Of a DNA stretch of 64,000 nt, positions 1-64,000 are shown piece by piece. Within the stretch, counting starts at the first letter, position 1. Each line of letters starts with the position of its first letter. The notes below the pieces were generated by a model. The model ran no database searches. It saw only the letters and a list, made by a program, of their open reading frames with translations, and was not told the origin of the DNA. This DNA is from Gammaproteobacteria bacterium (GTDB lineage: Bacteria > Pseudomonadota > Gammaproteobacteria > JAUZRS01). The translations under genes and the position numbers were made by a program. The stretch is taken from assembly GCA_030949385.1 (NCBI GenBank), contig JAUZSP010000008.1, positions 124,001-188,000 of the forward strand. The letters are read 5' to 3'.

Positions 1-616
1 AATCTTTAGTGCCCCGCATTGGCGCAGCACCTCAAAAAAGCGCTGAGGTGCTGGTTCGGTTAGGGCGCGGCTCATCTCTTTCCAGACCCGTTCTGCCACC
101 AGTGCATCAACTTCACCCTCAGTCACCATCTGCTTCATCAGGGTCAGGGTCTCAGGGGCAATGGTGAAGCCGTAAGTGGCGTAACGAGCCGAAAAACGGG
201 CAATGCGCAGAATGCGTACCGGATCTTCAGCAAAGGCGGGTGAGACGTGGCGCAAGATGCGCTGTTGCAGGTCAGCCAGACCGCCGTAAGGGTCGATCAA
301 CTCGCCCTTGTCATCTTCGGCGATGGCGTTGACGGTCAGATCACGGCGCAACAGATCCTCTTCGAGAGCTGACACTGGCGGCGGCGTAACACTGAAAGCC
401 GTCGTAACCTCGGCCTGTTTTGCGCTCGGTGCGCGCCAAGGCGTACTCTTCATGGGTTTTTGGGTGTAGGAAAACAGGGAAATCTTTGCCGACAGGACGA
501 AAGCCCTGTTGCTGCATTTCGGCGGGGCTGGAACCCACCACCAGCCAGTCGCGCTCCAGCACCTTGCGGCCTAAAAGACGATCTCGAACTGCGCCACCCA
601 CCAGATAGATTTTCAT
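1..616 (-). CDS. cca: CCA tRNA nucleotidyltransferase, partial and frameshifted
   Basis: This enzyme adds or repairs the 3' CCA end of tRNAs in the cytoplasm. The N-terminus carries the nucleotidyltransferase motif VGGAVRD at residues 6-12 and the conserved [20 protein letters not shown] stretch. The literal frame goes wrong after YAAASVS and stops at 341. Another frame continues at once with [14 protein letters not shown] (the family RRDLTINA motif) and [11 protein letters not shown], and stays open to the left window edge. Dropping one base near 364-372 gives an uninterrupted 205-codon frame. The C-terminal part lies outside the window. The gene starts 38 bases after the corrected ntrC stop on the same strand. 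Identity is very secure. The frameshift is more likely a sequence error than decay because both halves are fully conserved. Confidence 0.93.
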
Positions 617-625
617 CCGCTTATG

Positions 626-2059
626 CTACCTCTTTTGCGGTGTTTTGTGGGATTTTAAGCGATGCCCAGCTCTTTGATTTTGCGGGTCAAGGTGTTGCGT
701 CCCCAGCCGAGCAGTTGCGCTGCTTCTTGGCGGTGACCGTGGGTTTTTTTTCAGGGTTGTTTCGATCAGAATGCGCTCAACGATGGGCAGCGTTTGCGAG
801 AGCAGATCAACACCGCCTTGGTTGAGACTCTTTTCCGCCCACTGTTGCAGTGCGTGTTGCCAATGTTCATGCGTTGTGTCGTTTTCCTGTGGCGCTGTTT
901 CTTGTTGCAGTTCATTGGGCAGATCTTGTAGGTGAATTTCGTTGCCGGTTGCCATTACGGTGAGCCAGCGGCACATGTTTTCCAGTTGACGTACATTGCC
1001 AGGCCAAGCTTGTTGAGAGAGAAACTGTTCTACTTCGGGCAACGGGATTTTGGCATCCACTTTCAGTTCGAGAGCGGCGCTGTTGAGAAAGTGGTTCAGT
1101 AAGAGTGGAATGTCTTCACGCCGTTCACGCAGGGCAGGGCTATGAATACGGATCACATTTAGGCGGTGAAACAGATCTTCTCGAAAACGCCCTTCTTTGA
1201 CCAAGCTCTCCAAATTTTGATGGGTGGCGGCAACAATGCGCACATCCACCTTGATCGCTTTGTGACCCCCAATCCGATAAAACCGCGCATCGGAGAGTAC
1301 CCGCAGCAGGCGGGTCTGTAATTCGGCGGGCATGTCGCCAATTTCATCCAGAAACAGGGTGCCGCCGTTGGCTTGTTCAAAACGCCCCAAACGCAGTTGC
1401 TGTGCGCCAGTAAACGCGCCTTTTTCGTGGCCAAAGAGTTCTGATTCGAGTAGGTCATGAGGAATGGCGGCCATGTTTAGGGCGATAAAAGGTTGGGTTG
1501 CACGGGGGCTGTGACGGTGCAGAGCGTGAGCGATGAGTTCTTTGCCGCTGCCCGATTCACCGTTAATTAAAACGGTGATGTTGGAGCGTGAGAGACGGCC
1601 AATGGCTCGAAAGACCTCTTGCATGGCGGGAGCAACTCCAATGATGCCGCTGGGATGCACATCCTCTGTTGTTGCTGTTTTGTCGTGGCTCTGGTTGGCT
1701 TTGCATGCGCGTTGAGCGACGGTGACTACTTCGTCAATGTCAAAGGGTTTGGGTAGGTACTCAAATGCACCGCCTTCGTAGGAAGAGACGGCGCTGTCCA
1801 GATCGGAGTGGGCGGTCATGATGATAACGGGGGTGTCGGGTTGCTCTCTTTTCATGTAGTCGAGAAAGCTAAGGCCATCCATGCCGGGCATTCGAATGTC
1901 GCTAATAATGGCCTTAGGGCTGCTGTCGGGCAGTGCTTTTAGAGCTTGGTCGGCACTGATAAAACTGCGTACGTCCATGTCTGCTTGTTGTAGCGCGCGT
2001 TCCAAAACCCAGCGAATGGAAGGGTCGTCATCAATAATCCAGATTAGTTCGTTACTCAT
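626..2059 (-). CDS. ntrC: Nitrogen regulation response regulator NtrC, 3' end frameshifted
   Basis: Sigma-54-dependent activator of nitrogen-assimilation genes, phosphorylated by NtrB. Visible parts: an N-terminal receiver domain with phospho-acceptor Asp54 in [10 protein letters not shown], a central AAA+ domain with Walker A GESGSGKE, the sigma-54 contact loop GAFTGA and [11 protein letters not shown], and a C-terminal region. The expected Fis-type helix-turn-helix is absent from the literal frame, which ends in [14 protein letters not shown] and stops at 626. Removing one base from the run of eight T at 744-751 restores [20 protein letters not shown], ending KIKELGIA, with a stop at 655-657 and a normal length of 467 residues. 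The start overlaps the ntrB stop by 8 bases, so the two are translationally coupled. Confidence 0.95.
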
Positions 2060-3140
2060 GCTCTGTCTCCAAGGGCAGTAGAATGCTGAATACGGTGTTG
2101 CCAGGTTGGCTGTGGCACTCGATTAAACCGTGGTGCAGATTGACCAGTGATTGAGCTATGGAGAGGCCTAAACCGCTGCCATCGGAGCGGCCAGTGATCA
2201 TGGGGTAAAAAATATTGGGCAGCATCTTTTCTGGCACACCGGGGCCGTCATCACGGATTTGCACCTGTACTACCAATCGATGGCAGGCTTGACCGATGGT
2301 GAAACGGCGCAAGGTGCGGGTGGTGATGCTGATATTGCCCGTTTCTCTGCCAATGGCCTGCATGGCGTTATTGCCAATGTTGAGCAGCGCTTGGATGAGT
2401 CGGTCTCGATCGGCCAGCAGGGGGGGGATGCTGGGGTCGTAGTCGGTTTTGATCTGAATTTTGGGGTACTGTTCATGATCGGCTTGCATCAACTGGCGTA
2501 CCCGTTCTGTAATTTCATGGATATTGATGGTTTCCATGTTGGGGCGTTTGTGTGGTCCCAACATGCGATCCATCAGGTTTTGCAGTCGATCCGCTTCACC
2601 AATGATGATTTGGGTGTATTCGCGCAGTTCGCGGCTGGGCAGTTCACGTTCTAAAAGTTGCGCTGCACCGCGTAGGCCACCAAGAGGGTTTTTGATTTCG
2701 TGAGCCAAACCGCGCACTAAGATGGCGCTGGCCTGTTGCTGAGCCAGCAGAGTCTCTTCATTGGCGATGCGAATTTGCAGATCAATACGAGACAGCTCCA
2801 TCAGCAGATAGGTGAGGCCATTGTCGGCTCGGTACGGGGTGGCGGTGTAGTTGATCGTTGCTTTGCGGCCATTGCCGAGTTGAATGGAAACACTGCGGTC
2901 GGTGTAGGGATGATCGCTTTTCAGAGCCGCTTGCAGGCGTTGTATCAGCGTATCCGGAGTGCTAATGAGGTGCTGTAGTGGTTGGCCGACGGCTTTGCGT
3001 TCGCTAATAAAGAAGAGATTTTCAGCTGCGGGGTTGAGGCAGGCGACTTCCAGCTCTTCATTTAGTACCAGCACAGCGGTGGCAATGTTGTCGAGCATGG
3101 TCTCTGGGTCGCAGAGCTGATTGGTACTGTAATCGTTCAT
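2052..3140 (-). CDS. ntrB: Nitrogen regulation sensor histidine kinase NtrB
   Basis: Cytoplasmic kinase/phosphatase that controls NtrC in response to the PII protein. The 362-residue product has an N-terminal PAS domain (NIATAVLVLNEELEVACLNP), an H-box with the phospho-acceptor His in GLAHEIKNPLGGLRG, and ATPase boxes NIGNNAMQAI, DDGPGVPEK and GSGLGLSIAQ. Length and motifs match GlnL/NtrB; there are no membrane segments. It is the first gene of ntrBC and overlaps ntrC. A likely NtrC box at 3286-3302 lies about 150 bases upstream, in keeping with autoregulation known for this operon. Confidence 0.96.
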   Translation of the reverse strand: MNDYSTNQLCDPETMLDNIATAVLVLNEELEVACLNPAAENLFFISERKAVGQPLQHLISTPDTLIQRLQAALKSDHPYTDRSVSIQLGNGRKATINYTATPYRADNGLTYLLMELSRIDLQIRIANEETLLAQQQASAILVRGLAHEIKNPLGGLRGAAQLLERELPSRELREYTQIIIGEADRLQNLMDRMLGPHKRPNMETINIHEITERVRQLMQADHEQYPKIQIKTDYDPSIPPLLADRDRLIQALLNIGNNAMQAIGRETGNISITTRTLRRFTIGQACHRLVVQVQIRDDGPGVPEKMLPNIFYPMITGRSDGSGLGLSIAQSLVNLHHGLIECHSQPGNTVFSILLPLETEHE

Positions 3141-3285
3141 GATTGGAGTCAGAGCAAAAATTAAACCAGATGATTTTTTTAAGCTAAAAATAAGTTTATT
3201 ATGTTTTAAAACATGGTGTTATATGTCTTTAGTGCGCTGGGGATTGGCTGTTATGGATTGTTGATAGGCACAGTTATAGCACGTT

Positions 3286-3302
3286 TGCACTAATGAGGTG
3301 CG
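3286..3302 (-). promoter_or_regulatory. Putative NtrC-binding site upstream of ntrBC
   Basis: TGCACTAATGAGGTGCG matches the NtrC consensus TGCACYANNNTGGTGCA in all seven left-half bases and five of seven right-half bases. It lies between the DUF4124 gene end and the ntrB start, where NtrC would autoregulate ntrBC. The functional role is inferred from the sequence match and position. Confidence 0.55.
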
Positions 3303-3824
3303 TTAGAAAAGTTTGGAATGACGCTGTAGATGAAGGGTGTGCGCTGGGCTGCTTATAAGGATGTGTTGATCGGCATCAATCACTTGGGCGCTGAGACTGT
3401 GTTGGCCACGGGAGACATTTGGCACGGCGGTGATCAGTGAGTGGCTAAGTTTGACCTCTTTGCCATCAAGCAAAATTCGAATTTGATGCTGCGTTTGCAG
3501 TTTGGGTTCGAGTTGCAGGATCAGGCTGATTTCGCCGTTATTGCTGCGCAGGGTGCTGTCATTTTTTGGGCTGAGAATCTGTAGGCTTTGGTAGTTTTTG
3601 TTTTGGCTGCTGGTGTCTGTTTTGTCTGTTTTGTCTGCTTCGTTTGGCGTTTTGCTGTTGATGCTTTGCATGATGTTTTGGCTTGGCAGCAGCAGGGGTT
3701 TATCGGTTTTCAGGCTCGGTCGGTCGCTGTAGGTGACTTGGCCATTGGCATCAATGGATTTATACAGAGCCGCTTGGCCGTTGAAGCTGAGCAGCAAGAG
3801 CAGCAGAGTGAGATGAGTTTTCAT
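3303..3824 (-). CDS. DUF4124 domain exported protein
   Basis: The start is placed at 3824 (MKTHLTLLLLLLSFNGQAA), because residues upstream in the longer frame run through the glnA terminator. A signal peptide is followed by LYKSIDANGQVTYSDRPS, the DUF4124 signature found in many gammaproteobacterial envelope proteins, then a low-complexity Lys/Thr/Asp linker and a beta-rich C-terminal part with ILLDGKEVKLSHSL. The 173-residue product is probably periplasmic. Members often sit next to glnA and ntrBC, as here. No enzymatic function is known for the domain. Confidence 0.85.
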   Translation of the reverse strand: MKTHLTLLLLLLSFNGQAALYKSIDANGQVTYSDRPSLKTDKPLLLPSQNIMQSINSKTPNEADKTDKTDTSSQNKNYQSLQILSPKNDSTLRSNNGEISLILQLEPKLQTQHQIRILLDGKEVKLSHSLITAVPNVSRGQHSLSAQVIDADQHILISSPAHTLHLQRHSKLF

Positions 3825-3861
3825 GAGCTTAGAATAAACGCTGTTTTTTGGAATCGCAAAC

Positions 3862-3891
3862 AAAAAAACGCCCCCCGAGGGCGGCGTTTTT
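3862..3891 (-). terminator. Rho-independent terminator of glnA
   Basis: Inverted repeat AAAAACGCC / GGCGTTTTT with a C/G-rich loop, 20 bases past the glnA stop. On the minus strand the hairpin is followed by a T-rich tract. Confidence 0.85.
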
Positions 3892-3912
3892 AATCCAGCA
3901 CAACCGAAAAGG

Positions 3913-5322
3913 TTAGACGCTGTAGTACATATCAAATTCCACTGGGTGGGTGGACATGCGCAGGCGTTGTACTTCTTCGTTTTTCAGTGCGATGTAAGCG
4001 TCGATCATGTCGTCGGTGAAAACACCACCGGCGGTGAGGAAGTCACGGTCTTCGTTCAGAGCAGCCAGAGCTTCATCAAAGGAGAGCGCCACCTGAGAGA
4101 GTTTGGCTTCTTCTTCAGCGGAGAGGTCATAGAGATCCACGTCGGTGGCATCACCAGGATGGATTTTGTTTTTGATCCCATCAAGGCCGGCCATCAGCAT
4201 GGCAGAGAAAGCCAAGTAAGGGTTGGCGGTGGAGTCAGGGTAACGCACTTCAACGCGACGGCCTTTGGGGCTGACGGAGTAAGGAATGCGGATGGAACCG
4301 GAGCGGTTGCAGGCCGAGTAGGTCAGCAACACAGGCGCTTCGAAACCAGGTACCAGACGTTTGTAGGAGTTGGTTGACGCGTTAGCAAAGGCGTTCAGTG
4401 CGCGTGAATGTTTAATGATGCCGCCGATGTAGTACAACGCGGTTTCAGACAATTTGCCATACAGGTCGCCAGCAAAGAGGTTTTCGCCGTCTTTGGAGAG
4501 TGACATATTGATGTGCATGCCGTTGCCGTTGTCACCAACAATCGGTTTGGGCATAAAGGTTGAGGTTTTACCGTAAGCGTGAGAGACGTTGTGTACCACG
4601 TATTTGAGGATTTGCACTTCGTCGGCTTTTTTCACCAAGGTGTTGAAAGCGACACCGATTTCACATTGACCGGCTGTGGCCACTTCGTGGTGATGCACTT
4701 CCACTTTCAGACCCATTTCGTCGAGGGTGTCGCACATCGCGCCCCGCAGGTCGTGCAGGGAATCAACGGGAGGCACGGGGAAATAACCGCCTTTCACCCC
4801 TGGGCGATGGCCCATGTTACCGTCTTCGTATTTTTTCGCGGTGTTCCAGCTGGCTTCGTCGGAATCAATTTTGCAAAAACTGCCACTCAGATCGCTGCCC
4901 CAACGCACGTCGTCAAAGACGAAAAATTCATTTTCAGGACCGAAATAAGCGGTGTCGGCGATGCCGGTTTCGATCAGGTAGGCTTCAGCGCGTTTTGCCA
5001 GTGAACGAGGGTCGCGTTCGTAGCCTTCGTGAGTGGCAGGCTCGACGATGTTGCAGCGCAGGTTCATGGTGGGCTCGTCGGTGAAAGGATCCATGACGGC
5101 AGTGGCGAGGTCGGGCATCAGAATCATGTCGGATTCGTTGATTTTTTTCCAACCGGCGATGGAAGAACCATCAAACATCTGGCCGTTTGCTAAGCTGTCT
5201 TCATCAATGCAGTGAGTGGGCACAGTGACGTGCTGCTCTTTGCCGTGGGTATCGGTAAAACGAAAATCGACGAATTTAACGCCATCTTGTTCAATTTGTT
5301 TCAAGATCTCACTTGCAGACAT
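3913..5322 (-). CDS. glnA: Glutamine synthetase, type I
   Basis: ATP-dependent condensation of ammonia and glutamate to glutamine, the main ammonia-assimilation step, by a cytoplasmic dodecamer. The 469-residue product has the usual GS landmarks: FDGSSIAGW, the metal-binding [42 protein letters not shown] and the adenylylation-site Tyr in DLYDLSAEE. This is the GSI-beta form regulated by GlnE. A sigma-54 promoter at 5394-5409 and NtrC sites at 5461-5509 precede it. A terminator follows, so it is probably transcribed alone. ntrBC lie further downstream on the same strand, separated by the DUF4124 gene. Confidence 0.98.
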
Positions 5323-5393
5323 GGAGTACTCCTTAAAGGGAAGAAAGTGTGCGGCTGAGCCTGAGTCACGGGGAGAGCCGATTTTCAGGTTTC

Positions 5394-5409
5394 AGCAATT
5401 AATGTACCA
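5394..5409 (-). promoter_or_regulatory. Sigma-54 promoter of glnA
   Basis: Read on the minus strand, TGGTACATTAATTGCT matches the -24/-12 consensus TGGCACNNNNNTTGCW with one mismatch. It lies 72 bases upstream of the glnA start and downstream of paired NtrC boxes. Confidence 0.8.
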
Positions 5410-5460
5410 ATAAAAAAACAATTTTAAAATCAGGGTGTTGGCTTCATCTTGAAGGGCTAA

Positions 5461-5509
5461 TGCACTACCTTGTTTCATGGGTGGTGCAATTTTGCACTAA
5501 TTTGATGCA
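5461..5509 (-). promoter_or_regulatory. Paired NtrC-binding sites (glnA enhancer)
   Basis: TGCACTAATTTGATGCA at 5493-5509 matches the 17-bp NtrC consensus at nearly every defined position. A weaker copy, TGCACTACCTTGTTTCA, lies at 5461-5477. Their centres are 32 bases apart, three helical turns, which is the spacing of the classical E. coli glnA enhancer sites. The stronger site overlaps the last codons of the upstream cation transporter gene. Binding is inferred. Confidence 0.65.
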
Positions 5510-6642
5510 AGCTGTTGGAAGATTTCCACAGCGCCAACGCTCATTACTTTCTGAGCAGCCTGCTTTATAGCCTCAATCTCAGGTGGATTGCAACTCTCAA
5601 GTGCAGAAAGAACGATCTCTAAATGGATCTGACCGTGCAGATAATGCAGTCGAATGTGCTTGATCTGCTGCGCGGTAGGCACGGCATCAAAGTGCGGTTG
5701 CAGCTCGGCCAATAAGTCAGAGCGCAGCGGCAGATGAGCGGAACTGGGTTCGATTTCGTCGTCTTCGGGATCAATGTGTACCACCACATCACTCAACTCT
5801 TCCACCTCTGCGATCAGGCGCAAACGCACTTCGTCGCTGATGCGGTGGCCTTCGGAAACACTCAGCTTGGACTCCACTTGGATGTGAACGTCGGCCAGAG
5901 CGTTGGCGGCCATGCGCCGCGTGCGCAGCATGTGCAGACTTTGCACCCCATCAACTTGGGTGATCAGCGTGCGAATTTGATCTAAGGTTTCCGGTTCCAG
6001 CCCCGCATCGGTCAATTCTTGCAGGCTCTGCCAACCGAGATCCCAGCCAATTTTGGCGATCATCAGGGCGACCAAAATGGCGGCGATGGCATCCAAGCTG
6101 GCAAAACCGAGTAGGGAGCCGCCGATGCCGATCAGCACCACAATGGAGGAGATGGCATCGGAGCGATGGTGCCAAGCGTTGGCCTCCAGCAGTTTGGAGC
6201 GAATGCGCAGGGCGACTTTTTGGGTGTAACGAAACAGCCACTCTTTGCTGATCACCGAGAGCGCGGCGATGTAGAGGGTGATGATTTCAGGAGTGGTGAG
6301 GGTTTGTGGTGTGCTTAGACGTAAGGCGGCATCGTAAGCGAGACCAATGGCGACGGCGAGCAGAAATAGGCCGAGAATTACGGTGGCGATGGTCTCGAAA
6401 CGAGCGTGGCCGTAGGGGTGTTCGGCATCGGCTTCCTTGGAGGCGTGTTTGGCGGCAAACAGCACCACGCCGTCACTGATCAGGTCGGCCAGTGAGTGAA
6501 TGCCGTCGGCCACCAGCGAGTAGGAGTGGCCGAGCAGACCGACGACGATCTTTACTGCCGCCAGCAGCAGATTGAGCACTACGCCGACTAAGGTGGCGGT
6601 GCGGCTCTGTTGGTAGCGTTCGGTTGCGCTGTAGGTGTTCAT
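5497..6642 (-). CDS. Cation diffusion facilitator family transporter
   Basis: Proton-coupled efflux of divalent metal ions (Zn, Fe, Cd, Co or Mn) across the inner membrane. The start is set at 6642 (MNTYSATERYQQ); a longer frame would overlap the upstream gene. The 381-residue product has six predicted membrane segments with the metal-site motifs ADGIHSLADLISD and HHRSDAISS, the YGHARFE loop of FieF-like members, and a C-terminal cytoplasmic dimerisation domain (VHIQVESKLSVSEGHRIS). The roughly 80 extra C-terminal residues are longer than in FieF. It is the third gene of a unit with a TusA-like gene and a PP-loop gene, so the metal could be connected with their work, but the specificity cannot be read. 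Confidence 0.9.
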   Translation of the reverse strand: MNTYSATERYQQSRTATLVGVVLNLLLAAVKIVVGLLGHSYSLVADGIHSLADLISDGVVLFAAKHASKEADAEHPYGHARFETIATVILGLFLLAVAIGLAYDAALRLSTPQTLTTPEIITLYIAALSVISKEWLFRYTQKVALRIRSKLLEANAWHHRSDAISSIVVLIGIGGSLLGFASLDAIAAILVALMIAKIGWDLGWQSLQELTDAGLEPETLDQIRTLITQVDGVQSLHMLRTRRMAANALADVHIQVESKLSVSEGHRISDEVRLRLIAEVEELSDVVVHIDPEDDEIEPSSAHLPLRSDLLAELQPHFDAVPTAQQIKHIRLHYLHGQIHLEIVLSALESCNPPEIEAIKQAAQKVMSVGAVEIFQQLASN

Positions 6643-6658
6643 GGCGAGCGCCTTGTGG

Positions 6659-6901
6659 TTACGGTGTTGCACCCACTTGGATGGTGAGTTGATACAAATA
6701 TTCTTCTTCGTGGCTGTCGATGACATTGTGACCGTTGATGCGACTCCAAGCGGGGATGTCGTTCATTACTCCCGGATCGGTGCAGATGACGGTAACGGTG
6801 TCGCCCGTTTGCAGATTTTTGATTTGGTCTTGCAGACGAATCACCGGCATGGGGCAGAGCAGGCGGCGGGCATCGAGGTCAATGTGGCTCACAGGTACCA
6901 C
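6659..6901 (-). CDS. TusA/SirA-family sulfur carrier protein
   Basis: Small cytoplasmic protein of 80 residues. The family signature CPMPVIRLQDQI at residues 16-27 contains the persulfide-carrying Cys16, followed by the usual beta-alpha-beta-alpha core (TGDTVTVICTDPGVMNDIPAW). TusA-type proteins relay sulfane sulfur, in tRNA 2-thiolation or in dissimilatory sulfur metabolism. It overlaps the upstream PP-loop ATPase gene by 13 bases, so it is very likely the sulfur donor or partner of that enzyme. Orthology to E. coli TusA itself is not claimed. Confidence 0.88.
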   Translation of the reverse strand: MVPVSHIDLDARRLLCPMPVIRLQDQIKNLQTGDTVTVICTDPGVMNDIPAWSRINGHNVIDSHEEEYLYQLTIQVGATP

Positions 6902-7932
6902 TCCTTGGGAATGTCGTCGCTGCCCAATGGTTTGATGCTGTATTGGCGTTTCACGCCGTTTTTCAGTCCCAGCTCCACATCGACCTGTTCTTCGCTGCGG
7001 CCTTTGCCAAAACGCGCCAAGATGCGCGCCGCCAGCTGGAGGTCTTCGCTGTTGGGTTTGCCATCAATTAAGGCCATTGGGCCGGTGTGGCTGGTGCAAT
7101 GCAGGTGGTCAAACTCTTTACGATAACCTTCCATAAAACGGCATTCGCCCTCTTCACGGGCGATGATCAATTTGAAGCGGGCGTTGGGACGAATGTGGCG
7201 GCCAACTTTGAGCAGCATGATGTCGTCCATCTCGTAATTTTTGTCGTTGCGGTTTTGCCACAGATCCACCAGTTTGTTGGAGTAGCTGGCATCGGTGAGA
7301 AAACAGCAACCGCCCGCCGGTTGGGCGTAGTCGTCGATGCCCAGTTCGTTGGCTAAGGCGATTTGCGGTTTGCGTGAGCGCCCAGAAAAATCGAACAGTT
7401 GCTCACGGTCCACCCAACCTTCCCGTTCGGGCAAAGTTTCGGGCAGATTTTTGGCGCTCAGGGGGCGCAGCAGCAGTTCGTCGGCTCCCGATTGGTGGGC
7501 GATGATGGGCATGGTCTGTTTGCGCTGCGACATGGGGCGTTGTCCGATCACTTCGCCGGTGATGATGAAGTCGAAGTCGTTCTCTTTGATCCATTCATGG
7601 GCTTTTTTGACCATGAAAATTTTGCAGTCTAGGCAGGGGTTCATGTTGGCCCCGTAGCCGTATTTGGGGTTGATGAGCACGTCTTTGTATTCTTCGATCA
7701 CATCGATAATGTGCAGCTTCATGCCGAGCTGTTCGGCGACCCAGAGGGCGTTGTTGCGTTTGGGTTTTTTATCGTCTTGCTTGCGGATGGCGTGGGTGTG
7801 GCCTTCGACGCAGAAGCCGGTGAAAAAGTTGATCCCCTCCACATGAATGCCCTGATCCATTATAACTTGGCTGGCGAGCATGGAATCGAGTCCACCGGAG
7901 ACCAGTGAGACGGCTTTGTATTGTTTTGACAT
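6889..7932 (-). CDS. PP-loop ATPase, MnmA-like tRNA thiolation protein with DUF814-like C-terminus
   Basis: The start at 7932 (MSKQYKAVSLVSGG) has AGGAAG seven bases upstream. The 347-residue product begins with the PP-loop SGGLDSMLA (residues 11-19), typical of enzymes that adenylate a nucleobase or carboxylate before sulfur transfer. Cys-containing motifs NPCLDCK and GGCCFL are candidate catalytic or metal-binding cysteines. The C-terminal part (KLIIAREEGECRFMEGY) resembles the NFACT-R/DUF814 RNA-binding module. Such proteins are usually labelled tRNA methyltransferase or thiouridylase-like; the real substrate is unknown. The overlapping TusA-like gene supports a thiolation role. A broken copy of its 5' end occurs at 10331-10486. 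Confidence 0.8.
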   Translation of the reverse strand: MSKQYKAVSLVSGGLDSMLASQVIMDQGIHVEGINFFTGFCVEGHTHAIRKQDDKKPKRNNALWVAEQLGMKLHIIDVIEEYKDVLINPKYGYGANMNPCLDCKIFMVKKAHEWIKENDFDFIITGEVIGQRPMSQRKQTMPIIAHQSGADELLLRPLSAKNLPETLPEREGWVDREQLFDFSGRSRKPQIALANELGIDDYAQPAGGCCFLTDASYSNKLVDLWQNRNDKNYEMDDIMLLKVGRHIRPNARFKLIIAREEGECRFMEGYRKEFDHLHCTSHTGPMALIDGKPNSEDLQLAARILARFGKGRSEEQVDVELGLKNGVKRQYSIKPLGSDDIPKEWYL

Positions 7933-8165
7933 ATGTTTGCTTCCTGCCGAGGGGCGGCTAATCTGATGTGGCGGGCATTGTAACAAGCTCTTGGGGTGGG
8001 CGTGTAGTGTTGCTGAATCCTTATCTTTAGCTATGATGAAAAACAGAACGGGAGGGAGAATGTTATTTTATGTGATGTATCATCTGGAACTTATTGCCAG
8101 ATTTATGGAGTATTTCTCTCTTTTCTGGAAGGGGTATTCTTTATTTTTGCTGTCTGAATACCAAA

Positions 8166-8669
8166 TTATTGCGATTGAATACTAACCTTATATTTTACCG
8201 TTGCAGGATCATTTACAAAGTTATAAGGTGGAAGTGTATTTCCAAAATCCGTATTTTCTATCACTAAATGATAAGTTCCTGCTTGTAACCGGTACCATCC
8301 AGAGTCGAAATTAGTAACCAAGGGTGCTTGACTAAATTCTTGATAAAAAGGCATTGAGGCACTCGTGTGCTGACCCAGAGCTGCTCTGGTGTACCATACT
8401 TGCCATGATGCATCTGTTAAAAAATAGACTTCAACTGCAACACCTCTGACAAGTTCAGCTTCTACTTTTAGGGGGGCTTCATTCAACACATCAAAAGAAC
8501 AAGAGGCATATTGATCTTCGTTTATTATCTGTAAATCTTCACAAATGACTGAAATTGATGGGGTTTCAGTCACATTTTGATCGGCATTGGCAATATCTTG
8601 AATAGCTTGATCACAGCCAGATAAAATTCCCAAACTGGTTAGTATTACAAATGTATAATTGTTATTCAT
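8166..8669 (-). CDS. Hypothetical lipoprotein
   Basis: The 167-residue product has a lipoprotein signal (LTSLGILSGC, lipidated Cys19) and is otherwise unrecognised. The mature part has two further cysteines (ICEDLQ and ASCSFDV) that could form a disulfide, and it looks beta-rich, with SGWYRLQAGTYHLVIENTD reminiscent of small periplasmic beta-sandwiches. Base composition is clearly more AT-rich than in the neighbouring core genes, suggesting acquisition. It stands alone; a 13-bp-stem hairpin lies just upstream. Confidence 0.7.
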   Translation of the reverse strand: MNNNYTFVILTSLGILSGCDQAIQDIANADQNVTETPSISVICEDLQIINEDQYASCSFDVLNEAPLKVEAELVRGVAVEVYFLTDASWQVWYTRAALGQHTSASMPFYQEFSQAPLVTNFDSGWYRLQAGTYHLVIENTDFGNTLPPYNFVNDPATVKYKVSIQSQ

Positions 8670-8720
8670 TATTTTCCTACCCTTCCCGTAGTGCTTAGGG
8701 CGATTGTACTACGTACAACC

Positions 8721-8756
8721 CACCTAAATATGCTGATATACAAGCATATTTAGGTG
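8721..8756. repeat. Perfect inverted repeat
   Basis: CACCTAAATATGC and GCATATTTAGGTG form a 13-bp perfect stem around a 10-base loop, just upstream of the lipoprotein gene. There is no clear T tract, so it may be an operator or an element end rather than a terminator. Confidence 0.6.
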
Positions 8757-9071
8757 TTCGACAGTTTTTCCTGAAATCCAAAAGCTAACTTCTGAATTTC
8801 TTAGAACCAAGAAAAACGCTAAATGTTGCTAAAACACGCCATTATGTCGCTATCTGGTCATGATCATAGTGCAATTGCCCTACCGTAGTGCTCGCTTGAG
8901 CAAAGCACAGTATAAATCGTGGGGAATGATACTATGGTTGTTTGTCAATAACAACAGTTGTAAAAGGCATCTGTACCAATGTAAATTTTTTGATAAAGCG
9001 ATGGGCTTCGAGTGATTTTTAGAGCCTTTAACTGTAGGAAAGTAACATCAGTTACTCATGATATTTTGGCT
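8757..9071. other. Non-coding stretch, no gene seen
   Basis: No frame with family resemblance was found. An 11-base match, GTAACATCAGT, at 9042-9052 equals one end of the mobile element at 52573-52799, so this could be a relic of the same element. Confidence 0.5.
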
Positions 9072-9255
9072 TTACCAGATAGTTTTGACCATCTCTGCAC
9101 TTTTCAGGTTTTGATCCTCAGCAATAATTGGCGTGTTGTTTAGAATCGAGATGGCGGCTATGAGTCGATCTGCTGGGTTGTTGTTGATTTCATTGCTTAG
9201 ATTGACCGACAGCTCCGCAATTTCAGGCAGTCCAGCCACTTCCAATAACTCTCAA
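9072..9255 (-). pseudogene. PIN-domain (VapC-like) toxin C-terminal remnant
   Basis: A minus-strand frame reads LPEIAEL, NPADRLIAAISILNNTPII and AEDQNLKSAEM before a stop at 9072-9074. This is the C-terminal half of a PIN-domain RNase, where NPADR carries the conserved Asp. The frame is closed upstream by a stop next to the GAG TTA TTG codons and no start or N-terminal half is present, so only about 60 residues remain. It is one of three toxin-antitoxin remnants within 1.3 kb. Confidence 0.65.
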
Positions 9256-9338
9256 TAAACGAATCTCCTTTTTTCAACGGAAGAGGAGTATTTCTTGTGT
9301 GCTACATTGTGTATAGATGTGTGAGCAGGGGTGTAATA

Positions 9339-9695
9339 ATGGCTACAAACCTTTCTATTGATGTAAGTTTGCTTGACGAGGCGTAACTACTCAGCCCACT
9401 TGGATAACGTAACTCATTGATAATAAACAATATGATTTTTTTCAAAATGGTGAAAATGCCGTTTGTTGGTCAAAAACACCCAATAAAGGTATATTTTTTC
9501 ATTAAAAATCAATAAGTTATATGGCTGAGTAGTTACGACGAGGCTTTAATTGTTGGCGGGCTAAAAACAAAAAAAGACACTGTAAATCAGGCTCTTACGG
9601 AATTTGTGCAGCGTCGAAAGCAGCGCGAGATAATGCAGTTTTTTGGTCGTCTGCCCCAAGATTCAGACTATGACTACAAGCAAGGCTGTAAATGA
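9339..9695 (+). pseudogene. VapB-type antitoxin interrupted by a MITE
   Basis: The start MATNLSIDVSLLDEA is at 9339. The 154-bp element at 9383-9536 then interrupts the gene within codon 15. After it the frame resumes as EALIVGGLKTKKDTVNQALT and ends YDYKQGCK at 9693-9695. Removing the element and one copy of its 8-bp target duplication restores a clean 64-residue antitoxin of the DUF2191/VapB kind, with a ribbon-helix-helix N-terminus. The stop overlaps the vapC start (ATGA), as in intact vapBC operons. Confidence 0.85.
9383..9536. mobile_element. MITE copy 1 (154 bp, GTAA ends, 8-bp target duplication)
   Basis: The ends are perfect 14-bp inverted repeats GTAACTACTCAGCC / GGCTGAGTAGTTAC. 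The flanks are direct repeats GACGAGGC at 9375-9382 and 9537-9544. There is no coding capacity. A second copy of about the same size lies at 52298-52450. The GTAA terminus and 8-bp duplication are features of the IS66 family, so the element was probably mobilised by an IS66-type transposase; that link is inferred. Confidence 0.9.
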
Positions 9696-9898
9696 GAGGT
9701 GTGCTGGTGGATACCTGCATTTGGTCTTTGGCGGAATATTCAAATCTTTGCCGCTCGAAAGGCGTTCAAGGTTCGCATACAGATTTTTTGATCTGTGCTG
9801 TTGCCATGCGTAAAAAATTCAAAATTTATACCGTTGATGAAGACTTCAGGCACTACGCAAAGCACATACCGCTGATGCTTGATTCAATACCCCGCTGA
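9692..9898 (+). pseudogene. VapC PIN-domain toxin with internal deletion
   Basis: The N-terminus MRGVLVDTCIWSLA, with the first catalytic Asp, is joined directly to the C-terminal half SKGVQGSHTDFLICAVA, which carries the last acidic site, and to YTVDEDFRHYAKHIPLML. VapC proteins are about 130 residues; this has 68, lacking the middle acidic residues. The deletion is in frame, but the RNase should be inactive. It overlaps the disrupted vapB by four bases. Confidence 0.8.
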
Positions 9899-10399
9899 AA
9901 TTTCAATGCAGTTTCGGAAAGCGGTTGAAATTCGTTCATCACCCACAACCCTTTGCCAAAAATCACGAGCTGTCTTTTTAACGCTTAAGATGGTTTTGTT
10001 GTCTAAATTCAATGCCGGAATCTCCGGTGGTGAAAAACGATAGGGCGAGAGTTCAGCGCCACTTTTGGGAGCAAAGCCCATAGAACACATGTCGTAAATG
10101 GGCAGCAGTTTAAAACCTTTGCCCTTGATACCGAGGCTCAAATTACCCAAGTGCATGTCGGTGTTGTTGATCAATCGACCAAAATTCCACAAAAAATCGG
10201 TGTGACAGACATCTTCCCAACTGACCAACTGCATTTCATGCAGTGCTTGCAGGATCTTTGGCCAATCACTGCCCGAACCGACAAACTCAGCATCAACGGC
10301 TTGTAGAGAAATCATGGCCGTTCGCCCCTGTTCGGCGACCCAGAGGGCGTTGTTGCTCTTGGGGGTTTTTCTCGTCTTGATGACTTGGCTGGCGAGCAT
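9884..10399 (-). pseudogene. HipA/YjjJ-family kinase C-terminal remnant fused to PP-loop gene fragment
   Basis: The frame starts with MLASQVIKTRKTPKSNNALW, a shortened version of the PP-loop protein N-terminus encoded at 7932. It then switches to a HipA-type kinase C-terminus: MISLQAVDAEFVGSGSDWP, FGRLINNTDMHLGNLSL (the catalytic-loop motif) and IYDMCSMGFAPKSG. These segments match the YjjJ branch of HipA-like Ser/Thr kinases. The first 250 or so residues, including the ATP-binding part, are missing. The chimaera looks like the product of recombination between unrelated sequences and is unlikely to be functional. Confidence 0.8.
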
Positions 10400-10486
10400 G
10401 GAGTTAAGTCCACCGGAGACCAGACTGTTTTGACATGTGTTTGCTTCCTGCCGAGGGGCGGCTAATCTGATGTGGCGGGCATTGTA
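10331..10486 (-). repeat. Degenerate partial duplication of the PP-loop gene 5' region
   Basis: This segment matches 7732-7983 closely in several blocks, including GACATRTGTTTGCTTCCTGC and the upstream leader GGGCGGCTAATCTGATGTGG, but lacks two internal blocks, including the SGG part of the PP-loop. It therefore contains the duplicated promoter/leader plus scraps of the N-terminus. Confidence 0.85.
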
Positions 10487-10603
10487 GCAATCTCTGAGGA
10501 AGAAAGTAGGTTGATAACAGGTTCAAGTACCGTATTATTCATAGTGGTAATTTTTCTACTATAGAAAATTTATTCATCACTACCCAGCTAGGGATTTTAA
10601 AGA

Positions 10604-11238
10604 ATGAAAAAGAGAATTCACCTCGTTTAGCAACTTCGGCATTACTACCGATGCTCGTTAATGCCGCAGGGCATGGCCATGATACTCATGGCTCAGTGTC
10701 GGATACGGTTGTATCTGAGCAGAGAGCAGAGCTGGCAGAGAACACAAAAGACAAAGGTTTCGGTCCTCAATCGCCTCGTGATATTGATTCAAGCGCAGGG
10801 CGTAACACGAGGGCGTTTAATCCGGCTCCGGCTTCCACAGCGATGAACCTGTGTAATATTCATTTGCATAAAAATGCGGAACATAAGGGCGGCGAGTTTG
10901 CTCAATATGCAGGCAATGGAGATGGGCATGGCTATCAAGGAGGATATGAATATTCTGGTAAATTGAACGCATCAGAACTTAAATCAACAGGGCATGATGT
11001 TTGTCCAAGCAAGCACGGTGCATTAAGTGCTGGTGATACGATTGAAGTTCACTATGTGCATTCAACCGCTCAAATTAAGCCAGGTCCGACATTGGGTTCA
11101 TGTTTGAGTGAGGCGATCAAAAACCCTCAGTTGCGAGTGGAAACGCAGGTTTATGTGCTGGTTAATGATAAAAATGCCCTTGATTTTGGCACGTTAACTC
11201 AGCACGGAGGGGTTGAGCCGCAATCGGACTCGCTTTGA
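10604..11238 (+). pseudogene. Truncated delta-class carbonic anhydrase-like gene
   Basis: Paralogue of the gene at 16774. From ATG 10604 the frame reads MKKRIHLV and meets TAG at 10628. One extra base there would continue into LATSALLPMLVNAAGHGHD, a proper signal peptide. The long open frame then follows the intact paralogue closely: GFGPQSPRDID, MNLCNIH, KNAEHKGGEF, YAGNGDGHG, GDTIEVHYVHSTAQ, KPGPTLG and NPQLRVETQVYVLV. It diverges at LTQHGG and stops, lacking about 85 C-terminal residues. It is broken at both ends, so probably inactive. It sits in the accessory region beside other partial duplications. Confidence 0.75.
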
Positions 11239-11672
11239 GTTGATGTGCGTGGCGCACAACATCAAGCGAGGTTTGTCTGTGAGACAATCGAGTTGCGTCT
11301 AAAAAATGGAAATAGGGTACAAAACGCCCTGTTTTTAGATGATTTCACTGGGTTTAAGCAAAAGTGAAGAATATTAAGATTAAAAGGTTGGTTTCAGCGT
11401 TAAGTCTCAAGGTTAGGCTTATCGCGCAAAGGTCTCAATTTGAATGTCTGCCAGATTTGATAAACGGCCTGTGGCCGTACTTTTTTTGTCAATATTGTTC
11501 TATTTTTCGTGCAAGCGGTTGGTTTTTAACGAGATAGAAAGACTTTAAGAATTGGCCGTGTTCACTAAATAAACGGCCAGTGGCCGTTTATTGCAGAGAT
11601 GCAGCAGGCGCTCCGCGCCTACTGCATCGGTTCTTCGGATGTCCATCCCCTTTCTGGCCGTCGCTGCGCGCA
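11239..11672. other. Non-coding region with several hairpins
   Basis: No gene seen. Hairpins present are: TTGATG...CATCAA around GTGCG-TGG-CGCAC at about 11240-11265; ACGGCC-TGT-GGCCGT followed by ACTTTTTTT at about 11465-11488, a credible plus-strand terminator; AATAAACGGCCA-G-TGGCCGTTTATT at about 11566-11590; and AGGCGC-TCC-GCGCCT within a longer GATGCAG/CTGCATC stem at about 11595-11627. Confidence 0.6.
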
Positions 11673-11753
11673 GTCCATCAAGCGCCTGAACCGGACGAAC
11701 CTTATGAAAATAAATTTTCAACGGAGCGCCGGTTATCTGTAGAATCGTTATGT
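11673..11753 (+). other. attC-like recombination site before the DUF4160/DUF2442 cassette
   Basis: AACCGGACG at 11689-11697 pairs with CGCCGGTT at 11727-11734, leaving one unpaired A, as in attC stems with extrahelical bases. The segment ends in GTTATGT, close to the integron core site GTTRRRY, 12 bases before the first cassette gene. The left part, AAGCGCCTGAACCGG, is repeated at 12272-12286 after the second gene. No integrase is present in the window, so this call is tentative. Confidence 0.4.
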
Positions 11754-11765
11754 GTAGGAAAAAAT

Positions 11766-12005
11766 ATGAGTCCAACAGTATTTAGAGAAAAAGGTTACAG
11801 GTTTTTCTTTTTCTCCCGAGAGGAAGAGCGAATTCATGTGCATGTTGTATCAGGTGACGGAGAAGCGAAATTTTGGTTAAAACCTGAAATTGAATTATCA
11901 AAGAATTACAGTTATTCTCGAAAACAGTTGAAAGAAATCGAATCACTCGTGGAGGTACATTACAATGAGCTTATTAGCGCATGGGAACAGCATTTTAACT
12001 GTTGA
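11766..12005 (+). CDS. DUF4160 protein
   Basis: The 79-residue product starts MSPTVFREKGYRFFFFSREE with an AGGA ribosome site. The motif RIHVHVVSGDGEAKFWL is the DUF4160 signature, with the conserved HVHV. These small proteins are almost always encoded next to a DUF2442 gene and have been proposed as toxin-antitoxin-like pairs, though no activity is firmly known. Here it overlaps the DUF2442 gene by 41 bases. The setting resembles an integron cassette. Confidence 0.8.
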   Translation: MSPTVFREKGYRFFFFSREEERIHVHVVSGDGEAKFWLKPEIELSKNYSYSRKQLKEIESLVEVHYNELISAWEQHFNC

Positions 12006-12246
12006 GGTAACAAATATTTCCACTCATGGCATTTGGCTTTTAGCACATGAGAAAGAGCATTTTTTATCCTATGACGACTTTCCTTGGTTTAAAAATCAAA
12101 TTGTGAAATCAATTATAAATGTTGAGGAGCAATCTCCAGGTCATTTTTATTGGCCTGAAATTGACGTAGATGTCAGTGAAGAGATGATTGAAAATCCTAA
12201 TAATTTTCCACTCAAATCAAAAAGCACATTAAGTCGAAATTTTTAA
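11965..12246 (+). CDS. DUF2442 protein
   Basis: The 93-residue product starts at 11965 behind a strong GGAGG site inside the upstream gene. Features of DUF2442 are GIWLLAHEKEHFLSYDDFPWF and the C-terminal YWPEIDVDVSEEMI; the family often carries the WP-x-IDxD motif. It is the partner of the DUF4160 gene and is translationally linked to it. A DNA-binding or antitoxin role is only a guess from gene pairing. Confidence 0.82.
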   Translation: MSLLAHGNSILTVEVTNISTHGIWLLAHEKEHFLSYDDFPWFKNQIVKSIINVEEQSPGHFYWPEIDVDVSEEMIENPNNFPLKSKSTLSRNF

Positions 12247-12264
12247 GCCACGCCGCTGCACGCC

Positions 12265-12286
12265 GTCCAGCAAGCGCCTGAACCGG
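12265..12286. repeat. Direct repeat closing the DUF4160/DUF2442 cassette
   Basis: Twenty-one of 22 bases match 11673-11694, including AAGCGCCTGAACCGG; the copies are 592 bp apart and bracket the two genes. The matching second arm seen at 11727 is missing here. Confidence 0.7.
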
Positions 12287-12308
12287 GCAGGGCAATTGCA
12301 CTATGAAA

Positions 12309-12482
12309 TTACAATTGAATGCCAATAAGTTGTAACAAATAGTCATTGCTCCACCCCGCTTTAAGGCGTTTATTTTTAATTCCAAGTTTCGAGGTTTTAT
12401 CTTGCTTGAGCATGTTCAATGCAAAGTGCCTTAATCTCGCTAAATTTTCAGCCCCATTTCCTTTTCTAACTCCCCCCTGTGT
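12309..12482 (-). pseudogene. ISAs1-family transposase C-terminal remnant
   Basis: The frame contains GNGAENLARLRHFALNMLKQ and SKLGIKNKRLKAGWSNDYLL, the characteristic C-terminus of ISAs1-family DDE transposases. The catalytic core is gone and the residues before TQGG do not belong to the family. This is a relic of an insertion sequence. Confidence 0.75.
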
Positions 12483-12500
12483 CAGGGTAGTTGTCCGGCG

Positions 12501-12695
12501 CGTTGTGCTGAAGCGATACAGGCGCATATTAATGCTTCCTTTACGGCACTCAATTTATTGAAGCTGGAAGATCACAGGACAAAGAACAGTTCCGAATCTT
12601 CGGTGATTTCCATTGCTTCGTGGCGACGTAAGAAACTCAACCAACATTTGATGAAAATATTTTTTGAACAGTCTCCCTCGACCTCCTTTTTTTAA
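12501..12695 (+). pseudogene. Transposase C-terminal remnant
   Basis: A plus-strand frame reads RCAEAIQAHINASFTALNL, LKLEDHR and SVISIASWRRKKLNQHLMK before a stop at 12693-12695. This resembles the C-terminus of DDE transposases of the IS4-like kind; the exact family is unsure. There is no start codon or catalytic part. Confidence 0.5.
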
Positions 12696-12719
12696 CGAAA
12701 GAGGAGGGGTGCGTTCTTA

Positions 12720-12839
12720 GGTGGTTTTGTGTTTTCTTTGCTTGGTATCTCAGCGGGAGGTTTGATAGGCTCAATCATAACAGCAACTGCCGGTTCTGCT
12801 TTACTGTTATTTATTGTTGGTCTGATTAAAAAATCTTGA
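12720..12839 (+). pseudogene. GlsB/YeaQ/YmgE-family C-terminal fragment
   Basis: A 39-codon frame, GGFVFSLLGISAGGLIGSII then LLLFIVGLIKKS, matches the end of the small transglycosylase-associated membrane proteins. The N-terminal membrane segment and a start codon are missing. Confidence 0.6.
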
Positions 12840-12900
12840 TGATTCCAGAGGGTGGAATATTTTGCTCCTCTGTCGCATTAATAAAAATTGATGTGTTGGA

Positions 12901-13140
12901 TTAAATAGAACTGCTGCGTTGTTTGATACCGGAGTGAATAATCACATCGGCGATAATGTGTGATGAGAGCAACAAGACCGCCCCGATCATCATTGATAGT
13001 TGATTAACCGTAACAGCGCCGTGCAACAGCGAGAAAAGAGCGCTGAGATTAACGAATGCGACGGGAGCGGAGAGAGTTAAGCGGTAGTTTTGATAAAGGG
13101 CGCAAACGTTGCCAAGAGCCGAGCAGATAAAAGAGATCAT
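12901..13140 (-). CDS. Small hypothetical membrane protein
   Basis: The 79-residue product is preceded by a good GAGG site eight bases before the ATG. Two or three hydrophobic segments can be seen (PVAFVNLSALFSLLHGAVTV and LSMMIGAVLLLSSHIIADVI). No family recognised. It lies between the transposon-rich area and pgl, on the same strand as pgl but downstream of it. Confidence 0.5.
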   Translation of the reverse strand: MISFICSALGNVCALYQNYRLTLSAPVAFVNLSALFSLLHGAVTVNQLSMMIGAVLLLSSHIIADVIIHSGIKQRSSSI

Positions 13141-13210
13141 GTTTTTTCCTCATCCTGAATGTGTGTGGCAAACAGGATAACGAAGCGAGGTTACCGTTTT
13201 CTCTCACTGT

Positions 13211-13900
13211 TCAAACCGCTGCATCCATATCCATATAAACATCCACCCCACACTCAGGTGCAATGGCTGCTGCTGGAATAGCTGCTCCTGCTTGCCACGC
13301 CCGCAGTGCATCCTGTTTGCCTTTGCCCGAAACAATAAAGATCAGCTGACGTGTTTGGCTCAAACGCTTGGCGCTGAGGCTGACCCGATTCGAAGGGGGT
13401 TTGGGGGCATTGCTGACCGCCAGACAGGCAGACGCATCGGCGGCACTGCCCAGCTCGTGTTCGGGAAATAGGCTGGCGGTGTGGCCATCTTCACCCAGTC
13501 CGAGCAACACCAGATCAAAGGTTTCAAGGTTACTTAATAGCTCGCTGTACTCTTTGGCTGCGAGCTCTGCGCCTTTTTCAGCGGGAATGTTATGAATCTG
13601 AGTTTTGGGAATGGCAACGTGTTGCAGCCAACTCTGTGCTGCCATCAGGTCGTTGCGCTCGGCATCGCCAATGGGCAGGCAGCGTTCATCGCCAAAGTAG
13701 ATAAACCATTTAGACCAATCGGTCTGGATCTGGCGTAGTTGTTGGTAGATTGCCTGCGGTGTGTTGCCACCGGCCAGCACCAAGTGGAATGCACCTCGTT
13801 GGGCGATGGCTTCGTAAGCCGTGACGGCGATGGTTTCGGCGCTGCTTTCGATCAGTTGTTCGGTGGAGGGGTGAAAACGTTGACGTAAAATTTGTGACAT
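13211..13900 (-). CDS. pgl: 6-phosphogluconolactonase
   Basis: Hydrolyses 6-phosphogluconolactone to 6-phosphogluconate, the second step of the oxidative pentose phosphate pathway. The 229-residue product has the DevB-type motifs LAGGNTPQAIYQQL, FGDERCLP (active-site region), LGLGEDGHTASLFP and VSGKGKQDAL. zwf and gnd lie directly upstream on the same strand, so the whole oxidative branch is clustered. About 155 bases with REP-like palindromes separate pgl from zwf, so pgl may be transcribed partly on its own. Confidence 0.95.
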   Translation of the reverse strand: MSQILRQRFHPSTEQLIESSAETIAVTAYEAIAQRGAFHLVLAGGNTPQAIYQQLRQIQTDWSKWFIYFGDERCLPIGDAERNDLMAAQSWLQHVAIPKTQIHNIPAEKGAELAAKEYSELLSNLETFDLVLLGLGEDGHTASLFPEHELGSAADASACLAVSNAPKPPSNRVSLSAKRLSQTRQLIFIVSGKGKQDALRAWQAGAAIPAAAIAPECGVDVYMDMDAAV

Positions 13901-13924
13901 GGAAAAGGCTCAAAGTTGGCCGCT

Positions 13925-14030
13925 GTCATGCCCGCGAAGGCGGGTATCCATAGGAAATAAGGATGGACTCCCGCCTGCGCGGGAGTGACGAGCCTTTATG
14001 GAGTGACGAGCCTTTATATGGCGTGACGAA
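13925..14030. repeat. REP-like palindromic repeats
   Basis: CCCGCGAAGGCGGG near 13929 and ACTCCCGCCTGCGCGGGAGT near 13967 are typical dispersed GTCATTCCCGCC-type palindromes. They are followed by a tandem duplication of GAGTGACGAGCCTTTAT. A related copy lies at about 52728-52755. Confidence 0.75.
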
Positions 14031-14056
14031 CGGTGGAATGGTTGAACAGAGAAAAA

Positions 14057-15538
14057 TTAGATCTTATTACGCCACGCTTGATCCTCGCTGTCAAACAGAC
14101 GTTCTGCCGAGTTTGGCCCCCAACTGCCTGCCGGATAGCCGTGAATAAACTCGGTCTCTTGCGTCCAGTGGCGCAAAATCGGCTCCACCACTTGCCATGC
14201 GTACTCCACTTCATCAAAGCGAATAAAGAGGCTTTTGTCCCCCTTGATCACATCCAATAAGAGGTTGGCGTAGGCATCCAAGGCAATTTCATCTTTATCA
14301 CGGTACATGGCATCCAGCCGCACAATGCGCGTGTCCATGCCCAAGCCGGGCTGTTTGGCGTGCAGCTCCATGTGCATTCCCTCTTCGGGCTGAATGGAGA
14401 GCAGAATCCAATTAGGGTCGATGTGTTCGATGGGCGTTTCACGGAACAACTGCTGCGGCGGATGTTTAAAACGGATCGCAATCATGGATCTTTTTTCTGC
14501 CAATGCCTTGCCGGTGCGCAGATAAAACGGCACCCCTTTCCAGCGCCAGTTGTCGATGTAGAACTTGGCCGCCACAAACGTCTCGGTGGTGGAGTGCGGC
14601 GGCACGTCGGGTTCGTCCAGATAGTTGGGAACTGCTTTGCCGTGGCAACTGCCAGCGGTGTACTGCGCTCGAAAGGCGTAGTTGTTCACCGCTCGCGGTG
14701 GAATGGGGCGAATGGAGCGCAATACTTTGACCTTCTCATCGCGCAGCGCGTCCGCTTCCATCGTCGCTGGTGGTTCCATTGCGACTAAGGTTAACAACTG
14801 CATCAGGTGATTTTGCAGCATGTCGCGCAGGGTGCCAGCGGTATCAAAATAACCGGCGCGGCTGCCGATGTTGAGATCTTCCGCCACGGTGATCTGCACA
14901 TGGTCGATGTAGTTGCGGTTCCAGAGCGGTTCGATGAGGGTATTGGCAAAACGGAAGACGAGCAGATTTTGCACCGTCTCTTTGCCGAGGTAGTGGTCGA
15001 TGCGGTAGACCTGATCTTCATCAAAATAGCGATGCAGTTGGCGGTTGAGCTGCTGGGCGCTGTCGAGATCCACGCCGAAGGGTTTTTCCACCACGATGCG
15101 ATGGCGACCGCTTTTTTTGTTAAAGCCGACCCCATCAAGGTGTTTGATGACGGAGGAGAAATCCGCTGGTTTGATGGCCAAATAGAAGACAATGTTTTCG
15201 CAGGCTCCCATGCGCGGCTTGGCGATCTCCTCTTTGAGTTTTTGATAGCCTTCCGCGTCGTGTAGGTCGCCTTTGAGGTACTCAAAACGCGCCACCAATC
15301 GTTCGGCGATCTCCGCTTTGTACTGCTCGCCTAAGGCGCTTTTCAGCGCCTCTAGTGCGTGCTCTGACCACTGCTGACCTGTCCAGTCACGCCGAGCGTA
15401 GGCGATAAAGAGCAGATCGGGGTGCAGCTTGTCGGCCTCTTCCAGATGGTAGAGGCTCGGCAGCAACTTAATGCTAACCAGATTGCCGGTGGCACCGAAA
15501 ATGACAAAATAGCAGGGGCTTAAACCTAAATCGGCCAT
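14057..15538 (-). CDS. zwf: Glucose-6-phosphate 1-dehydrogenase
   Basis: Oxidises glucose 6-phosphate to the lactone with NADP+, the entry step of the oxidative pentose phosphate pathway. The 493-residue product has the nucleotide-binding [17 protein letters not shown] at the N-terminus (the usual G-x-x-G-D-L with Asn for Asp), the substrate/active-site motif RIDHYLGKE and [11 protein letters not shown]. The full length is normal. It begins two bases after the gnd stop, so gnd and zwf form one unit. The Asn at GATGN, where many members have Asp, is a minor oddity. Confidence 0.96.
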
Positions 15539-15540
15539 GA

Positions 15541-16452
15541 TTAATCCTTACTTTTTACCGCGTGACCGCCAAAGCCTTTGCGCATCATAGACAACATTTT
15601 GTTGCCGTAGGTGGCTTTGCCTTGGGATTCAAAACGTGCCATCAGGGCTAAGGTCATTACCGGCGAAGGGATGCCCTGTTCGATGGCTTCGATGGCGGTC
15701 CAGCGACCTTCACCGGAGTCGGCCACAAAGGGGGCGATCTCGTCAAGATCTTGATCTTCGTTGAGGAATTCGGCGCTCAGATCCAGCATCCAACTGCGTA
15801 CCACGCTGCCGTGTCGCCACATCTCGGCCACTTTGGCCAGATCGAGATTAAAATCATCACGGTTTTTCAGCAGTGAAAAGCCCTCGGCAAAGGCTTGCAT
15901 CATGCCGTATTCGATGCCGTTGTGGATCATTTTGGTGTAGTGACCAGAACCCACTGGGCCGCAATGCATCCAGCCTTTGTCTGCCCCAGGGGCAAGCACT
16001 TTGATGTACTCCTCGATTTTGGCAAAAGCCTCTTTTGTACCGCCGACCATCATGGCGTAGCCGTTGGCCAAACCCCAAACGCCGCCAGAAACACCCGCGT
16101 CGATGTAGTCGATGCCGGTGCCTTCAAGGGCGGCGGCACGGCTGATGGAGTCTTTGTAACAGGAGTTGGCACCGTCCACAATCACATCGCCTTTGTCCAG
16201 CATCGGCGTGATGAGGTCGATGTGTTCTTGGGTGGTCTCACCGGCAGGCAGCATCAGCCAGACCACACGAGGGGCGCTTAGACTCTGCACCAGTGCTTCA
16301 ATGGAGTTCATCGCGGTTACGCCGCTTTCTTCGGCGAGTTTTTGGGTCACGTCGTTGCTGCGGTTGAAGGCAGCCAGTGGGATGTTGCCTAAACGCAGAC
16401 GACGCGCCATGTTGGCACCCATACGACCGAGACCGATAATACCTAAATTCAT
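15541..16452 (-). CDS. gnd: 6-phosphogluconate dehydrogenase, decarboxylating (short form)
   Basis: Converts 6-phosphogluconate to ribulose 5-phosphate. The start at 16452 ([19 protein letters not shown]) has AGGAG before it. The 303-residue product carries the Rossmann [30 protein letters not shown], the substrate motif [11 protein letters not shown] and the catalytic [20 protein letters not shown]. At about 300 residues it is the short YqeC/GndA-like type rather than the 470-residue enteric Gnd. It heads the gnd-zwf unit. Confidence 0.93.
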
Positions 16453-16773
16453 GTGTTGCTCCTTTGTTGGGCTACTTTTTTGTGTTTGCAAATACAGTTT
16501 TAAGAATGAATGCGTAAGTTACGCTTTTTTTTCTACTCATAACAGGCTGCTTAGCCTATGGGAAGCTCCTCCTGTCTACTGTGAACGGTTTCAAATCCTG
16601 AGATTCTTTTTCAGAATTGTTGTGGGCTATTCGTTATGCTGTAAAGAATTTTAATCACAAGCACATAGTGAACCAGATGAGGTGGGCTTCAGGTTCTGTT
16701 AAACATGTGCAGCTAAGTTGAGTGTGTGCGCTAGCATGATAAATACCCATAACCAACCACAGGAATAGAGCAG

Positions 16774-17643
16774 ATGAAAAACAGAGTTATGTTCGCATTA
16801 GCAACCGTCGCGTTATTACCGTTGCAGGCGAATGCAAAGGAGAATGCTCATCATGAGCATCAAATGGCCTCGGATCAGGTGATTGCTGAGCAGAGAACCA
16901 AACTGGCTGAAAACACCAAAGGCAAAGGTTTCGGTCCACAGTCACCGCGTGATATTGATGCGGTTGCGGGTCGTAATTCACGCGTTTTTAATAACTCCCC
17001 TCCGGCTAAAAAAATGAATTTGTGCAACATTCATTTCCATAAAAATGCCGAGCACAAAGGTGGAGAATTTACCCAATACGCTGGAAATGGCGATGGTCAT
17101 GGCTTTCAAAGCGGTTACCGATATTCAGGTCGCTTGAGTCCTTCAGAGCGTAAACCGGTAGGGTATGCGGTCTGTCCTAGTAAGCACGGTGCTTTGAACG
17201 TGGGTGATACCATTGAGGTTCATTACGTTCATTCAACGGCTCAAGTCAAACCTGGCCCGACACTGGGGGCGTGTTTGGATGATGCGATCAAAAACCCACA
17301 GTTGCGCGTAGAGACCCAAGTGTATGTGCTGGTAAACGATAGAAATGCGCTTGATTTTGGGGGTCTAACTCAGCATGGACAAAAGAACGGCTTGCATCAA
17401 GCGATGAATATTCCCAGCAACACTGGAAGCCCTGTTCAGTACGCTGGATCCACCACCGGCCCCGGTTACAATGAAAAGGGCTCTCCGTTTCAGGTGGCGT
17501 GGAGCGTTCGGCCTAGGGTTGCTAAGGTGAACATTGCAAGTGTGGGTGCGTGGTGTAAAGGCAACGTGTTTGATGAAGATCATGCTCATGGGGTCAGAAA
17601 TTTGGTCACCAATCCAGATCTGCTGTCCAAAATAGGGCATTAG
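16774..17643 (+). CDS. Delta-class carbonic anhydrase-like exported protein
   Basis: The start has an AGGA site nine bases upstream. A signal peptide (MKNRVMFALATVALLPLQANA) precedes a His-rich linker. Conserved blocks are MNLCNIHFHKNAEHKGGEF, GDTIEVHYVHSTAQ, GPTLGACL, VETQVYVLVND and a C-terminal YAGSTTGPGYNEKGSPFQV and SVGAWCKGN. I recognise this layout as the bacterial delta-class carbonic anhydrase family, zinc enzymes interconverting CO2 and bicarbonate; this is from memory of the family. The product (289 residues) would act in the periplasm. A truncated paralogue lies at 10604. The gene stands alone. Confidence 0.75.
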   Translation: MKNRVMFALATVALLPLQANAKENAHHEHQMASDQVIAEQRTKLAENTKGKGFGPQSPRDIDAVAGRNSRVFNNSPPAKKMNLCNIHFHKNAEHKGGEFTQYAGNGDGHGFQSGYRYSGRLSPSERKPVGYAVCPSKHGALNVGDTIEVHYVHSTAQVKPGPTLGACLDDAIKNPQLRVETQVYVLVNDRNALDFGGLTQHGQKNGLHQAMNIPSNTGSPVQYAGSTTGPGYNEKGSPFQVAWSVRPRVAKVNIASVGAWCKGNVFDEDHAHGVRNLVTNPDLLSKIGH

Positions 17644-17802
17644 GTCTTTGTAGGTTTATTTGGGTTGCCTAAAGTTGGGGTGTGTTATGCGGCAGCGCAC
17701 CGCTTTGGGTGGCTTGATTTTAAAGCCCAGTGTTTCACCTTATACTTGCCAGAATATTAAAAGGTACTAAAATAGCCTCAACTCACACACCGTAAGAAAC
17801 TT

Positions 17803-18768
17803 ATGTCACTACAAGATTCGATTCTCACTTTAAAACAACATCTTACTGAATCCATTATCGGCCAACAGCGGTTGGTGGATCGTCTGTTAATTGCTCTGTT
17901 GGCCGACGGTCACTTGCTGGTGGAGGGTGCGCCAGGGCTAGCCAAGACTCGCGCCATTAATTTGCTCAGCGAGGGCATTGAGGCGGACTTCCAGCGTTTG
18001 CAGTTCACCCCCGATCTGCTGCCTGCGGATCTGACCGGCACGGAGATTTATCGTCCACAAGACGGCACCTTTGTCTTTCAAAAAGGACCGTTGTTTCATC
18101 ACTTGGTGCTGGCGGATGAGATCAACCGTGCGCCCGCCAAAGTGCAGGCGGCGCTGTTGGAGGCGATGGCGGAACGGCAAATCAGCGTTGGCAGCCAAAC
18201 CTACAAACTGCCGGAACTGTTTTTGGTTATGGCAACGCAAAACCCCATCGAACAAGAGGGAACCTACCCTTTGCCCGAAGCGCAACTGGATCGGTTTTTG
18301 ATGAAGGTCAAAGTGGGTTATCCCGATGCCGACAGTGAGGCGGCTATTTTACGTTTGGCACGCAACGAAGCGCGCAGCGATCAGCCGAGTAAACAGCCCC
18401 GCAGCGTATTGAGTCAAACGGATCTGTTTGCCGCTCGCCAAGAAGTGTTGCAGATTCACATGTCGGAGGCTTTGGAGCAGTACATTGTGCAGCTGATTTT
18501 GGCCACCCGTGATCCAGCACCTTATGGCGAAGATTTGGCGCGTTGGGTCGAGTTTGGTGCCAGCCCGCGCGCCACCATTGCCTTGGATCGTTGCGCTCGT
18601 GCCCATGCGTGGTTGCGCGGACAGGAGTACGTGGATCCCTTTGATGTGCAGTCGATGCTGTTTGATGTACTTCGCCATCGGGTGCTGCTCAATTACGAAG
18701 CGGAAGCCGATGGCATCACTCCCGACGACTTTATTCAACATCTGATCAATCGAGTGCCGGTGCCGTAA
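17803..18768 (+). CDS. MoxR-family AAA+ ATPase
   Basis: First gene of the bat operon. MoxR ATPases act as chaperone-like partners of VWA-domain proteins. The 321-residue product has Walker A VEGAPGLAKT, the MoxR-specific TPDLLPADLTGTEIY, Walker B LVLADEINRAPAKVQAALLE, sensor-1 MATQNPIEQEGTYPLPEAQL and a C-terminal lid (GASPRATIALDRCARAHAWL). It is cytoplasmic and overlaps or abuts the DUF58 gene. All six genes to 24708 are closely packed on one strand. Confidence 0.95.
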   Translation: MSLQDSILTLKQHLTESIIGQQRLVDRLLIALLADGHLLVEGAPGLAKTRAINLLSEGIEADFQRLQFTPDLLPADLTGTEIYRPQDGTFVFQKGPLFHHLVLADEINRAPAKVQAALLEAMAERQISVGSQTYKLPELFLVMATQNPIEQEGTYPLPEAQLDRFLMKVKVGYPDADSEAAILRLARNEARSDQPSKQPRSVLSQTDLFAARQEVLQIHMSEALEQYIVQLILATRDPAPYGEDLARWVEFGASPRATIALDRCARAHAWLRGQEYVDPFDVQSMLFDVLRHRVLLNYEAEADGITPDDFIQHLINRVPVP

Positions 18769-18770
18769 CG

Positions 18771-19697
18771 GTGCAAGATTTTTCGGCGGTGCGCATTGAC
18801 TCTGCGGATCTGATTGCGCTGCGACGGCAAGCGGCGGCGTTGCCCTTGCGAGCCGGTTCGATACGCGCACAGCGGGCGGGGCAGTATCGTTCGGCCTTTA
18901 AAGGCCGTGGCATGGAGTTCGATGAGGTGCGTCTCTATCAACCGGGCGATGACGTGCGCAGCCTCGATTGGCGAGTGACGGCGCGCACGGGCAAGCCTCA
19001 TACCAAACTGTTCAAAGAGGAGCGTGAGCGGCCCGTGCTGTTTTGGGTGGATCTGCGCGCGCCGATGTTTTTTGCCACTCGTGGGGTGTTTAAGTCGGTG
19101 CTGGCCAGTCGAGCGGCGGCGTTGTTGGCTTGGAGCGCTTTGGCGCACGGCGATCAGGTGGGCGGTCTGCTCTTTTCAGAGGAGGTACATCACGAGTGCC
19201 GCCCCAGTCGTGGCCAACGGGCGGTGCTGGCGCTGATTCGTCGGCTGCTGGATCACCCTTCGTGGCAGCAAAAGCAGAGAGAGAGCGGTGCGGAGTTGAG
19301 TTTGCAGCGGCCTTTGTCTCGGCTGCGGCAGGTGGCCAAACCGGGCAGTTTGATCTTTCTGCTCAGCGATTTTCGCGGTCTGGATCAAGCGGCGCAGCAG
19401 CATCTGGCCAATCTGGCCACCCACAACGATCTGGTACTGATCAATTTGTACGACCGTTTGGAGTCGCAGTTGCCGCAGGCCGGTGTGTATCGTTTGAGTG
19501 ACGGTGAGCGCGAGTTGAGTTTGGACAGCGGTGACTTGGCGCTGCGGGAGAGTTATCAGCAGCACTTTACCGAACGGACGACGCTGCTGGAAAAGATGAG
19601 CGCTCGTCACGGTTGCTCTCAACTCTCTTTGGCCACCGATGCAACTTTGTTGTCTGCACTGCAAACGGGGCTGGGTTTGGCACCCAGAAGGCTTTGA
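18771..19697 (+). CDS. DUF58 domain protein
   Basis: The 308-residue product has the DUF58 signature GRGMEFDEVRLYQPGDDVRS followed by LDWRVTARTGKPHTKLFKEE, and a von Willebrand-like fold after it (PVLFWVDLRAPMFFAT, LLSDFRG). DUF58 proteins nearly always follow a MoxR gene and are thought to pair with it. The reading frame begins three bases after the moxR stop. The start is GTG or another alternative codon, so the N-terminus is uncertain by a few residues. Confidence 0.9.
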   Translation: MQDFSAVRIDSADLIALRRQAAALPLRAGSIRAQRAGQYRSAFKGRGMEFDEVRLYQPGDDVRSLDWRVTARTGKPHTKLFKEERERPVLFWVDLRAPMFFATRGVFKSVLASRAAALLAWSALAHGDQVGGLLFSEEVHHECRPSRGQRAVLALIRRLLDHPSWQQKQRESGAELSLQRPLSRLRQVAKPGSLIFLLSDFRGLDQAAQQHLANLATHNDLVLINLYDRLESQLPQAGVYRLSDGERELSLDSGDLALRESYQQHFTERTTLLEKMSARHGCSQLSLATDATLLSALQTGLGLAPRRL

Positions 19698-19698
19698 T

Positions 19699-20193
19699 AT
19701 GCCCACTGAATTGAATTTACGCGACATTGTGTTGGCTGACTCCGTCAGTGCATGGCCTCCGGCTCTGGGCTGGTGGTTGTTGCTGGCATTGTTGCTGTTG
19801 ATCACAGGTTTGGGTTGGTGGTTCTACCGACGTTATCAGCAGGCGGCGTTAAAACGAGTGGCTTTGGCGGAGTTTGCGCGCTTGCGAGGTCGGTTTGAGT
19901 CGGATGCTCTGCTGCCGCCGTTGGTGGCGGAGTTGTCGATTTTTCTGCGCCGTGTTTGTTTGAGCCTGCCTGCGTATCAAGCAGAGGCCTGTGCGGGGGT
20001 GCAGGGTGAGGCTTGGTTGCGATTTTTGGATGAGGCTTTGGGAGGCAGGGAGTTTCAGCAGGGTGCGGGACGGTTGCTGCTACAGGCTCCTTACGCCGCT
20101 CAAATTGATCCAAAGAGTGACGTTCACGGCCTGTTGCAGTTGGTGCAATGCTGGCTGCTGGTGTTGCCGTGGACGAAAAAGGAGCCGTCATGA
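19699..20193 (+). CDS. DUF4381 domain membrane protein
   Basis: The start at 19699 (MPTELNLRDIVLADSVSAWP) follows the DUF58 stop by one base. The N-terminal motif RDI-x10-WPPALGWW and one membrane helix (LLLALLLLITGLGWWFYRRY) are the DUF4381 pattern. The cytoplasmic C-terminal part is helical (LVAELSIFLRRVCLSL). The product has 164 residues. This protein is a standard member of proteobacterial MoxR-Bat operons; its role is unknown. Confidence 0.88.
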   Translation: MPTELNLRDIVLADSVSAWPPALGWWLLLALLLLITGLGWWFYRRYQQAALKRVALAEFARLRGRFESDALLPPLVAELSIFLRRVCLSLPAYQAEACAGVQGEAWLRFLDEALGGREFQQGAGRLLLQAPYAAQIDPKSDVHGLLQLVQCWLLVLPWTKKEPS

Positions 20194-21185
20194 TTCATTT
20201 TGAGTGGCCTTGGTTGCTGTTGGTGCTGCCGTTGCCGTGGTTGGTGCGGCGTTTTTTGCCGCCGGTCTCGGTGTCACAGGCGGCGTTGAAGGTGCCTTTT
20301 TTAGCTGATTTTGATGCGGCGAGCGGTCGGCGAGCGGTGGTGGCTGAGAGGCGTTGGCCGCTGTGGCTGGCGCTGCTGGCGTGGCTGTTGTTGGTGCTGG
20401 CTGCTGCGCGTCCGGAGTGGATGGGAGAGCCGATTTTATTGCCACAAAGCGGCCGGGATCTGCTCTTGGCGGTGGATCTGTCGGGCAGTATGCAAGAGGA
20501 TGATTTTGAGATTGGCGGTCGGCGGGTGGATCGTTTGACCGCCACCAAACGGGTGGCGGGGGAGTTTATTCAGCGTCGTGAAGGGGATCGTATCGGCCTG
20601 ATTTTGTTTGGTGCGCAGGCCTATGTGCAAGTGCCGTTGACCTTTGATCGAGAGACGGTGCTGACCCTGTTGTATGAATCGGCCATCGGTTTGGCAGGCA
20701 AAGAGACCGCCATTGGTGACGCCATCGGTTTGGCGGTTAAACGTTTGCAGGGGGTGGAGAGTGAACGTCGAGTGTTGATTTTGCTCACCGATGGGGCGAA
20801 TACCGCCGGTGAAGTGGCTCCGCTGAAAGCCGCCGAGTTGGCCGCAGAAAAGGGGTTAAAAATTTACACCATCGGCGTGGGAGCCACGGAGAAAGAGGTG
20901 CGCAGTCTGTTCGGTACCCGAAGAGTCAACCCCTCGCGGGATCTGGATGAAAAGACCCTACGCGCCATTGCAAAACAGACGCAGGGGCGTTATTTTCGCG
21001 CGCGGAACACGCAAGAGTTGCAGCAGATTTATCGTCTCTTGGATGAGTTGGAGCCGAGTGATGGTGAAGCGATCCGGTATCGTCCGCGCAGCGCGCTCTA
21101 TCCATGGTTGCTGTTGGCGGTGTTGTTGTTGTTGTTGTTGTTGTTGTTGGCGCTGCCATTGTTGTTGCGTGAGGGCAAGAACTGA
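20190..21185 (+). CDS. batA: VWA domain membrane protein BatA
   Basis: The start at 20190 (MIHFEWPWLLLVLPLPWLVR) has AAGGAG upstream and overlaps the DUF4381 stop. The product has 331 residues: two N-terminal membrane helices, a von Willebrand A domain with the MIDAS motif DLSGSMQ, GDRIGLILFG and LTDGANTAGE, and a C-terminal membrane helix. That last helix is encoded by a run of nine TTG codons at 21123-21149, an unusual microsatellite. BatA proteins are anchored in the inner membrane with the VWA domain in the periplasm and are linked to oxidative-stress or envelope fitness. Confidence 0.92.
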   Translation: MIHFEWPWLLLVLPLPWLVRRFLPPVSVSQAALKVPFLADFDAASGRRAVVAERRWPLWLALLAWLLLVLAAARPEWMGEPILLPQSGRDLLLAVDLSGSMQEDDFEIGGRRVDRLTATKRVAGEFIQRREGDRIGLILFGAQAYVQVPLTFDRETVLTLLYESAIGLAGKETAIGDAIGLAVKRLQGVESERRVLILLTDGANTAGEVAPLKAAELAAEKGLKIYTIGVGATEKEVRSLFGTRRVNPSRDLDEKTLRAIAKQTQGRYFRARNTQELQQIYRLLDELEPSDGEAIRYRPRSALYPWLLLAVLLLLLLLLLALPLLLREGKN

Positions 21186-23029
21186 TGTGGGAGCGCTGGC
21201 AGGAATTCCATTTTTTACGGCCTTTCTGGTTGCTGTTGTTGCCGATTTTGGCGGGTTTGTTGGTGTGGTGGTGGCAACATCGACGGCAGGCAGGCAGTTG
21301 GAGTGCGGTGGTGGAGCCGCAGTTGCTGCCCCATCTGTTGACCCACCAGATGGGCAAGGCCTCCTCTTGGCCGCTGGTGGCGATGATGTTGGCGGGAGTG
21401 TTGATGATTTTGGCGTTGGCAGGCCCCGCTTGGCAGCGTTTGTCACAGCCGCTGTTTCGTCAGCAGTCGGCTTTGGTGATTTTGTGGGATCTCTCTCGTT
21501 CCATGTTGAGTACCGATTTGTCGCCTAATCGTCTGCAAAAAGCCCGCTTTAAACTGTTGGATTTGCTGCACCAACGCAAGGAAGGGCAGACGGCGCTGGT
21601 GGTGTTTGCGGGCAGTGCCTACACCGTGACTCCTTTGACGGAAGATGTGTTGACCATCGAAGCGATGTTGAGCAGTTTGCACCCCGATTTGATGCCCAAT
21701 CAGGGCAGCCGCCCTGAGTTGGCCATTGCAAAAGCCGTTGAGCTGTTTCAGCAAGGCGGTATTTTGCACGGTCAAGTGCTGTTGTTGACCGACAGTGACA
21801 CGTTGGCGGCGGTGACGGCAGCAAGAGAATTGAAAAAGAGCGGTCACCGATTGTCAGTTTTGGCGGTGGGTACGGTTCAGGGCGCACCGATTCCTCGCGC
21901 GCAAGGCGGTTTTATCAAAGATGCGCAGGGCAATATTGTTTTGCCAGGCTTGAACGAAACCGTTTTGCGGCGGGTTGCTGCTGCTGGTGGCGGTCTTTAT
22001 CAGAGTTTGAGTTTGGGCGACCAAGATTTGCAACGTCTACAGAGTCTCTGGATTAGCAGCCATAAAGAGATGAGTGAGAGTCAAGCGCAGTTTGATCAGT
22101 GGCAAGAGGAAGGGCCGTGGTTGCTGCTGTTGGTCTTGCCCTTGGCGGCTTTGGTGTTTCGGCGTGGTTATTTGCTGTTGCTGGTGTTTCTAGTGCCCTA
22201 TGCGCCGCCCAGTTCGGCTCTGAGTTGGGATGAGTTGTGGCTTAATCAAGAGCAGCAGGCGAAACAGGCTTTTGATCAGGGGCAATTTGAGCGGGCTGGC
22301 AAGGGGTTTTCTGATCCCAATTGGCGTGGTGCAGCTGATTATAGAGCCGGAAAATTTGAGCAATCGTTGCAAAATTGGCAGAGCTCGGAGGGTGCGCAAG
22401 GATTTTACAATCGCGGCAATGCTTTGGCGCGTTTGGGAAAATTGCCCGAAGCGGTGAAGGCCTATGAAGAGGCACTGAAAAAGCAGCCTGAATTTGAGGA
22501 TGCTGAGTTTAATTTGGCTCAAGTCAAAGCGGCGCTGAAAAAACAGCAACAAGAACAGCAACAAAAACAAGATAAAGATAAACAGCAGCAGGACGGCGAT
22601 CAAGAGCAGAGCAACGATCAGCAGCAGGGTTCTGGAGGTCAGCAAGATCAGCAGAGCGAACAGGAATTGTCGCAGTCAAAACAGGATCAATCTCAGAAGC
22701 CTGATGCACAAAACCCGAGTGATTCCGAGTCTCAGGAGTCGGAGCAGCAGGCTGAAGAGAAAACATCCGATCAACAATCGGATCGACAAACCGAGCCTGA
22801 AAAACAGTCAGCAGAGTCGCTAGAAAAGGCCGAGGCTGCTGAAAAAGAGGCTGAGGCTACAGAACAACAAGCCAGTCAGCAGCAGTTGACTTCAGAACAG
22901 CAGGAGCAGCAGTTGGCTAATGAGCAGTGGTTGCGCCGCATTCCCGATGATCCGGCTGGTCTGCTGCGGCGTAAATTTCTCTATCAATATCGACAACAGG
23001 ACGGGCAACCGACAGAGCAGTCATGGTAA
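21185..23029 (+). CDS. batB: BatB-BatC fusion: VWA domain plus TPR protein
   Basis: The 614-residue product combines two functions that are separate genes in Bacteroides-type bat operons. Residues 1-320 are BatB-like: membrane helices, a VWA MIDAS motif DLSRSMLST, and VVFAGSAYTVTPLT. After another membrane pair (LLLVLPLAALVFRRGYLLLL) comes a BatC-like TPR region (FYNRGNALARLGKLPEAVKA, YEEALKKQPEFEDAEFNLAQ). A long Gln/Glu/Lys/Ser-rich tail of about 130 residues follows, ending in a conserved RRIPDDPAGLLRRKFLYQY. This fused layout is common in proteobacteria. It overlaps batA by one base and batD by seven. Confidence 0.92.
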   Translation: MWERWQEFHFLRPFWLLLLPILAGLLVWWWQHRRQAGSWSAVVEPQLLPHLLTHQMGKASSWPLVAMMLAGVLMILALAGPAWQRLSQPLFRQQSALVILWDLSRSMLSTDLSPNRLQKARFKLLDLLHQRKEGQTALVVFAGSAYTVTPLTEDVLTIEAMLSSLHPDLMPNQGSRPELAIAKAVELFQQGGILHGQVLLLTDSDTLAAVTAARELKKSGHRLSVLAVGTVQGAPIPRAQGGFIKDAQGNIVLPGLNETVLRRVAAAGGGLYQSLSLGDQDLQRLQSLWISSHKEMSESQAQFDQWQEEGPWLLLLVLPLAALVFRRGYLLLLVFLVPYAPPSSALSWDELWLNQEQQAKQAFDQGQFERAGKGFSDPNWRGAADYRAGKFEQSLQNWQSSEGAQGFYNRGNALARLGKLPEAVKAYEEALKKQPEFEDAEFNLAQVKAALKKQQQEQQQKQDKDKQQQDGDQEQSNDQQQGSGGQQDQQSEQELSQSKQDQSQKPDAQNPSDSESQESEQQAEEKTSDQQSDRQTEPEKQSAESLEKAEAAEKEAEATEQQASQQQLTSEQQEQQLANEQWLRRIPDDPAGLLRRKFLYQYRQQDGQPTEQSW

Positions 23030-24708
23030 AAATCAATCTTCTTACGGTGCTGTTGTGGTTTGGCATCGGTTGGGCCAATGCCGCCGAAATCAGCGCCTAT
23101 CTGACGCCGAAAAAAGTACCTCTAAACGAATCGTTTCAGTTGGTGGTGGAGGCCAAAGGCAATCTGGATGAAGAGCCGGATTGGCAGCCATTGGAGAAGA
23201 ATTTTGAAATTATCTCCAACAGTCGCAGCCAGCAGATCTCTCTGATCAATGGGCGCAGCAGCCGTTCGGTGCGTTGGACATTGACTCTGATGGCAAAAAA
23301 AACCGGTCTGGTGATGTTGCCTGCCATCGCTTTTGGTCGAGATGATTCTCCGGCGCTGGTGCTGGAGGTCAGTAAACCAGCTCAACAACAGGGCGGCGCT
23401 GCTAATGGATCGGTGTTTGTGGAGCTAACGGCGGATAAAAAAGAGCTCTACTTGCAGCAGCAGTTGTTGTTGACGGTGAAATTGTGGCGGCGGATTAATC
23501 TCAGCAGTGCGACGTTGAGTGAACCGGAGTTGAGTGGTCTGGATGCGGTGCTTGAGCGCTTGGGCGAAGATCGTGAGTTTGAGCAGTTCAGCCAAGGAGA
23601 GCGATACAAAGTCATTGAGCGCCGTTATGCGGTTTTTCCGCAGCAGAGTGGAACGATGATGATTGAGCCGATTACCTTTCAAGGTGCTTTGGTGGAGCGA
23701 CGGGGTTTTTTTGATCCCTTTGCCAGTTCTGGACGACAGATTGTAAAACGTTCTAATGGTTTGAGTGTTGAGGTCAAAGGCATTCCTGACTCGGTTCAGG
23801 GTGTGGCGTGGTTGCCGAGCCGTCGTTTGCAGTTGTTGGAGAGTTGGCCGCAGAGTCCGGCTACCATTCGAGTCGGTGAGTCGTTGACGCGCACTGTGGC
23901 GATTATGGCGGAAGGGCTGACCGCAGCGCAGCTGCCTAATCTTGACTTGATAATGCCAGCAGGGTTGCGGGCCTATCCTGATCAGCCGATCTTGAAAGAT
24001 CAGCAGAGTGACACGGGCATTACCGGCGTGCGTCAGCAGAAAGTGGCGTTGGTGGCGCAAAAATCGGGTGACTATCGTTTGCCTGCGATTGAGCTTCGCT
24101 GGTGGAACAGTGACACACAAACGTTGGAGACGGCACGTCTGCCGGAGCGTTTGATTCGGGTTTTGCCTGAAAAAGGGGCTGTTTCTGCTTCAGAAAAAAC
24201 TGAGGAAGCCGATACCGCTTTGATTGCTCCCTCTGCGCTGGTGCAATCATCGAGTTTACAGGCGGATAAAAAGACACTTCTTTTTTGGCAAGGGCTTGTT
24301 CTGTTTTTGGCTTTAGGTTGGTTTTTAACCCTTATTTTTTGTTGGTTGAAATCAGGTCAACGCGCCCCCGCTGTTAAGGCAAAAAAATCGACGACAAAAA
24401 TTCAGACGCTGTTAAAAGAAGTGGACAAAGCTGCCGGAAAAAACCAAGCGAAAAACTGTAAAATACGGTTGTTACAGTGGGCTGAGTTGCAGTGGCCGCA
24501 GTTGTCGTTGTGCAGTTTAAGCGCCGTGGCCGAGCAGGTTCCTAAACCTTTGAGAGAAGCTATTTTGGATCTTAATCGGGTTTTATATCAGGCTGAATCT
24601 GATTGGAATGGCGCTGTATTACAGCAGGCGTTAAAAACCTTTGTGTTGAAAAATAAGTCGGCTAAAAAAGAGCCTGCGGCTTTATCTCCGCTCTATTCTG
24701 CCGATTAA
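23023..24708 (+). CDS. batD: BatD-like oxygen-tolerance family protein
   Basis: The 561-residue product has a signal peptide (LLWFGIGWANA), then repeated beta-sandwich domains. AYLTPKKVPLNESFQLVVEA and RSVRWTLTLMAKKTGLVMLP match the BAT-protein pattern. A membrane helix lies near residue 425 (GLVLFLALGWFLTLIFCWL), with a short cytoplasmic tail. It is the last gene of the bat operon and overlaps batB. BatD is expected to sit in the periplasm and interact with BatA and BatB. Confidence 0.9.
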   Translation: MVKINLLTVLLWFGIGWANAAEISAYLTPKKVPLNESFQLVVEAKGNLDEEPDWQPLEKNFEIISNSRSQQISLINGRSSRSVRWTLTLMAKKTGLVMLPAIAFGRDDSPALVLEVSKPAQQQGGAANGSVFVELTADKKELYLQQQLLLTVKLWRRINLSSATLSEPELSGLDAVLERLGEDREFEQFSQGERYKVIERRYAVFPQQSGTMMIEPITFQGALVERRGFFDPFASSGRQIVKRSNGLSVEVKGIPDSVQGVAWLPSRRLQLLESWPQSPATIRVGESLTRTVAIMAEGLTAAQLPNLDLIMPAGLRAYPDQPILKDQQSDTGITGVRQQKVALVAQKSGDYRLPAIELRWWNSDTQTLETARLPERLIRVLPEKGAVSASEKTEEADTALIAPSALVQSSSLQADKKTLLFWQGLVLFLALGWFLTLIFCWLKSGQRAPAVKAKKSTTKIQTLLKEVDKAAGKNQAKNCKIRLLQWAELQWPQLSLCSLSAVAEQVPKPLREAILDLNRVLYQAESDWNGAVLQQALKTFVLKNKSAKKEPAALSPLYSAD

Positions 24709-24807
24709 TATTGTCTTCCCTTTCCCAGATAAATAATTCCTTGTTGTTTTATGGTCTTAATTTTGTAGCACCTCCTCTTAATAGGGTTGTTATGAGGTGG
24801 GTTTATT

Positions 24808-26097
24808 ATGCTTAAATCAAATATTTTGCTGGTGGATGATGATGATTTCACTCGTCGTCTGGTGCGTAAATCACTGTTCAAAGCCGGTCACAATGTGATT
24901 GATCGAAACTGTGGTCAGGCGGCTCTGCGCGTCGTTGAGCAGCAGCGTATTGATCTGCTTTTGCTGGATGTGCAGATGCCGGAAATGGACGGTTTTGAGG
25001 TCTGTGCTCGTTTGCGTGGCAGTAAAAAACACCGACGTTTGCCGATTGTGATGTTGACCAGTTTGGATGATTTGGATTCGGTAACTGAGGCTTTTGAAGC
25101 GGGGGCGACGGATTTTATTACCAAGCCGATCAATATTCGTCTGTTAAACGAGCGGGTTAAATATTCGCTGCGTACTCACGCCATGACTCAAGAGTTATTG
25201 CGCAACAAACAGTTGTTGGTACACGCGCAACGCATTGCCGGTTTGGGTTATTTGGAGTTCGATCTGTTGGCCAAAGTGGTGACGGTTTCCGGTGAGGCGC
25301 GGCGGATTTTTGGCTGGCAAGCGCAATGTACCCAGATCAGTTTTTCCAGTGGCCTGTCTCAAGTGGTGCAAGAGGATGTAGCAAAAATAGAGCGAGCCAT
25401 TGAACGGGTCTTCCGGCGTAAAAGCTCATGCGAAGTAGAGTATCGCATTGTGCGTAACAGTGGCGAGGAGCGTTGGCTGCGGATGAAGTTGGAGATTTTG
25501 GATTTGGATCTGGGCAATGACTCTAAATTGCTCGGCATTGTTGAGGACATTACGGAGCGTAAACGCCAGCACGACGATATTATGCAGCGGGCGTTGTACG
25601 ACGGTTTGACTCATCTGCCCAATCGGGAGCTGTTGAATAATCGTTTGCATAAAGCGTTGCAGAGTGCAAAACGCAATACGACTTCGGTGGCGGTGCTGTT
25701 TTTGGATTTGGATAATTTTAAACAGGTTAATGATCGTTACGGTCATGGGGTGGGGGATGATCTGCTCAAGAGCGTGGCGCACTGTCTGCGAGAAAACATG
25801 CGTAAAAGCGATACGGCGGCTCGTTTTGGTGGCGATGAATTTGTCTGCTTGTTGCCGAACATTGAACCGCCTCTGGGGGCGATGACGTTGGCAGAGAACT
25901 TGTTGGCGCGATTGACCGAGACGATTCAAACATTGCCTTATCAGGCCGAGGTCACGGTCAGCATTGGGGTGGCGATTTATCCTGAGGATGCAGACGGTTT
26001 GGAGGCATTGATTCGTTGTGCTGATGAAGCGATGTATCACTCCAAAGCTAATGGTAAAAACCAAATTTGTCGCTTTTTGAAGCGAGTCACAGTTTGA
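24808..26097 (+). CDS. Response regulator-PAS-GGDEF diguanylate cyclase
   Basis: Makes cyclic di-GMP from two GTP under control of a receiver domain. The 429-residue product has a receiver at residues 5-120 (VDDDDFTRRLVRKSLFKAG, phospho-acceptor in LLLDVQMPEMDG, TKPINIRLL), a PAS/PAC region at about 140-255 (VEYRIVRNSGEERWLRMKL, GIVEDITERKR) and a GGDEF domain with the active-site ARFGGDEFVCL. An RxxD inhibitory site (RKSD) lies five residues before GGDEF, so product inhibition is likely. There is no EAL domain. The partner kinase is not encoded here. The gene is about 100 bases past batD and probably separately transcribed. Confidence 0.93.
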   Translation: MLKSNILLVDDDDFTRRLVRKSLFKAGHNVIDRNCGQAALRVVEQQRIDLLLLDVQMPEMDGFEVCARLRGSKKHRRLPIVMLTSLDDLDSVTEAFEAGATDFITKPINIRLLNERVKYSLRTHAMTQELLRNKQLLVHAQRIAGLGYLEFDLLAKVVTVSGEARRIFGWQAQCTQISFSSGLSQVVQEDVAKIERAIERVFRRKSSCEVEYRIVRNSGEERWLRMKLEILDLDLGNDSKLLGIVEDITERKRQHDDIMQRALYDGLTHLPNRELLNNRLHKALQSAKRNTTSVAVLFLDLDNFKQVNDRYGHGVGDDLLKSVAHCLRENMRKSDTAARFGGDEFVCLLPNIEPPLGAMTLAENLLARLTETIQTLPYQAEVTVSIGVAIYPEDADGLEALIRCADEAMYHSKANGKNQICRFLKRVTV

Positions 26098-26140
26098 TAA
26101 GGTTGAACCTTTGTTGTGAATTGCAGACGAAGGAAAACAG

Positions 26141-26551
26141 TTGAATTTGTTCTTAATCGGATTATCATTGCCGCCCATGAAAATATGGATCAAACAGGTT
26201 TTAGGTTTTGTGTTGGTATTACAGCTGGTGCTGTTGCCGCATCAGGGTGCCTTTGCAAATTTGTTTGAGCTGCCTTCAGCTGCGATGAGCATGGAGCAGA
26301 TGCAGCGTATTGATGTGGCTGCCAAGGATGCAGGCATGATGAACGCAATGGATTGTATGCAAGAGCATAATATGAGCGGCGGCGATTGTACGGATCACAA
26401 TTGCCCTTCATGCCAATGTGCTTCTTGTCTGTTGTTGCCTCTGTTTCAACCTCAAGTACATCTTTATAATTCCGTTCTTGCGGCTCGGTTTATTCTGCAC
26501 GATTTTTCTTCCCTTGCACTGGAGGGGCTCTATCGTCCTCCTCGGCTTTAG
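26141..26551 (+). CDS. Cys/Met-rich exported protein of the copper cluster
   Basis: A TTG start at 26141 has AAGGA well placed before it; an ATG at 26177 is an alternative. A signal peptide (VLGFVLVLQLVLLPHQGAFA) is followed by many potential copper ligands: MSMEQMQRI, GMMNAMDCMQEHNM and DHNCPSCQCASC. The C-terminus ends in YRPPRL, as in CopL/DUF2946-type small copper-associated proteins. It lies directly upstream of copA on the same strand. A role in copper sensing or binding is inferred from ligands and context. Confidence 0.65.
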   Translation: MNLFLIGLSLPPMKIWIKQVLGFVLVLQLVLLPHQGAFANLFELPSAAMSMEQMQRIDVAAKDAGMMNAMDCMQEHNMSGGDCTDHNCPSCQCASCLLLPLFQPQVHLYNSVLAARFILHDFSSLALEGLYRPPRL

Positions 26552-26650
26552 TCCTCTCTTGTTGTTGCGCCTAATACCTTAGGCTTTTCTCATTTTGTAA
26601 CATCAATAAGCGGCGTTATTGTGTCTGCTTGTTGTGCAAGGAATTTATGT

Positions 26651-28531
26651 ATGAAATACCCTCAATCGACCTCCTCAGCGGATGTCTCTTTATCACGTCG
26701 CCGTTTTGTCAAAGGTTTGGCTTTGGGCGGGGCTGCCGCTGGCTTGGCTTTGAACTCCGGTTCACTGTTGGCTTCGTTAAGCAAAAAACAAGGCACACAG
26801 GTGCTCAGTGGAACCGATTTTGAGCTGAACATCTCCGAACAAGCGGTGAATTTTACCGGCACTGAGCGGATGGCTACGACGGTCAACGGCTCGTTACCCG
26901 CGCCTATTTTGCGCTGGAAAGAGGGTGAGACGGTAACTCTTAATGTTACCAATCATCTGGCTGAAAGCAGTTCAATCCATTGGCATGGGCTGATTTTGCC
27001 CAGTGGCATGGACGGTGTGCCAGGGATCTCCAATGGCTTTTCTGGTATTCCTGCGGGCGAGACCTTTACCTACCGTTTTCCGGTGAAGCAGAGCGGTACC
27101 TATTGGTATCACAGCCATTCGGGGTTTCAGGAGCAGACGGGTTTGTACGGCTCCATTGTGATTGATCCCAAAGAGCCAGAGCCGTTTGAGTACGATCGTG
27201 ATTATGTGGTGATGCTCTCCGATTGGAGCGATGAAGATCCGCAGTCGATTTACAATAAGCTGAAAAAACTAAGTCACTATTACAACTTTAATGAACGTAC
27301 TCATACCGACTTGATGAAGGACATTAAAGAGAAGGGGCTGGTGGCCACTTGGCGAGATCGCAAAATGTGGAATGAGATGCGTATGAGCCAGCGCGATCTC
27401 TCCGATGTGACCGGCTACACCTACACCTATTTGATGAACGGCGCAGCGCCCAACAGCGGTTGGACGGGGATGTTTAAAAAAGGTGAAAAGGTGCGTTTGC
27501 GTTTTGTGAACGGTTCGGCCATGACCTTCTTTGATCTGCGTATCCCAGGTTTGAAAATGACCGTGGTGGCGGCGGATGGTCAGTATGTGCAGCCGGTGAC
27601 GGTGGATGAGTTTCGCATCGGGGTGGCAGAAACCTACGATGTGATTGTTGAGCCAGAAGACGATCGTGCGTATACCGTGTTTGCGCAGGACATTGCTCGT
27701 TCTGGTTACGCTCGCGGTACCTTGACCCCCGATGTGGCGAAAACCGCTGCGATTCCCGCAATGGATCCGGTGCCTAATTTAAGCCACGGTGATATGGGCA
27801 TGGATATGAGCGCCATGGGGCACGACATGGCTGGTATGGATCACGGTGCAATGTCATCAGGTTCAGCGGCGATGGATCACAGCCAGCATGACATGGGGGC
27901 GATGAAAGGCATGGATCACAGCCAGCATGACATGGGGGCGATGAAGGGCATGGATCACAGCGCCATGGGGCACGAAATGCCCATGAAGGCCAACCCTTCT
28001 GATTTCAGCAACAAACCAATTAAACACGCTGAGACTGAATTTGGCCCGCATGTGGACGCTCGTGCCAATGGACCTCAATATCGTCTTGATGATCCGGGGG
28101 TGGGGCTGCGAAACAACGGACGGCGCGTATTGAGTTACGCCGATCTGCGAAATTTATACCCGACAAACAAAGAGCCAGAGGTGACACGGGAGCTGGAACT
28201 GCACCTGACTGGCAATATGGGACGCTACATGTGGTCGATTAATGGGATCAAATTTGCCGATGCGGAACCCTTGCAGTGGAAACTGGGTGAGCGCATTCGC
28301 ATCACGTTTGTCAATGACACCATGATGAATCACCCCATGCATCTGCACGGTTTGTGGAGTGATTTGGAGACCGGCGATAATAACTACTTGCCCCGAAAAC
28401 ACACGGTGATTGTGCAGCCAGGAGCGCGCATCAGTTATCGCGTGACGGTGGATGCGGAAGGCGGCTGGGCGTATCACTGCCATCTGCTTTATCACATGTT
28501 GGGTATGTTCCGTACGGTTGTGGTCAGTTAA
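26651..28531 (+). CDS. copA: Copper resistance multicopper oxidase CopA
   Basis: The start at 26651 has AAGGAA upstream. A twin-arginine signal (LSRRRFVKGLALGGAAAGLA) exports the folded enzyme to the periplasm, where it oxidises Cu(I). The copper motifs are SSIHWHGLILP, YWYHSHSGFQEQTGLYG, HPMHLHG and AYHCHLLYHMLGMFR. A Met/His-rich segment (residues about 380-450) holds two exact tandem copies of MDHSQHDMGAMKG plus MGHDMAGMDHGAM, as in plasmid CopA proteins. The product has 626 residues. copB follows with 12 bases between genes. Confidence 0.95.
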   Translation: MKYPQSTSSADVSLSRRRFVKGLALGGAAAGLALNSGSLLASLSKKQGTQVLSGTDFELNISEQAVNFTGTERMATTVNGSLPAPILRWKEGETVTLNVTNHLAESSSIHWHGLILPSGMDGVPGISNGFSGIPAGETFTYRFPVKQSGTYWYHSHSGFQEQTGLYGSIVIDPKEPEPFEYDRDYVVMLSDWSDEDPQSIYNKLKKLSHYYNFNERTHTDLMKDIKEKGLVATWRDRKMWNEMRMSQRDLSDVTGYTYTYLMNGAAPNSGWTGMFKKGEKVRLRFVNGSAMTFFDLRIPGLKMTVVAADGQYVQPVTVDEFRIGVAETYDVIVEPEDDRAYTVFAQDIARSGYARGTLTPDVAKTAAIPAMDPVPNLSHGDMGMDMSAMGHDMAGMDHGAMSSGSAAMDHSQHDMGAMKGMDHSQHDMGAMKGMDHSAMGHEMPMKANPSDFSNKPIKHAETEFGPHVDARANGPQYRLDDPGVGLRNNGRRVLSYADLRNLYPTNKEPEVTRELELHLTGNMGRYMWSINGIKFADAEPLQWKLGERIRITFVNDTMMNHPMHLHGLWSDLETGDNNYLPRKHTVIVQPGARISYRVTVDAEGGWAYHCHLLYHMLGMFRTVVVS

Positions 28532-28543
28532 GGGGTGATGAAG

Positions 28544-29245
28544 ATGAAAAAATTAATGGCGGTACTTTTGTTGTCTCCTGCGCTTTTATTCTCTGCGCCA
28601 CTGTGGGCGATGGGAGGCGATGATCCTTTGATTGGCAAAGTGATGCTGAACAACGTCGAGCTGCAAAGTGGCGACGGTTCACCGTTGTCGTGGGCGGGCA
28701 GTGCGTGGTTGGGTAAAGATCTGAATAAGCTGTGGTTTAAAACCGAAGGCAGTTCAGTGGACGGTGAAACAGAAGCAGAAATACAGTTGCTGTACAGCCG
28801 TGCCATTGCGCCGTTTTGGGATGTTCAAGTCGGTTGGCGTGGCGATGTTCAACCGACTCCGCGACGGGATTGGTTTGCCGTTTCTTTGTTGGGCTTAGCG
28901 CCGTATCTGTTTGAAGTTGATGTCAGCCTGTTTGTTGCCGATGGCGATCAAGTGGCGTTGCGTTTGATGGCGGAATACGAATACATGTTTACCCAAAAAC
29001 TGATTGTTTCCCCAGAAGTGGAGCTGAACCTGCACAGCAGCAGTGAACCGGCTCTGGGTATTGGCTCTGGTTTGTCTGATGTCTCGATGGGCTTGCGTTT
29101 GCGTTATGAAATTCGACGTGAATTTGCGCCTTATATTGGCGTTGAATCAACTCGTCTGTTTGGTGACAGTGCGCATTTTGCCACCACCGCAGGCGAATCC
29201 GATCATGACGTGCGTGGAGTCATTGGGCTGCGTGCTTGGTTCTAA
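28544..29245 (+). CDS. copB: Copper resistance outer membrane protein CopB
   Basis: The start is set at 28544, eight bases after AGGGG; ATG 28538 is possible but too near the site. A signal peptide (VLLLSPALLFSAPLWA) is followed by about 210 residues of alternating beta strands, with DVQVGWRGDVQPTPRRDWFA and the terminal LRAWF expected of an outer membrane barrel. The N-terminal Met-rich segment present in many CopB proteins is absent. It forms an operon with copA and probably limits copper entry or stores it in the envelope. Confidence 0.9.
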   Translation: MKKLMAVLLLSPALLFSAPLWAMGGDDPLIGKVMLNNVELQSGDGSPLSWAGSAWLGKDLNKLWFKTEGSSVDGETEAEIQLLYSRAIAPFWDVQVGWRGDVQPTPRRDWFAVSLLGLAPYLFEVDVSLFVADGDQVALRLMAEYEYMFTQKLIVSPEVELNLHSSSEPALGIGSGLSDVSMGLRLRYEIRREFAPYIGVESTRLFGDSAHFATTAGESDHDVRGVIGLRAWF

Positions 29246-29301
29246 TGGTTTAATCTGTCGCTCCCACTCTTTTGGGGGCGGCATAATGGGAGTTTGTGTA
29301 A

Positions 29302-29781
29302 ATGAGAAAATTAACAACGGTATTTTTACTGTCAATGGTGACGCTTTTTTTAAGTGCCTGTGGTAATGAAGAAAAAGAGGCTGTGCAAAACAAACAGACA
29401 GAACAGCGTTGGTATACAAAAGCACAGGTGACGGAGGGAGCGGGTTTGTATCGTTCCAATTGCGCGATGTGTCATAAATCGGATGCCTCGGGCACACGTA
29501 ATTGGAAAGAGCCTTTGGCCAATGGAAAATACCCACCGCCACCGTTGAATGGCGATGCACACACTTGGCATCATTCTCTGGCGGCCTTAAAACGGACGAT
29601 AAAAAACGGCGGTGTTGCTTTGGGGGGAACGATGCCTGGGTTTTCTAACCGTTTAAATGATGCACAAATTGAATCTATTTTGGCTTGGGTGCAGACGCAC
29701 TGGAGCGATAAAATTTATCAAACGTGGTCACAGCGCAACGTGCAAAGCGGCCAGCCGATGCAGATGATGAATCGACCTTAA
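29302..29781 (+). CDS. Monohaem cytochrome c lipoprotein
   Basis: The 159-residue product has a lipoprotein signal (SMVTLFLSAC) and one haem site, NCAMCHKSD, with a distal Met candidate in GGTMPGFSNRLND. The fold looks like a short class I cytochrome c. It is the third gene of the copper cluster; such cytochromes next to copAB may take electrons from CopA or serve as a Cu-sensitive redox protein. That role is inferred. Confidence 0.88.
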   Translation: MRKLTTVFLLSMVTLFLSACGNEEKEAVQNKQTEQRWYTKAQVTEGAGLYRSNCAMCHKSDASGTRNWKEPLANGKYPPPPLNGDAHTWHHSLAALKRTIKNGGVALGGTMPGFSNRLNDAQIESILAWVQTHWSDKIYQTWSQRNVQSGQPMQMMNRP

Positions 29782-29794
29782 AAGGACAGTGACT

Positions 29795-30220
29795 ATGAAG
29801 GCTCTAAACAAAGTGGTTTTAATGGCTCTGCTGTTGGGCAGTTCATTAAGCTGGGCGCACACACCGCCCAAAACAGCCAAGGTGTTTTTTATTGGTTTAG
29901 AAGACGGTCAAACGGTCAGCAGCCCATTTACGGTTCAATTTGGTATTGAGGGATTTGGTATTACGCCCGCAGGCACTAAAGGCAAGCGTCGTCATACCGC
30001 CGGTCATCACCATCTGTTGATTGACCTTAAAGAGATGCCAGATATGGATGAGGCGATTCCACGAGATAAGTACCATCGGCATTTTGATCAAGGTGAAACA
30101 GAGGCGGTGTTAAATTTACCGGCGGGTGAGCATACCTTGCAACTGTTGTTGGGAGATGAGAGCCATGAACCGCAAGATCCGGCTTTGATTTCGAAGAAAA
30201 TTCGGTTGGTTGTACGTTAA
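29795..30220 (+). CDS. DUF4399 domain exported protein
   Basis: The ATG at 29795 has AAAGGA upstream. A signal peptide (LMALLLGSSLSWA) is followed by VFFIGLEDGQTVSSPFTVQF, KGKRRHTAGHHHLLID and LPAGEHTLQLLLGDESH, the DUF4399 pattern. The HTAGHHHLLID cluster and HRHF provide likely metal ligands. The 141-residue product is periplasmic. It lies eight bases after the cytochrome gene and belongs to the copper cluster. The family function is unknown. Confidence 0.85.
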   Translation: MKALNKVVLMALLLGSSLSWAHTPPKTAKVFFIGLEDGQTVSSPFTVQFGIEGFGITPAGTKGKRRHTAGHHHLLIDLKEMPDMDEAIPRDKYHRHFDQGETEAVLNLPAGEHTLQLLLGDESHEPQDPALISKKIRLVVR

Positions 30221-30238
30221 CAATAAAAGGAGTTTGAG

Positions 30239-30424
30239 ATGTGGTTTTTTCTGTTGATTTTTATTGTGGCGCTGTTTTTTGCCATAAAATTTTGGTTAGG
30301 TCAGCGTGTACCGCGTTTGAGCGCGCCAGATTCTCCGCTGGACTTGCTGAAAATGCGCTACGCAAAAGGTGAGATTGATGAGGATGAATTTCAGCGCTGT
30401 CGGTCAGAGTTGGAAAAACAGTGA
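30239..30424 (+). CDS. SHOCT domain small membrane protein
   Basis: The 61-residue product starts with one membrane helix (FFLLIFIVALFFAIKFWL) and ends in a SHOCT motif, LLKMRYAKGEIDEDEFQRC. SHOCT domains are short oligomerisation or peptide-binding elements. GGAG lies upstream of the start, with 18 bases from the preceding gene. It is probably part of the copper operon. Confidence 0.85.
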   Translation: MWFFLLIFIVALFFAIKFWLGQRVPRLSAPDSPLDLLKMRYAKGEIDEDEFQRCRSELEKQ

Positions 30425-30455
30425 TTTTTTAAATTATCTATATGAGGGATAAATA

Positions 30456-30845
30456 ATGTACCATTTTTTTGTGGATTTGAAAGGCACACTGTCTGAGTTT
30501 GAGCCGCGCTTGGTTGCAGCACTAAAAGCAGAGGGGTTTGGCATTATCACCGAAATTGATATTCAGGCTACTTTGAAAAAAAAGCTGGATATTGAAAAAC
30601 GCCCCTATAAAATTTTAGGTGCGTGTAATCCTGGGTTGGCCAATCAAGCATTGGATTTTGAGCCAGAAATCGGTCTTTTATTGCCCTGCAATGTGGTGAT
30701 CAGAGAATGTGATGATGAAACGGTACGGGTCTCTTTTATGGATCCTGAAGCGGTGTTAACGCTGGTGGATCGTGAAGAGGTGACGGTGTTGGCTAAAGAG
30801 GTGAAAGAGCGTTTACTACGGGTTATGCAAAGCCTGAAAAGCTAG
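30456..30845 (+). CDS. DUF302 domain protein
   Basis: The 129-residue product has the DUF302 features AALKAEGFGIITEIDIQATL, YKILGACNPGLANQAL and LLPCNVVI. It has no signal peptide, so it is probably cytoplasmic. DUF302 proteins are often found near copper or oxidative-stress genes. It is the last gene before a strong terminator and ends the cluster that begins at 26141. Confidence 0.9.
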   Translation: MYHFFVDLKGTLSEFEPRLVAALKAEGFGIITEIDIQATLKKKLDIEKRPYKILGACNPGLANQALDFEPEIGLLLPCNVVIRECDDETVRVSFMDPEAVLTLVDREEVTVLAKEVKERLLRVMQSLKS

Positions 30846-30865
30846 ACGTGAAGTTAAATTTAGAG

Positions 30866-30892
30866 AAAAAGGCACGTATACGTGCCTTTTTT
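30866..30892. terminator. Bidirectional Rho-independent terminator
   Basis: AAAAAGGCACGTA / TACGTGCCTTTTTT forms a perfect stem between the convergent DUF302 and nhaA genes, with A and T tracts on both sides. Confidence 0.9.
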
Positions 30893-30901
30893 ATTGGCTG
30901 T

Positions 30902-32068
30902 TTATCTTTTTTTAACTCGACTTAAAAGCCAATAACCCCATATTCCAGATAAGAGTGAACCCACCAAAATAGCCAGTTTATCGGTGTACTGAAATAAACT
31001 ATTGTCTTCAAAAGCCAGTGAAACAATAAACAGGCTCATGGTAAATCCAATGCCGGTTAAAACAGAAACGCCATACAGTTGCAGCCAATTGCTGTCGGTG
31101 GGCAGTTGTGCAATTTTGAGTTTAATCGCCAGCCAACTGAAGCCAAACACGCCGATCTGCTTGCCGAGAAACAGCCCAAAAATAATACCCATTGGTACCG
31201 ATCCAGTCATCTGATCCAGTGAAATTTGGGTGACATTAACCCCTGCATTAACAAAAGCAAACAGGGGGAGAATGAAAAAGGCTGACCAAAAATGCAGGCT
31301 GTGTTCAATCTCTTTAAGGGGAGAAATGGCTTGATGCTGTTCATCTTCTGCGTTTAGAGGGATGGTAAAGGCCAGTGCCACACCCGCTAAAGTGGCGTGT
31401 ACGCCGGATTTTAATACGCTTATCCAAAGCACCGCACCGACGATAAAATAGGCGGTCTTTTTGGCTACTCCAAAACGATTCATGGCGATTAAGGTGATAA
31501 TGGCGCTGCTGGCAATCCACAAGGAGGTGGTTGATAAATCGGTGGTGTAAAACAGCGCAATAATCACAATGGCACCCAGATCATCAATAATGGCCAGCGC
31601 CATAAGAAAAATCTTCAGTGACACGGGGACACGGTTGCCGAGCAAGGAGAGTACCCCCAGTGCAAAGGCAATGTCGGTGGCGGTGGGGATCGCCCAGCCG
31701 TTGATGGCAATGGGGTTGTTTTGGTTTAGTAACAGGTAAAACAGCGCCGGTACCGCCATACCACCGATGGCTGCAATGGCGGGCAGAGTGATCTGTTTTA
31801 GGGAGGAGAGGTGGCCTTCTAAAATTTCTCGTTTGACCTCCAGTCCAATGAGCAGAAAAAAGATCGCCATCAGACCGTCATTAACCCAGTGGTAGAGGGA
31901 TTTATCCAACTGCAATGCGCCGATGCGAATTTCCACATGCAGGTGTAAAAAATCGTTGTAGAGCCCTGATAGGGCGCTGTTGCTAAAAAACAGTGCTAAG
32001 GCGGTGGCGACCATCAACAGAATGCCGCTGGAGGACTCTTTTTGCACAAACTCATCAAGCATTTTCAT
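30902..32068 (-). CDS. nhaA: Na+/H+ antiporter NhaA
   Basis: Inner-membrane antiporter exchanging protons for sodium, for salt and alkali tolerance. The 388-residue product has twelve expected membrane segments, with the ion-binding Asp pair in LAIIDDLGAIVIIALFY, the unwound-helix motif WAIPTATDIAFALGVLSLLG and LIGLEVKREILEG. The length equals E. coli NhaA. It is monocistronic, with the shared terminator at 30866-30892. Confidence 0.97.
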   Translation of the reverse strand: MKMLDEFVQKESSSGILLMVATALALFFSNSALSGLYNDFLHLHVEIRIGALQLDKSLYHWVNDGLMAIFFLLIGLEVKREILEGHLSSLKQITLPAIAAIGGMAVPALFYLLLNQNNPIAINGWAIPTATDIAFALGVLSLLGNRVPVSLKIFLMALAIIDDLGAIVIIALFYTTDLSTTSLWIASSAIITLIAMNRFGVAKKTAYFIVGAVLWISVLKSGVHATLAGVALAFTIPLNAEDEQHQAISPLKEIEHSLHFWSAFFILPLFAFVNAGVNVTQISLDQMTGSVPMGIIFGLFLGKQIGVFGFSWLAIKLKIAQLPTDSNWLQLYGVSVLTGIGFTMSLFIVSLAFEDNSLFQYTDKLAILVGSLLSGIWGYWLLSRVKKR

Positions 32069-32143
32069 GGTGTGACGGTTTCCAATTTGGGTTTTGAATG
32101 GATTGGTAAAACAGCTGCTTTAGCCGTTAGCGGCATGAATGAA

Positions 32144-32986
32144 TCAGTCATGACTCCACTTCTTTAAAAAAGTTGCAATGTCATTCAGCACGGCAAAGCG
32201 ATTGCGATAGGGGATGGAGAAGGCGGCAAGCATGTCAGTGTGGTTCATATTGGGGTAGATGTGTGTCTCAACCTGCCCCTTTTTTTCTTTCACTTTCTTT
32301 GCCATGTTAATAATGTTGCGTCGATAAACCGCTTGATCTTGATCGCCGTAGAGCAGCAGCAAGGGGGCTTCGTTGCCGGTCACAAAGTGACTGGGTTGAG
32401 ACTTGATGTACTCCATGTTAGCAAATACTTTAGGCAGATAGGGTTTGTCGAAGATAAAATCGTAGGGTGCAGAGAGACCAATAAAACCGCGTATTTTTTG
32501 CTGTTTTTCTCTGCCAAGGTATTCTTCATTGACGGTCAGCATGGCGGCAATGTGGCCGCCAGCAGAGTGTCCCATAAGAAAAACCACTGGGTTTTTTTCT
32601 TGCCGATGAAATTGGTTCAATACCCAGCGCACGGCGTTGGCGCTGTCGTACATTATTTCTGCAAAACCGACCTCGGGGTAGTGGCGATAATCGGGAATCA
32701 CCACACGATAGCCCTGTGTGGTTAACGCTTGGGCGACAAAACGATAATGGTCTTTAGCAAAGGTGCTGCACGCGCCCCAGCAACCGCCGTAGAAAAAAAC
32801 AATCGTACCTTTGGCTTTTTCTTTGGGTTGGTAAACATCCAGTTTATTGGCGGCGTGAATGCCGTAGTTTTGATCGACTGTGAGGCTGTAACTGTCAAAC
32901 CGAGCCAGTGTGTTGGCAACCAGCAGGGCGCTGTTTGAGCAGGCGCTGAGCAGTGGCGCTAGCAGCAGCAGAGATAATGTTTTCAT
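32144..32986 (-). CDS. Alpha/beta hydrolase lipoprotein (esterase-like)
   Basis: The start is placed at 32986 (MKTLSLLLLAPLLSAC), giving a lipoprotein signal; longer frames lack a signal. The 280-residue product has the nucleophile elbow GHSAGGH, an oxyanion-hole segment FYGGCWGACS in place of the usual HGGGW, a catalytic Asp candidate in LLYGDQDQAVY and His in PNMNHTDML. It resembles hormone-sensitive-lipase/BD-FAE-like esterases acting in the envelope. The substrate is unknown. It diverges from yrfG, and their upstream regions lie close together. Confidence 0.82.
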   Translation of the reverse strand: MKTLSLLLLAPLLSACSNSALLVANTLARFDSYSLTVDQNYGIHAANKLDVYQPKEKAKGTIVFFYGGCWGACSTFAKDHYRFVAQALTTQGYRVVIPDYRHYPEVGFAEIMYDSANAVRWVLNQFHRQEKNPVVFLMGHSAGGHIAAMLTVNEEYLGREKQQKIRGFIGLSAPYDFIFDKPYLPKVFANMEYIKSQPSHFVTGNEAPLLLLYGDQDQAVYRRNIINMAKKVKEKKGQVETHIYPNMNHTDMLAAFSIPYRNRFAVLNDIATFLKKWSHD

Positions 32987-33061
32987 TGTGGCTGGCAGTT
33001 CTCTGTTTAGAGGTATTGCTATACCATAACCATCTATATTGAAATTCACAATGAGAGAACG

Positions 33062-33739
33062 ATGATTCCTTGGCATGAGATTGATACGGTTTTTTTAGAT
33101 CTGGATGGCACATTGCTGGATCTGCATTTTGATAACCATTTTTGGTTGGAACATGTGCCGCAGCGGTACGCAGAAAAAAACGGTATGTCGCTGGCTTGGG
33201 CAAAAGAGGAGTTGATGCGGCGTTATTTGGCCATTGAGGGCAGTTTGCAGTGGTATTGCCTCGATCATTGGGGTGCTGAGCTGAATCTGGACATTGTGCA
33301 GCTCAAGCGCGAGATGCACCATTTGATTGCCATTCGTCCGGCGGTGGTGCCGTTTTTGGATGCTTTGCGCGCCGCCGGAAAACGGGTGGTGTTGGCCACC
33401 AACGCCCATCGGGGTACGTTGGTGTTGAAGATGGAAGTGACCAAATTAGAGGGGCATTTTGATGTTATGCACAGCGCCCATGATGACGGCACACCGAAAG
33501 AGCAGCCGGAATTTTGGCAGCAGATGCAGTTAAAAGAACCCTTTGATCCCGCCCGCTCGTTATTAATTGACGATAATGAGAATGTGTTAAGAGCCGCTCG
33601 TGAGTATGGCTTGGCGCATCTGTTGGGGATCAAGAAACCGGACAGCAGAGGCGCTGATAAGCAGTTGCTTGATTTTGTTATGCTGGAGAGTTTTGCTGAT
33701 CTGCTGCCGGTTTTACCTGCAATAAAAGAGTGGGCTTAA
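33062..33739 (+). CDS. yrfG: HAD-family GMP/IMP nucleotidase YrfG
   Basis: Cytoplasmic HAD phosphatase that dephosphorylates purine mononucleotides in the enteric homologue. The 225-residue product has motif I FLDLDGTLLDLHFDNHFWLE, motif II VVLATNAHRG, motif III Lys in GTPKEQPEF and motif IV LLIDDNENVLRAA. Its last 40 residues are duplicated as a loose fragment at 34743-34868, after the Fic gene, so the present 3' end may have been supplied by an insertion. The fic start overlaps the stop (TAATG). Confidence 0.93.
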   Translation: MIPWHEIDTVFLDLDGTLLDLHFDNHFWLEHVPQRYAEKNGMSLAWAKEELMRRYLAIEGSLQWYCLDHWGAELNLDIVQLKREMHHLIAIRPAVVPFLDALRAAGKRVVLATNAHRGTLVLKMEVTKLEGHFDVMHSAHDDGTPKEQPEFWQQMQLKEPFDPARSLLIDDNENVLRAAREYGLAHLLGIKKPDSRGADKQLLDFVMLESFADLLPVLPAIKEWA

Positions 33740-34743
33740 TGGGCTACCAACCGCCTTATTGCATTACTCCTGCCATTATTACGTTGATTGCAGAGATTAG
33801 CGAAAAGTTGGGGGCATTGGCGGTGCTACAAACCGGTGAAGATAAGTTACGTCTACGCCGAATTAACCGCATCCGAACCATTCAAGGCTCTCTTGCTATT
33901 GAAGGTAATACCTTAACCGAAGCACAAATCACCGCAGTTTTAGCAGGCAAGCCCGTTATTGCCCCACCGAAAGAGGTGCAAGAAGTGCGTAATGCACTGC
34001 AAGCCTATGAAAAACTCGATCACTGGCAAGCCGATCAACAAAATGATGTGCTGAATGCTCATCAGTTGTTAATGCAAGGTTTGATCGACGATGCAGGCCA
34101 CTATCGCCAATCCGGTGTTGGAGTGATGCAGGGAGACGTAGTGATTCACATGGCACCTCCGGCCAATCGGGTTGCGGGTTTAATGCAGGATTTATTGCAT
34201 TGGCTTAGGCACAGCAAAGAACACTCTTTGATTCGTAGTTGTGTGTTTCATTATGAATTTGAATTTATTCATCCCTTTGCCGATGGCAATGGTCGTATGG
34301 GGCGTTTATGGCAAACGCTGATATTAAGCCAATGGAAGCCGATCTTTGCCCATTTGCCTGTTGAAAGCCTCGTTTACGCGCATCAAGCGGAGTATTATCT
34401 TGCTTTGCAAGAGAGTACCGAACAGACCAATTCTGCTCCATTTATAGCGTTTATGTTGCAGCGAATTTTAGAAGCCTGTGTATCTGCTAGCGATCAAGTA
34501 ACCGATCAAGTAAGCGATCAAGTAAACACGCTGTTAAAGGTGCTGTATAAGCATTCAGTCCTGACCGCAGATGAGTTGCTAAAACAGTTGGGTTTAAAGC
34601 ATCGACCAACGTTTCGTAAAAATTACTTAACTCCCGCATTACAAAATAATTTGATAACGATGACACAGCCTGATCGGCCTAAAAGTCCAACACAAAAATA
34701 TCGTTTAACGGGCAAGGGACTTTCTTGGGCAAGTAAGCGATAG
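33739..34743 (+). CDS. Fic family protein (AMPylation domain)
   Basis: Transfers AMP or another nucleotide group to target proteins. The 334-residue product has the catalytic motif HPFADGNGRMGRLWQTLILS, a self-inhibitory helix of the N-terminal type SLAIEGNTLTEAQ, and a DUF4172/Fic_N-like start. A DQVTDQVSDQV repeat leads into a C-terminal winged-helix part (TADELLKQLGLKHRPTFRKN). It overlaps yrfG by one base and is followed by a stray copy of the yrfG 3' end, pointing to insertion at that site. No separate antitoxin gene is seen. Confidence 0.93.
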   Translation: MGYQPPYCITPAIITLIAEISEKLGALAVLQTGEDKLRLRRINRIRTIQGSLAIEGNTLTEAQITAVLAGKPVIAPPKEVQEVRNALQAYEKLDHWQADQQNDVLNAHQLLMQGLIDDAGHYRQSGVGVMQGDVVIHMAPPANRVAGLMQDLLHWLRHSKEHSLIRSCVFHYEFEFIHPFADGNGRMGRLWQTLILSQWKPIFAHLPVESLVYAHQAEYYLALQESTEQTNSAPFIAFMLQRILEACVSASDQVTDQVSDQVNTLLKVLYKHSVLTADELLKQLGLKHRPTFRKNYLTPALQNNLITMTQPDRPKSPTQKYRLTGKGLSWASKR

Positions 34744-34868
34744 CCGCTTGCGAGTGGGGTTTAGCGTATCTGTTGGGGATCAAACGACCGGACAGCAGAG
34801 GCGCTGATAAGCAGTTGCTTGATTTTTTGATGGTGGATAATCTTGCGAATTTGTTGTTGGTAGGGTAG
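34743..34868 (+). pseudogene. Displaced 3' end of yrfG
   Basis: In frame it reads CEWGLAYLLGIKRPDSRGAD then KQLLDFLMVDNLANLLLVG and stops at 34866. It matches YrfG residues 180-220 closely, with about 60 bp nearly identical (33618-33676 versus 34769-34827). It is the probable original gene end, separated from yrfG by the Fic gene. Confidence 0.85.
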
Positions 34869-34900
34869 CATTATTTTTTTTAAAAAAAGGGGCTGAAATC

Positions 34901-35383
34901 GTGTTTAAGGTTATATGGAGTTTTGGTTTTATGTTGCTGTCATTTACATCTTACGCAGATTTAAGTGAAGCTTATAATTTGTCTAAGGGTGAGGCATTAG
35001 CTGGCTGTATCGAAAGAAAAATTCCGATTATTGACAGAATTAGAGTTTCCGATATACGGTCATATACTAAATATGACAAGCATTATATATCCTTGAGTTC
35101 AAATAGTATTTATGTGGATTATGATTCCAGTAAAAGTATGATTACTATGCTTTATGTGAAAAATTATGATGTAAGTGAAAGGACAAAAATAGAAGATGCA
35201 AAAAAATCTTTGCAGAATATAAAGTCCTTATTATTTGTTCCAGCATTATCATTGTGTTCCAGTGTTATTGGGATAAAAAATTCAGTAAAATTTTCAATGG
35301 GTTTTATGGACCCAGCATTTAAAGATAGATTACAAAAAGTAATTGTTCATATGGATGAAAGTGGAGTTTTTTTACTGCCTTGA
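34901..35383 (+). CDS. Hypothetical exported protein
   Basis: The 160-residue product starts at a GTG (34901) and has a signal peptide (MLLSFTSYA). Two cysteines (GCIERK and LCSSV) may form a disulfide. No family is recognised. The gene is strongly AT-rich compared with yrfG and uvrA, and follows the Fic insertion, so it probably arrived with it. Confidence 0.65.
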   Translation: MFKVIWSFGFMLLSFTSYADLSEAYNLSKGEALAGCIERKIPIIDRIRVSDIRSYTKYDKHYISLSSNSIYVDYDSSKSMITMLYVKNYDVSERTKIEDAKKSLQNIKSLLFVPALSLCSSVIGIKNSVKFSMGFMDPAFKDRLQKVIVHMDESGVFLLP

Positions 35384-35403
35384 TGGGGCGTGCTTTAAAA
35401 TTT

Positions 35404-35748
35404 TCATAAATATTTTTTTGACTGGGCTACATAATGCAACGCCAACCAAACGGTCTGTTCTTCAGCATCCGTCCTGCACACTCGGTGCTTCCGGTGTGCT
35501 GGGATGTGTAACCAGTCACCGACGTTCAATGCCGCATTTTGAGTCGGCTCAATAAACTGCAATTCTGCGCTGCCTTGCAGCAGTAACACCCATTCATCTT
35601 GATCTTGATCGTACCACTCATCTTCTGCTGTGCTCTGACCCTGAGAAACAATGCGCTCCAGTTTGAAATTCGCTGTTTCCAGTAGAGTAGTGAACAGCTC
35701 TTCTGGTAGTTGAGCTGGAATATTGGCAAACAGGTTTTCCCTTTTCAT
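35404..35748 (-). CDS. Cupin domain protein
   Basis: The 114-residue product has a single cupin barrel: [15 protein letters not shown] for motif 1, here without the usual HxH, and [11 protein letters not shown] for motif 2, with a metal-ligand His. A similar protein is found next to uvrA in several gammaproteobacteria. The ligand and reaction are unknown. It overlaps the literal uvrA end by four bases, but lies 34 bases beyond the corrected uvrA stop. Confidence 0.85.
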
Positions 35749-38603
35749 CTCAGATCGTTCTTTAGGTTAAAAGGATGACGTTCTACTCCAACAACCGCTT
35801 CAAATACCGACCCGTATGCGAAGCTGGATTTTCGCTCACCTCTTCCGGTGTGCCGCGTGGCGATAATCTGACCGCCACCGCTGCCACCTTCTGGGCCTAA
35901 ATCAATCACCCAATCGGCGGTTTTGATCACATCCAAATTGTGCTCAATCACCACAATGGTATTGCCGTGATCCCGCAGCCGATGCAGCACTTTTAGCAGT
36001 TGGGCGATGTCATGAAAATGCAGCCCTGTGGTGGGTTCATCCAAAATATAGAGGGTTTTTCCCGTATCCCGTTTGGATAACTCCCGCGACAGCTTGACCC
36101 GCTGTGCTTCACCGCCAGAGAGGGTGGTGGCGTTTTGCCCCAAGGTGATGTACGACAACCCCACATCCATCAAGGTCTGTAATTTGCGTTTAATCACCGG
36201 AATGGCGTGGAAAAAGTCCAACGCTTGCTCCACGTTCATCTCCAACACCTGATGAATGTTTTTGCCTTTGTAACGGGCATCCAAGGTTTCACGGTTGTAA
36301 CGCTTGCCCTTACAGACATCGCAAGGCACATAAATATCGGGTAAAAAGTGCATCGCCACCTTGATCAGACCGTCGCCCTGACAGGCCTCGCAGCGTCCGC
36401 CTTTGACATTAAAGCTGAAGCGTCCGGGTTTGTAGCCCCGTGAACGCGCCTCTTCGGTACCGGCAAACAGCTCCCTAATGGGAGTGAAAAGGCCAGTGTA
36501 GGTGGCAGGGTTTGAGCGCGGCGTGCGACCGATGGGGCTTTGATCAATATCGACGATTTTGTCGATCAGTTCCATGCCTAAAATGGCCTCCACTTCTGCA
36601 GGTGAGGTGCTGGCACCGTTCAGCTCTCGTGCCACGTAGCGGTACAGCGTGTCGTTGATCAGAGTCGATTTACCCGAACCAGAGACCCCAGTAACACAGG
36701 TCAGCAGGCCGCAGGGGATCTCAATGGAGACCTGTTGCAGGTTGTTGCCGCTGGCTTTTTTGATCTGTAGGTTCTCAGCACCCACTGCGGTGCGCTGTGC
36801 TGGCACGGCAATTTTTTCTGCCCCGCTCAAATAGCGTCCCGTCAGAGAATTGGGGTTGTTCTCTACTTCTGCCGGGGTGCCTTCGGCAACGATGTGGCCG
36901 CCGTGCAGACCGGCACCAGGGCCGATGTCCACCACGTAGTCGGCGTTGCGAATCGCCTCTTCATCGTGTTCCACCACAATCACCGTATTGCCCAGATCGC
37001 GCAGGTGGTGCAGGGTTTTGAGCAGCCGTTCGTTGTCGCGCTGATGCAGGCCGATGGAGGGTTCATCAAGAATGTACATCACTCCGACCAAGCCGGCTCC
37101 GATCTGGCTGGCAAGGCGGATGCGCTGGGCTTCACCACCGGAAAGGGTGTCGGCGCTGCGTTGCAAATTGAGGTAATTCAGCCCCACATTGACCAAAAAA
37201 TTGAGGCGTAACTCAATCTCTTTGACGATCTTCTCGGCAATTTGTCCCTGTTTGCCTGGCAGGCTGAGTTGGGCAAAAAAGTCACGGCATTCGCCGATGG
37301 CCAGAGCACTGATTTCGGGCAGGTTGTGCTCCAAAATAGTGACGTGGCGCGCAGCTTCGTTGAGGCGCGTGCCGTGACAGTCGGGGCAGCGTTGGTGAGA
37401 GAGGTATTTGCTCAGCTCTTCGCGCACGGCGTTGGATTCGGTTTCGCGGTAACGGCGCTCCATATTGGGCAAAATGCCTTCAAAACTGTGTTGGCGCACG
37501 CTTTTTTCACCACGATCATTGACGTAATGAAATTCGATTTTTTCGCCGTTATTGCCGTTCAGAATGAGCTTTTGTTGCGCTTCGCTCAGCTCTTCAAAGG
37601 CGGTGTCAATTTTGAAACAGTAGCGTTTGGCCAAGGATTGAATCAGTTGAAAATAGTAGGTGTTGCGTCGATCCCAGCCGCGAATGGCTCCGCCTGCCAG
37701 ACTCAAATGTGGGTTGTTGACCACTCGATCAGGATCAAAAAATTGTTTGGCACCCAGACCGTTGCAGGTGGGGCAAGCGCCAACGGGGTTATTAAACGAG
37801 AACAAGCGCGGCTCCAGCTCATTTAGAGAGTAACCGCACTCGGGGCAGGCAAAGTTGGCGCTGAAGGTCAGGGCGACTCGCTCGGGTTCGTCCATCCAGA
37901 TAATTTTGGCAATGCCGTCAGTCAATTGCAGCGTGGTCTCTAGGGATTCAGCCAGTCTCAGTGCCAGATCGTTACGGACTTTAAAGCGATCCACCACCAG
38001 TTCAATGCTGTGTTTGCGGCGCAGATCCAGTTTGGGCGCGTGCTCCAGTTCGACGATTTCACCGTCGATGCGCGCGCGCAAAAACCCTTGAGCACGAAAA
38101 CCTTCCAGCAGCTGCAGATGTTCGCCTTTGCGTCCTTGTACCACGGGGGCGAGCAGCATCAGCTTGTCGCCTTCGGGCAAATTTAAAATCTGATCCACCA
38201 TCTGGCTGATGGTTTGCGATTGCAGCGGCGTGTGGTGTTTGGGGCAGCGTGGTGTTCCGGCTCGGGCGAAAAGCAGCCGCAGGTAGTCGTAAATTTCGGT
38301 GATGGTACCAACGGTGGAGCGCGGGTTGTGGGAGGTGGTTTTCTGTTCGATGGAGATGGCCGGTGATAGGCCTTCGATGTGATCCAGATCGGGTTTTTCC
38401 ATCACCGATAAAAATTGCCGTGCGTAGGTGGAAAGGGATTCCACATAACGGCGCTGCCCTTCGGCAAACAGGGTGTCAAAGGCGAGGGAGGATTTACCCG
38501 ATCCCGATAAGCCAGTAATGACAATGAGTTGATCTCGGGGAAGATCAAGGTCTATGTTTTTTAGGTTATGCGTGCGCGCACCACGAATTCGAATCATGTC
38601 CAT
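35745..38603 (-). CDS. uvrA: Excinuclease ABC subunit UvrA, 3' end frameshifted
   Basis: DNA-damage recognition ATPase of nucleotide excision repair. Seen are Walker [21 protein letters not shown], zinc modules CPECGYS...CPTCNG and CEACQGDG...[19 protein letters not shown], both LSGGEAQR signatures and [15 protein letters not shown]. The last 40 literal residues ([15 protein letters not shown]...) are not UvrA. Removing one base near 35861 gives [20 protein letters not shown], ending YLKRLLE, with a stop at 35783-35785 and a normal length of 939. No LexA box was found in the 110 bases shared with yajR. Confidence 0.96.
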
Positions 38604-38713
38604 AGAATGTAGGGGAAGCCTTAAAGAGTGTGAGGTTGTCTGCGCTGCGACTACCCAGCCGAGGCGGTAAACTGCTAATATACGCCGTTCGCATATGAGT
38701 AGGCAAAGGGGAA

Positions 38714-40093
38714 ATGAAGAAAAACACCGTTGAAGAAGAAGGGTTGTTACCGGCTGAAAAGCGGGCGGCGGCTTCTTTATCGTTGATTTATGGCCTGCGG
38801 ATGCTGGGTCTGTTTATGATCTTTCCGGTCTTTGCCCTCTATGCGATGGATTTCGAGGGAGCCACGCCTCTACTGGTGGGTTTGGCAATGGGCATTTATG
38901 GCCTGACACAGGCGATTTTTCAGATTCCTTTTGGCTTGCTTTCGGATCGCATCGGGCGTAAGCCGGTGATTGCGATGGGTTTGCTGATTTTTGCCTTGGG
39001 GAGCGTCTTGGCGGCGCTCTCTAATGATATTTTTTGGGTCATTATGGGGCGAGCGTTGCAGGGTTCGGGAGCCATCGCAGCGGCGATTATGGCCTTGGCT
39101 GCGGATCTGAGTCGTGAAGAGCAGCGCACCAAAATGATGGCCTTTATTGGTGCCAGCATCGGCCTCTCCTTTTCGGTAGCGCTGGTTTTGGGGCCATTAT
39201 TGGTGCGTTGGACGAGCATTTCGGGTCTGTTTTGGTTGACGGCGGTGTTGGCCATCGGCGGCATTGCGGTGCTTTATCTCTGGGTACCCACCCCCCATCG
39301 CAGTCAGCATCATCGAGATACGCAGCCGATTCCGGCGGAGTTGAAATCGGTGTTGAAAAACAAGGCGTTGCTGCGTCTGGATGCAGGTATTTTTATTCTG
39401 CACATGATCTTGACCGCCTGTTTTATCGCCGTGCCATTGGCGCTGGCGGATACCGGTCTGCCCGCCGCCGATCATTGGCAGGTTTACTTGCCCATGTTGC
39501 TGATTTCATTAGGGGTGATGGTGCCTTTTGTGATCATTGCGGAGAAAAGGCGGCAGATGAAGTTTGTCTTCTTACTCGCTATTTCAGTGATTGCCACTTC
39601 TTTGTTGTTGTTGGGATGGATGCACGAATCGGTTTGGCAGATTGGGATTTTATTGACCCTGTTTTTCTCCGCTTTCAATGTGCTGGAGGCGATGCTGCCT
39701 TCCTTGATCTCCAAGCTGGCTCCGCCTGCGCGTAAGGGCAGCGCGATGGGGGTGTATACCACCTCGCAGTTTTTGGGTGCTTTTGTTGGTGGGGTGTCGG
39801 GCGGTGCGTTGTACGGAGCGTGGGGCGCGCAAGGGGTGTTTTGGGTGGCGGCGCTGATGGCTGTTTTGTGGTGGTCGATTGCGCAGCGAATGGAAAAACC
39901 AAAACACCTAAGTGGTTATTTGCTCAAACTCAAAGAGATCAGCGAAGAGCGCGCCGATGCCTGTGCGGCGCGTTTGAGTCAAGTGAAAGGCGTGGCCGAA
40001 GCGGTGGTGGTGGTGGAAGACCAGATCGCCTATTTGAAGGTGGATAAAACGCAGTTGGATGAAACGGCTTTGAAAGCGGTGTGTGCGGGGTGA
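38714..40093 (+). CDS. yajR: MFS transporter, YajR type
   Basis: Proton-driven efflux-type transporter with twelve membrane segments and an extra C-terminal cytoplasmic ferredoxin-like domain. The 459-residue product shows [20 protein letters not shown] (MFS motif A), [20 protein letters not shown] and the tail [20 protein letters not shown], which is the YAM domain of YajR. It is transcribed divergently from uvrA, as in many gammaproteobacteria. AGGGG precedes the start. Confidence 0.93.
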
Positions 40094-40275
40094 TGGGGGC
40101 GGCGCTTACGGATCGCATCAGCTCAAAAATTCATTTTGAGCTGGAAGAAGATACTCCCTTACCTTATTTTTTTGATGTTACCCACTACGCCAGTATCAAT
40201 GACGACAAACTAAAAGCGCACATTGATCAGTTTGGAAAAGTTTTTTATTGCGCTTCATCTATTTCACGCAAATAA
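40093..40275 (+). pseudogene. MNT-type nucleotidyltransferase C-terminal remnant
   Basis: The ATG overlaps the yajR stop (TGATG). It reads DRISSKIHFELEEDTPLPYF, FDVTHYASINDDKLKAHIDQ and FGKVFY, as in the C-terminus of MNT-domain nucleotidyltransferases of HEPN-MNT (type VII) toxin-antitoxin modules. The catalytic GSRARG and DxD part is missing, so it is a remnant. It runs into darP from the opposite side. Confidence 0.6.
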
Positions 40276-40769
40276 CGAAACAGCGAGCGGCTGCTTTTCG
40301 GTGTTTTATCGAGTTCGATCTCTTTACAGGCGTTGCGCACCAGTTGGCGTAGCTTCTGACGATCCGCCTGCGGGTGTCGCTCTAAGTAATCTTGTTGTGC
40401 TTGATTATCCCCACTGAGCAGTTTGTCGCGCCACGTTTCCAACTGTTTAAAGCGTTGATTCTCTTGCAGACCTCGGTTTTTGATCTTCTCCAGCTCAGAT
40501 AAAATCGGTTCCACATCACAATTTCTCAGCAATTTAGCAATGAACTGAAACTGGCGTTTGATACCACCGTAAGAGTTGATTTTTCGCGCCACGCCCACCG
40601 CGTGTTCCAGCGAATCGCTCATGGGGATTTTTTTTAGATCGTTGTCGTTGAGAGCGACGATTTCCTTACCCGCTTTGAGCAAAAATTGCGCGTCTCGTTT
40701 CAGCTGGCTGCGGCTCGGCTCCAGCTCCTCTACAAAGGGTTTGTTTAACTGGGGGTCGATGGTGCGCAT
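40245..40769 (-). CDS. darP: Ribosome biogenesis factor DarP (YjgA)
   Basis: The 174-residue product matches the DUF615 family: KREAQ-like SRSQLKRDAQFLLKAGKEIV, SDSLEHAVGVARKINSYGGI, KRQFQFIAKLLR and the C-terminal RSLFRYLREI. In E. coli the protein binds the large ribosomal subunit during late assembly. The length is typical. Its start touches the stop of the DUF3108 gene upstream, so the two may be cotranscribed. Confidence 0.93.
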   Translation of the reverse strand: MRTIDPQLNKPFVEELEPSRSQLKRDAQFLLKAGKEIVALNDNDLKKIPMSDSLEHAVGVARKINSYGGIKRQFQFIAKLLRNCDVEPILSELEKIKNRGLQENQRFKQLETWRDKLLSGDNQAQQDYLERHPQADRQKLRQLVRNACKEIELDKTPKSSRSLFRYLREIDEAQ

Positions 40770-41518
40770 TAGGGTGCTCTCTTGTCGGTGGTGGATAAAA
40801 AGGTGACGGCGGTCAGTTCCATGCGTGCCACCAGCTTGTTGTTTTTATGTTGTTCGATGCGAATGGGCAGGTTGTGCAGTTTGGGAGCCAGCCAGATCAT
40901 GCCTATTTCCTTTCCAGGATCGCGTGTTTGGCGTACTTTGATGCTGTCATACGAACCGTGTGGGGTTTGGATGGTTTCGTGGCCTTGATTGATGAAGGTT
41001 AACAGACGTGGGGTGCCTTTTTCGTTCACCTGTAGGCTGAAGCGTTGCCACGGTTGAGGGCGTTGCATCAGATGCAACAAGGCAGAGGCGTGATCCAAGG
41101 TGCCTTCGGTTAGTGTCGAAGTGTGTTGTGTGCCTTTGCTGCTGACGGTCAAGGTGTGGTGTTGCCAATCGAAGTGGCTCTCAGCCTGTTGGCCTTTTTG
41201 GTCCGACTGGTAATGCAGGGAGCGCAGTTGACCGTTGTGCCACTCCAGCTCACTGCGTTCATTGATCGGTTTGATATTGAGCATGGCCGCCAAGCCCACG
41301 GCTTTGGTGTGGCTGCGATAGCGCCAGCGTTGCTCGGCTAAGGGAATCAGGCTCAGTTCGGTTTCGGCGGCGATGATCAGGTCGTTGCCCAATTCGTAGC
41401 GCGCTTTGAACGGCGTGGGGGGCGTGGGCTGTGCCAGCACCACAGGCATCCAGAGCGCGAGCAGTAGGGCAAGACCGTAGGTTTTAGGCTTGAGGTGTTT
41501 CATCTTGTAAAGTCTCAT
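40769..41518 (-). CDS. DUF3108 domain exported protein
   Basis: The product has a signal peptide (LALLLALWMPVVLA) and DUF3108 features: FKARYELGNDLIIAAETELS, YRSHTKAVGLAAMLNIKPIN and WLAPKLHNLPIRIEQHKNNK. ATG 41518 has AAGGA nine bases before it; ATG 41503 is an alternative. The product of about 245 residues is probably periplasmic. The gene overlaps purN by 35 bases, a linkage seen in many gammaproteobacteria. Function unknown. Confidence 0.88.
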   Translation of the reverse strand: MRLYKMKHLKPKTYGLALLLALWMPVVLAQPTPPTPFKARYELGNDLIIAAETELSLIPLAEQRWRYRSHTKAVGLAAMLNIKPINERSELEWHNGQLRSLHYQSDQKGQQAESHFDWQHHTLTVSSKGTQHTSTLTEGTLDHASALLHLMQRPQPWQRFSLQVNEKGTPRLLTFINQGHETIQTPHGSYDSIKVRQTRDPGKEIGMIWLAPKLHNLPIRIEQHKNNKLVARMELTAVTFLSTTDKRAP

Positions 41519-42182
41519 TGGCGATCATCCTTGGGTTGAAACGCAGCGCTTGGGGCAGAACTTGGCCATCCAGTCGCAGTTCAGGTTTGCAGCTCAAGCG
41601 CCCTTGGGCAAACCACATCACCACCAGTGGGTAGATTTGATGCTCTTGCACTAACACTCGTTGTGCCAAACTGTCCGCTGTGTCGTTGGCTTCCACGGGC
41701 ACACTGGCCTGTAAGACCACCGGCCCGCCGTCCAGTTCGGCGGTGACAAAATGCACGCTGCTGCCGTGTTCAGATTCATCTGCATTCAGTGCCTGCTGGT
41801 GGGTGTGCAAGCCACGAAACTTGGGCAGCAGAGAGGGGTGTATGTTGAGCATCCGTCCGGCGTAGTGATTGACAAAACGCTCGCTGAGGATGCGCATAAA
41901 ACCGGCTAAAATGACCAAGGCCGGTTGATGCACATCAATGCGCCGTTGCAGTTCGGCATCAAAATCTTCACGGCTGGAATAGGCTGTGTGATCCAACCAT
42001 TCGTTATGAATGCCCGCTTGTTGCGCCCGTTGCAAACCGTACGCCTGTTGGCGGTTGCTGATCACCGCTTTGATCTCAATCGGCAGCGTTCCGGCGTGTT
42101 GCGCGTCGATGAAGACTTGCAAATTGGAGCCGCTGCCGGAGATTAAAATTACCACTGGCAGCGAGGTTGACGCTGATTTCAT
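41484..42182 (-). CDS. purN: Phosphoribosylglycinamide formyltransferase
   Basis: Third step of purine synthesis, formylating GAR with 10-formyl-THF. The 232-residue product has the N-terminal [24 protein letters not shown], the catalytic Asn/His region [20 protein letters not shown] with [16 protein letters not shown], and [16 protein letters not shown]. It overlaps the purM stop by four bases, giving a tight purM-purN operon. Confidence 0.96.
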
Positions 42183-43231
42183 GAAGCGGCAACCATCTCA
42201 ACGCTGGGTTTTTTGCGCTCACTGCTGGCGATTTCACCGATGTGCCAGACCTCTTCGCCAGCCTCTTTGAGCTGCGTCAACGTGCTCTCCAGTGCCTCTG
42301 CTGCCACCACCAGCACCATGCCGATGCCGCAGTTAAAGGTGCGTAACATCTCTTCGTCGCTGATGTTGCCTTTCTCTTGAAGCCATGCAAAGACCGGTTG
42401 TTGCGACCAGCTTTTGTCGTTTACTTTGGCAACGCAGTGATCGGGCAGCACCCGAGGCAGGTTCTCCAGCAGACCGCCGCCGGTGATGTGCGCCATTGCA
42501 TGAGGGGGTTGACTGGCGCACAGCGCCAGCAGAGGTTTGGCGTAGATGCGGGTCGGTGCCAGCAGCGCGGAGGCCAGATCGGTGTCACCGCACGGCGTAC
42601 TCAGATCATCGCCGCTGACGTGCAGCACTTTGCGAATCAGCGAATAACCGTTGGAGTGGGGGCCGGAGGAGGCCAAACCGATCAGTTGATCGCCAGCGTT
42701 GACTTTTTCTCCGGTGATGATTTTATCTTTGTTGACAATGGCCACACAGAAGCCTGCCAGATCGTAGTCGTCGTTGGCGTACATGCCGGGCATCTCGGCG
42801 GTTTCGCCGCCGATCAGTGCGGCTCCCGCCTGTTTACAACCTTCGGCAATGCCTTCGACGACGCTGGTGGCAACGTCGATATCGAGTTTGCCGGTGGCGT
42901 AATAATCTAGGAAAAAGAGAGGTTCTGCTCCTTGCACGATCACGTCGTTGGCGCACATGGCGACCAGGTCAATGCCGATGGTGTTGTGTTTTTTCAGCTC
43001 GATGGCAAGACGCAGCTTGGTGCCAACGCCGTCGGTGCCGGAGACCAAGACGGGCTGGGGATAACGATCCAGCGGGATCTCAAACAGACCGCCAAAGCCG
43101 CCAAAACCGCCCATCACTCCGGCACGTTGGGTGCTGGCTACAGCCGGTTTGATGCGTTCAACCAGACGATTACCGGCGTCAATATCGACACCCGCATCAC
43201 GATAACTCAGGGATTTTGTGGGTTTGCTCAT
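42179..43231 (-). CDS. purM: Phosphoribosylformylglycinamidine cyclo-ligase
   Basis: Fifth step of purine synthesis (AIR synthetase). The start at 43231 reads [20 protein letters not shown], the family N-terminus; a longer frame is not supported. The 350-residue product has [53 protein letters not shown] and [15 protein letters not shown]. It is transcribed with purN and divergently from the DUF2066 gene. Confidence 0.97.
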
Positions 43232-43349
43232 AAGATGGCGCTGTGCTGGGCACGGACTCCTAGGGTTGATTAAGGATCTGCAAGGATAAGACAAAGCTGG
43301 TATTGTACATCGTCCTGTTTTGTTACGGTAATGGCAGTTTGATTTTGTT

Positions 43350-44450
43350 ATGAATAAGAGAAAATGGCGTTCGGTATTTGCGGTGATGATGATGTTGACG
43401 TTGGTGCCAACGGTGGCTCAGGCGACGTTGGTCACGGGGTTGTACAGTGCTGAGGTGACGGTGAAGGGGCAGGGCTCTGTTCAACGATCACAGGGTTTTC
43501 GGCAGGCTCTGAAAAAGGTGATTGGCAAAATCAGCGGTGATCAGCGGCTGGCGGCCAGTAAGGGTTTACGCGGCTTGATTAAAAAAGCGCCGCGTCTGGT
43601 ACAGCAATACCATTATCGGCCTTTAAGTAATGTAGAAAAAGCGCTGAAAAAAAACGCCAGAAAGAGTCACGCTTTGGTGGTGCAGTTTGTGGCGGATCGT
43701 CTCAATCAAGAGTTAACCACATTGCAGATTCCGCTTTGGGATGCAGATCGGCCACAGACCTTGGTTTGGATTGCTTTGGAATACAACCGTGAACGACAAA
43801 TTCTCAGTAATAACAGCAGGATGGGTAAGTTTGAGGTTTCTGATCTGTTACGCAAACGTGCGTTGGATCGAGGTCTGCCGGTGCTGTTGCCGTTGATGGA
43901 CATGGAAGATCAGCAGGCTTTGAGTTACAGCGATCTGCGTGGCGGTTTTGCGGATCGCATTCAAGCGGCATCGCAGCGGTATCGTACTTATGCCATTCTT
44001 TCTGCTAGCGTCCGTCAGAATCGCAGCGGTTCATGGAGTGGTGAGTGGTTGTTGGATGTGGCGGGTGAGAGCAAAACGTGGCGTTCCGTGGGCAGTTTGG
44101 CCTCGGTGTTTGCACAGGGTTTTGACGGCTTAGCCGAGGAGCTGTCGGCACGGTTTGCCACCAGTCAAAATGTGGAGGTGCAAACGTTGAAGCTGGAAGT
44201 GCGTGGTGTTCAAGGTTTGCAAGATTATGTGCGTTTGAACCGTTATCTAAACGGTTTGGCGATGGTGGAGAGTGCCGACATCAGCCGCTTGACTCCCGAT
44301 TTTAATCAGTATTTGTTGCGAGTGAAAGGCGATATCGGTGACTTGCAACGGAGCATCTCTTTGGGGCGTTTGTTGAGCCCGCATCAAGAGTCGGGATTGG
44401 TGGTTGAGGAAGCGTTGAAGATGGATCTTCGTTATCAGTTGTTGCCGTAG
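43350..44450 (+). CDS. DUF2066 domain exported protein
   Basis: The 366-residue product has a signal peptide ([14 protein letters not shown]) and the DUF2066 start [37 protein letters not shown]. The middle has [15 protein letters not shown] and [19 protein letters not shown]. It is found divergent from purM and upstream of perM in many gammaproteobacteria, as here. Probably periplasmic; no function is established. Confidence 0.92.
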
Positions 44451-44548
44451 GGGCTTGAAAGAATGTAAAAAACTGGACCAACCTCAGCGTTTTCAGTTTA
44501 AAAAAAAGCTGCAATCCTTGCGTTCGAACCCAAAAAAGGTGTCCGCAA

Positions 44549-45652
44549 ATGAGCGAACAACAAAACTACCGCCTGATCGCTGCCAGTGTGCTTCTGGCTC
44601 TGCTGTTTTATCTGTTATCCCCCATTTTATTGCCGTTTCTGGTTGCTGCTCTGTTGGCCTATCTGGGTGATCCGCTGGTGGATCGTTTGGAGCTGCGGCG
44701 GATTTCTCGCCAGTGGGCGGTGGTGATTGTGTTTGTGGTTCTGTTTCTGATTTTAACCCTGTTGGCACTGTTGCTGATTCCGCTCTTGGCTCAGCAAATC
44801 TCGGCTTTGATTACTAAACTTCCACTTTATCTTGATTATCTTCAGTTGCATTTTATTCCAAGTTTTAGTGCTGCTTTGGGTCTGGAGCCGCAGCAGTTTG
44901 ATCTGTCGGCGCTGAAAAAGGTCGCGGTTGAAGAGTGGCAGAAAACCGGCGGTCTGTTTGCTAATTTGCTGCTCTATCTTTCTCATTCGGGGGTGCTGTT
45001 ATTGGCGTGGTTGGCCAATCTGGTGCTGATTCCGGTGGTGACGTTTTATCTGTTGCGCGATTGGGATATTTTAATGGGACGGCTGGATGAGATGTTGCCT
45101 CGATCTCAAGCGCCGACGGTGCGTAAATTAGCACTGGAGTCGGATCGGGTGTTGGGTGCGTTTCTGCGTGGTCAGTTGTCGGTGATGGCGGCGTTGGCGC
45201 TGATTTATTCGCTGGGCTTGTGGTTGGCGGGCGTGGAGTTGGCGCTGTTGATCGGTACTTTCGCTGGGCTGGTCAGTTTTGTGCCTTATCTGGGTTTTAT
45301 TTTGGGGCTGTTGCTGGCTTCGGTGGCGATGCTGTTTCAGCAGCCCGAGTTGGCGGCGCTGCTGCCGGTGTTGCTGGTGTTTGTCGTCGGTCAGGTGGTT
45401 GAAGGGGCTTTGTTAACCCCGTGGTTGGTGGGAGACCGCATCGGTTTGCATCCGGTGATGGTGATTTTTTCGGTATTGGCAGGTGGTCAACTGTTTGGTT
45501 TTGTGGGAATATTGTTAGCTCTGCCGGTGGCAGCTGTGATCGCGGTGTTGATGCGCCATGCTCATGAGCAGTATCGCCAGAGTGAGTTTTACGACTCGAT
45601 TCAGGAGTCGAGTATGGAACCACTTGGAAAGCAACAAGGAGATAAAGAGTGA
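44549..45652 (+). CDS. perM: AI-2E family transporter / PerM permease
   Basis: The 367-residue inner-membrane protein has about eight membrane segments. It shows PILLPFLVAALLAYLGDPLV, VVTFYLLRDWDIL, FLRGQLSVMAALALIYSLGL and a hydrophobic C-terminus with LPVAAVIAVLMRHAHEQYRQ. PerM-like proteins are named after autoinducer-2 exporters, but many act otherwise. The start follows AAAGGTG. hda usually follows perM in related bacteria; here two LVIVD lipoprotein genes do. Confidence 0.92.
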   Translation: MSEQQNYRLIAASVLLALLFYLLSPILLPFLVAALLAYLGDPLVDRLELRRISRQWAVVIVFVVLFLILTLLALLLIPLLAQQISALITKLPLYLDYLQLHFIPSFSAALGLEPQQFDLSALKKVAVEEWQKTGGLFANLLLYLSHSGVLLLAWLANLVLIPVVTFYLLRDWDILMGRLDEMLPRSQAPTVRKLALESDRVLGAFLRGQLSVMAALALIYSLGLWLAGVELALLIGTFAGLVSFVPYLGFILGLLLASVAMLFQQPELAALLPVLLVFVVGQVVEGALLTPWLVGDRIGLHPVMVIFSVLAGGQLFGFVGILLALPVAAVIAVLMRHAHEQYRQSEFYDSIQESSMEPLGKQQGDKE

Positions 45653-46170
45653 ATAAATACCGTGTTTTAATGCTGTTGTTTGGGGCATGGATTGGCCTCT
45701 CGTTGAACGCCTGTGTCTGTGTTGACTGTGGTTATACGCCAGTGCCGGATGCAAAACCGATCTACCTTTCTTACACAGATTTAAGAGCCTCGGTGGCGGT
45801 GAAACCTGCTCAGCCATTGCTCAAACCCGCCAAAATTTACAGTTACCAAAACCATTTGTTTATTAATGAGCCCAATCAGGGCGTGCATGTTTTTGATAAT
45901 ATCGATAAAACAGCACCGCAAAACATCGGTTTTATTTCTATTCCAGGTAATGTGGACATTGCGATTAAAGGCGGTTTTCTCTACGCAGACAGTTATATTG
46001 ATTTGGTGGTGATTGATATACGAGATCCAGCCAATATTTTGGAGGTGGGACGACAGAAGGCTATTTTCCCTTACGACGCGTATCAAAATGTGCCGCAGCA
46101 AGTGTACTTGGGCTGGGTGGATGAGAGTAAGGGTGTGGTAGTGGGGTTTAATTATGGGAGCGGTCAATGA
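45649..46170 (+). CDS. LVIVD-repeat lipoprotein, first of a pair
   Basis: A GTG start has AAGGAG seven bases before it and overlaps the perM stop. The 173-residue product has a lipoprotein signal (WIGLSLNAC) and a Cys-rich mature start (CVCVDCGYTP). LVIVD beta-propeller repeats are seen in GVHVFDNIDKTAPQNIGFIS and LVVIDIRDPANILEVGRQKA. Only about two repeats are present, too few for a closed propeller, so it may act with the next gene product. Function unknown. Confidence 0.75.
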   Translation: MNKYRVLMLLFGAWIGLSLNACVCVDCGYTPVPDAKPIYLSYTDLRASVAVKPAQPLLKPAKIYSYQNHLFINEPNQGVHVFDNIDKTAPQNIGFISIPGNVDIAIKGGFLYADSYIDLVVIDIRDPANILEVGRQKAIFPYDAYQNVPQQVYLGWVDESKGVVVGFNYGSGQ

Positions 46171-46955
46171 ACAGCGTAAAAATAGTAGCCGGTTTGTTGC
46201 TGATGTTGTTGATGGGGTGCGATGGCGGTACGGGGTCAGGAGGTGGTAGCAGCAGTGCGGCTTCTACTGGGCAGGCGGGTTCCATGAGCCGTTTTTCCCT
46301 GAACGGGAATAAGTTATACGCCATCACCCAAACGGCTAACTCGGGTTGGGCGAATACGGTGCAGCTGTTTGATATTACCGATCCAGCAGCGCCGACACCA
46401 TGGAGTCAGTTGAAGACCAATTTTGGCATCGAAACTCTATTCAGTGTTGATAATCGGCTTTATATTGGAGCCATGAATGGAATGTATATTTATGACATCA
46501 CCGACCCTGCTTTTCCACAGTTAAAGGGCAGTTACACTCACGCCACGGCCTGCGATCCGGTGGTGGTGCAGGGCATTTATGCCTTTGTGACCTTGCGTAG
46601 CACGGCGGGTGCGGGGCGCTGTTGGGGCAATCAAAATCAGTTGGATGTGGTGGACATTGCTGATGCTACGTTACCGACCTTGGCGCGCAGTTATCCGATG
46701 CAGTCACCCAAGGGTTTGGCCATTGCTGGCACGACTCTGTTTGTTTGTGATGATGTGGCCGGTCTGAAAGTATTGGATGTGACAGATCCGTTGAACATCA
46801 GCACCATCGAGGTGCGCGCTGAGATCAATTGTTATGATTTGATTGCGGATAACGGTACTTTAATTGTGAGCAGTAAAGCAGGGGTTTATCAGTACGATTA
46901 TACGGTTTCGCCGATTGTTTTATTGAGTGAGATTCCGCTGGCAAGCGTGCCGTAA
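46167..46955 (+). CDS. LVIVD-repeat lipoprotein, second of a pair
   Basis: The start overlaps the previous stop by four bases (ATGA). The 262-residue product has a lipoprotein signal (GLLLMLLMGC) and a Gly/Ser linker. At least four LVIVD repeats follow: VQLFDITDPAAPTPWSQLKT, MYIYDITDPAFPQLKGSY, LDVVDIADATLPTLARSY and LKVLDVTDPLNISTIEVR. Together with its partner it could make a full surface or periplasmic beta-propeller. No ligand can be read. Confidence 0.8.
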   Translation: MNSVKIVAGLLLMLLMGCDGGTGSGGGSSSAASTGQAGSMSRFSLNGNKLYAITQTANSGWANTVQLFDITDPAAPTPWSQLKTNFGIETLFSVDNRLYIGAMNGMYIYDITDPAFPQLKGSYTHATACDPVVVQGIYAFVTLRSTAGAGRCWGNQNQLDVVDIADATLPTLARSYPMQSPKGLAIAGTTLFVCDDVAGLKVLDVTDPLNISTIEVRAEINCYDLIADNGTLIVSSKAGVYQYDYTVSPIVLLSEIPLASVP

Positions 46956-47000
46956 CAATGGAGTATCGCCAAATTATTTTGGTTTGAATGGATTAAAACT

Positions 47001-47894
47001 ATGAGTGCAACCACGCTGGAGTTGTTTTTTATTGATGGCCAGCCGGAAGGCATGTTGACGGCGGAAGTATTTGGCTGGACAGGACATATTTTGGTAACAC
47101 CAAGAACCCGATTGCCAGCGGCTTTGAAACGAAAAGAGAGTGGTTACACGGGCGTTTATATCTTGCTTGGGGAGCAGGGCGAGCAGCCATTGGCTTACAT
47201 TGGCGAGGGTGAAAACATTGCCAACCGCATCAAGAGTCACGATGCGCAAAAAGATTGGTGGACAAAAGCCGTTCTGATTACGTCTGCGGCAAATAATTTA
47301 CATAAAGCCCATGTCCAATATCTGGAGTCGAGTTTGGTAAAACAGGCGACTAAGGCGGCAAATATGGCATTAGAAAATGGTACAACGCCTTCTTTGCCCG
47401 GTCTTTCTGAAGCAGCACAAGCGAATATGGAGGCGTTTATTAAGCAGTTGTTAATGGTGTTGCCTGCGCTGCGAGTGGACCTGTTTCGAAATAATGTCAA
47501 AGCAAATTTGCCGCAGGAAAACGCGGTACTGCAACCTGAAAAAGAGATTCCAATTTTTGAACTAACTTTGAAAAAAGAAGGTATAACAGCCACAGCCATT
47601 TTGAATGGCAGTGACTTTATTGTGCAAAAAGGTTCATTGGCGAAAGGGACGTATACGGGGGGGCGTAGTGTGAAAGCGCATTATTGGAAACAGTACGACA
47701 AGCTGGTTGAGCAAGGTATTTTGAGGGATCAGGGAAAGCATAAGGTCTTTACTCAGGATTACGCTTTTTCGAGTACCAGTGCGGCGGGTGCGGTGTGCAA
47801 TGGTCGCTCTACAGCCGGGCCTACTGCATGGAAAGTGCAGGGCACAGGGCAAACTTATAAAGAGTGGGAAGCTGCTCTTCTGGCTGAAACCTAA
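47001..47894 (+). CDS. GIY-YIG nuclease family protein with DUF4357
   Basis: The 297-residue product has a GIY-YIG core near residues 50-80 (GVYILLGEQ and LAYIGEGENIANRIKSH), then a helical stretch (HVQYLESSLVKQATKAANMA), and a C-terminal DUF4357 (TATAILNGSDFIVQKGSLA, VKAHYWKQYDKLVEQGILRD). This combination is known in bacteria, often in restriction or defence neighbourhoods, but no such partner is seen here. Inserted between the perM group and wrbA; probably acquired. Confidence 0.9.
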   Translation: MSATTLELFFIDGQPEGMLTAEVFGWTGHILVTPRTRLPAALKRKESGYTGVYILLGEQGEQPLAYIGEGENIANRIKSHDAQKDWWTKAVLITSAANNLHKAHVQYLESSLVKQATKAANMALENGTTPSLPGLSEAAQANMEAFIKQLLMVLPALRVDLFRNNVKANLPQENAVLQPEKEIPIFELTLKKEGITATAILNGSDFIVQKGSLAKGTYTGGRSVKAHYWKQYDKLVEQGILRDQGKHKVFTQDYAFSSTSAAGAVCNGRSTAGPTAWKVQGTGQTYKEWEAALLAET

Positions 47895-47925
47895 AGATCC
47901 AGTATTGAATATTCAGTGATGGAAA

Positions 47926-47951
47926 TAGGGCGGAAAATTTTCCGTCCCTAC
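47926..47951. repeat. 26-nt palindromic repeat, copy 1
   Basis: TAGGGCGGAAAA / TTTTCCGTCCCTA is a near-perfect palindrome between convergent genes. A variant with the same 26-nt layout is at 53670-53695. Confidence 0.6.
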
Positions 47952-47962
47952 GTTTATCTAAA

Positions 47963-48918
<956 letters not shown>

Positions 48919-49021
48919 TTTTCTCGCTTGAGTGGGGGTTTGCTTGACCTTCTCTAGTGCTGGATGATAGTTTCAAGCGAACATTTGCAGATGAGTAAGG
49001 GAAGAGAGAATACTTGATCGT

Positions 49022-49300
49022 ATGAATTTGGGAAAGCGCGCAGTGTGGTTTCTGTTGCTCGGAGTACTTTCGGCGTGCGCCGGAGTTCCGATTCAGGAGA
49101 TGAGTGACGCACGCCAAGCGATTTATTCGGCGCGCATGGCTTTGGAGCAAGAGCCAGAGAGTGCTGCGATTCAAGATGCAGAGGCGTTATTGAAAAAAGC
49201 CGAGCAGCGTCTGCGAGCCGGTGAATATAGTCTGGCTCGGCAGATGGCCGCTGAGGCAAAAATGATGGCCATTCGTGCTCGTCAGATTCAAATGCCTTGA
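49022..49300 (+). CDS. DUF4398 domain lipoprotein
   Basis: The 92-residue product has a lipoprotein signal (WFLLLGVLSAC) followed by GVPIQEMSDARQAIYSARMA and two amphipathic helices with KAEQRLRAGEYSLARQMAAE, the DUF4398 pattern. Envelope protein of unknown role. It is divergent from arsC and followed by a terminator. Confidence 0.85.
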   Translation: MNLGKRAVWFLLLGVLSACAGVPIQEMSDARQAIYSARMALEQEPESAAIQDAEALLKKAEQRLRAGEYSLARQMAAEAKMMAIRARQIQMP

Positions 49301-49331
49301 TTCGGTTTAGTGGTTTCTGGCTCCGTTTATT

Positions 49332-49353
49332 AAGCGCCGTAGGGCGCTTTTTC
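49332..49353 (+). terminator. Rho-independent terminator
   Basis: AAGCGCC-GTA-GGGCGCTT followed by TTTCT, 30 bases after the DUF4398 gene stop. Confidence 0.85.
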
Positions 49354-49441
49354 TATGTCCGATTGAACTTCAAAATGGAACGGCTTTCTGAGACTGGGGT
49401 TTTAGTTGAGCCTGTTATGTCATTAATGATGGAGAAAAAAT

Positions 49442-49948
49442 ATGAAGATTAATCGTTTATTGGTGGCGCTGGTGCTGCTGTTGGGAGTGGGAACTGCATC
49501 GGCAGTGGATTGGGAATTGACCAAGATGGACGGTAAAACAGCCAATTTAACCGATTATCACGGCCAGTGGGTGATCGTTAATTTTTGGGCCACGTGGTGT
49601 CCGCCTTGCCGAGAAGAGATTCCTGAGCTGATTCACTTTCATGATGAACAGAAAGGCAAAGCAGTGGTGCTCGGCATCGACTTTGAAGAGTTGGAAGCGG
49701 GGGTGCTGGAAGAGTTTGTCGATGAATACATGATGAGTTACCCCATTTTTACCTTGAAGCCGAGCAACATGACCCCCTTGGGTTCGGTGCCCGGTTTACC
49801 CACCACCTACATGATTGCGCCGACGGGCGAAGTGGTAGCACGACAAGTGGGCATGGTCTCAGAAGAGATGCTGATTTCGTTTATGCAAAGCTGGGAAGAA
49901 GAAAACAAGGTGACGACAGAGTCAAAAGTCGAAACTCAAAAACCGTAA
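49442..49948 (+). CDS. TlpA-like thioredoxin-fold protein
   Basis: The 168-residue product has a signal peptide (VALVLLLGVGTASA) and a TlpA/ResA-type thioredoxin fold with the redox motif WATWCPPCREEIPEL at about residues 50-65 and the cis-Pro segment VPGLPTTYMI. It is periplasmic, probably reducing disulfides, for example in apocytochromes c, which are abundant in this region. That role is inferred. The C-terminus has a short charged tail. Confidence 0.9.
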   Translation: MKINRLLVALVLLLGVGTASAVDWELTKMDGKTANLTDYHGQWVIVNFWATWCPPCREEIPELIHFHDEQKGKAVVLGIDFEELEAGVLEEFVDEYMMSYPIFTLKPSNMTPLGSVPGLPTTYMIAPTGEVVARQVGMVSEEMLISFMQSWEEENKVTTESKVETQKP

Positions 49949-49979
49949 TCGTTGGTCAAGTGGTGAGGAGCGTGCTGGC

Positions 49980-51755
49980 ATGGTGGCTTTAGCAAAACAA
50001 GGCAAACTCACGTTGCAGTGGGCTTTGGATGAGTTGTTGAGCGACGGTCTGCTCAGTGAGGATAACGTCGGCCTGCTGGCGGTTTTGGGGCAGACGGACA
50101 ATCAAAAGCAGCAGGTGTTAATCACCATTGCCGAGCGTAATTTGCCCAATCACAAGGAGTCAAAAAAAACCCTCTTTTTGGAGTTTTTAATCGAGTGGTT
50201 GGCGCTTAAAGTGGCGCTGCCGTATTACCGCATTGATCCATTGAAGATTGATGTGGCGGCGGTGACGGCGGTGGTTTCGTATGCGTATGCGAAGCGCTTT
50301 AATGTCTTGCCGGTGGAAGTGACGTCCAGTGAGGTGACCTTTGCCACTGCTGAGCCGTTTGTAAACGAGTGGCAGCATGAGATGGAGCACATTTTACGCA
50401 AGCAGATTGTGCTGGTGGTGGCCAACCCTCGGGACATCGAACGTTATCTGCTGGAATTTTTTACCCTCTCGCGCTCCATTTCTGGGGCGGCCAAAGATCG
50501 CAGTCACATCAGCTCCAATGGCGGGGTGCAAAATTTAGAGCAGTTGATGGATCTGGGGCAGAAATCGGCTCTGGATGCCAACGATCAACATGTGGTTAAC
50601 ATTGTTGATTGGTTGTTGCAGTACGCCTTTGAACAGCGCGCCAGTGATATTCATCTGGAGCCGCGCCGTGAGCAGGCCAATGTGCGCTTTCGTATTGATG
50701 GCATGTTGCATCAGGTCTATGAAATTCCCTCGGCGGTGATGGCAGCGGTCACCAGCCGCATTAAAATTTTGGGGCGTATGGATGTGGCGGAAAAACGCCG
50801 TCCACAAGACGGTCGGCTTAAAACTCGTACCCCAGAAGGCAAAGAGATTGAGCTGCGCCTCTCTACCATGCCATCGGCTTTTGGGGAAAAGTTGGTGATG
50901 CGAATTTTTGATCCCGATGTGCTGTTAAAAAACAGCACGGAACTGGGCTTTAACAAGCAAGAGAGTGATATTTGGCAAAAGTTGATCCACCAACCCAATG
51001 GCATTGTGTTGGTCACTGGCCCCACTGGCTCGGGGAAAACCACCACGCTTTATTCCAGTTTGCGTCAATTGGCCACTCAAGAGGTGAATCTTTGCACCAT
51101 TGAAGACCCCATTGAGTTGGTGGAGCCGAGTTTTAACCAGATGCAGGTGCAGCACAACATTGAGCTGGATTTTGCCGCTGGGGTGCGCACCCTGCTGCGC
51201 CAAGATCCCGATATTATTATGATCGGTGAAATTCGAGATCTGGAGACCGCCGAGATGGCCACGCAAGCGGCTTTGACGGGGCATCTGGTGCTGTCCACCT
51301 TGCACACCAACGATGCACCAGCGGCGATCACACGTTTGTTGGAGTTGGGTGTGCCGCCTTATTTGATTAACTCGACTTTGCTGGGGGTGGTGGCGCAGCG
51401 TTTGGTGCGCGTGCTCTGCTCGCACTGCAAAACCACCCGCCCGCTGGAGGAGAAAGAGTGGCAGCGTCTGGTGGCTCCGTGGAAGCTGAAAGCACCGAAA
51501 GAGGTGTATGAGCCAGTGGGCTGTTTGGAGTGCCGCAATACGGGCTATTTGGGCCGTTCTGGGATTTATGAGCTGTTCAAACTGAGTGCCGAGCTAAAAC
51601 AGTTGGTGCGTGCCGATGTGGACATTACGGAACTGCGTCGTCAGGCGTTGCGGCAGGGAATGCACCCGATGCGTTTGGCGGGAGCGCATAAAGTGGCTCA
51701 GGGTTTGACGACGATTGAAGAGATTTTGCGGGTGACGCCTCCGGCTTTGGGCTGA
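49980..51755 (+). CDS. GspE/PilB-type secretion ATPase
   Basis: The 591-residue product powers assembly in type II secretion or type IV pilus systems. It has an N-terminal GspE_N-like domain (YRIDPLKIDVAAVTAVVSYA, KRFNVLPVEV), Walker A GPTGSGKTTTLYSSL, the Asp-box EDPIELVEPSFNQMQV, Walker B IIMIGEIRDLETAE, a His box TGHLVLSTLHTND and a tetracysteine zinc site CSHCKTT...CLECRNTGYLGR. No other secretion or pilin genes are near, so the partner machine cannot be named; MshE-like or PilB-like function are both possible. Confidence 0.9.
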   Translation: MVALAKQGKLTLQWALDELLSDGLLSEDNVGLLAVLGQTDNQKQQVLITIAERNLPNHKESKKTLFLEFLIEWLALKVALPYYRIDPLKIDVAAVTAVVSYAYAKRFNVLPVEVTSSEVTFATAEPFVNEWQHEMEHILRKQIVLVVANPRDIERYLLEFFTLSRSISGAAKDRSHISSNGGVQNLEQLMDLGQKSALDANDQHVVNIVDWLLQYAFEQRASDIHLEPRREQANVRFRIDGMLHQVYEIPSAVMAAVTSRIKILGRMDVAEKRRPQDGRLKTRTPEGKEIELRLSTMPSAFGEKLVMRIFDPDVLLKNSTELGFNKQESDIWQKLIHQPNGIVLVTGPTGSGKTTTLYSSLRQLATQEVNLCTIEDPIELVEPSFNQMQVQHNIELDFAAGVRTLLRQDPDIIMIGEIRDLETAEMATQAALTGHLVLSTLHTNDAPAAITRLLELGVPPYLINSTLLGVVAQRLVRVLCSHCKTTRPLEEKEWQRLVAPWKLKAPKEVYEPVGCLECRNTGYLGRSGIYELFKLSAELKQLVRADVDITELRRQALRQGMHPMRLAGAHKVAQGLTTIEEILRVTPPALG

Positions 51756-51884
51756 TTTTATGAGAAAGTGTATTCTTGGTGATTAAAGTCTATATTGAAT
51801 GTGTATATATGCTTATAAGATTTTTGTCAGAAAGGTTCGAGTAGATTAGCACCCTCTTATTAACGGTATTTAAGGATAAATATT

Positions 51885-52274
51885 TTGTTTAAAATCATGT
51901 TGTTACCATTTTTTTGTGTGATATTGGGGGCAGGTGTCGTGCATGCTGAAGCAAGTGGGCGTGCTGAAACGCGTTCTTTGAGTACAATGCCCTATTATGA
52001 TGGCAGTATGGATCAAGTGGTCAGTCAAAAGTGGGTTGCTATTGATGGGCATGATGTTTTCGAGGTGGAGTTGATGGCGACTCTACAGAAGAATGATTCG
52101 ATGTTCAGTCAGATTCAACCTGTTGCTGATGACCATATAGATGATGCGGTGGATAACAGTTTGAGAGTTTTTTATAGAGATGAAGCTTTAGAACAGACTT
52201 TGGTTATTGCTTTGGAGAGTTATGATAAAAAGGTTGAAGTGACCAAATATCATTTTCCCAGTGTGGCGCAGTAG
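51885..52274 (+). CDS. Hypothetical exported protein
   Basis: A TTG start at 51885 has AAGGA about eight bases upstream; ATG 51897 is possible. The 129-residue product has a signal peptide (FFCVILGAGVVHA) and an acidic mature part (VDDAVDN-like stretches, RVFYRDEALEQTLVIAL). No family recognised. It is followed at once by the second MITE copy. Confidence 0.6.
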   Translation: MFKIMLLPFFCVILGAGVVHAEASGRAETRSLSTMPYYDGSMDQVVSQKWVAIDGHDVFEVELMATLQKNDSMFSQIQPVADDHIDDAVDNSLRVFYRDEALEQTLVIALESYDKKVEVTKYHFPSVAQ

Positions 52275-52297
52275 TTGGGGTTATCTGTAGGATGTTA

Positions 52298-52450
52298 GTA
52301 ACTACTCAGCCCACGTTAGACAACGTAACAAATTGATAATAAACAATATTTTTTAAAAATGGTGAAAAATGTTGTTTGTTGGTCAAAAACACACCAATAC
52401 AGGTGTGTTTTTTTATTAAAAATCAATAAGTTATATGGCTGAGTAGTTAC
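52298..52450. mobile_element. MITE copy 2 (153 bp)
   Basis: Same terminal repeats as copy 1 (GTAACTACTCAGCC / GGCTGAGTAGTTAC) and over 80 percent alike inside by eye. An inner hairpin ACACACC / GGTGTGT followed by TTTTTT resembles a terminator. No target duplication is seen: the left flank is GGATGTTA and the right flank is the cytochrome fragment, so one side was probably rearranged. Confidence 0.88.
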
Positions 52451-52847
52451 TTTAGATGTTTTATTACTTCCATCTGCTGTTTTACAAGCAGGTGTTTGGG
52501 AGGGAGTCAGTACAGAGAGTGCTCAGATTTTGGCTTTAAAGCCTAATATGGTGAATGGGCTTAAATTATATGACTGATGTTACGCACTGAACAAGAACCG
52601 GTGTCCCGACCCTAAAGGTTATTCAGGTGAGGTAAGACCATCCACCACAAAACTCAAACAACACGACCTGATTTTCCCTCTTCAATGGAAGAGAGGTTCT
52701 GGGTTAGGGGAGGTTTATTTTTCGCACGTCATTCCCGCCTTCGCGGGAATGACGTGGGCTGAGATTCTCTTGGTTTCTCACTCACTGCGTAACATCAGTT
52801 ATATGAAAAAAATTGTGGTGTGAGTCGCATGAAGTGCAAGGAGCAGA
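52451..52847 (+). pseudogene. 5' fragment of a dihaem cytochrome c gene, interrupted
   Basis: The segment 52453-52572 copies the 5' part of the cytochrome gene at 54044 (LLPSAVLQAGVWEGVSTES and LALKPN regions) with few changes. The copy is broken by an element at 52573-52799, then resumes with TATGAAAAAAATTGTG at 52802, and degenerates within the first haem site. It has no start codon because the MITE replaced it. Confidence 0.85.
52573..52799. mobile_element. Second MITE-type element (227 bp) inside the cytochrome fragment
   Basis: The ends ACTGATGTTACGCA and TGCGTAACATCAGT are perfect 14-bp inverted repeats, and TATATG is directly repeated at 52567-52572 and 52800-52805. It contains no gene and holds a REP-like palindrome (ATTCCCGCC-TTCG-CGGGAAT) near 52730. 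The family of the parent transposon is unknown. Confidence 0.8.
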
Positions 52848-52972
52848 GGATAAACGGATAGGGAGATAAAACAGTGGACTGGAACTGCCCGTTGTCAGGA
52901 ATAAAAGGATGGATTATTTTTGATATTTGATGAGCTTGCTTCTCATCACAGGAATTGAAAAGGAAAACAGTT

Positions 52973-53608
52973 ATGAAAATTGGTGTAACAGATGACCATG
53001 AAATGTTCAGCGACTCATTGAGCCTCACCTTTCACTGCCTTTTAGAAGGCAGTGAAGTATCCAGCTTTTACGACCCTGAGGTGTTCCTCAACTCCATTGA
53101 TCAAGGCAGCCGTTTCGATCTGCTGCTCATTGATATGAACATGCCCAAAATGGACGGCCTAAGCCTGTTGCAAGCCTTGCAGGCACGTCATATTGAAACC
53201 CCCGTCGTCATTCTCTCGGCGACGGATAACATCGAGATCATTCGTAAGGTCTGGGATCAAGGCGCAGCGGCTTTTATCTCCAAAACCGGCGGTTGCAGAA
53301 CGTTGGTCGAAATCCTAAAACGGATTTTAGAAGGCGAACGCTATTTATCAGAGCCGATCAAACAACTGAAAAAATGCTCAGGTACAGAAGAGGATCAAAA
53401 AATCCTCCAGCACTTAGGCATCACCAAAAAACAGTTGTCAGTACTAAAACTGATTGTGAAAGGCCACACCAATCAGCAAGTGGCCTCGGTAATGAACGTC
53501 AGTGAACACACGATTAAATCCCATGTCAGCGCCATTTATCGTACTGTTGGGGTACCTAATCGCAGCAGCTGCATTGCTCATGTTAGAACGATGGGGTTGG
53601 GCTTTTAA
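52973..53608 (+). CDS. NarL/LuxR-family response regulator
   Basis: The start at 52973 has AAGGAAAACAG upstream. The 211-residue product has a receiver domain (GVTDDHEMFSDSLSL, phospho-acceptor in LLIDMNMPKMDG, SKTGGCRTL) and a LuxR-type helix-turn-helix: KLIVKGHTNQQVASVMNVSE followed by HTIKSHVSAIYRTV. The partner kinase is not in the window. It may control the neighbouring cytochrome genes, but this is only inferred from proximity. Confidence 0.92.
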   Translation: MKIGVTDDHEMFSDSLSLTFHCLLEGSEVSSFYDPEVFLNSIDQGSRFDLLLIDMNMPKMDGLSLLQALQARHIETPVVILSATDNIEIIRKVWDQGAAAFISKTGGCRTLVEILKRILEGERYLSEPIKQLKKCSGTEEDQKILQHLGITKKQLSVLKLIVKGHTNQQVASVMNVSEHTIKSHVSAIYRTVGVPNRSSCIAHVRTMGLGF

Positions 53609-54043
53609 AGCCAAAACCCGATCCCTTTATCCCGTTCGGGGTACTCACACTCCTTTCAGACCTCCATATTAGGGCAGAAAATATTCTGCCCCTACATCCT
53701 AAACCTAAAAAAAACCTCCAATAAAGCCATAAAAATTCCAGAATTCATCCTAATATGCCATTTTTCCAGCTTAACTGCACAAAAAAGTTCAAAAATTCAT
53801 ACTTTAGCATGAGGTTTTTTATTTTTAGTCGGCGTAGAATTTTGTGATCCATACCACTAAAAAAAGTGTGGTGGTCAAGTAAATCTGGTCAAAGATTAGG
53901 AGCTAATTCTAAAGTTGTTGCTACATCTTCCTGTAGGCTTCCCGCTTTTTCTCCGGACAAGAGATGCAACGTTAAGAAGGCTTTTGTTATGTTTTGCCAC
54001 GGATTTTAGGTGTTATATTTTTCATGATAATAAGGTGTATCAA
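53609..54043. other. Intergenic region, no gene seen
   Basis: Contains a 26-nt palindrome (53670-53695) and AT-rich sequence with several A/T runs near 53700-53830. No riboswitch or RNA gene was recognised. Confidence 0.5.
53670..53695. repeat. 26-nt palindromic repeat, copy 2
   Basis: GGGCAGAA-AATA-TTCTGCCC inside TAGGGC...CCCTAC, the same layout as 47926-47951. Confidence 0.6.
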
Positions 54044-54778
54044 ATGCGCGTGGTGACATTCAGAGAAATGGTTAGAGTATTTTTAGGTGTTTTATTACTT
54101 CAATCTGCTGTGTTACAAGCGGGTGTTTGGGAGGGAGTCAGTACAGAGAGTGCTCGGATTTTGGCTTTAAAGCCTAATCTGGAGAATGGGCTTAAATTGT
54201 ATGAAAAAAATTGTGTTATGTGCCATGAGGTGGAGGGGTGGGGATCCATCTATGGTGGTGATTTTCCTCAGTTGGCGGGTCAGCATCAATCCGTATTAGT
54301 GAAGCAGCTGCTGGATATGAGGGATGGAAAAAGAGTCAATCTGCCTATGATGGAGGAGGTGTTTTCAAAGAAGGTGCTTCAGTCGCCACAAGACTTTGCA
54401 GATGTAGCGGCTTACGTTTCAGCCCTTCCCATGACAACCGAAAATGGTAAGGGTAAAGATGAGGATGTGATGCGTGGGGGAGAAATCTATAAAAAAACCT
54501 GTATGGCTTGTCATGGCAAACATGCGGAAGGGAATGCTAAGGCAGTGGTTCCTCTTTTGAAATCTCAGCATTATGGTTATATGCTCACACAATTTATGGC
54601 GATTAAAGCAGGACATCGGGGTAATTCAGATCCTGCTATGACGGCGGTGATTCAAAATTTGAGTGATGAAGATGCACGCGGGGTACTGGATTATATTTCT
54701 CGGATTAAGCCAGCTAAGAGTAAACGAGCAGCGGAGTGGAATTTCTCCAGTGTGATGGATCAGTTTAAAGCTCATTAA
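54044..54778 (+). CDS. Dihaem cytochrome c (c4-like), paralogue 1
   Basis: The start at 54044 has AAGG upstream. The 244-residue product has a signal peptide (LLLQSAVLQA) and two haem sites, NCVMCHEVEGWG and TCMACHGKHAEG, each in a similar helical domain with Met candidates (MMEEVFSKK, MTAVIQNLSDEDARG). Tandem c4-type cytochromes are periplasmic electron carriers to terminal oxidases. It is closely related to the gene at 55358 and to the broken copy at 52451. A terminator follows. Confidence 0.9.
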   Translation: MRVVTFREMVRVFLGVLLLQSAVLQAGVWEGVSTESARILALKPNLENGLKLYEKNCVMCHEVEGWGSIYGGDFPQLAGQHQSVLVKQLLDMRDGKRVNLPMMEEVFSKKVLQSPQDFADVAAYVSALPMTTENGKGKDEDVMRGGEIYKKTCMACHGKHAEGNAKAVVPLLKSQHYGYMLTQFMAIKAGHRGNSDPAMTAVIQNLSDEDARGVLDYISRIKPAKSKRAAEWNFSSVMDQFKAH

Positions 54779-54794
54779 GCCATTCGGATGAGCA

Positions 54795-54825
54795 AAAAAA
54801 GCCCTATTTTATATAGGGCTTTTTT
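54795..54825 (+). terminator. Rho-independent terminator
   Basis: AAAAAAGCCCTAT / ATAGGGCTTTTTT, 17 bases after the cytochrome stop. Confidence 0.88.
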
Positions 54826-54980
54826 ATGGGTGTTTCTTTTAAAAATCTTAAAATTTCGACTCTTTTGGGGTTTTAGATTATTTTATGGTCATTTTTTGAG
54901 CATTTGTTGCGGTATAATGTGCGCCTATTTATTAGTACTTGTTGATATTCTAACTTTCGCGTTTAATGGAGTAAAATAGG

Positions 54981-55181
54981 ATGTTCAAAACCAAGGTGGG
55001 TTTCGTGGCGCTGTTGTTGTGGTTTTCTGGAGCGGTGTTGGCGGTTGAATATGAAGGAGCGGACAGAGTGGATGCGGATGTGATTAAAGGCTGCGAAGCT
55101 GAGGGCAGTGCAGAAGGTTGGCAGGGTAAGAATTTGAAAGCGTTTGTGGAAGGGTGTATTGATGACTTTGCCAGCAGTTAA
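54981..55181 (+). CDS. Small exported protein with two cysteines
   Basis: The 66-residue product has a signal peptide (VALLLWFSGAVLA) and a mature part of about 45 residues with two cysteines (DVIKGCEAEG, FVEGCIDDF) likely to form a disulfide. Flanked by terminators, so monocistronic. No family is recognised with certainty. It lies between two cytochrome genes and may be a small partner of them. Confidence 0.72.
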   Translation: MFKTKVGFVALLLWFSGAVLAVEYEGADRVDADVIKGCEAEGSAEGWQGKNLKAFVEGCIDDFASS

Positions 55182-55208
55182 GCCGTTCGTCGATGAATAA
55201 GCATTAAG

Positions 55209-55234
55209 AATGCCCCAAAAGGGGCATTTTTTTT
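55209..55234 (+). terminator. Rho-independent terminator
   Basis: AATGCCCC-AAAA-GGGGCATT followed by a run of T, 28 bases past the small exported protein gene. Confidence 0.9.
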
Positions 55235-55357
55235 GATTGTTTGCTTATTTGTGATTTTAGATTAGATATCTTTAGGAAAGATAAGTTAATCTGATCGTAT
55301 ATTTGAACAATAAGCCGTTAGGCCGTTTTTAGCTGATTCAACGGTAAGGGAGTTGTT

Positions 55358-56077
55358 ATGCGTGGTGCAGGTGTTTTTGCAGTGTGGTTAGCGGGTTTTG
55401 TTTTGTTGAATGTTGGAGCAGTACACGCGGGTTGGGAGAACAGTTCGGCGGATGAGGTCACGTTGTTGGCGCTGAAGCCTGATGTCGATAATGGTTTTCG
55501 TTTGTATGAAAAGTACTGTTTTGAGTGTCATGAATTAGAGGGCTGGGGGTCTCCTGATGGGGAGTTTCCTGTGGTGGCCGGTCAGCATCGTTCGGTGATA
55601 TTAAAACAACTGTTGGATATGCGCAATGGTAAGCGTAAAAAATCGGAGATGGAAGAGGTCTTAGATGAAAAAGCGTTGCAGTCTCCCCAAGCTTTGGCAG
55701 ATATGGTCGCCTATGTGCAAACCTTACCGATGTCGCCGGATAACGGCTTAGGGCGAGGTTTAGATACTGAAAGGGGCGGTAAAATATATGAAAAACACTG
55801 TGCTGATTGCCATGGAAAGTACGCGGAAGGTAACTCGAAGAAGAGCTACCCTCTGCTGCGTTCCCAGCATTATCGTTATATGTTGAGGCAGTTTAAAGCG
55901 GTAAGATCAGGAGAGAGAGGTAATGGTCATCCAAAAATGGAAAAAATTGCTAAAGGGATGAGTGATGAGGATGTTTTTGCGGTGTTGGATTATGTTTCTC
56001 GCCTCAAGCCCCCGCAAGCACAGCGTTCGGCCAGCCACTATCTTTTAGAGACGCTGGGCAACATTAACAATCGTTAG
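55358..56077 (+). CDS. Dihaem cytochrome c (c4-like), paralogue 2
   Basis: The 239-residue product has a signal peptide (LAGFVLLNVGAVHA) and two haem sites, YCFECHELEGWG and HCADCHGKYAEG. It aligns along its full length with the gene at 54044, including the repeated ALADMVAYVQTLPM and SDEDVFAVLDYVSRLK. The two arose by gene duplication, in line with the third broken copy. It is a periplasmic electron carrier; the partner is unknown. Confidence 0.9.
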   Translation: MRGAGVFAVWLAGFVLLNVGAVHAGWENSSADEVTLLALKPDVDNGFRLYEKYCFECHELEGWGSPDGEFPVVAGQHRSVILKQLLDMRNGKRKKSEMEEVLDEKALQSPQALADMVAYVQTLPMSPDNGLGRGLDTERGGKIYEKHCADCHGKYAEGNSKKSYPLLRSQHYRYMLRQFKAVRSGERGNGHPKMEKIAKGMSDEDVFAVLDYVSRLKPPQAQRSASHYLLETLGNINNR

Positions 56078-56093
56078 TCAAGTTCACTGAGGC

Positions 56094-56546
56094 GTGGGTA
56101 TGAGGGTGTTATTTTTTGGGTTTGCTCTGTTGTGGAGTGGTTTCTCTTGGGCAGACGGTTATACGGCTGAAGATGGTGATGATAACCTCAGTCGTTATGA
56201 AGGTTCATCTTCGGTTATGGAGAAAACTCGTCGCGTAGAGGCCTATTTTATCGCAGAGAGTGAAATCACCACTGGAAAAAAGAGCCATGAAATGGTCTTT
56301 CATCAGGATGTGAAAGAGATTGCCTTTGTGGCGGAGCTTTACAACTACAAGGGGCAGGACATTACCCTAGACTGGTATTTTATGGGCAAACACATCAAGG
56401 AAGAGGAGTTTCATGTGGATGCAAAGCGTTTCCAAGTACTCACCTATAAACAGATGCACCCCAGTTGGATTGGCGATTGGAAAGTGGAACTGACAGATAT
56501 TCAGCAGAATGTTTTAGTGAGAAAGTACTTTTTTTATGAGCGTTGA
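56094..56546 (+). CDS. DUF2914 domain exported protein
   Basis: The 150-residue product has a signal peptide (LFFGFALLWSGFSWA) and KEIAFVAELYNYKGQDITLD, WYFMGKHIKEEEFHVD and PSWIGDWKVELTDIQQNVLV, which fit the DUF2914 pattern (WxF...G.W.V.V.d). It follows the cytochrome gene by 16 bases and is probably cotranscribed. Function unknown. Confidence 0.75.
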   Translation: MGMRVLFFGFALLWSGFSWADGYTAEDGDDNLSRYEGSSSVMEKTRRVEAYFIAESEITTGKKSHEMVFHQDVKEIAFVAELYNYKGQDITLDWYFMGKHIKEEEFHVDAKRFQVLTYKQMHPSWIGDWKVELTDIQQNVLVRKYFFYER

Positions 56547-56553
56547 GTTGTGA

Positions 56554-57042
56554 TCAGCGCGTTCGTTCTAAGATCACGAAGGCGTAATTAAAGCGGTTTT
56601 TCTCATCGGCTTGATGTGCCTCTCGGCTGGTTTCACGCCACTGTTCTGCTTCGTATTCAGGAAACCAACTGTCGCCGTTCAGCTCGGCATCAATCTGGGT
56701 TAAATAGAGTTTCTGCGTCAGTGGCAGTATGTGTCGATAAAGCGTCGCACCGCCAATTAACATCGCCTCTTCACATTCGTGAACCAATTCTAAGGCCGCT
56801 TCAATGCTGTGAACAACGTCGCAGCCGTTGGCTTGGTAGTCTAAATTACGGCTGATAATAATATTGCGTCGTCCGGGCAGAGGACGGCCAATGGAGTCGA
56901 AGGTTTTACGCCCCATAATGATCGGTTTGCCCAAGGTGGTTTTTTTGAAAAACTGTAGATCGGCGGGCAGATGCCAAGGCAGTTGATTGTTATTGCCAAT
57001 CAGACGGTTGCGATCCATGGCCGCGATAATGGAGAGTTTCAT
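56554..57042 (-). CDS. folA: Dihydrofolate reductase
   Basis: Reduces dihydrofolate to tetrahydrofolate with NADPH. The 162-residue product has MDRNRLIGNNNQLPWHLPAD, with the active-site acid, GRKTFDSIGRPLPGRRNIII and MLIGGATLYRHILPL. thyA, its metabolic partner, lies just upstream in the same direction, with a toxin-antitoxin pair in between. Confidence 0.97.
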   Translation of the reverse strand: MKLSIIAAMDRNRLIGNNNQLPWHLPADLQFFKKTTLGKPIIMGRKTFDSIGRPLPGRRNIIISRNLDYQANGCDVVHSIEAALELVHECEEAMLIGGATLYRHILPLTQKLYLTQIDAELNGDSWFPEYEAEQWRETSREAHQADEKNRFNYAFVILERTR

Positions 57043-57044
57043 AC

Positions 57045-57257
57045 TTATGAATTTGTAATTTTATTGGAAATTTCTATGTCTTTTTTAAGCAGTGCATTTA
57101 CGATTTCAGTGAGAGAAAAGGCGGATCTTTGATTGCGTAATGTTTTGATAAAAAAGTCTTTCACCTCTGGTTCGAGGTAGATAGGAAGGTCTAGCTCTTC
57201 GATGGGTCGATAGAATTTTCCTTGTTCTGCGTTTGAAAAATCGTATTCGTCTTTCAT
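57045..57257 (-). CDS. BrnA-like antitoxin
   Basis: The 70-residue product (MKDEYDFSNAEQGKFYRPIE) contains the PIYLEPEVKDFF beta-strand and FSLTEIVNALLKK helix of ribbon-helix-helix antitoxins paired with BrnT. It overlaps the corrected brnT stop (TAATG), typical of brnTA operons. The toxin has a premature stop, so this antitoxin may be left on its own or may counter a readthrough product. Confidence 0.78.
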   Translation of the reverse strand: MKDEYDFSNAEQGKFYRPIEELDLPIYLEPEVKDFFIKTLRNQRSAFSLTEIVNALLKKDIEISNKITNS

Positions 57258-57547
57258 TATGGCCTTCTCTTTTGGTATGCGATTTGTTCATTCTTTGTGG
57301 CTTTTCTTGCGCTGCTAATTCGAATAAACTCTCAGCTGTTTTGATCTCTTAGGGTATGAACCACCACCAGTATAACTTCATTCATGGCTTTGCCAAGCAG
57401 CAGCCAGCGATCCTCTGAGTCTGAATGAGGGCTGTCGTATTGATTTAGCGCATAGGGGTCAGAAAATACATAGGCTGCTTGTTCGAATGAGATGGCGTGT
57501 TTTTGAATGTTGGCCTGCTCTTTTTTGTGATCCCACTCAAATTTCAT
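57257..57547 (-). pseudogene. BrnT toxin with in-frame stop
   Basis: The frame starts [20 protein letters not shown], the BrnT signature, and continues VFSDPYALNQYDSPHSDSED, RWLLLGKAMNEVILVVVHTL. At 57332-57334 an in-frame TGA falls after RDQNS. Beyond it the same frame reads EFIRISSARKATKNEQIAYQ and KRRP, the normal C-terminus of the RNase. One base change would repair it. BrnT needs the ARKATK tail for its fold, so the product is probably inactive. Confidence 0.82.
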
Positions 57548-58338
57548 ACCGCAATCGGAGCCTTGATGGAGGGGTGGGGATCATAATCACACAGCTCAAA
57601 GTCTGCAAATTTAAAATCAAACAGGGTGTTGATTTCAGGGTTGAGCTTCATGGTGGGCAGTGGACGCAGTGGGCGGTTCATCTGTAGCTCGGCCTGCTCC
57701 AGATGGTTGAGGTAGAGGTGAGCATCCCCCAAGGTATGCACAAACTCCCCTACTTCTAAGCCCGTAACCTGAGCTATCATCTGGGTCAGCAGCGCGTAAG
57801 AGGCGATGTTGAACGGCACACCTAAAAAGACATCGGCGCTGCGCTGGTAGAGCTGACAGGAGAGCCTGCCGTCAGCCACATAAAACTGAAACAGCGCATG
57901 ACACGGCGGCAGAGCCATCTTCTCCACGTCGCTGGGATTCCACGCGGTGACCATCAAACGGCGTGAGTTTGGGTTGTTTTTTATCTGTTTGATCACTTGG
58001 CTTATTTGATCAATACAGCCGCCCTCAGGGGTCGGCCAGCTGCGCCATTGATGGCCATAAACAGGGCCTAGATCGCCGTTTTCATCGGCCCACTCATCCC
58101 AAATGCGTACACCGTTCTCTTTTAGGTAGGCGATGTTGGTGTCGCCTCTAAGAAACCAGAGCAGTTCGTGAATGATGGAGCGTAGGTGCAGTTTTTTGGT
58201 GGTCAGCAGGGGAAAACCGGCGGCCAGATCAAAACGCATCTGATAACCAAAGGTGGAGAGGGTGCCGGTGCCGGTGCGGTCGCCTTTTTGGGTGCCGTTG
58301 ACGAACAGATGGGAGATGAGGTCGTGGTATTGCTGCAT
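57544..58338 (-). CDS. thyA: Thymidylate synthase
   Basis: Makes dTMP from dUMP with methylene-THF. The 264-residue product has the catalytic Cys in [46 protein letters not shown] and the C-terminal PSIKAPIAV. Length equals the E. coli enzyme. It lies downstream of lgt with 10 bases between, and its stop overlaps the brnT start. Confidence 0.98.
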
Positions 58339-58347
58339 GTGACTGCC

Positions 58348-59142
58348 TTATGCGTTGCTGGTTTTAGGTTGTTTTTTATACGCCCAGAGCATTAAACCGA
58401 GGCCGATTAAAATCATCGGGAAACTGAGCAGTTGACCTTTGGTCAGCCAACCCCAGGCGATAAAGCCAAGGTGGGCATCGGGTTGGCGTACAAACTCGAT
58501 GCCAAAACGATAAAGGCCGTAAAAGAGCATAAACAGCCCAGAAACCGCCATCGTGGGTCGTGGTTTTTTCGAGTAGATCCAGAGCACGCTGAAAAAGACG
58601 ATGCCCTCTAAAAAAGCTTGATAGAGCTGTGAGGGGTGACGTGGCAGCGGCCCGCCAGTGGGGAAAACCATTGCCCACGGCACATCACTGACCCGTCCCC
58701 ACAGCTCGCCGTTAATAAAGTTGGCGATGCGCCCCGCACCCAAACCAATGGGGACAGCGGGGGCGACAAAATCGGCCACCTGAAAAAAGCTCTGGCCGAT
58801 TTTACGTCCGTAGAGCCACATGGCGATGATCACGCCGATCAGACCGCCATGAAAGGCCATGCCGCCTTGCCAGATGCGCAGCAGCATCAGCGGGTCGTTT
58901 AAAAAGGCATCAAAATTATAAAATAATACATAACCGATGCGCCCACCGAGCACCACCCCCAGTGCGCCGTAGAAGATAAAGTCGCCGACGCGCTCTTCAT
59001 TCCAAACGGAATGGGTTTGGGCGCGGCGTTTCATAAGCCACCAGGCGGCCAGAAAACCAAGCAGATACATTAGGCCATACCAGTGAATTTGGAGTGGCCC
59101 GAGAGAGAGGGCGACAGGGTCGATATTGGGGAAGGTTAGCAT
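58348..59142 (-). CDS. lgt: Prolipoprotein diacylglyceryl transferase
   Basis: Inner-membrane enzyme that attaches diacylglycerol to the lipobox Cys of prolipoproteins. The 264-residue product has seven membrane segments and the signatures YGLMYLLGFLAAWWLMKRRA, FHGGLIGVIIAMW and GAGRIANFINGELWGRV. The lgt-thyA order is standard in gammaproteobacteria. Several lipoproteins in this window would be its substrates. Confidence 0.97.
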   Translation of the reverse strand: MLTFPNIDPVALSLGPLQIHWYGLMYLLGFLAAWWLMKRRAQTHSVWNEERVGDFIFYGALGVVLGGRIGYVLFYNFDAFLNDPLMLLRIWQGGMAFHGGLIGVIIAMWLYGRKIGQSFFQVADFVAPAVPIGLGAGRIANFINGELWGRVSDVPWAMVFPTGGPLPRHPSQLYQAFLEGIVFFSVLWIYSKKPRPTMAVSGLFMLFYGLYRFGIEFVRQPDAHLGFIAWGWLTKGQLLSFPMILIGLGLMLWAYKKQPKTSNA

Positions 59143-59154
59143 AGTTTTTTCGAT

Positions 59155-59989
59155 CTAAAGTAAGGTGGGGGATAGGCTCAAAGTGACATGATAACCGCTG
59201 AATTTTCGAATGTTGAGTACACCGGTATCAAAAATCAGATATTGGCCTTTGATGCCCATCAAGGTGCCTTCAACGGTGGGGGTTTTATCAAAGTTATGCG
59301 CTTTGATCTTTGGTGGGGTATTCCAGTACGGGGTAATTAATATCGACCACCTTGGCGTCGTCTAAGATCGTAATTGGGTCATGCAGTTCATCGCGTAACT
59401 GTTGCAGCTGGGGTGCGAGAATATTGAGCAGTTCGTCACGACGCTGGATCAGATTCACTTCGGGGCGTTCGTTTTTGAGCATTTTGCGCCAGTCGGTTTT
59501 ATCCGCGATGTGCTCTTTAAATATGACCTCAACCAGGCCGGAGTGCAATCGCTGTGTGACGCGCATAATCGGCAGTGCTTGCGAGGCACCTTGGTCGATC
59601 CAGCGGGTGGGGATCTGGGTCTGACGGGTGATGCCAACTTTAAGGCCGGAACTGTTGGCCAAGTAGACGATGTGATCTTGCAGGCAGAAGGATTCGCCCC
59701 ACTGCGGTTCGCGACAGCTGCCTTGGGCGTAGTGGCAGCGTTCCGGTTTGACGATGCACAGATCGCAACGTGCCAGACGTTTCATGCAGGGGTAGCAGTG
59801 GCCTTGGCTGTAGCTTTTTTTTGTTTTACGCCCACAGGCGGTGCAGTTGATCAGTCCCTCGTTGTGTTGCAGCTTGAGGCTCTGACCGATCAATGGTTTG
59901 AGGTCAATCGTCTGTTCACCAAGGGGCAGATGGTAATGGACTGGGGAGCTGAGTTTGCTCTGCATCTTTGCTAAATGACCACGCTTCAT
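59155..59989 (-). CDS. DUF2797 domain protein, frameshifted
   Basis: The start at 59989 (MKRGHLAKMQSKLSSPVHYH) follows family practice. Zinc-like Cys clusters are seen: CTACGRKTKKSYSQGHCYPC and CDLC...CHYAQGSCREPQW, plus GLKVGITRQTQIPTRWIDQG. The literal frame stops at 59294 after YPVLEYPTKDQSA. Removing one A near 59307 gives YPTKIKAHNFDKTPTVEGTL, then MGIKGQYLIFDTGVLNIRKF, and a stop at 59155-59157, a normal 277-residue length. Function unknown; it lies just upstream of lgt. Confidence 0.88.
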
Positions 59990-60248
59990 CGCATTTTTCT
60001 GTTTTTCATTTGGGGAAGGGGATCTTACCTTGAGAAGCGGGCAGTGAGAAGAGCGAGTATGGTTTTGCCTGAATGATTTCATGATGACGGTGTGCTGAAG
60101 TCGGTCTTGTTGTGCGAGGAAAACCTGTTTTTTTGATCCGCTTCACGTTTGTCTCTTCTGGATGTATTAGAAAAACAGGAATTTCTTATGTTTGTTGGTA
60201 TACTTCTTGGCGATTGTTTCCCTGTTCTACACAAAAATAAGGTGAGTT

Positions 60249-61216
60249 ATGAGTGATAATAATAAAGGTAAACCTGCACCTAAGAAGCAGGAAAAACGTA
60301 CAGTTGCAAAACAGACGGCTAAAAAAAGTCGCGTCTAAAAAAAACCAGCGCCAGCGTGGGCGGTGAAACATTGGTTGCGGATGCACTTGGAGCGATTCAA
60401 GGAACATTCCAAGTCATCCAAAAAGATCTACAGGCACGGGATGGCCAGAATGAGAAGTTATTCCGTGACGTAACGGAATCTCTGAGCAAAGTGAAAGAGC
60501 AAAGTGATGTTCGTTTTGAGTCGCAGCAGAAAGGCTTGGAAAAAACCGTTGATGGTTTGAAAAGCTCAGTGGAAACGCTGCTAAAAGAGTCCCAAGAGAC
60601 GCAGAAAGTACAGAACGAAGGTGTGCGTCATTTTGCTGAGAGTGTTTCCACTTCGATTAACACGCTGAATAAAATTTCAGATGATCATGAGAAGAAACGC
60701 AGTCAATCTTTAGAAGAGTTGGCTAAGGCGTTGCATCAGTCCCGTGAAGATACTCGTCAAGATTATCAGCAACAGTCGAAATTAATTGATCGACAGAATC
60801 AGCAAGCGGCGAAAAAGACAAAATGGTACGGCATTCCAGCGATTGTCATTGGTGTGTTTGGCTTGTTTTATTTGGGCTACACGGTTTATGTGATGAATAA
60901 CGCCATGTTGAGCATGTCCAAAGACATGCACAAAATGGAAAAAACCATGAGCACTATGGCGACGATGGCGGAAAGTGTGAAGCTAATGAGTGGTGATGTT
61001 GCTACGATGAGCCAAAATATGGCACAAATGAACCATTCCGTGATTGCGATGACCCAAGAGGTTAAAACCATGAGCGGCGAAGTGGGCAACATGAGCAAAG
61101 ATACTCGTGAAATGTCTGACAGCACCAAAACCATGAGTCGAGATATGAATCAGATGAATCGTAATATGTCACCGGTGATGAACGGTGTCGGCAGCTTTAT
61201 GCCTTGGGCGTATTGA
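60249..61216 (+). CDS. Met-rich membrane coiled-coil protein, frameshifted near the start
   Basis: The ATG at 60249 begins MSDNNKGKPAPKKQEKRTVA. The frame breaks in the A-rich tract 60320-60350; an indel there joins it to the long frame SVGGETLVADALGAIQGTFQ that runs to 61216. The product has about 322 residues: a basic N-tail, a cytoplasmic coiled coil (residues about 45-185), one membrane helix (YGIPAIVIGVFGLFYLGYTV), and a C-terminal coiled coil of about 110 residues with Met every three to seven positions (MSKDMHKMEKTMSTMATMAE). It ends PWAY. I recognise no family. The Met layout could serve copper binding or a coiled-coil interface. Flanked by a terminator; stands alone. Confidence 0.75.
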
Positions 61217-61241
61217 TTACGTTTTGATATTGATTGATTGT

Positions 61242-61278
61242 AAAAAAGGCGCTGCTTGAAAAAGCAGCGCCTTTTTTT
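61242..61278. terminator. Bidirectional Rho-independent terminator
   Basis: AAAAAAGGCGCTGCTT / AAGCAGCGCCTTTTTTT forms a strong stem between the convergent Met-rich gene and the flavoprotein gene. Confidence 0.92.
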
Positions 61279-61294
61279 GTGAAGAATTTGAATA

Positions 61295-63452
61295 TTAGCC
61301 CAAACGCCAAGCGTGAAACTTCTCCAACCAATTTAGCACGTTTTCTGGGGCGTGATTTTTTTTCCAAATTCCCGCTGCGTATTTGTTGGCCTCGCTGAGG
61401 GTCGGATAAATATGGATGGTGCCGAGGATTTTATTCAAACCTAAATTGTGTTTCATCGCCAAGACATATTCACTGATTAATTCCCCTGCATGGGTGCCAA
61501 CGATGGTCACGCCCAAGATTTTATCGCTGTTGGGTGAGGTCAGGACTTTGACAAAACCAGACGTTTCGCTGTCGGCAATGGCACGATCCAGATCGTCCAG
61601 TTCATAACGAGTCACCTCATAAGCGATATTCTGCTGTTTTGCCTCCTGTTCATTCAGACCTACCCGAGCGACTTCAGGATCAACAAAGGTCGCCCACGGA
61701 ATGACGCGGTAATCCACCTGAAAGCGTTTAATGCCCGAGAAGAGGCTGTTGACCGCGCTGTACCACGCTTGATGAGCGGCGGTGTGAGTGAACTGATAGG
61801 GGCCAGTACAATCGCCCGCGCAGTAAATGGTCGGGATGTTGGTCTGTAAAAAACCGTTGGTCTTAATGGTGCCGTTGTCAGCCAGTTCGATCTTCAGCTC
61901 GTGCAGGCCAAATCCGTCGGTATTGGCGCTCCTGCCGTAGGCGACTACAATCTGATCAAAGGCAATTTTTACCGTTTTTCCCTCGTGTTGACAGAAGGCG
62001 ATTTTTTCGCCATTTTCTTGGCTAATGCTGTGAATTTGGTGGTTGGTTAATACTCGAATGCCTTCTTGTTTAAATTTCTGCTCCACCAGTTCGGAGACCT
62101 CTGGGTCTTCATTGCGCATCAATCGGGCGCTGCGTTGCACTTGAGTGACCTGGGAGCCGAGGCGAGCAAAGGCTTGACTGAGTTCGCAACTGATGGGGCC
62201 GCCACCTAAAATAAGCAGTCGTTTGGGCAGTTCAGTGATTTTCCACAGCGTGTCGGAGGTTAAATAATCTACTTTACTTAGCCCAGCAATATTGGGTACC
62301 AAGGGGCGTGCGCCCGTGGCAATAATAATATTACGAGCGCTGAAGGTCTTGCCGTTGACTTCGACGGTGTAGGGGGAGCTGATTTTGGCCTCACCTTGTT
62401 TAATCTCAGCGCCAAGGGCTTGGTAGCGTTCGATGGAGTCGTGAGGCTCGATTTTTTTTATAATATTGTGGACGCGCTGCATTACCTCGCTAAATTGAAA
62501 ATCGGTTGCGTGTGGCTTGAGACCAAATTCTTCACCCCGTTTGGCGTAAGAGACCATTTTAGCTGAACGAATCAGTGCTTTGCTTGGCACGCAACCGGTA
62601 TTGAGGCAGTCGCCGCCCATTTTATCTTTTTCGATCAGCAGCACTTTGGCGCGTACCGCACGGGCGATGTAGGTGCTGACCAGACCTGCCGCGCCAGCAC
62701 CGATGACAATCAGGTTGTAGTCGAATTTTTTTGGTTTTGGATAGCTGCGTAACAGGCGTGAGGTTTTCCAGCGATTCAGCAACGTTTTGCTGATAAAGGG
62801 AAACAGCGCCAAGGCAATAAAAGATAACAGCAGTTCGGCGGAGAGAATGTCAGCAGGGTTGTTGATCTGCCCCAGCTGGGTACCGGCGTTCACATAGACG
62901 ATGGTGGCCGGTAACATGCCCAATTGACTGGTGAGGTAGTATTTCCAGCTGGCCATTTTGCTTAGACCCATGACCAAGTTGAGCAGAAAAAAGGGCACCA
63001 GTGGAACGAGGCGCAGCGAGAAGAGGTAAAAAGCACCCTCTTTTTCAATACCTGCATTGATTTTTTTCGCCTGTGTCGGGAAGCGTTTTTCGATGCTGTC
63101 TTGAAACAAAAAACGCGATACCCAAAATGCGCAGGTTGCACCCAGAGGTGCTGGCAAAGGAGATTAAAATGCTGCCGGTGGCAACGCCAAACAGTGCGCC
63201 GCCCATTAAGGTTAAGGGCGTGGCCACAGGCAGAGAGAGGGCGGTGACGGCAACGTAGGTCAGAAAGAAAATGCTTAGGGTCAGGATTTGATGTTGTTGG
63301 TAGTAGTCGGAAAAATGTTGTTGTTGGGTTTTTAAATTTTCTAAATTAAGCACGTTTTGTAGGTCGAAAAAGAAAAAGGCGCTGATTAAAGTCAGTAACA
63401 GCAGCATCAGCAGGGTTTTTTTGATGGATGATTTTTTCGATGTTTCGGGCAT
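61295..63452 (-). CDS. TVP38/TMEM64-type membrane domain fused to FAD-dependent disulfide oxidoreductase, frameshifted
   Basis: The start at 63452 has AAGG upstream. The N-terminal part, of about 230 residues, is a TVP38/DedA-like membrane domain (LPVATPLTLMGGALFGVATG, FSLRLVPLVPFFLLNLVMGL). The C-terminal part is a class I pyridine nucleotide-disulfide oxidoreductase: VIGAGAAGLVSTYIARA, redox pair GGDCLNTGCVPSKAL, ILGGGPISCELSQAFARLG, YCAGDCTG and HIYPTLSEANKYA with the His-Glu pair. The literal frames overlap near 63150; dropping one G from GGG restores SFASTSGATCAFWVSRFL and a 718-residue protein. Such fusions are annotated as mercuric-reductase-like; the electron acceptor is unknown. Confidence 0.9.
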
Positions 63453-63531
63453 GGTTTTGCCTTTTATAAAGGTGATGGTCGGGTATTGCGAGCTTTGATG
63501 CACGTTGCGTGCGAAGGTTCACGCTGGATTT

Positions 63532-64000
63532 TTAGGGTGTCTTTTTGGCGCGGTAATGCTCAGGCCACTGCACCTTTACTACTTCGCTATTGGCAGAAAA
63601 GGCGTGACAACTGTTGAGCAGGGCGGGCGGATTGTTGTTTTGTGGTGCTTTAGGTTGCACCGTTTGATAAGCGATGGTGGCGGCGACCGAAAGCAGATCG
63701 ACTAAGTGGGTGCAGCCTTTGACCCCGCCGAGGTGTTTTTGTACTTGTCGTCGCCAGCCTGGAATAATGCGTTTACCTTGTAAAGCCTGAAAACGCTGCT
63801 CCACTTCAGGGCAGCTGGCAAAGGGAGCGTCGTCGGTAACCGCTTCTATTTTATGAATCAAGAGGTTGTCATCAAGGGTTAGGCGCAGGCTCATATTATG
63901 CAGGAATTCTCCCGCTTGAATTTCGCCGCGATAACGGTTGGCAAACGTATAGGATTTGCAGTCAGTCAGGTGGGCTTCAATATCCCACAGACCGTCTTCC
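63532..64000 (-). CDS. DUF2889 domain protein, partial
   Basis: The frame continues upstream beyond the right edge; the visible part reads EDGLWDIEAHLTDCKSYTFA then NMSLRLTLDDNLLIHKIEAV, FASCPEVEQRFQALQGKRII, GCTHLVDLLSVAATIAYQTV, as in DUF2889 proteins. An apparent start at 63894 (MSLRL) is internal to the family. The N-terminus is missing. Function unknown. Confidence 0.88.
   Translation of the reverse strand, partial: EDGLWDIEAHLTDCKSYTFANRYRGEIQAGEFLHNMSLRLTLDDNLLIHKIEAVTDDAPFASCPEVEQRFQALQGKRIIPGWRRQVQKHLGGVKGCTHLVDLLSVAATIAYQTVQPKAPQNNNPPALLNSCHAFSANSEVVKVQWPEHYRAKKTP

What the first reader, a model, noticed from the sequence alone, without database searches (positions are those of the whole stretch)
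33560..34868. Fic gene inserted at the 3' end of yrfG, leaving the old end behind
The last 40 codons of yrfG are present twice: once in the live gene and once after fic at 34743-34868, with about 60 bp nearly identical. This is the arrangement left by an element that enters a gene end and supplies a new one. The AT-rich gene at 34901 may belong to the same import.
Basis: partly seen in the sequence, partly recalled or inferred. Interest (0 to 1): 0.6.

Follow-up and report, generated by a model that had tools for sequence, protein, structure and literature searches.

The report
Foreign fic insert beside gene yrfG
Next to a housekeeping gene, this bacterium has gained a small piece of foreign DNA carrying a Fic enzyme gene and a stray scrap of a gene end, most likely through ordinary, imprecise recombination rather than a dedicated mobile element.

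Summary
In detail: 33592-33711, near the end of yrfG, recurs at 34742-34861 after fic (82% of 120 bp), with a 40-bp identical core. The only same-genus genome held (G001) lacks fic, the second tail and the AT-rich gene. It runs colinear to 33723, has 99 unrelated bp, and resumes at 35431, so the insert is 33724-35430, about 1.7 kb. The AT-rich gene (34901-35383) belongs to it.

The live yrfG end is the inherited one: 118/126 identical to G001, in line with the surrounding DNA. The downstream copy is the odd one: 97/126 to G001, dS 0.85 outside the core against 0.14-0.27 between the genomes. It reads as the in-frame 3' end of another YrfG with its own stop. Only the last few codons of yrfG, and of the cupin gene on the other side, are new.

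No integrase, tRNA or attachment-site pattern was found. None of 61 other yrfG loci shows a tail copy.

Best reading: fic and AT-rich cargo with a truncated foreign YrfG tail, brought in by recombination of the homology-facilitated illegitimate kind. A decayed tandem duplicate is the main rival. Known kind, low to moderate interest.

The parts
33062..33739 (+). yrfG, live gene (GMP/IMP nucleotidase, HAD family), 225 aa
   Evidence: NCBIfam NF011564, 232 bits against cut-off 189; 96% aa identity to G001
33592..33711 (+). live copy of the repeated tail
   Evidence: 118/126 identical to G001 over the 126 bp from 33592
33724..35430 (.). insert relative to G001 (which has 99 unrelated bp here)
   Evidence: colinear blocks end at 33723 and resume at 35431; no match of the 99 bp in the window's genome
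33739..34743 (+). fic: intact Fic protein, HPFADGNGRMGR at residue 178, SLAIEG at 51; start codon overlaps the yrfG stop
   Evidence: Pfam PF02661 and PF21247; motifs; ends compared with 19 homologues
34743..34868 (+). remnant: in-frame 3' end of a second, diverged YrfG with its own stop; no start
33637..33676 (+). identical 40-bp core, live copy (partner 34787-34826)
34901..35383 (+). AT-rich orphan gene, 160 aa, GC 30%, hydrophobic N-terminus like a signal peptide (by eye)
   Evidence: no Pfam/NCBIfam/PHROG/PADLOC hit; found in 1 of 274 genomes, its own; no plasmid hit
35404..35748 (-). cupin-like gene, convergent with yrfG; last codons VAQSKKYL where G001 has SP
   Evidence: just under the Pfam Cupin_2 cut-off; end compared

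Best explanation
The intergenic space between the convergent genes yrfG and cupin has received about 1.7 kb of foreign DNA: an intact fic gene, a truncated 3' end of a YrfG orthologue from an unsampled related species, and an AT-rich orphan gene. The scrap of YrfG entered with the cargo; it is not the host's displaced end. The most likely route is RecA-type recombination anchored on homology at the yrfG or cupin side and joined without homology on the other (homology-facilitated illegitimate recombination), in one or two steps. The identical 40-bp core probably reflects later gene conversion between the copies. fic ended up overlapping yrfG (TAATG), probably translationally coupled to it. Shown: the repeat, the insert boundaries against G001, the divergence of the remnant. 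Inferred: direction, donor, mechanism, conversion, coupling.
For: G001 lacks the whole insert and is colinear on both sides; cupin-uvrA continues on its contig C188, which overlaps the end of C217. Live tail against G001: 118/126; remnant against G001: 97/126; live against remnant: 98/126. Identity G000/G001 is 90-95% over most of 17.5-51.5 kb, with one 3.6-kb stretch at 83%, so the live copy is ordinary and the remnant is not. Remnant outside the core: dS 0.85, dN 0.31, against dS 0.14-0.27 for three genes between the genomes. Remnant replacements are conservative: BLOSUM62 sum +6 against a neutral mean of about -7, P about 0.005, no stop in 39 codons (test chosen after seeing the data). Its nearest match is the genus, not other relatives. 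fic relatives are scattered over the class and on plasmids and viral contigs. The orphan gene has GC 30% against 49.6% for the window.
Against: The donor was not found: (56 genomes) only the two same-genus genomes match the tail DNA beyond short chance-like hits. Mismatches of live against remnant fall on codon positions 10/4/8 over 117 bp, without the third-position excess of live against G001 (10/4/30), which fits decay. One relative cannot polarise gain against loss. The remnant and the fic junction need at least two joins. Live and G001 also differ little in the core (1 of 60), so conservation may explain part of it. The genome is a draft and no reads were available to exclude misassembly.
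Confidence: 0.55

Rival explanations
1. Old local tandem duplication of the yrfG end (with or after fic arrival), the second copy decaying as a pseudogene, with part kept alike by gene conversion.
For: Direct orientation and order fit; mismatches spread over codon positions 10/4/8; two other partial gene copies lie in the window, one clearly decayed with a 14-bp deletion and shared with G001.
Against: Divergence outside the core (dS 0.85) exceeds that between the two genomes, so it must predate their split and have been lost in G001, which shows no trace. No stop or indel in 41 codons; conservative replacements. The remnant ends at its own stop, with no counterpart of the last 8 live codons.
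Confidence: 0.27
2. One reading: a G000-like yrfG-fic piece was joined into a donor's yrfG, leaving the donor's old end behind fic; that segment then came here by homologous exchange in the flanking genes.
For: Gives the observed order with the remnant foreign, and matches the published model of an old 3' end shifted downstream (PMC5361080, passages).
Against: Needs two transfers in opposite directions; no such donor was found.
Confidence: 0.12
3. Site-specific element (integrase-type) that targets the yrfG 3' end and restores it.
For: Gene-end location; a short identical core in two direct copies.
Against: Allele pattern is the reverse of attL/attR: the remnant is non-host on both sides of the core. 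No integrase in the insert. None of 61 other yrfG loci has a tail copy. Core sequence absent from viral contigs; the live tail is absent from plasmids.
Confidence: 0.05

Closest known systems
Homology-facilitated illegitimate recombination (S. pneumoniae, A. baylyi, P. stutzeri, E. coli; PMC3240628, abstract and passages)
   Same: about 1-kb foreign insert with a replaced stretch, homologous flank, no recombinase needed
   Different: here inferred from sequence only; the 3-10 bp junction microhomology cannot be assigned without the donor
V. cholerae T6SS effector displacement and Rhs C-terminal displacement with orphan 3' ends (PMC5361080, passages)
   Same: a gene 3' end left behind a newly inserted gene
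   Different: there the old host end is shifted downstream and the live end is new; here the live end is the inherited one, the gene is a housekeeping nucleotidase, and the cargo is not its own new tip
Integrative elements using gene 3' ends as attB (recalled, no call)
   Same: gene-end location and a partial gene copy on the far side of the cargo
   Different: no integrase, wrong allele polarity, not recurrent

Membership tests
Site-specific integrative element at a gene 3' end | encodes or lies beside an integrase | tested here: not met
   insert holds only fic and an orphan
Site-specific integrative element at a gene 3' end | live end element-derived, displaced end host-like | tested here: not met
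   118/126 against 97/126 to G001
Site-specific integrative element at a gene 3' end | same junction in relatives with other cargo | tested here: not met
   0 of 61 usable yrfG loci of 64; no separate tail fragment among the listed matches of the other 28 of 29 matching genomes
Homology-facilitated illegitimate recombination product | homologous sequence flanking a non-homologous insert, with loss of resident DNA | tested here: met
   1707 bp in place of 99 bp between colinear flanks; that the 99 bp were resident is assumed
Homology-facilitated illegitimate recombination product | 3-10 bp microhomology at one joint | not testable with these tools
   donor unknown
Fic/DOC protein with inhibitory helix in its own chain (class II, label recalled) | HxFx(D/E)GNGRxxR catalytic motif | tested here: met
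   HPFADGNGRMGR at 178; PF02661 75 bits, cut-off 24
Fic/DOC protein with inhibitory helix in its own chain (class II, label recalled) | (S/T)xxxE(G/N) upstream of the Fic core | tested here: met
   SLAIEG at 51; motif recalled, effect not tested
YrfG GMP/IMP nucleotidase | NCBIfam equivalog cut-off | tested here: met
   232 bits against 189

The most novel reading that the evidence does not exclude
Gene ends in this genus may be entry points where cargo arrives together with a partial orthologue of the neighbouring gene: three full-gene/cargo/partial-copy sets lie in 64 kb (yrfG tail; head of the 6889-7986 gene; head of the cytochrome gene near 54.1 kb), each with the partial copy on the far side of the cargo, as if incoming DNA from relatives is repeatedly anchored on gene ends.
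Probability: 0.1. Interest if true: 0.45.

Novelty: new member of a known kind. Interest (0 to 1): 0.22.

Why it matters
It is a small, fairly clean record of how a Fic gene was added to a chromosome without a mobile element, and a caution: a gene end found twice around cargo need not mean that the old end was displaced, since here a relative shows that the live end is the old one. If partial orthologue scraps prove common beside cargo in this genus, they would mark donor lineages and recombination joints.

Tried and rejected
Integrative element: rejected on allele polarity, lack of integrase and lack of recurrence. tRNA or known RNA at the site: none. Terminator or promoter role of the repeat: no terminator-like site; promoter-like sites no more than in shuffles. 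Truncated fic: rejected, its ends match homologues (19 compared, of which several carry a different C-terminal domain). fic beside yrfG elsewhere: no fic match in any of 64 yrfG loci. The cupin and abhydrolase neighbours of yrfG were likewise found only in G001 (the same locus twice, L002 and L046), so no other relative informs on this intergenic space. Search for the remnant plus AT-rich gene by DNA in plasmids and phages, and for the live tail in plasmids: none. The 99 bp of G001 matched nothing in G000. A 5.5-kb G001-only block beside nhaA was checked for the same signature: no internal repeat. No structure prediction of the orphan was run.

Full report
Observation. The window holds a 120-bp direct repeat, 33592-33711 and 34742-34861, 82% identical. 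The first copy is codons 178-216 of the intact yrfG gene (33062-33739); the second starts at the stop codon of fic (33739-34743) and runs to a stop of its own at 34868. It stays in the YrfG reading frame for 41 codons. The middle is much more alike than the sides: 3 mismatches in 59 bp, with 40 bp identical; that run has P = 0.0008 if the 22 mismatches in 117 bp were scattered evenly.

The empty site. The only same-genus genome among 56 searched, G001, carries yrfG at 96% aa identity. Its contig C217 has the same length (26,125) as JAUZRS010000294.1, a gammaproteobacterial MAG returned. It is colinear with the window to 33723, then has 99 bp that match nothing in the window's genome, then continues from window 35431. 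The contig ends inside the cupin gene, and contig C188 overlaps that end and carries on through uvrA. So fic, the second tail and the AT-rich gene are all absent from G001 at this site. The whole-genome searches of G001 find no close fic (best 33%), no AT-rich gene and no second tail. On both sides the last codons of the convergent genes differ: yrfG ends IKEWA here and MCL in G001; cupin ends VAQSKKYL here and SP in G001.

Which end is old. Over 126 bp the live tail matches G001 at 118 positions, the remnant at 97; live and remnant match at 98. The flanking genome is mostly 90-95% identical between the two, one 3.6-kb stretch 83%. The live end is therefore the inherited one and the remnant the outsider. 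In an integration that displaces the host end, the remnant should be host-like beyond the core and the live end should not; the reverse is seen. dS between the genomes is 0.27 (yrfG), 0.14 (uvrA) and 0.18 (abhydrolase); live against remnant outside the core gives dS 0.85 and dN 0.31 (few sites). A duplicate made after the two genomes split should not have diverged that far.

Orthologue or decayed copy. For an orthologue: replacements are conservative (P about 0.005 against simulated neutral change, a test chosen after looking), there is no stop or indel, it ends in its own stop, and its nearest match is the genus. For decay: mismatches fall 10/4/8 on codon positions, not 10/4/30 as between live and G001. 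I weigh the first higher because of the divergence, but this is not settled.

Cargo. Fic has the catalytic motif HPFADGNGRMGR and an upstream SLAIEG of the inhibitory-helix type (class label recalled), matches PF02661 and Fic-like_C, and has native-looking ends beside its homologues. Fic-type matches occur in 165 of 274 class genomes at E 0.001; the closest is 68% in G225, and relatives sit on plasmids (825 records, all below 60%) and on 8 viral-contig loci. The PADLOC hit to SoFic is a name, not a test. The AT-rich gene is an orphan in all searches made.

Recurrence. Of 64 yrfG loci (from two collections, some of which may be the same genome), 61 had at least 300 bp downstream and none carried a second tail within the stretch held (up to 5 kb); the window as control did. 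No fic matched in any of the 64. In contig C8 (196,640 bp) three nearby partial-gene direct repeats of this size were picked out by eye from the self-comparison, all in the window; the other nearby pairs were left aside as longer repeats or likely paralogues, not each identified. The one at 7.7-10.5 kb is decayed and present in G001 too; the one at 52.4-54.2 kb adjoins a repeat with inverted ends and an insert relative to G001. A 5.5-kb G001-only block beside nhaA has no such repeat. So cargo at gene ends varies between these genomes at several places, but the doubled end is not its rule.

Mechanism and comparison. Homology-facilitated illegitimate recombination, with inserts of about 1 kb replacing resident DNA and 3-10 bp microhomology at one joint (PMC3240628, abstract and passages), gives this kind of product. 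Displaced 3' ends in V. cholerae T6SS clusters and Rhs loci have been explained in a like way (PMC5361080, passages). The joints here cannot be assigned without the donor. Three paper searches were answered and I make no claim that the case is unpublished.

Verdict.

Noticed in passing
window 7729-7991 and 10328-10495: Head and upstream DNA of the minus-strand gene 6889-7986 (weakly MnmA/ThiI-like) recurs about 2.5 kb away as a decayed copy with deletions; also present in G001 on contig C32.
   Followed up: partly
window 52424-52573 and 54057-54204: Head of a cytochrome c-type gene recurs 1.6 kb upstream (87%), next to a repeat element; G001 has a few hundred bp where the window has about 2.4 kb, and a different gene head.
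   Followed up: partly
window 9383-9536 and 52298-52450: MITE-like repeat with inverted ends GTAACTACTCAGCC; further copies on G000 contigs C1 and C3, up to 100% identical.
   Followed up: no
window 30851-30900; L152: G001 carries about 5.5 kb of extra genes here between the gene at 30456-30845 and nhaA; the window has 50 bp.
   Followed up: partly
window 30239-30424: A 61-aa ORF present here and apparently absent from G001 at the same place.
   Followed up: no
window 9884-10399: ORF matching the C-terminal part of HipA-family toxin YjjJ (profile 286-429 of 446), overlapping the decayed gene-head copy.
   Followed up: no

Follow-up and report, generated by a model that had tools for sequence, protein, structure and literature searches.

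The gene analyzed here lies on the forward strand of the window, a stretch of 64,000 nucleotides of the gammaproteobacterial contig JAUZSP010000008.1, and its features are collected in Table 1. An earlier note on this DNA had treated positions 60249 to 61216 as one open frame, which does not hold, as the frame opened by the ATG at 60249 closes at 60336-60338 and the long ORF beginning with GTG at 60356 uses a different frame. In a sister species of the same genus (G001), which has one A fewer in each of two A-runs, the counterpart of this ATG starts an unbroken ORF of 321 amino acids, and the encoded protein is identical to one from the gammaproteobacterial MAG contig JAUZRS010000226.1. The frame of the window gene is thus broken by the two A-run length differences combined. 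Over the 286 codons shared with G001, dN/dS is 0.053, indicating a coding sequence under selection. The adjacent gene on the opposite strand, which joins a membrane domain to a flavin disulfide reductase, is interrupted by one extra base at 63147, and its counterpart in the sister species is unbroken (718 amino acids), which suggests consensus errors in the window assembly. Since this neighbor is broken in a similar way, the frame break is likely an assembly consensus error, and on the basis of these comparisons the true protein probably starts at ATG 60249 and has about 321 residues. A programmed frameshift was rejected as unneeded, because the sister ORF is unbroken without one. That the gene is a decaying pseudogene in this genome, as the two length differences could be taken to mean, is improbable given the low dN/dS downstream of the break and a one-base break in the neighboring gene, the pattern expected from consensus errors.

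Table 1. Features of the Met-core gene, its flanks and the copper locus of the window.
Feature	Position	Strand	Basis or remark
Small Met/His/Cys-rich exported protein upstream of CopA	26177-26551	+	
CopA multicopper oxidase, copper resistance	26651-28531	+	TIGR01480, 864 bits; Met/His-rich insert
Shine-Dalgarno-like AGGTGAG upstream of ATG 60249	60240-60246	+	sequence reading
Lys-rich N-terminal tail, predicted cytoplasmic	60249-60338	+	29 codons, then stop; runs on into the remainder in the sister species
Two A-runs (60321-60327 and 60337-60344)	60321-60344	+	each with one A more than its sister-species counterpart
Long ORF, 286 amino acids, GTG start	60356-61216 (including stop)	+	ORF list, codon comparison
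Charged helical part, predicted cytoplasmic	60395-60817	+	hydrophobic periodicity of about 3.6
Single transmembrane helix GIPAIVIGVFGLFYLGYTVYV	60830-60892	+	sequence reading and alignments A1 and A3
Met-core heptad coil, 22 Met, predicted periplasmic	60893-61201	+	Met spacing and core reading
Conserved C-terminal tip SPVMNGVGSFMPWAY, family signature P...MPW/F	61169-61213	+	family alignments
Intrinsic terminator, GGCGCTGCTT/AAGCAGCGCC hairpin followed by T7	61248-61278	+	sequence reading; kept in the sister species
Membrane domain and flavin disulfide reductase fusion	61295-63503	-	split at 63147

The membrane helix spans approximately residues 159-179 of the 286-residue ORF, and the KK that precedes it predicts an N-in, C-out topology. 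The long cytoplasmic part proposed by the earlier note corresponds to the long charged helical stretch before this helix. The count of about 30 Met in the last 110 residues was too high; 22 are found in the 108 residues after the helix (binomial P 3.5e-14 against a background of 2.5%). Their spacings are 3, 4 or 7 residues only, and the Met Fourier spectrum peaks at exactly 3.50 residues with a power of 12.8, which was reached by 0 of 1000 shuffles. Over ten successive heptads, one core position reads MMMMMMMMMM and the second VVMVVVTTMM, which bears out the proposal of a single membrane helix adjoining a Met-periodic coiled coil. Structure prediction with AlphaFold2 (11 sequences) gave all-helical models at low confidence (mean pLDDT 61, pTM 0.22).

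In the curated libraries Pfam and NCBIfam, no model matched the window protein at or above its cut-off, and a profile search of the PDB returned generic coiled coils only. The earlier statement that no family is known, for which a sensitive profile search was the proposed check, therefore stands as far as curated libraries are concerned; however, a large unnamed family exists, which is not described in the papers searched. According to profile matches, the window protein is a member of this widespread Met-core family, here called MPW. It matched profile A1 with an E value of 5.1e-60, the window row itself being part of A1, and the 266-position profile A3 with an E value of 5.4e-69, the sister sequence being part of A3. 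Among 369 genomes of the class, 77 contain the family at E <= 1e-15 and 96 at E <= 1e-3; in a sample of the phylum it was found in 49 of 339 genomes at E <= 1e-10, and almost all of these 49 come from outside the class. Its members share one membrane helix, a Cys-free Met-core coil whose length varies by heptads and a C-terminal P...MPW/F; the window protein has the single helix, the Met heptads and the end SPVMNGVGSFMPWAY.

Three types could be distinguished within the family. The window-type subfamily (profile A3) occurs in about 15 genomes, with named hosts including Thiothrix and Thiotrichales, and carries the motifs VMExAMTSMSxDM past the helix and NVAPAMxGMRxMMPW at the C-terminus. The window protein belongs here by its profile match, Lys-rich N-terminus, predicted cytoplasmic coil and VMxxAMxSMSxDM past the helix. 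A second, sister subfamily is recognized by ARRWExIVYPS...YGFYLIYxLT and the C-terminal end SRPMNFMNSFMPW, and a third type consists of tandem pairs, one of which is encoded in the window's own genome. Three members of the second subfamily (L125 3508-4164, L126 2500-3141 and L144 7109-7738) extend beyond the MPW-like tip with Pro/Tyr/Gly-rich tails that recall globule coat proteins.

Across the 77 members, the periplasmic part contains 14.9% Met, 4.0% Leu and 0.0% Cys, and the N-terminal part before the helix 3.4% Met and 7.1% Leu. Neighboring Met spacings fit heptads in 85% of cases, versus 34% after shuffling. The distance from helix to tip is likewise quantized: in the window-type subfamily it measures 54, 61, 68, 89 or 103 residues (5 mod 7 throughout), 92 or 99 residues (1 mod 7), or, in one pair, 58, and 37 of 41 distances in the second subfamily fall into three residue classes separated by whole heptads or by a stammer or stutter (3 or 4 residues). 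Such distances are what an uninterrupted coiled coil with both ends fixed would give, and they lend support to the mechanical spacer that had been among the functions first proposed.

The same 369 genomes of the class were scored for dsrA with TIGR02064 and for soxB with TIGR04486, taking the 77 genomes with a match at E <= 1e-15 as positive and the other 292 as negative. The dsrA gene was found in 66 of 77 positive versus 52 of 292 negative genomes, and dsrA or soxB in 75 of 77 versus 95 of 292. After collapsing to taxonomic families, all 37 positive families had dsrA or soxB versus 49 of 141 negative ones (P 1e-14), where the total of 178 families is the highest label among the families listed. 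Outside the class, where the association was run as a prediction test, dsrA was present in 21 of 22 family-positive and 0 of 20 negative genomes. The family thus tracks sulfur oxidation and occurs almost only in sulfur-oxidizing bacteria. The 52 dsrA-positive genomes that do not contain it indicate that it is not required for this metabolism.

Among the 15 window-type genomes, dsrA is present in 14, soxB in all 15 and PF17228 sulfur globule proteins (SGPs) in 13, versus 0 of 14 control genomes for the SGPs. SGP genes, sulfur oxidation and the Met-core family may share a lineage history, an effect that the collapse to taxonomic families lessens but does not eliminate. The window's own genome encodes dsrA, soxB and several PF17228 proteins, and its tandem paralogue pair (contig C7 of G000; L049 7120-8243 / L113 120-1243) lies about 10 kb from dsrA. 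In several genomes, family genes and dsrA are several kb apart. A small conserved protein (MYWQE...VDLSFK...ALPWL) also recurs next to dsr genes and close to genes of the second subfamily (L064 12512-13001, L109 7039-7728, L111 7843-8544, L113 9259-9948).

Window-type genes are monocistronic, and a search for common neighbors across the loci of this subfamily found none, so that their link to sulfur globules runs only through the family and co-occurrence. The window gene itself is flanked on one side by what we take to be a DUF2797-like gene and on the other by the flavin disulfide-reductase-like gene. The second subfamily is encoded in an operon that comprises an RND pump with its adaptor, Pro/Met-rich secreted proteins, a DUF4412 protein, a ParA/MinD-like ATPase, a TPR or DUF302 protein and a Dynamin_N GTPase. 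Its genes lie on the same strand every time, its parts vary among genomes, and of the 50 genomes that have second-subfamily loci, 31 show one part or more. The operon includes PF17228 genes scoring above cut-off in three genomes (L063, L114 and L180), and at L180, from outside the class, the gene order SGP, ParA, family member is kept. Varying subsets of the operon were observed across sulfur oxidizers (L060, L061, L063, L114, L116, L126, L180, L186 and L189), and the papers searched do not describe such an operon with ParA and dynamin-like genes. HAE1 (multidrug) models score above CusA (heavy-metal) models for the operon RND proteins, all below cut-offs. Many of these pumps carry a long C-terminal extension that ends near GIRLK/GIRLN (L115, L117, L118, L116 and L126).

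With moderate confidence, we propose that the window protein is an inner-membrane structural anchor in the handling of periplasmic sulfur, possibly of sulfur globules. It would be a single-pass inner-membrane protein with a cytoplasmic N-terminus, whose periplasmic half would oligomerize into a continuous left-handed Met-core coiled coil of about 14 heptads and roughly 15 nm, ending in the conserved hydrophobic P...MPW tip. Such a coil could reach from the membrane towards the sulfur globules or their protein coat and make contact there. On the cytoplasmic side, where sulfur is oxidized by rDsr, the assembly would be held by the coil before the membrane helix and its Lys-rich tail. The rod of the sister subfamily, whose gene neighbors those of globule coat proteins, a ParA-like ATPase and a dynamin-like GTPase, may connect the globule to a positioning machinery. 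Compared with Cys, Met thioethers would be softer and react less with polysulfide, and they would have an affinity for sulfur; we infer that they matter here: a coil core built with Met and never Cys suggests an adaptation to a periplasm containing sulfide, polysulfide and sulfur. A more speculative and unlikely extension would make the family the transmembrane adaptor of an undescribed partition and anchoring system for periplasmic sulfur globules. The Met-core coil would then take hold of the coat or the sulfur and be acted on from across the membrane by the cytoplasmic ParA-like ATPase and the dynamin-like GTPase, and window-type members would use their Lys-rich (nucleoid- or lipid-binding) tail in place of ParA.

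Alternatively, the protein could be a generic envelope spacer or tether of Lpp- or TolA-like logic that sulfur oxidizers happen to keep, Met being an acceptable hydrophobic core residue with no link to sulfur. The change of coil length by whole heptads between fixed ends fits this explanation, as does the sequence similarity, which is weak and limited to generic coiled coils, Lpp and the stalks of trimeric autotransporters among them. We regard it as a lesser but genuine possibility, as it leaves three observations aside: the periplasmic coils are Met-rich, Leu-poor and Cys-free whereas the N-terminal parts of the same proteins use Leu, the family is near-exclusive to Dsr/Sox genomes, and PF17228 genes sit in the sister-subfamily operons.

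Binding of Cu(I) or another soft metal, which had been suggested by the earlier note, or a role as a periplasmic copper-stress protein is very unlikely. The Met-dense C-terminus does offer many MxxM and MxxxM pairs, and the window also contains a copA locus; however, the Met residues sit in the heptad core of the coil, Cys is absent, no copper gene recurs beside family members, the operon RND proteins lean to HAE1 rather than CusA, and the family follows sulfur oxidation. The copper idea thus fails on distribution, gene context and geometry, and in Met placement and gene neighbors the protein is unlike copper-binding Met-rich proteins of the CopA, CusF or SilE type. The copper locus of the window provides a useful contrast to the Met-core protein, since the Met/His segment of CopA (MDHSQHDMGAMKGMDHS) is a true copper segment and unlike the Met-core coil. 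Least likely of all is an oxidant sink, an idea that also goes back to the earlier note and that the data do not require, whose surface Met would be repeatedly oxidized and re-reduced by periplasmic MsrPQ, for although the protein is exported and very high in Met, such a sink would need neither exact core placement nor heptad conservation, which would render oxidation destructive.

For a structural anchor in sulfur handling, judged by published description, the known protein whose working the window protein would most resemble is SgpD (Alvin_2515) of Allochromatium vinosum, a predicted coiled-coil periplasmic protein located on sulfur globules by mCherry fusion, whose gene adjoins that of a hydrophobic/amphiphilic exporter (PMC10386293). 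Both are predicted coiled coils, and the exporter gene beside SgpD parallels the RND gene beside the sister subfamily; however, SgpD has a described cleavable signal peptide, whereas the window protein is anchored by a membrane helix that follows a predicted cytoplasmic part. A search for the SgpD locus, run through photosynthetic genomes and through dsrA genomes that lack the family but have a related RND gene, yielded no candidate; the RND genes of the latter apparently belong to another clade and in several genomes lie beside a LysR-type regulator. The SGPs of the SgpA/SgpB type, which share the sister-subfamily operon, are secreted Gly/Asn/Trp/Tyr-rich coat proteins with no sequence relation to the window protein, which gave no PF17228 match at E <= 1 and whose membrane helix is internal, following a long N-terminal stretch.

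DUF948 (PF06103) and DUF1664 (PF07889) proteins likewise place a coiled coil after a membrane helix, but membership was rejected, as the scores of 24.2 and 22.7 bits lie below the gathering cut-offs of 37.2 and 34.6 and are typical of chance resemblance among coiled coils. No match to PF00015 (MCPsignal) of methyl-accepting chemotaxis proteins was found at E <= 1. McdAB/ParA-type systems position cargo, and the sister-subfamily operon similarly pairs a ParA-like ATPase with a candidate coiled-coil adaptor. Here, however, the adaptor would cross the inner membrane to a presumed periplasmic cargo, and no ParA gene lies near the window-type gene.

The near-exclusive occurrence of the family in sulfur oxidizers, often beside sulfur-globule coat genes, points to a role in the handling of stored sulfur rather than copper. 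To our knowledge, it is poorly understood how cells retain and position sulfur globules, the membrane-less periplasmic stores, and distribute them at division, and by what route the sulfur gets to cytoplasmic rDsr. A conserved unnamed family, together with an operon of SGP, ParA-like, dynamin-like, RND and Met-coil genes, makes globule handling testable, and the family also provides a natural case of Met in place of Leu in the core of a long coiled coil.
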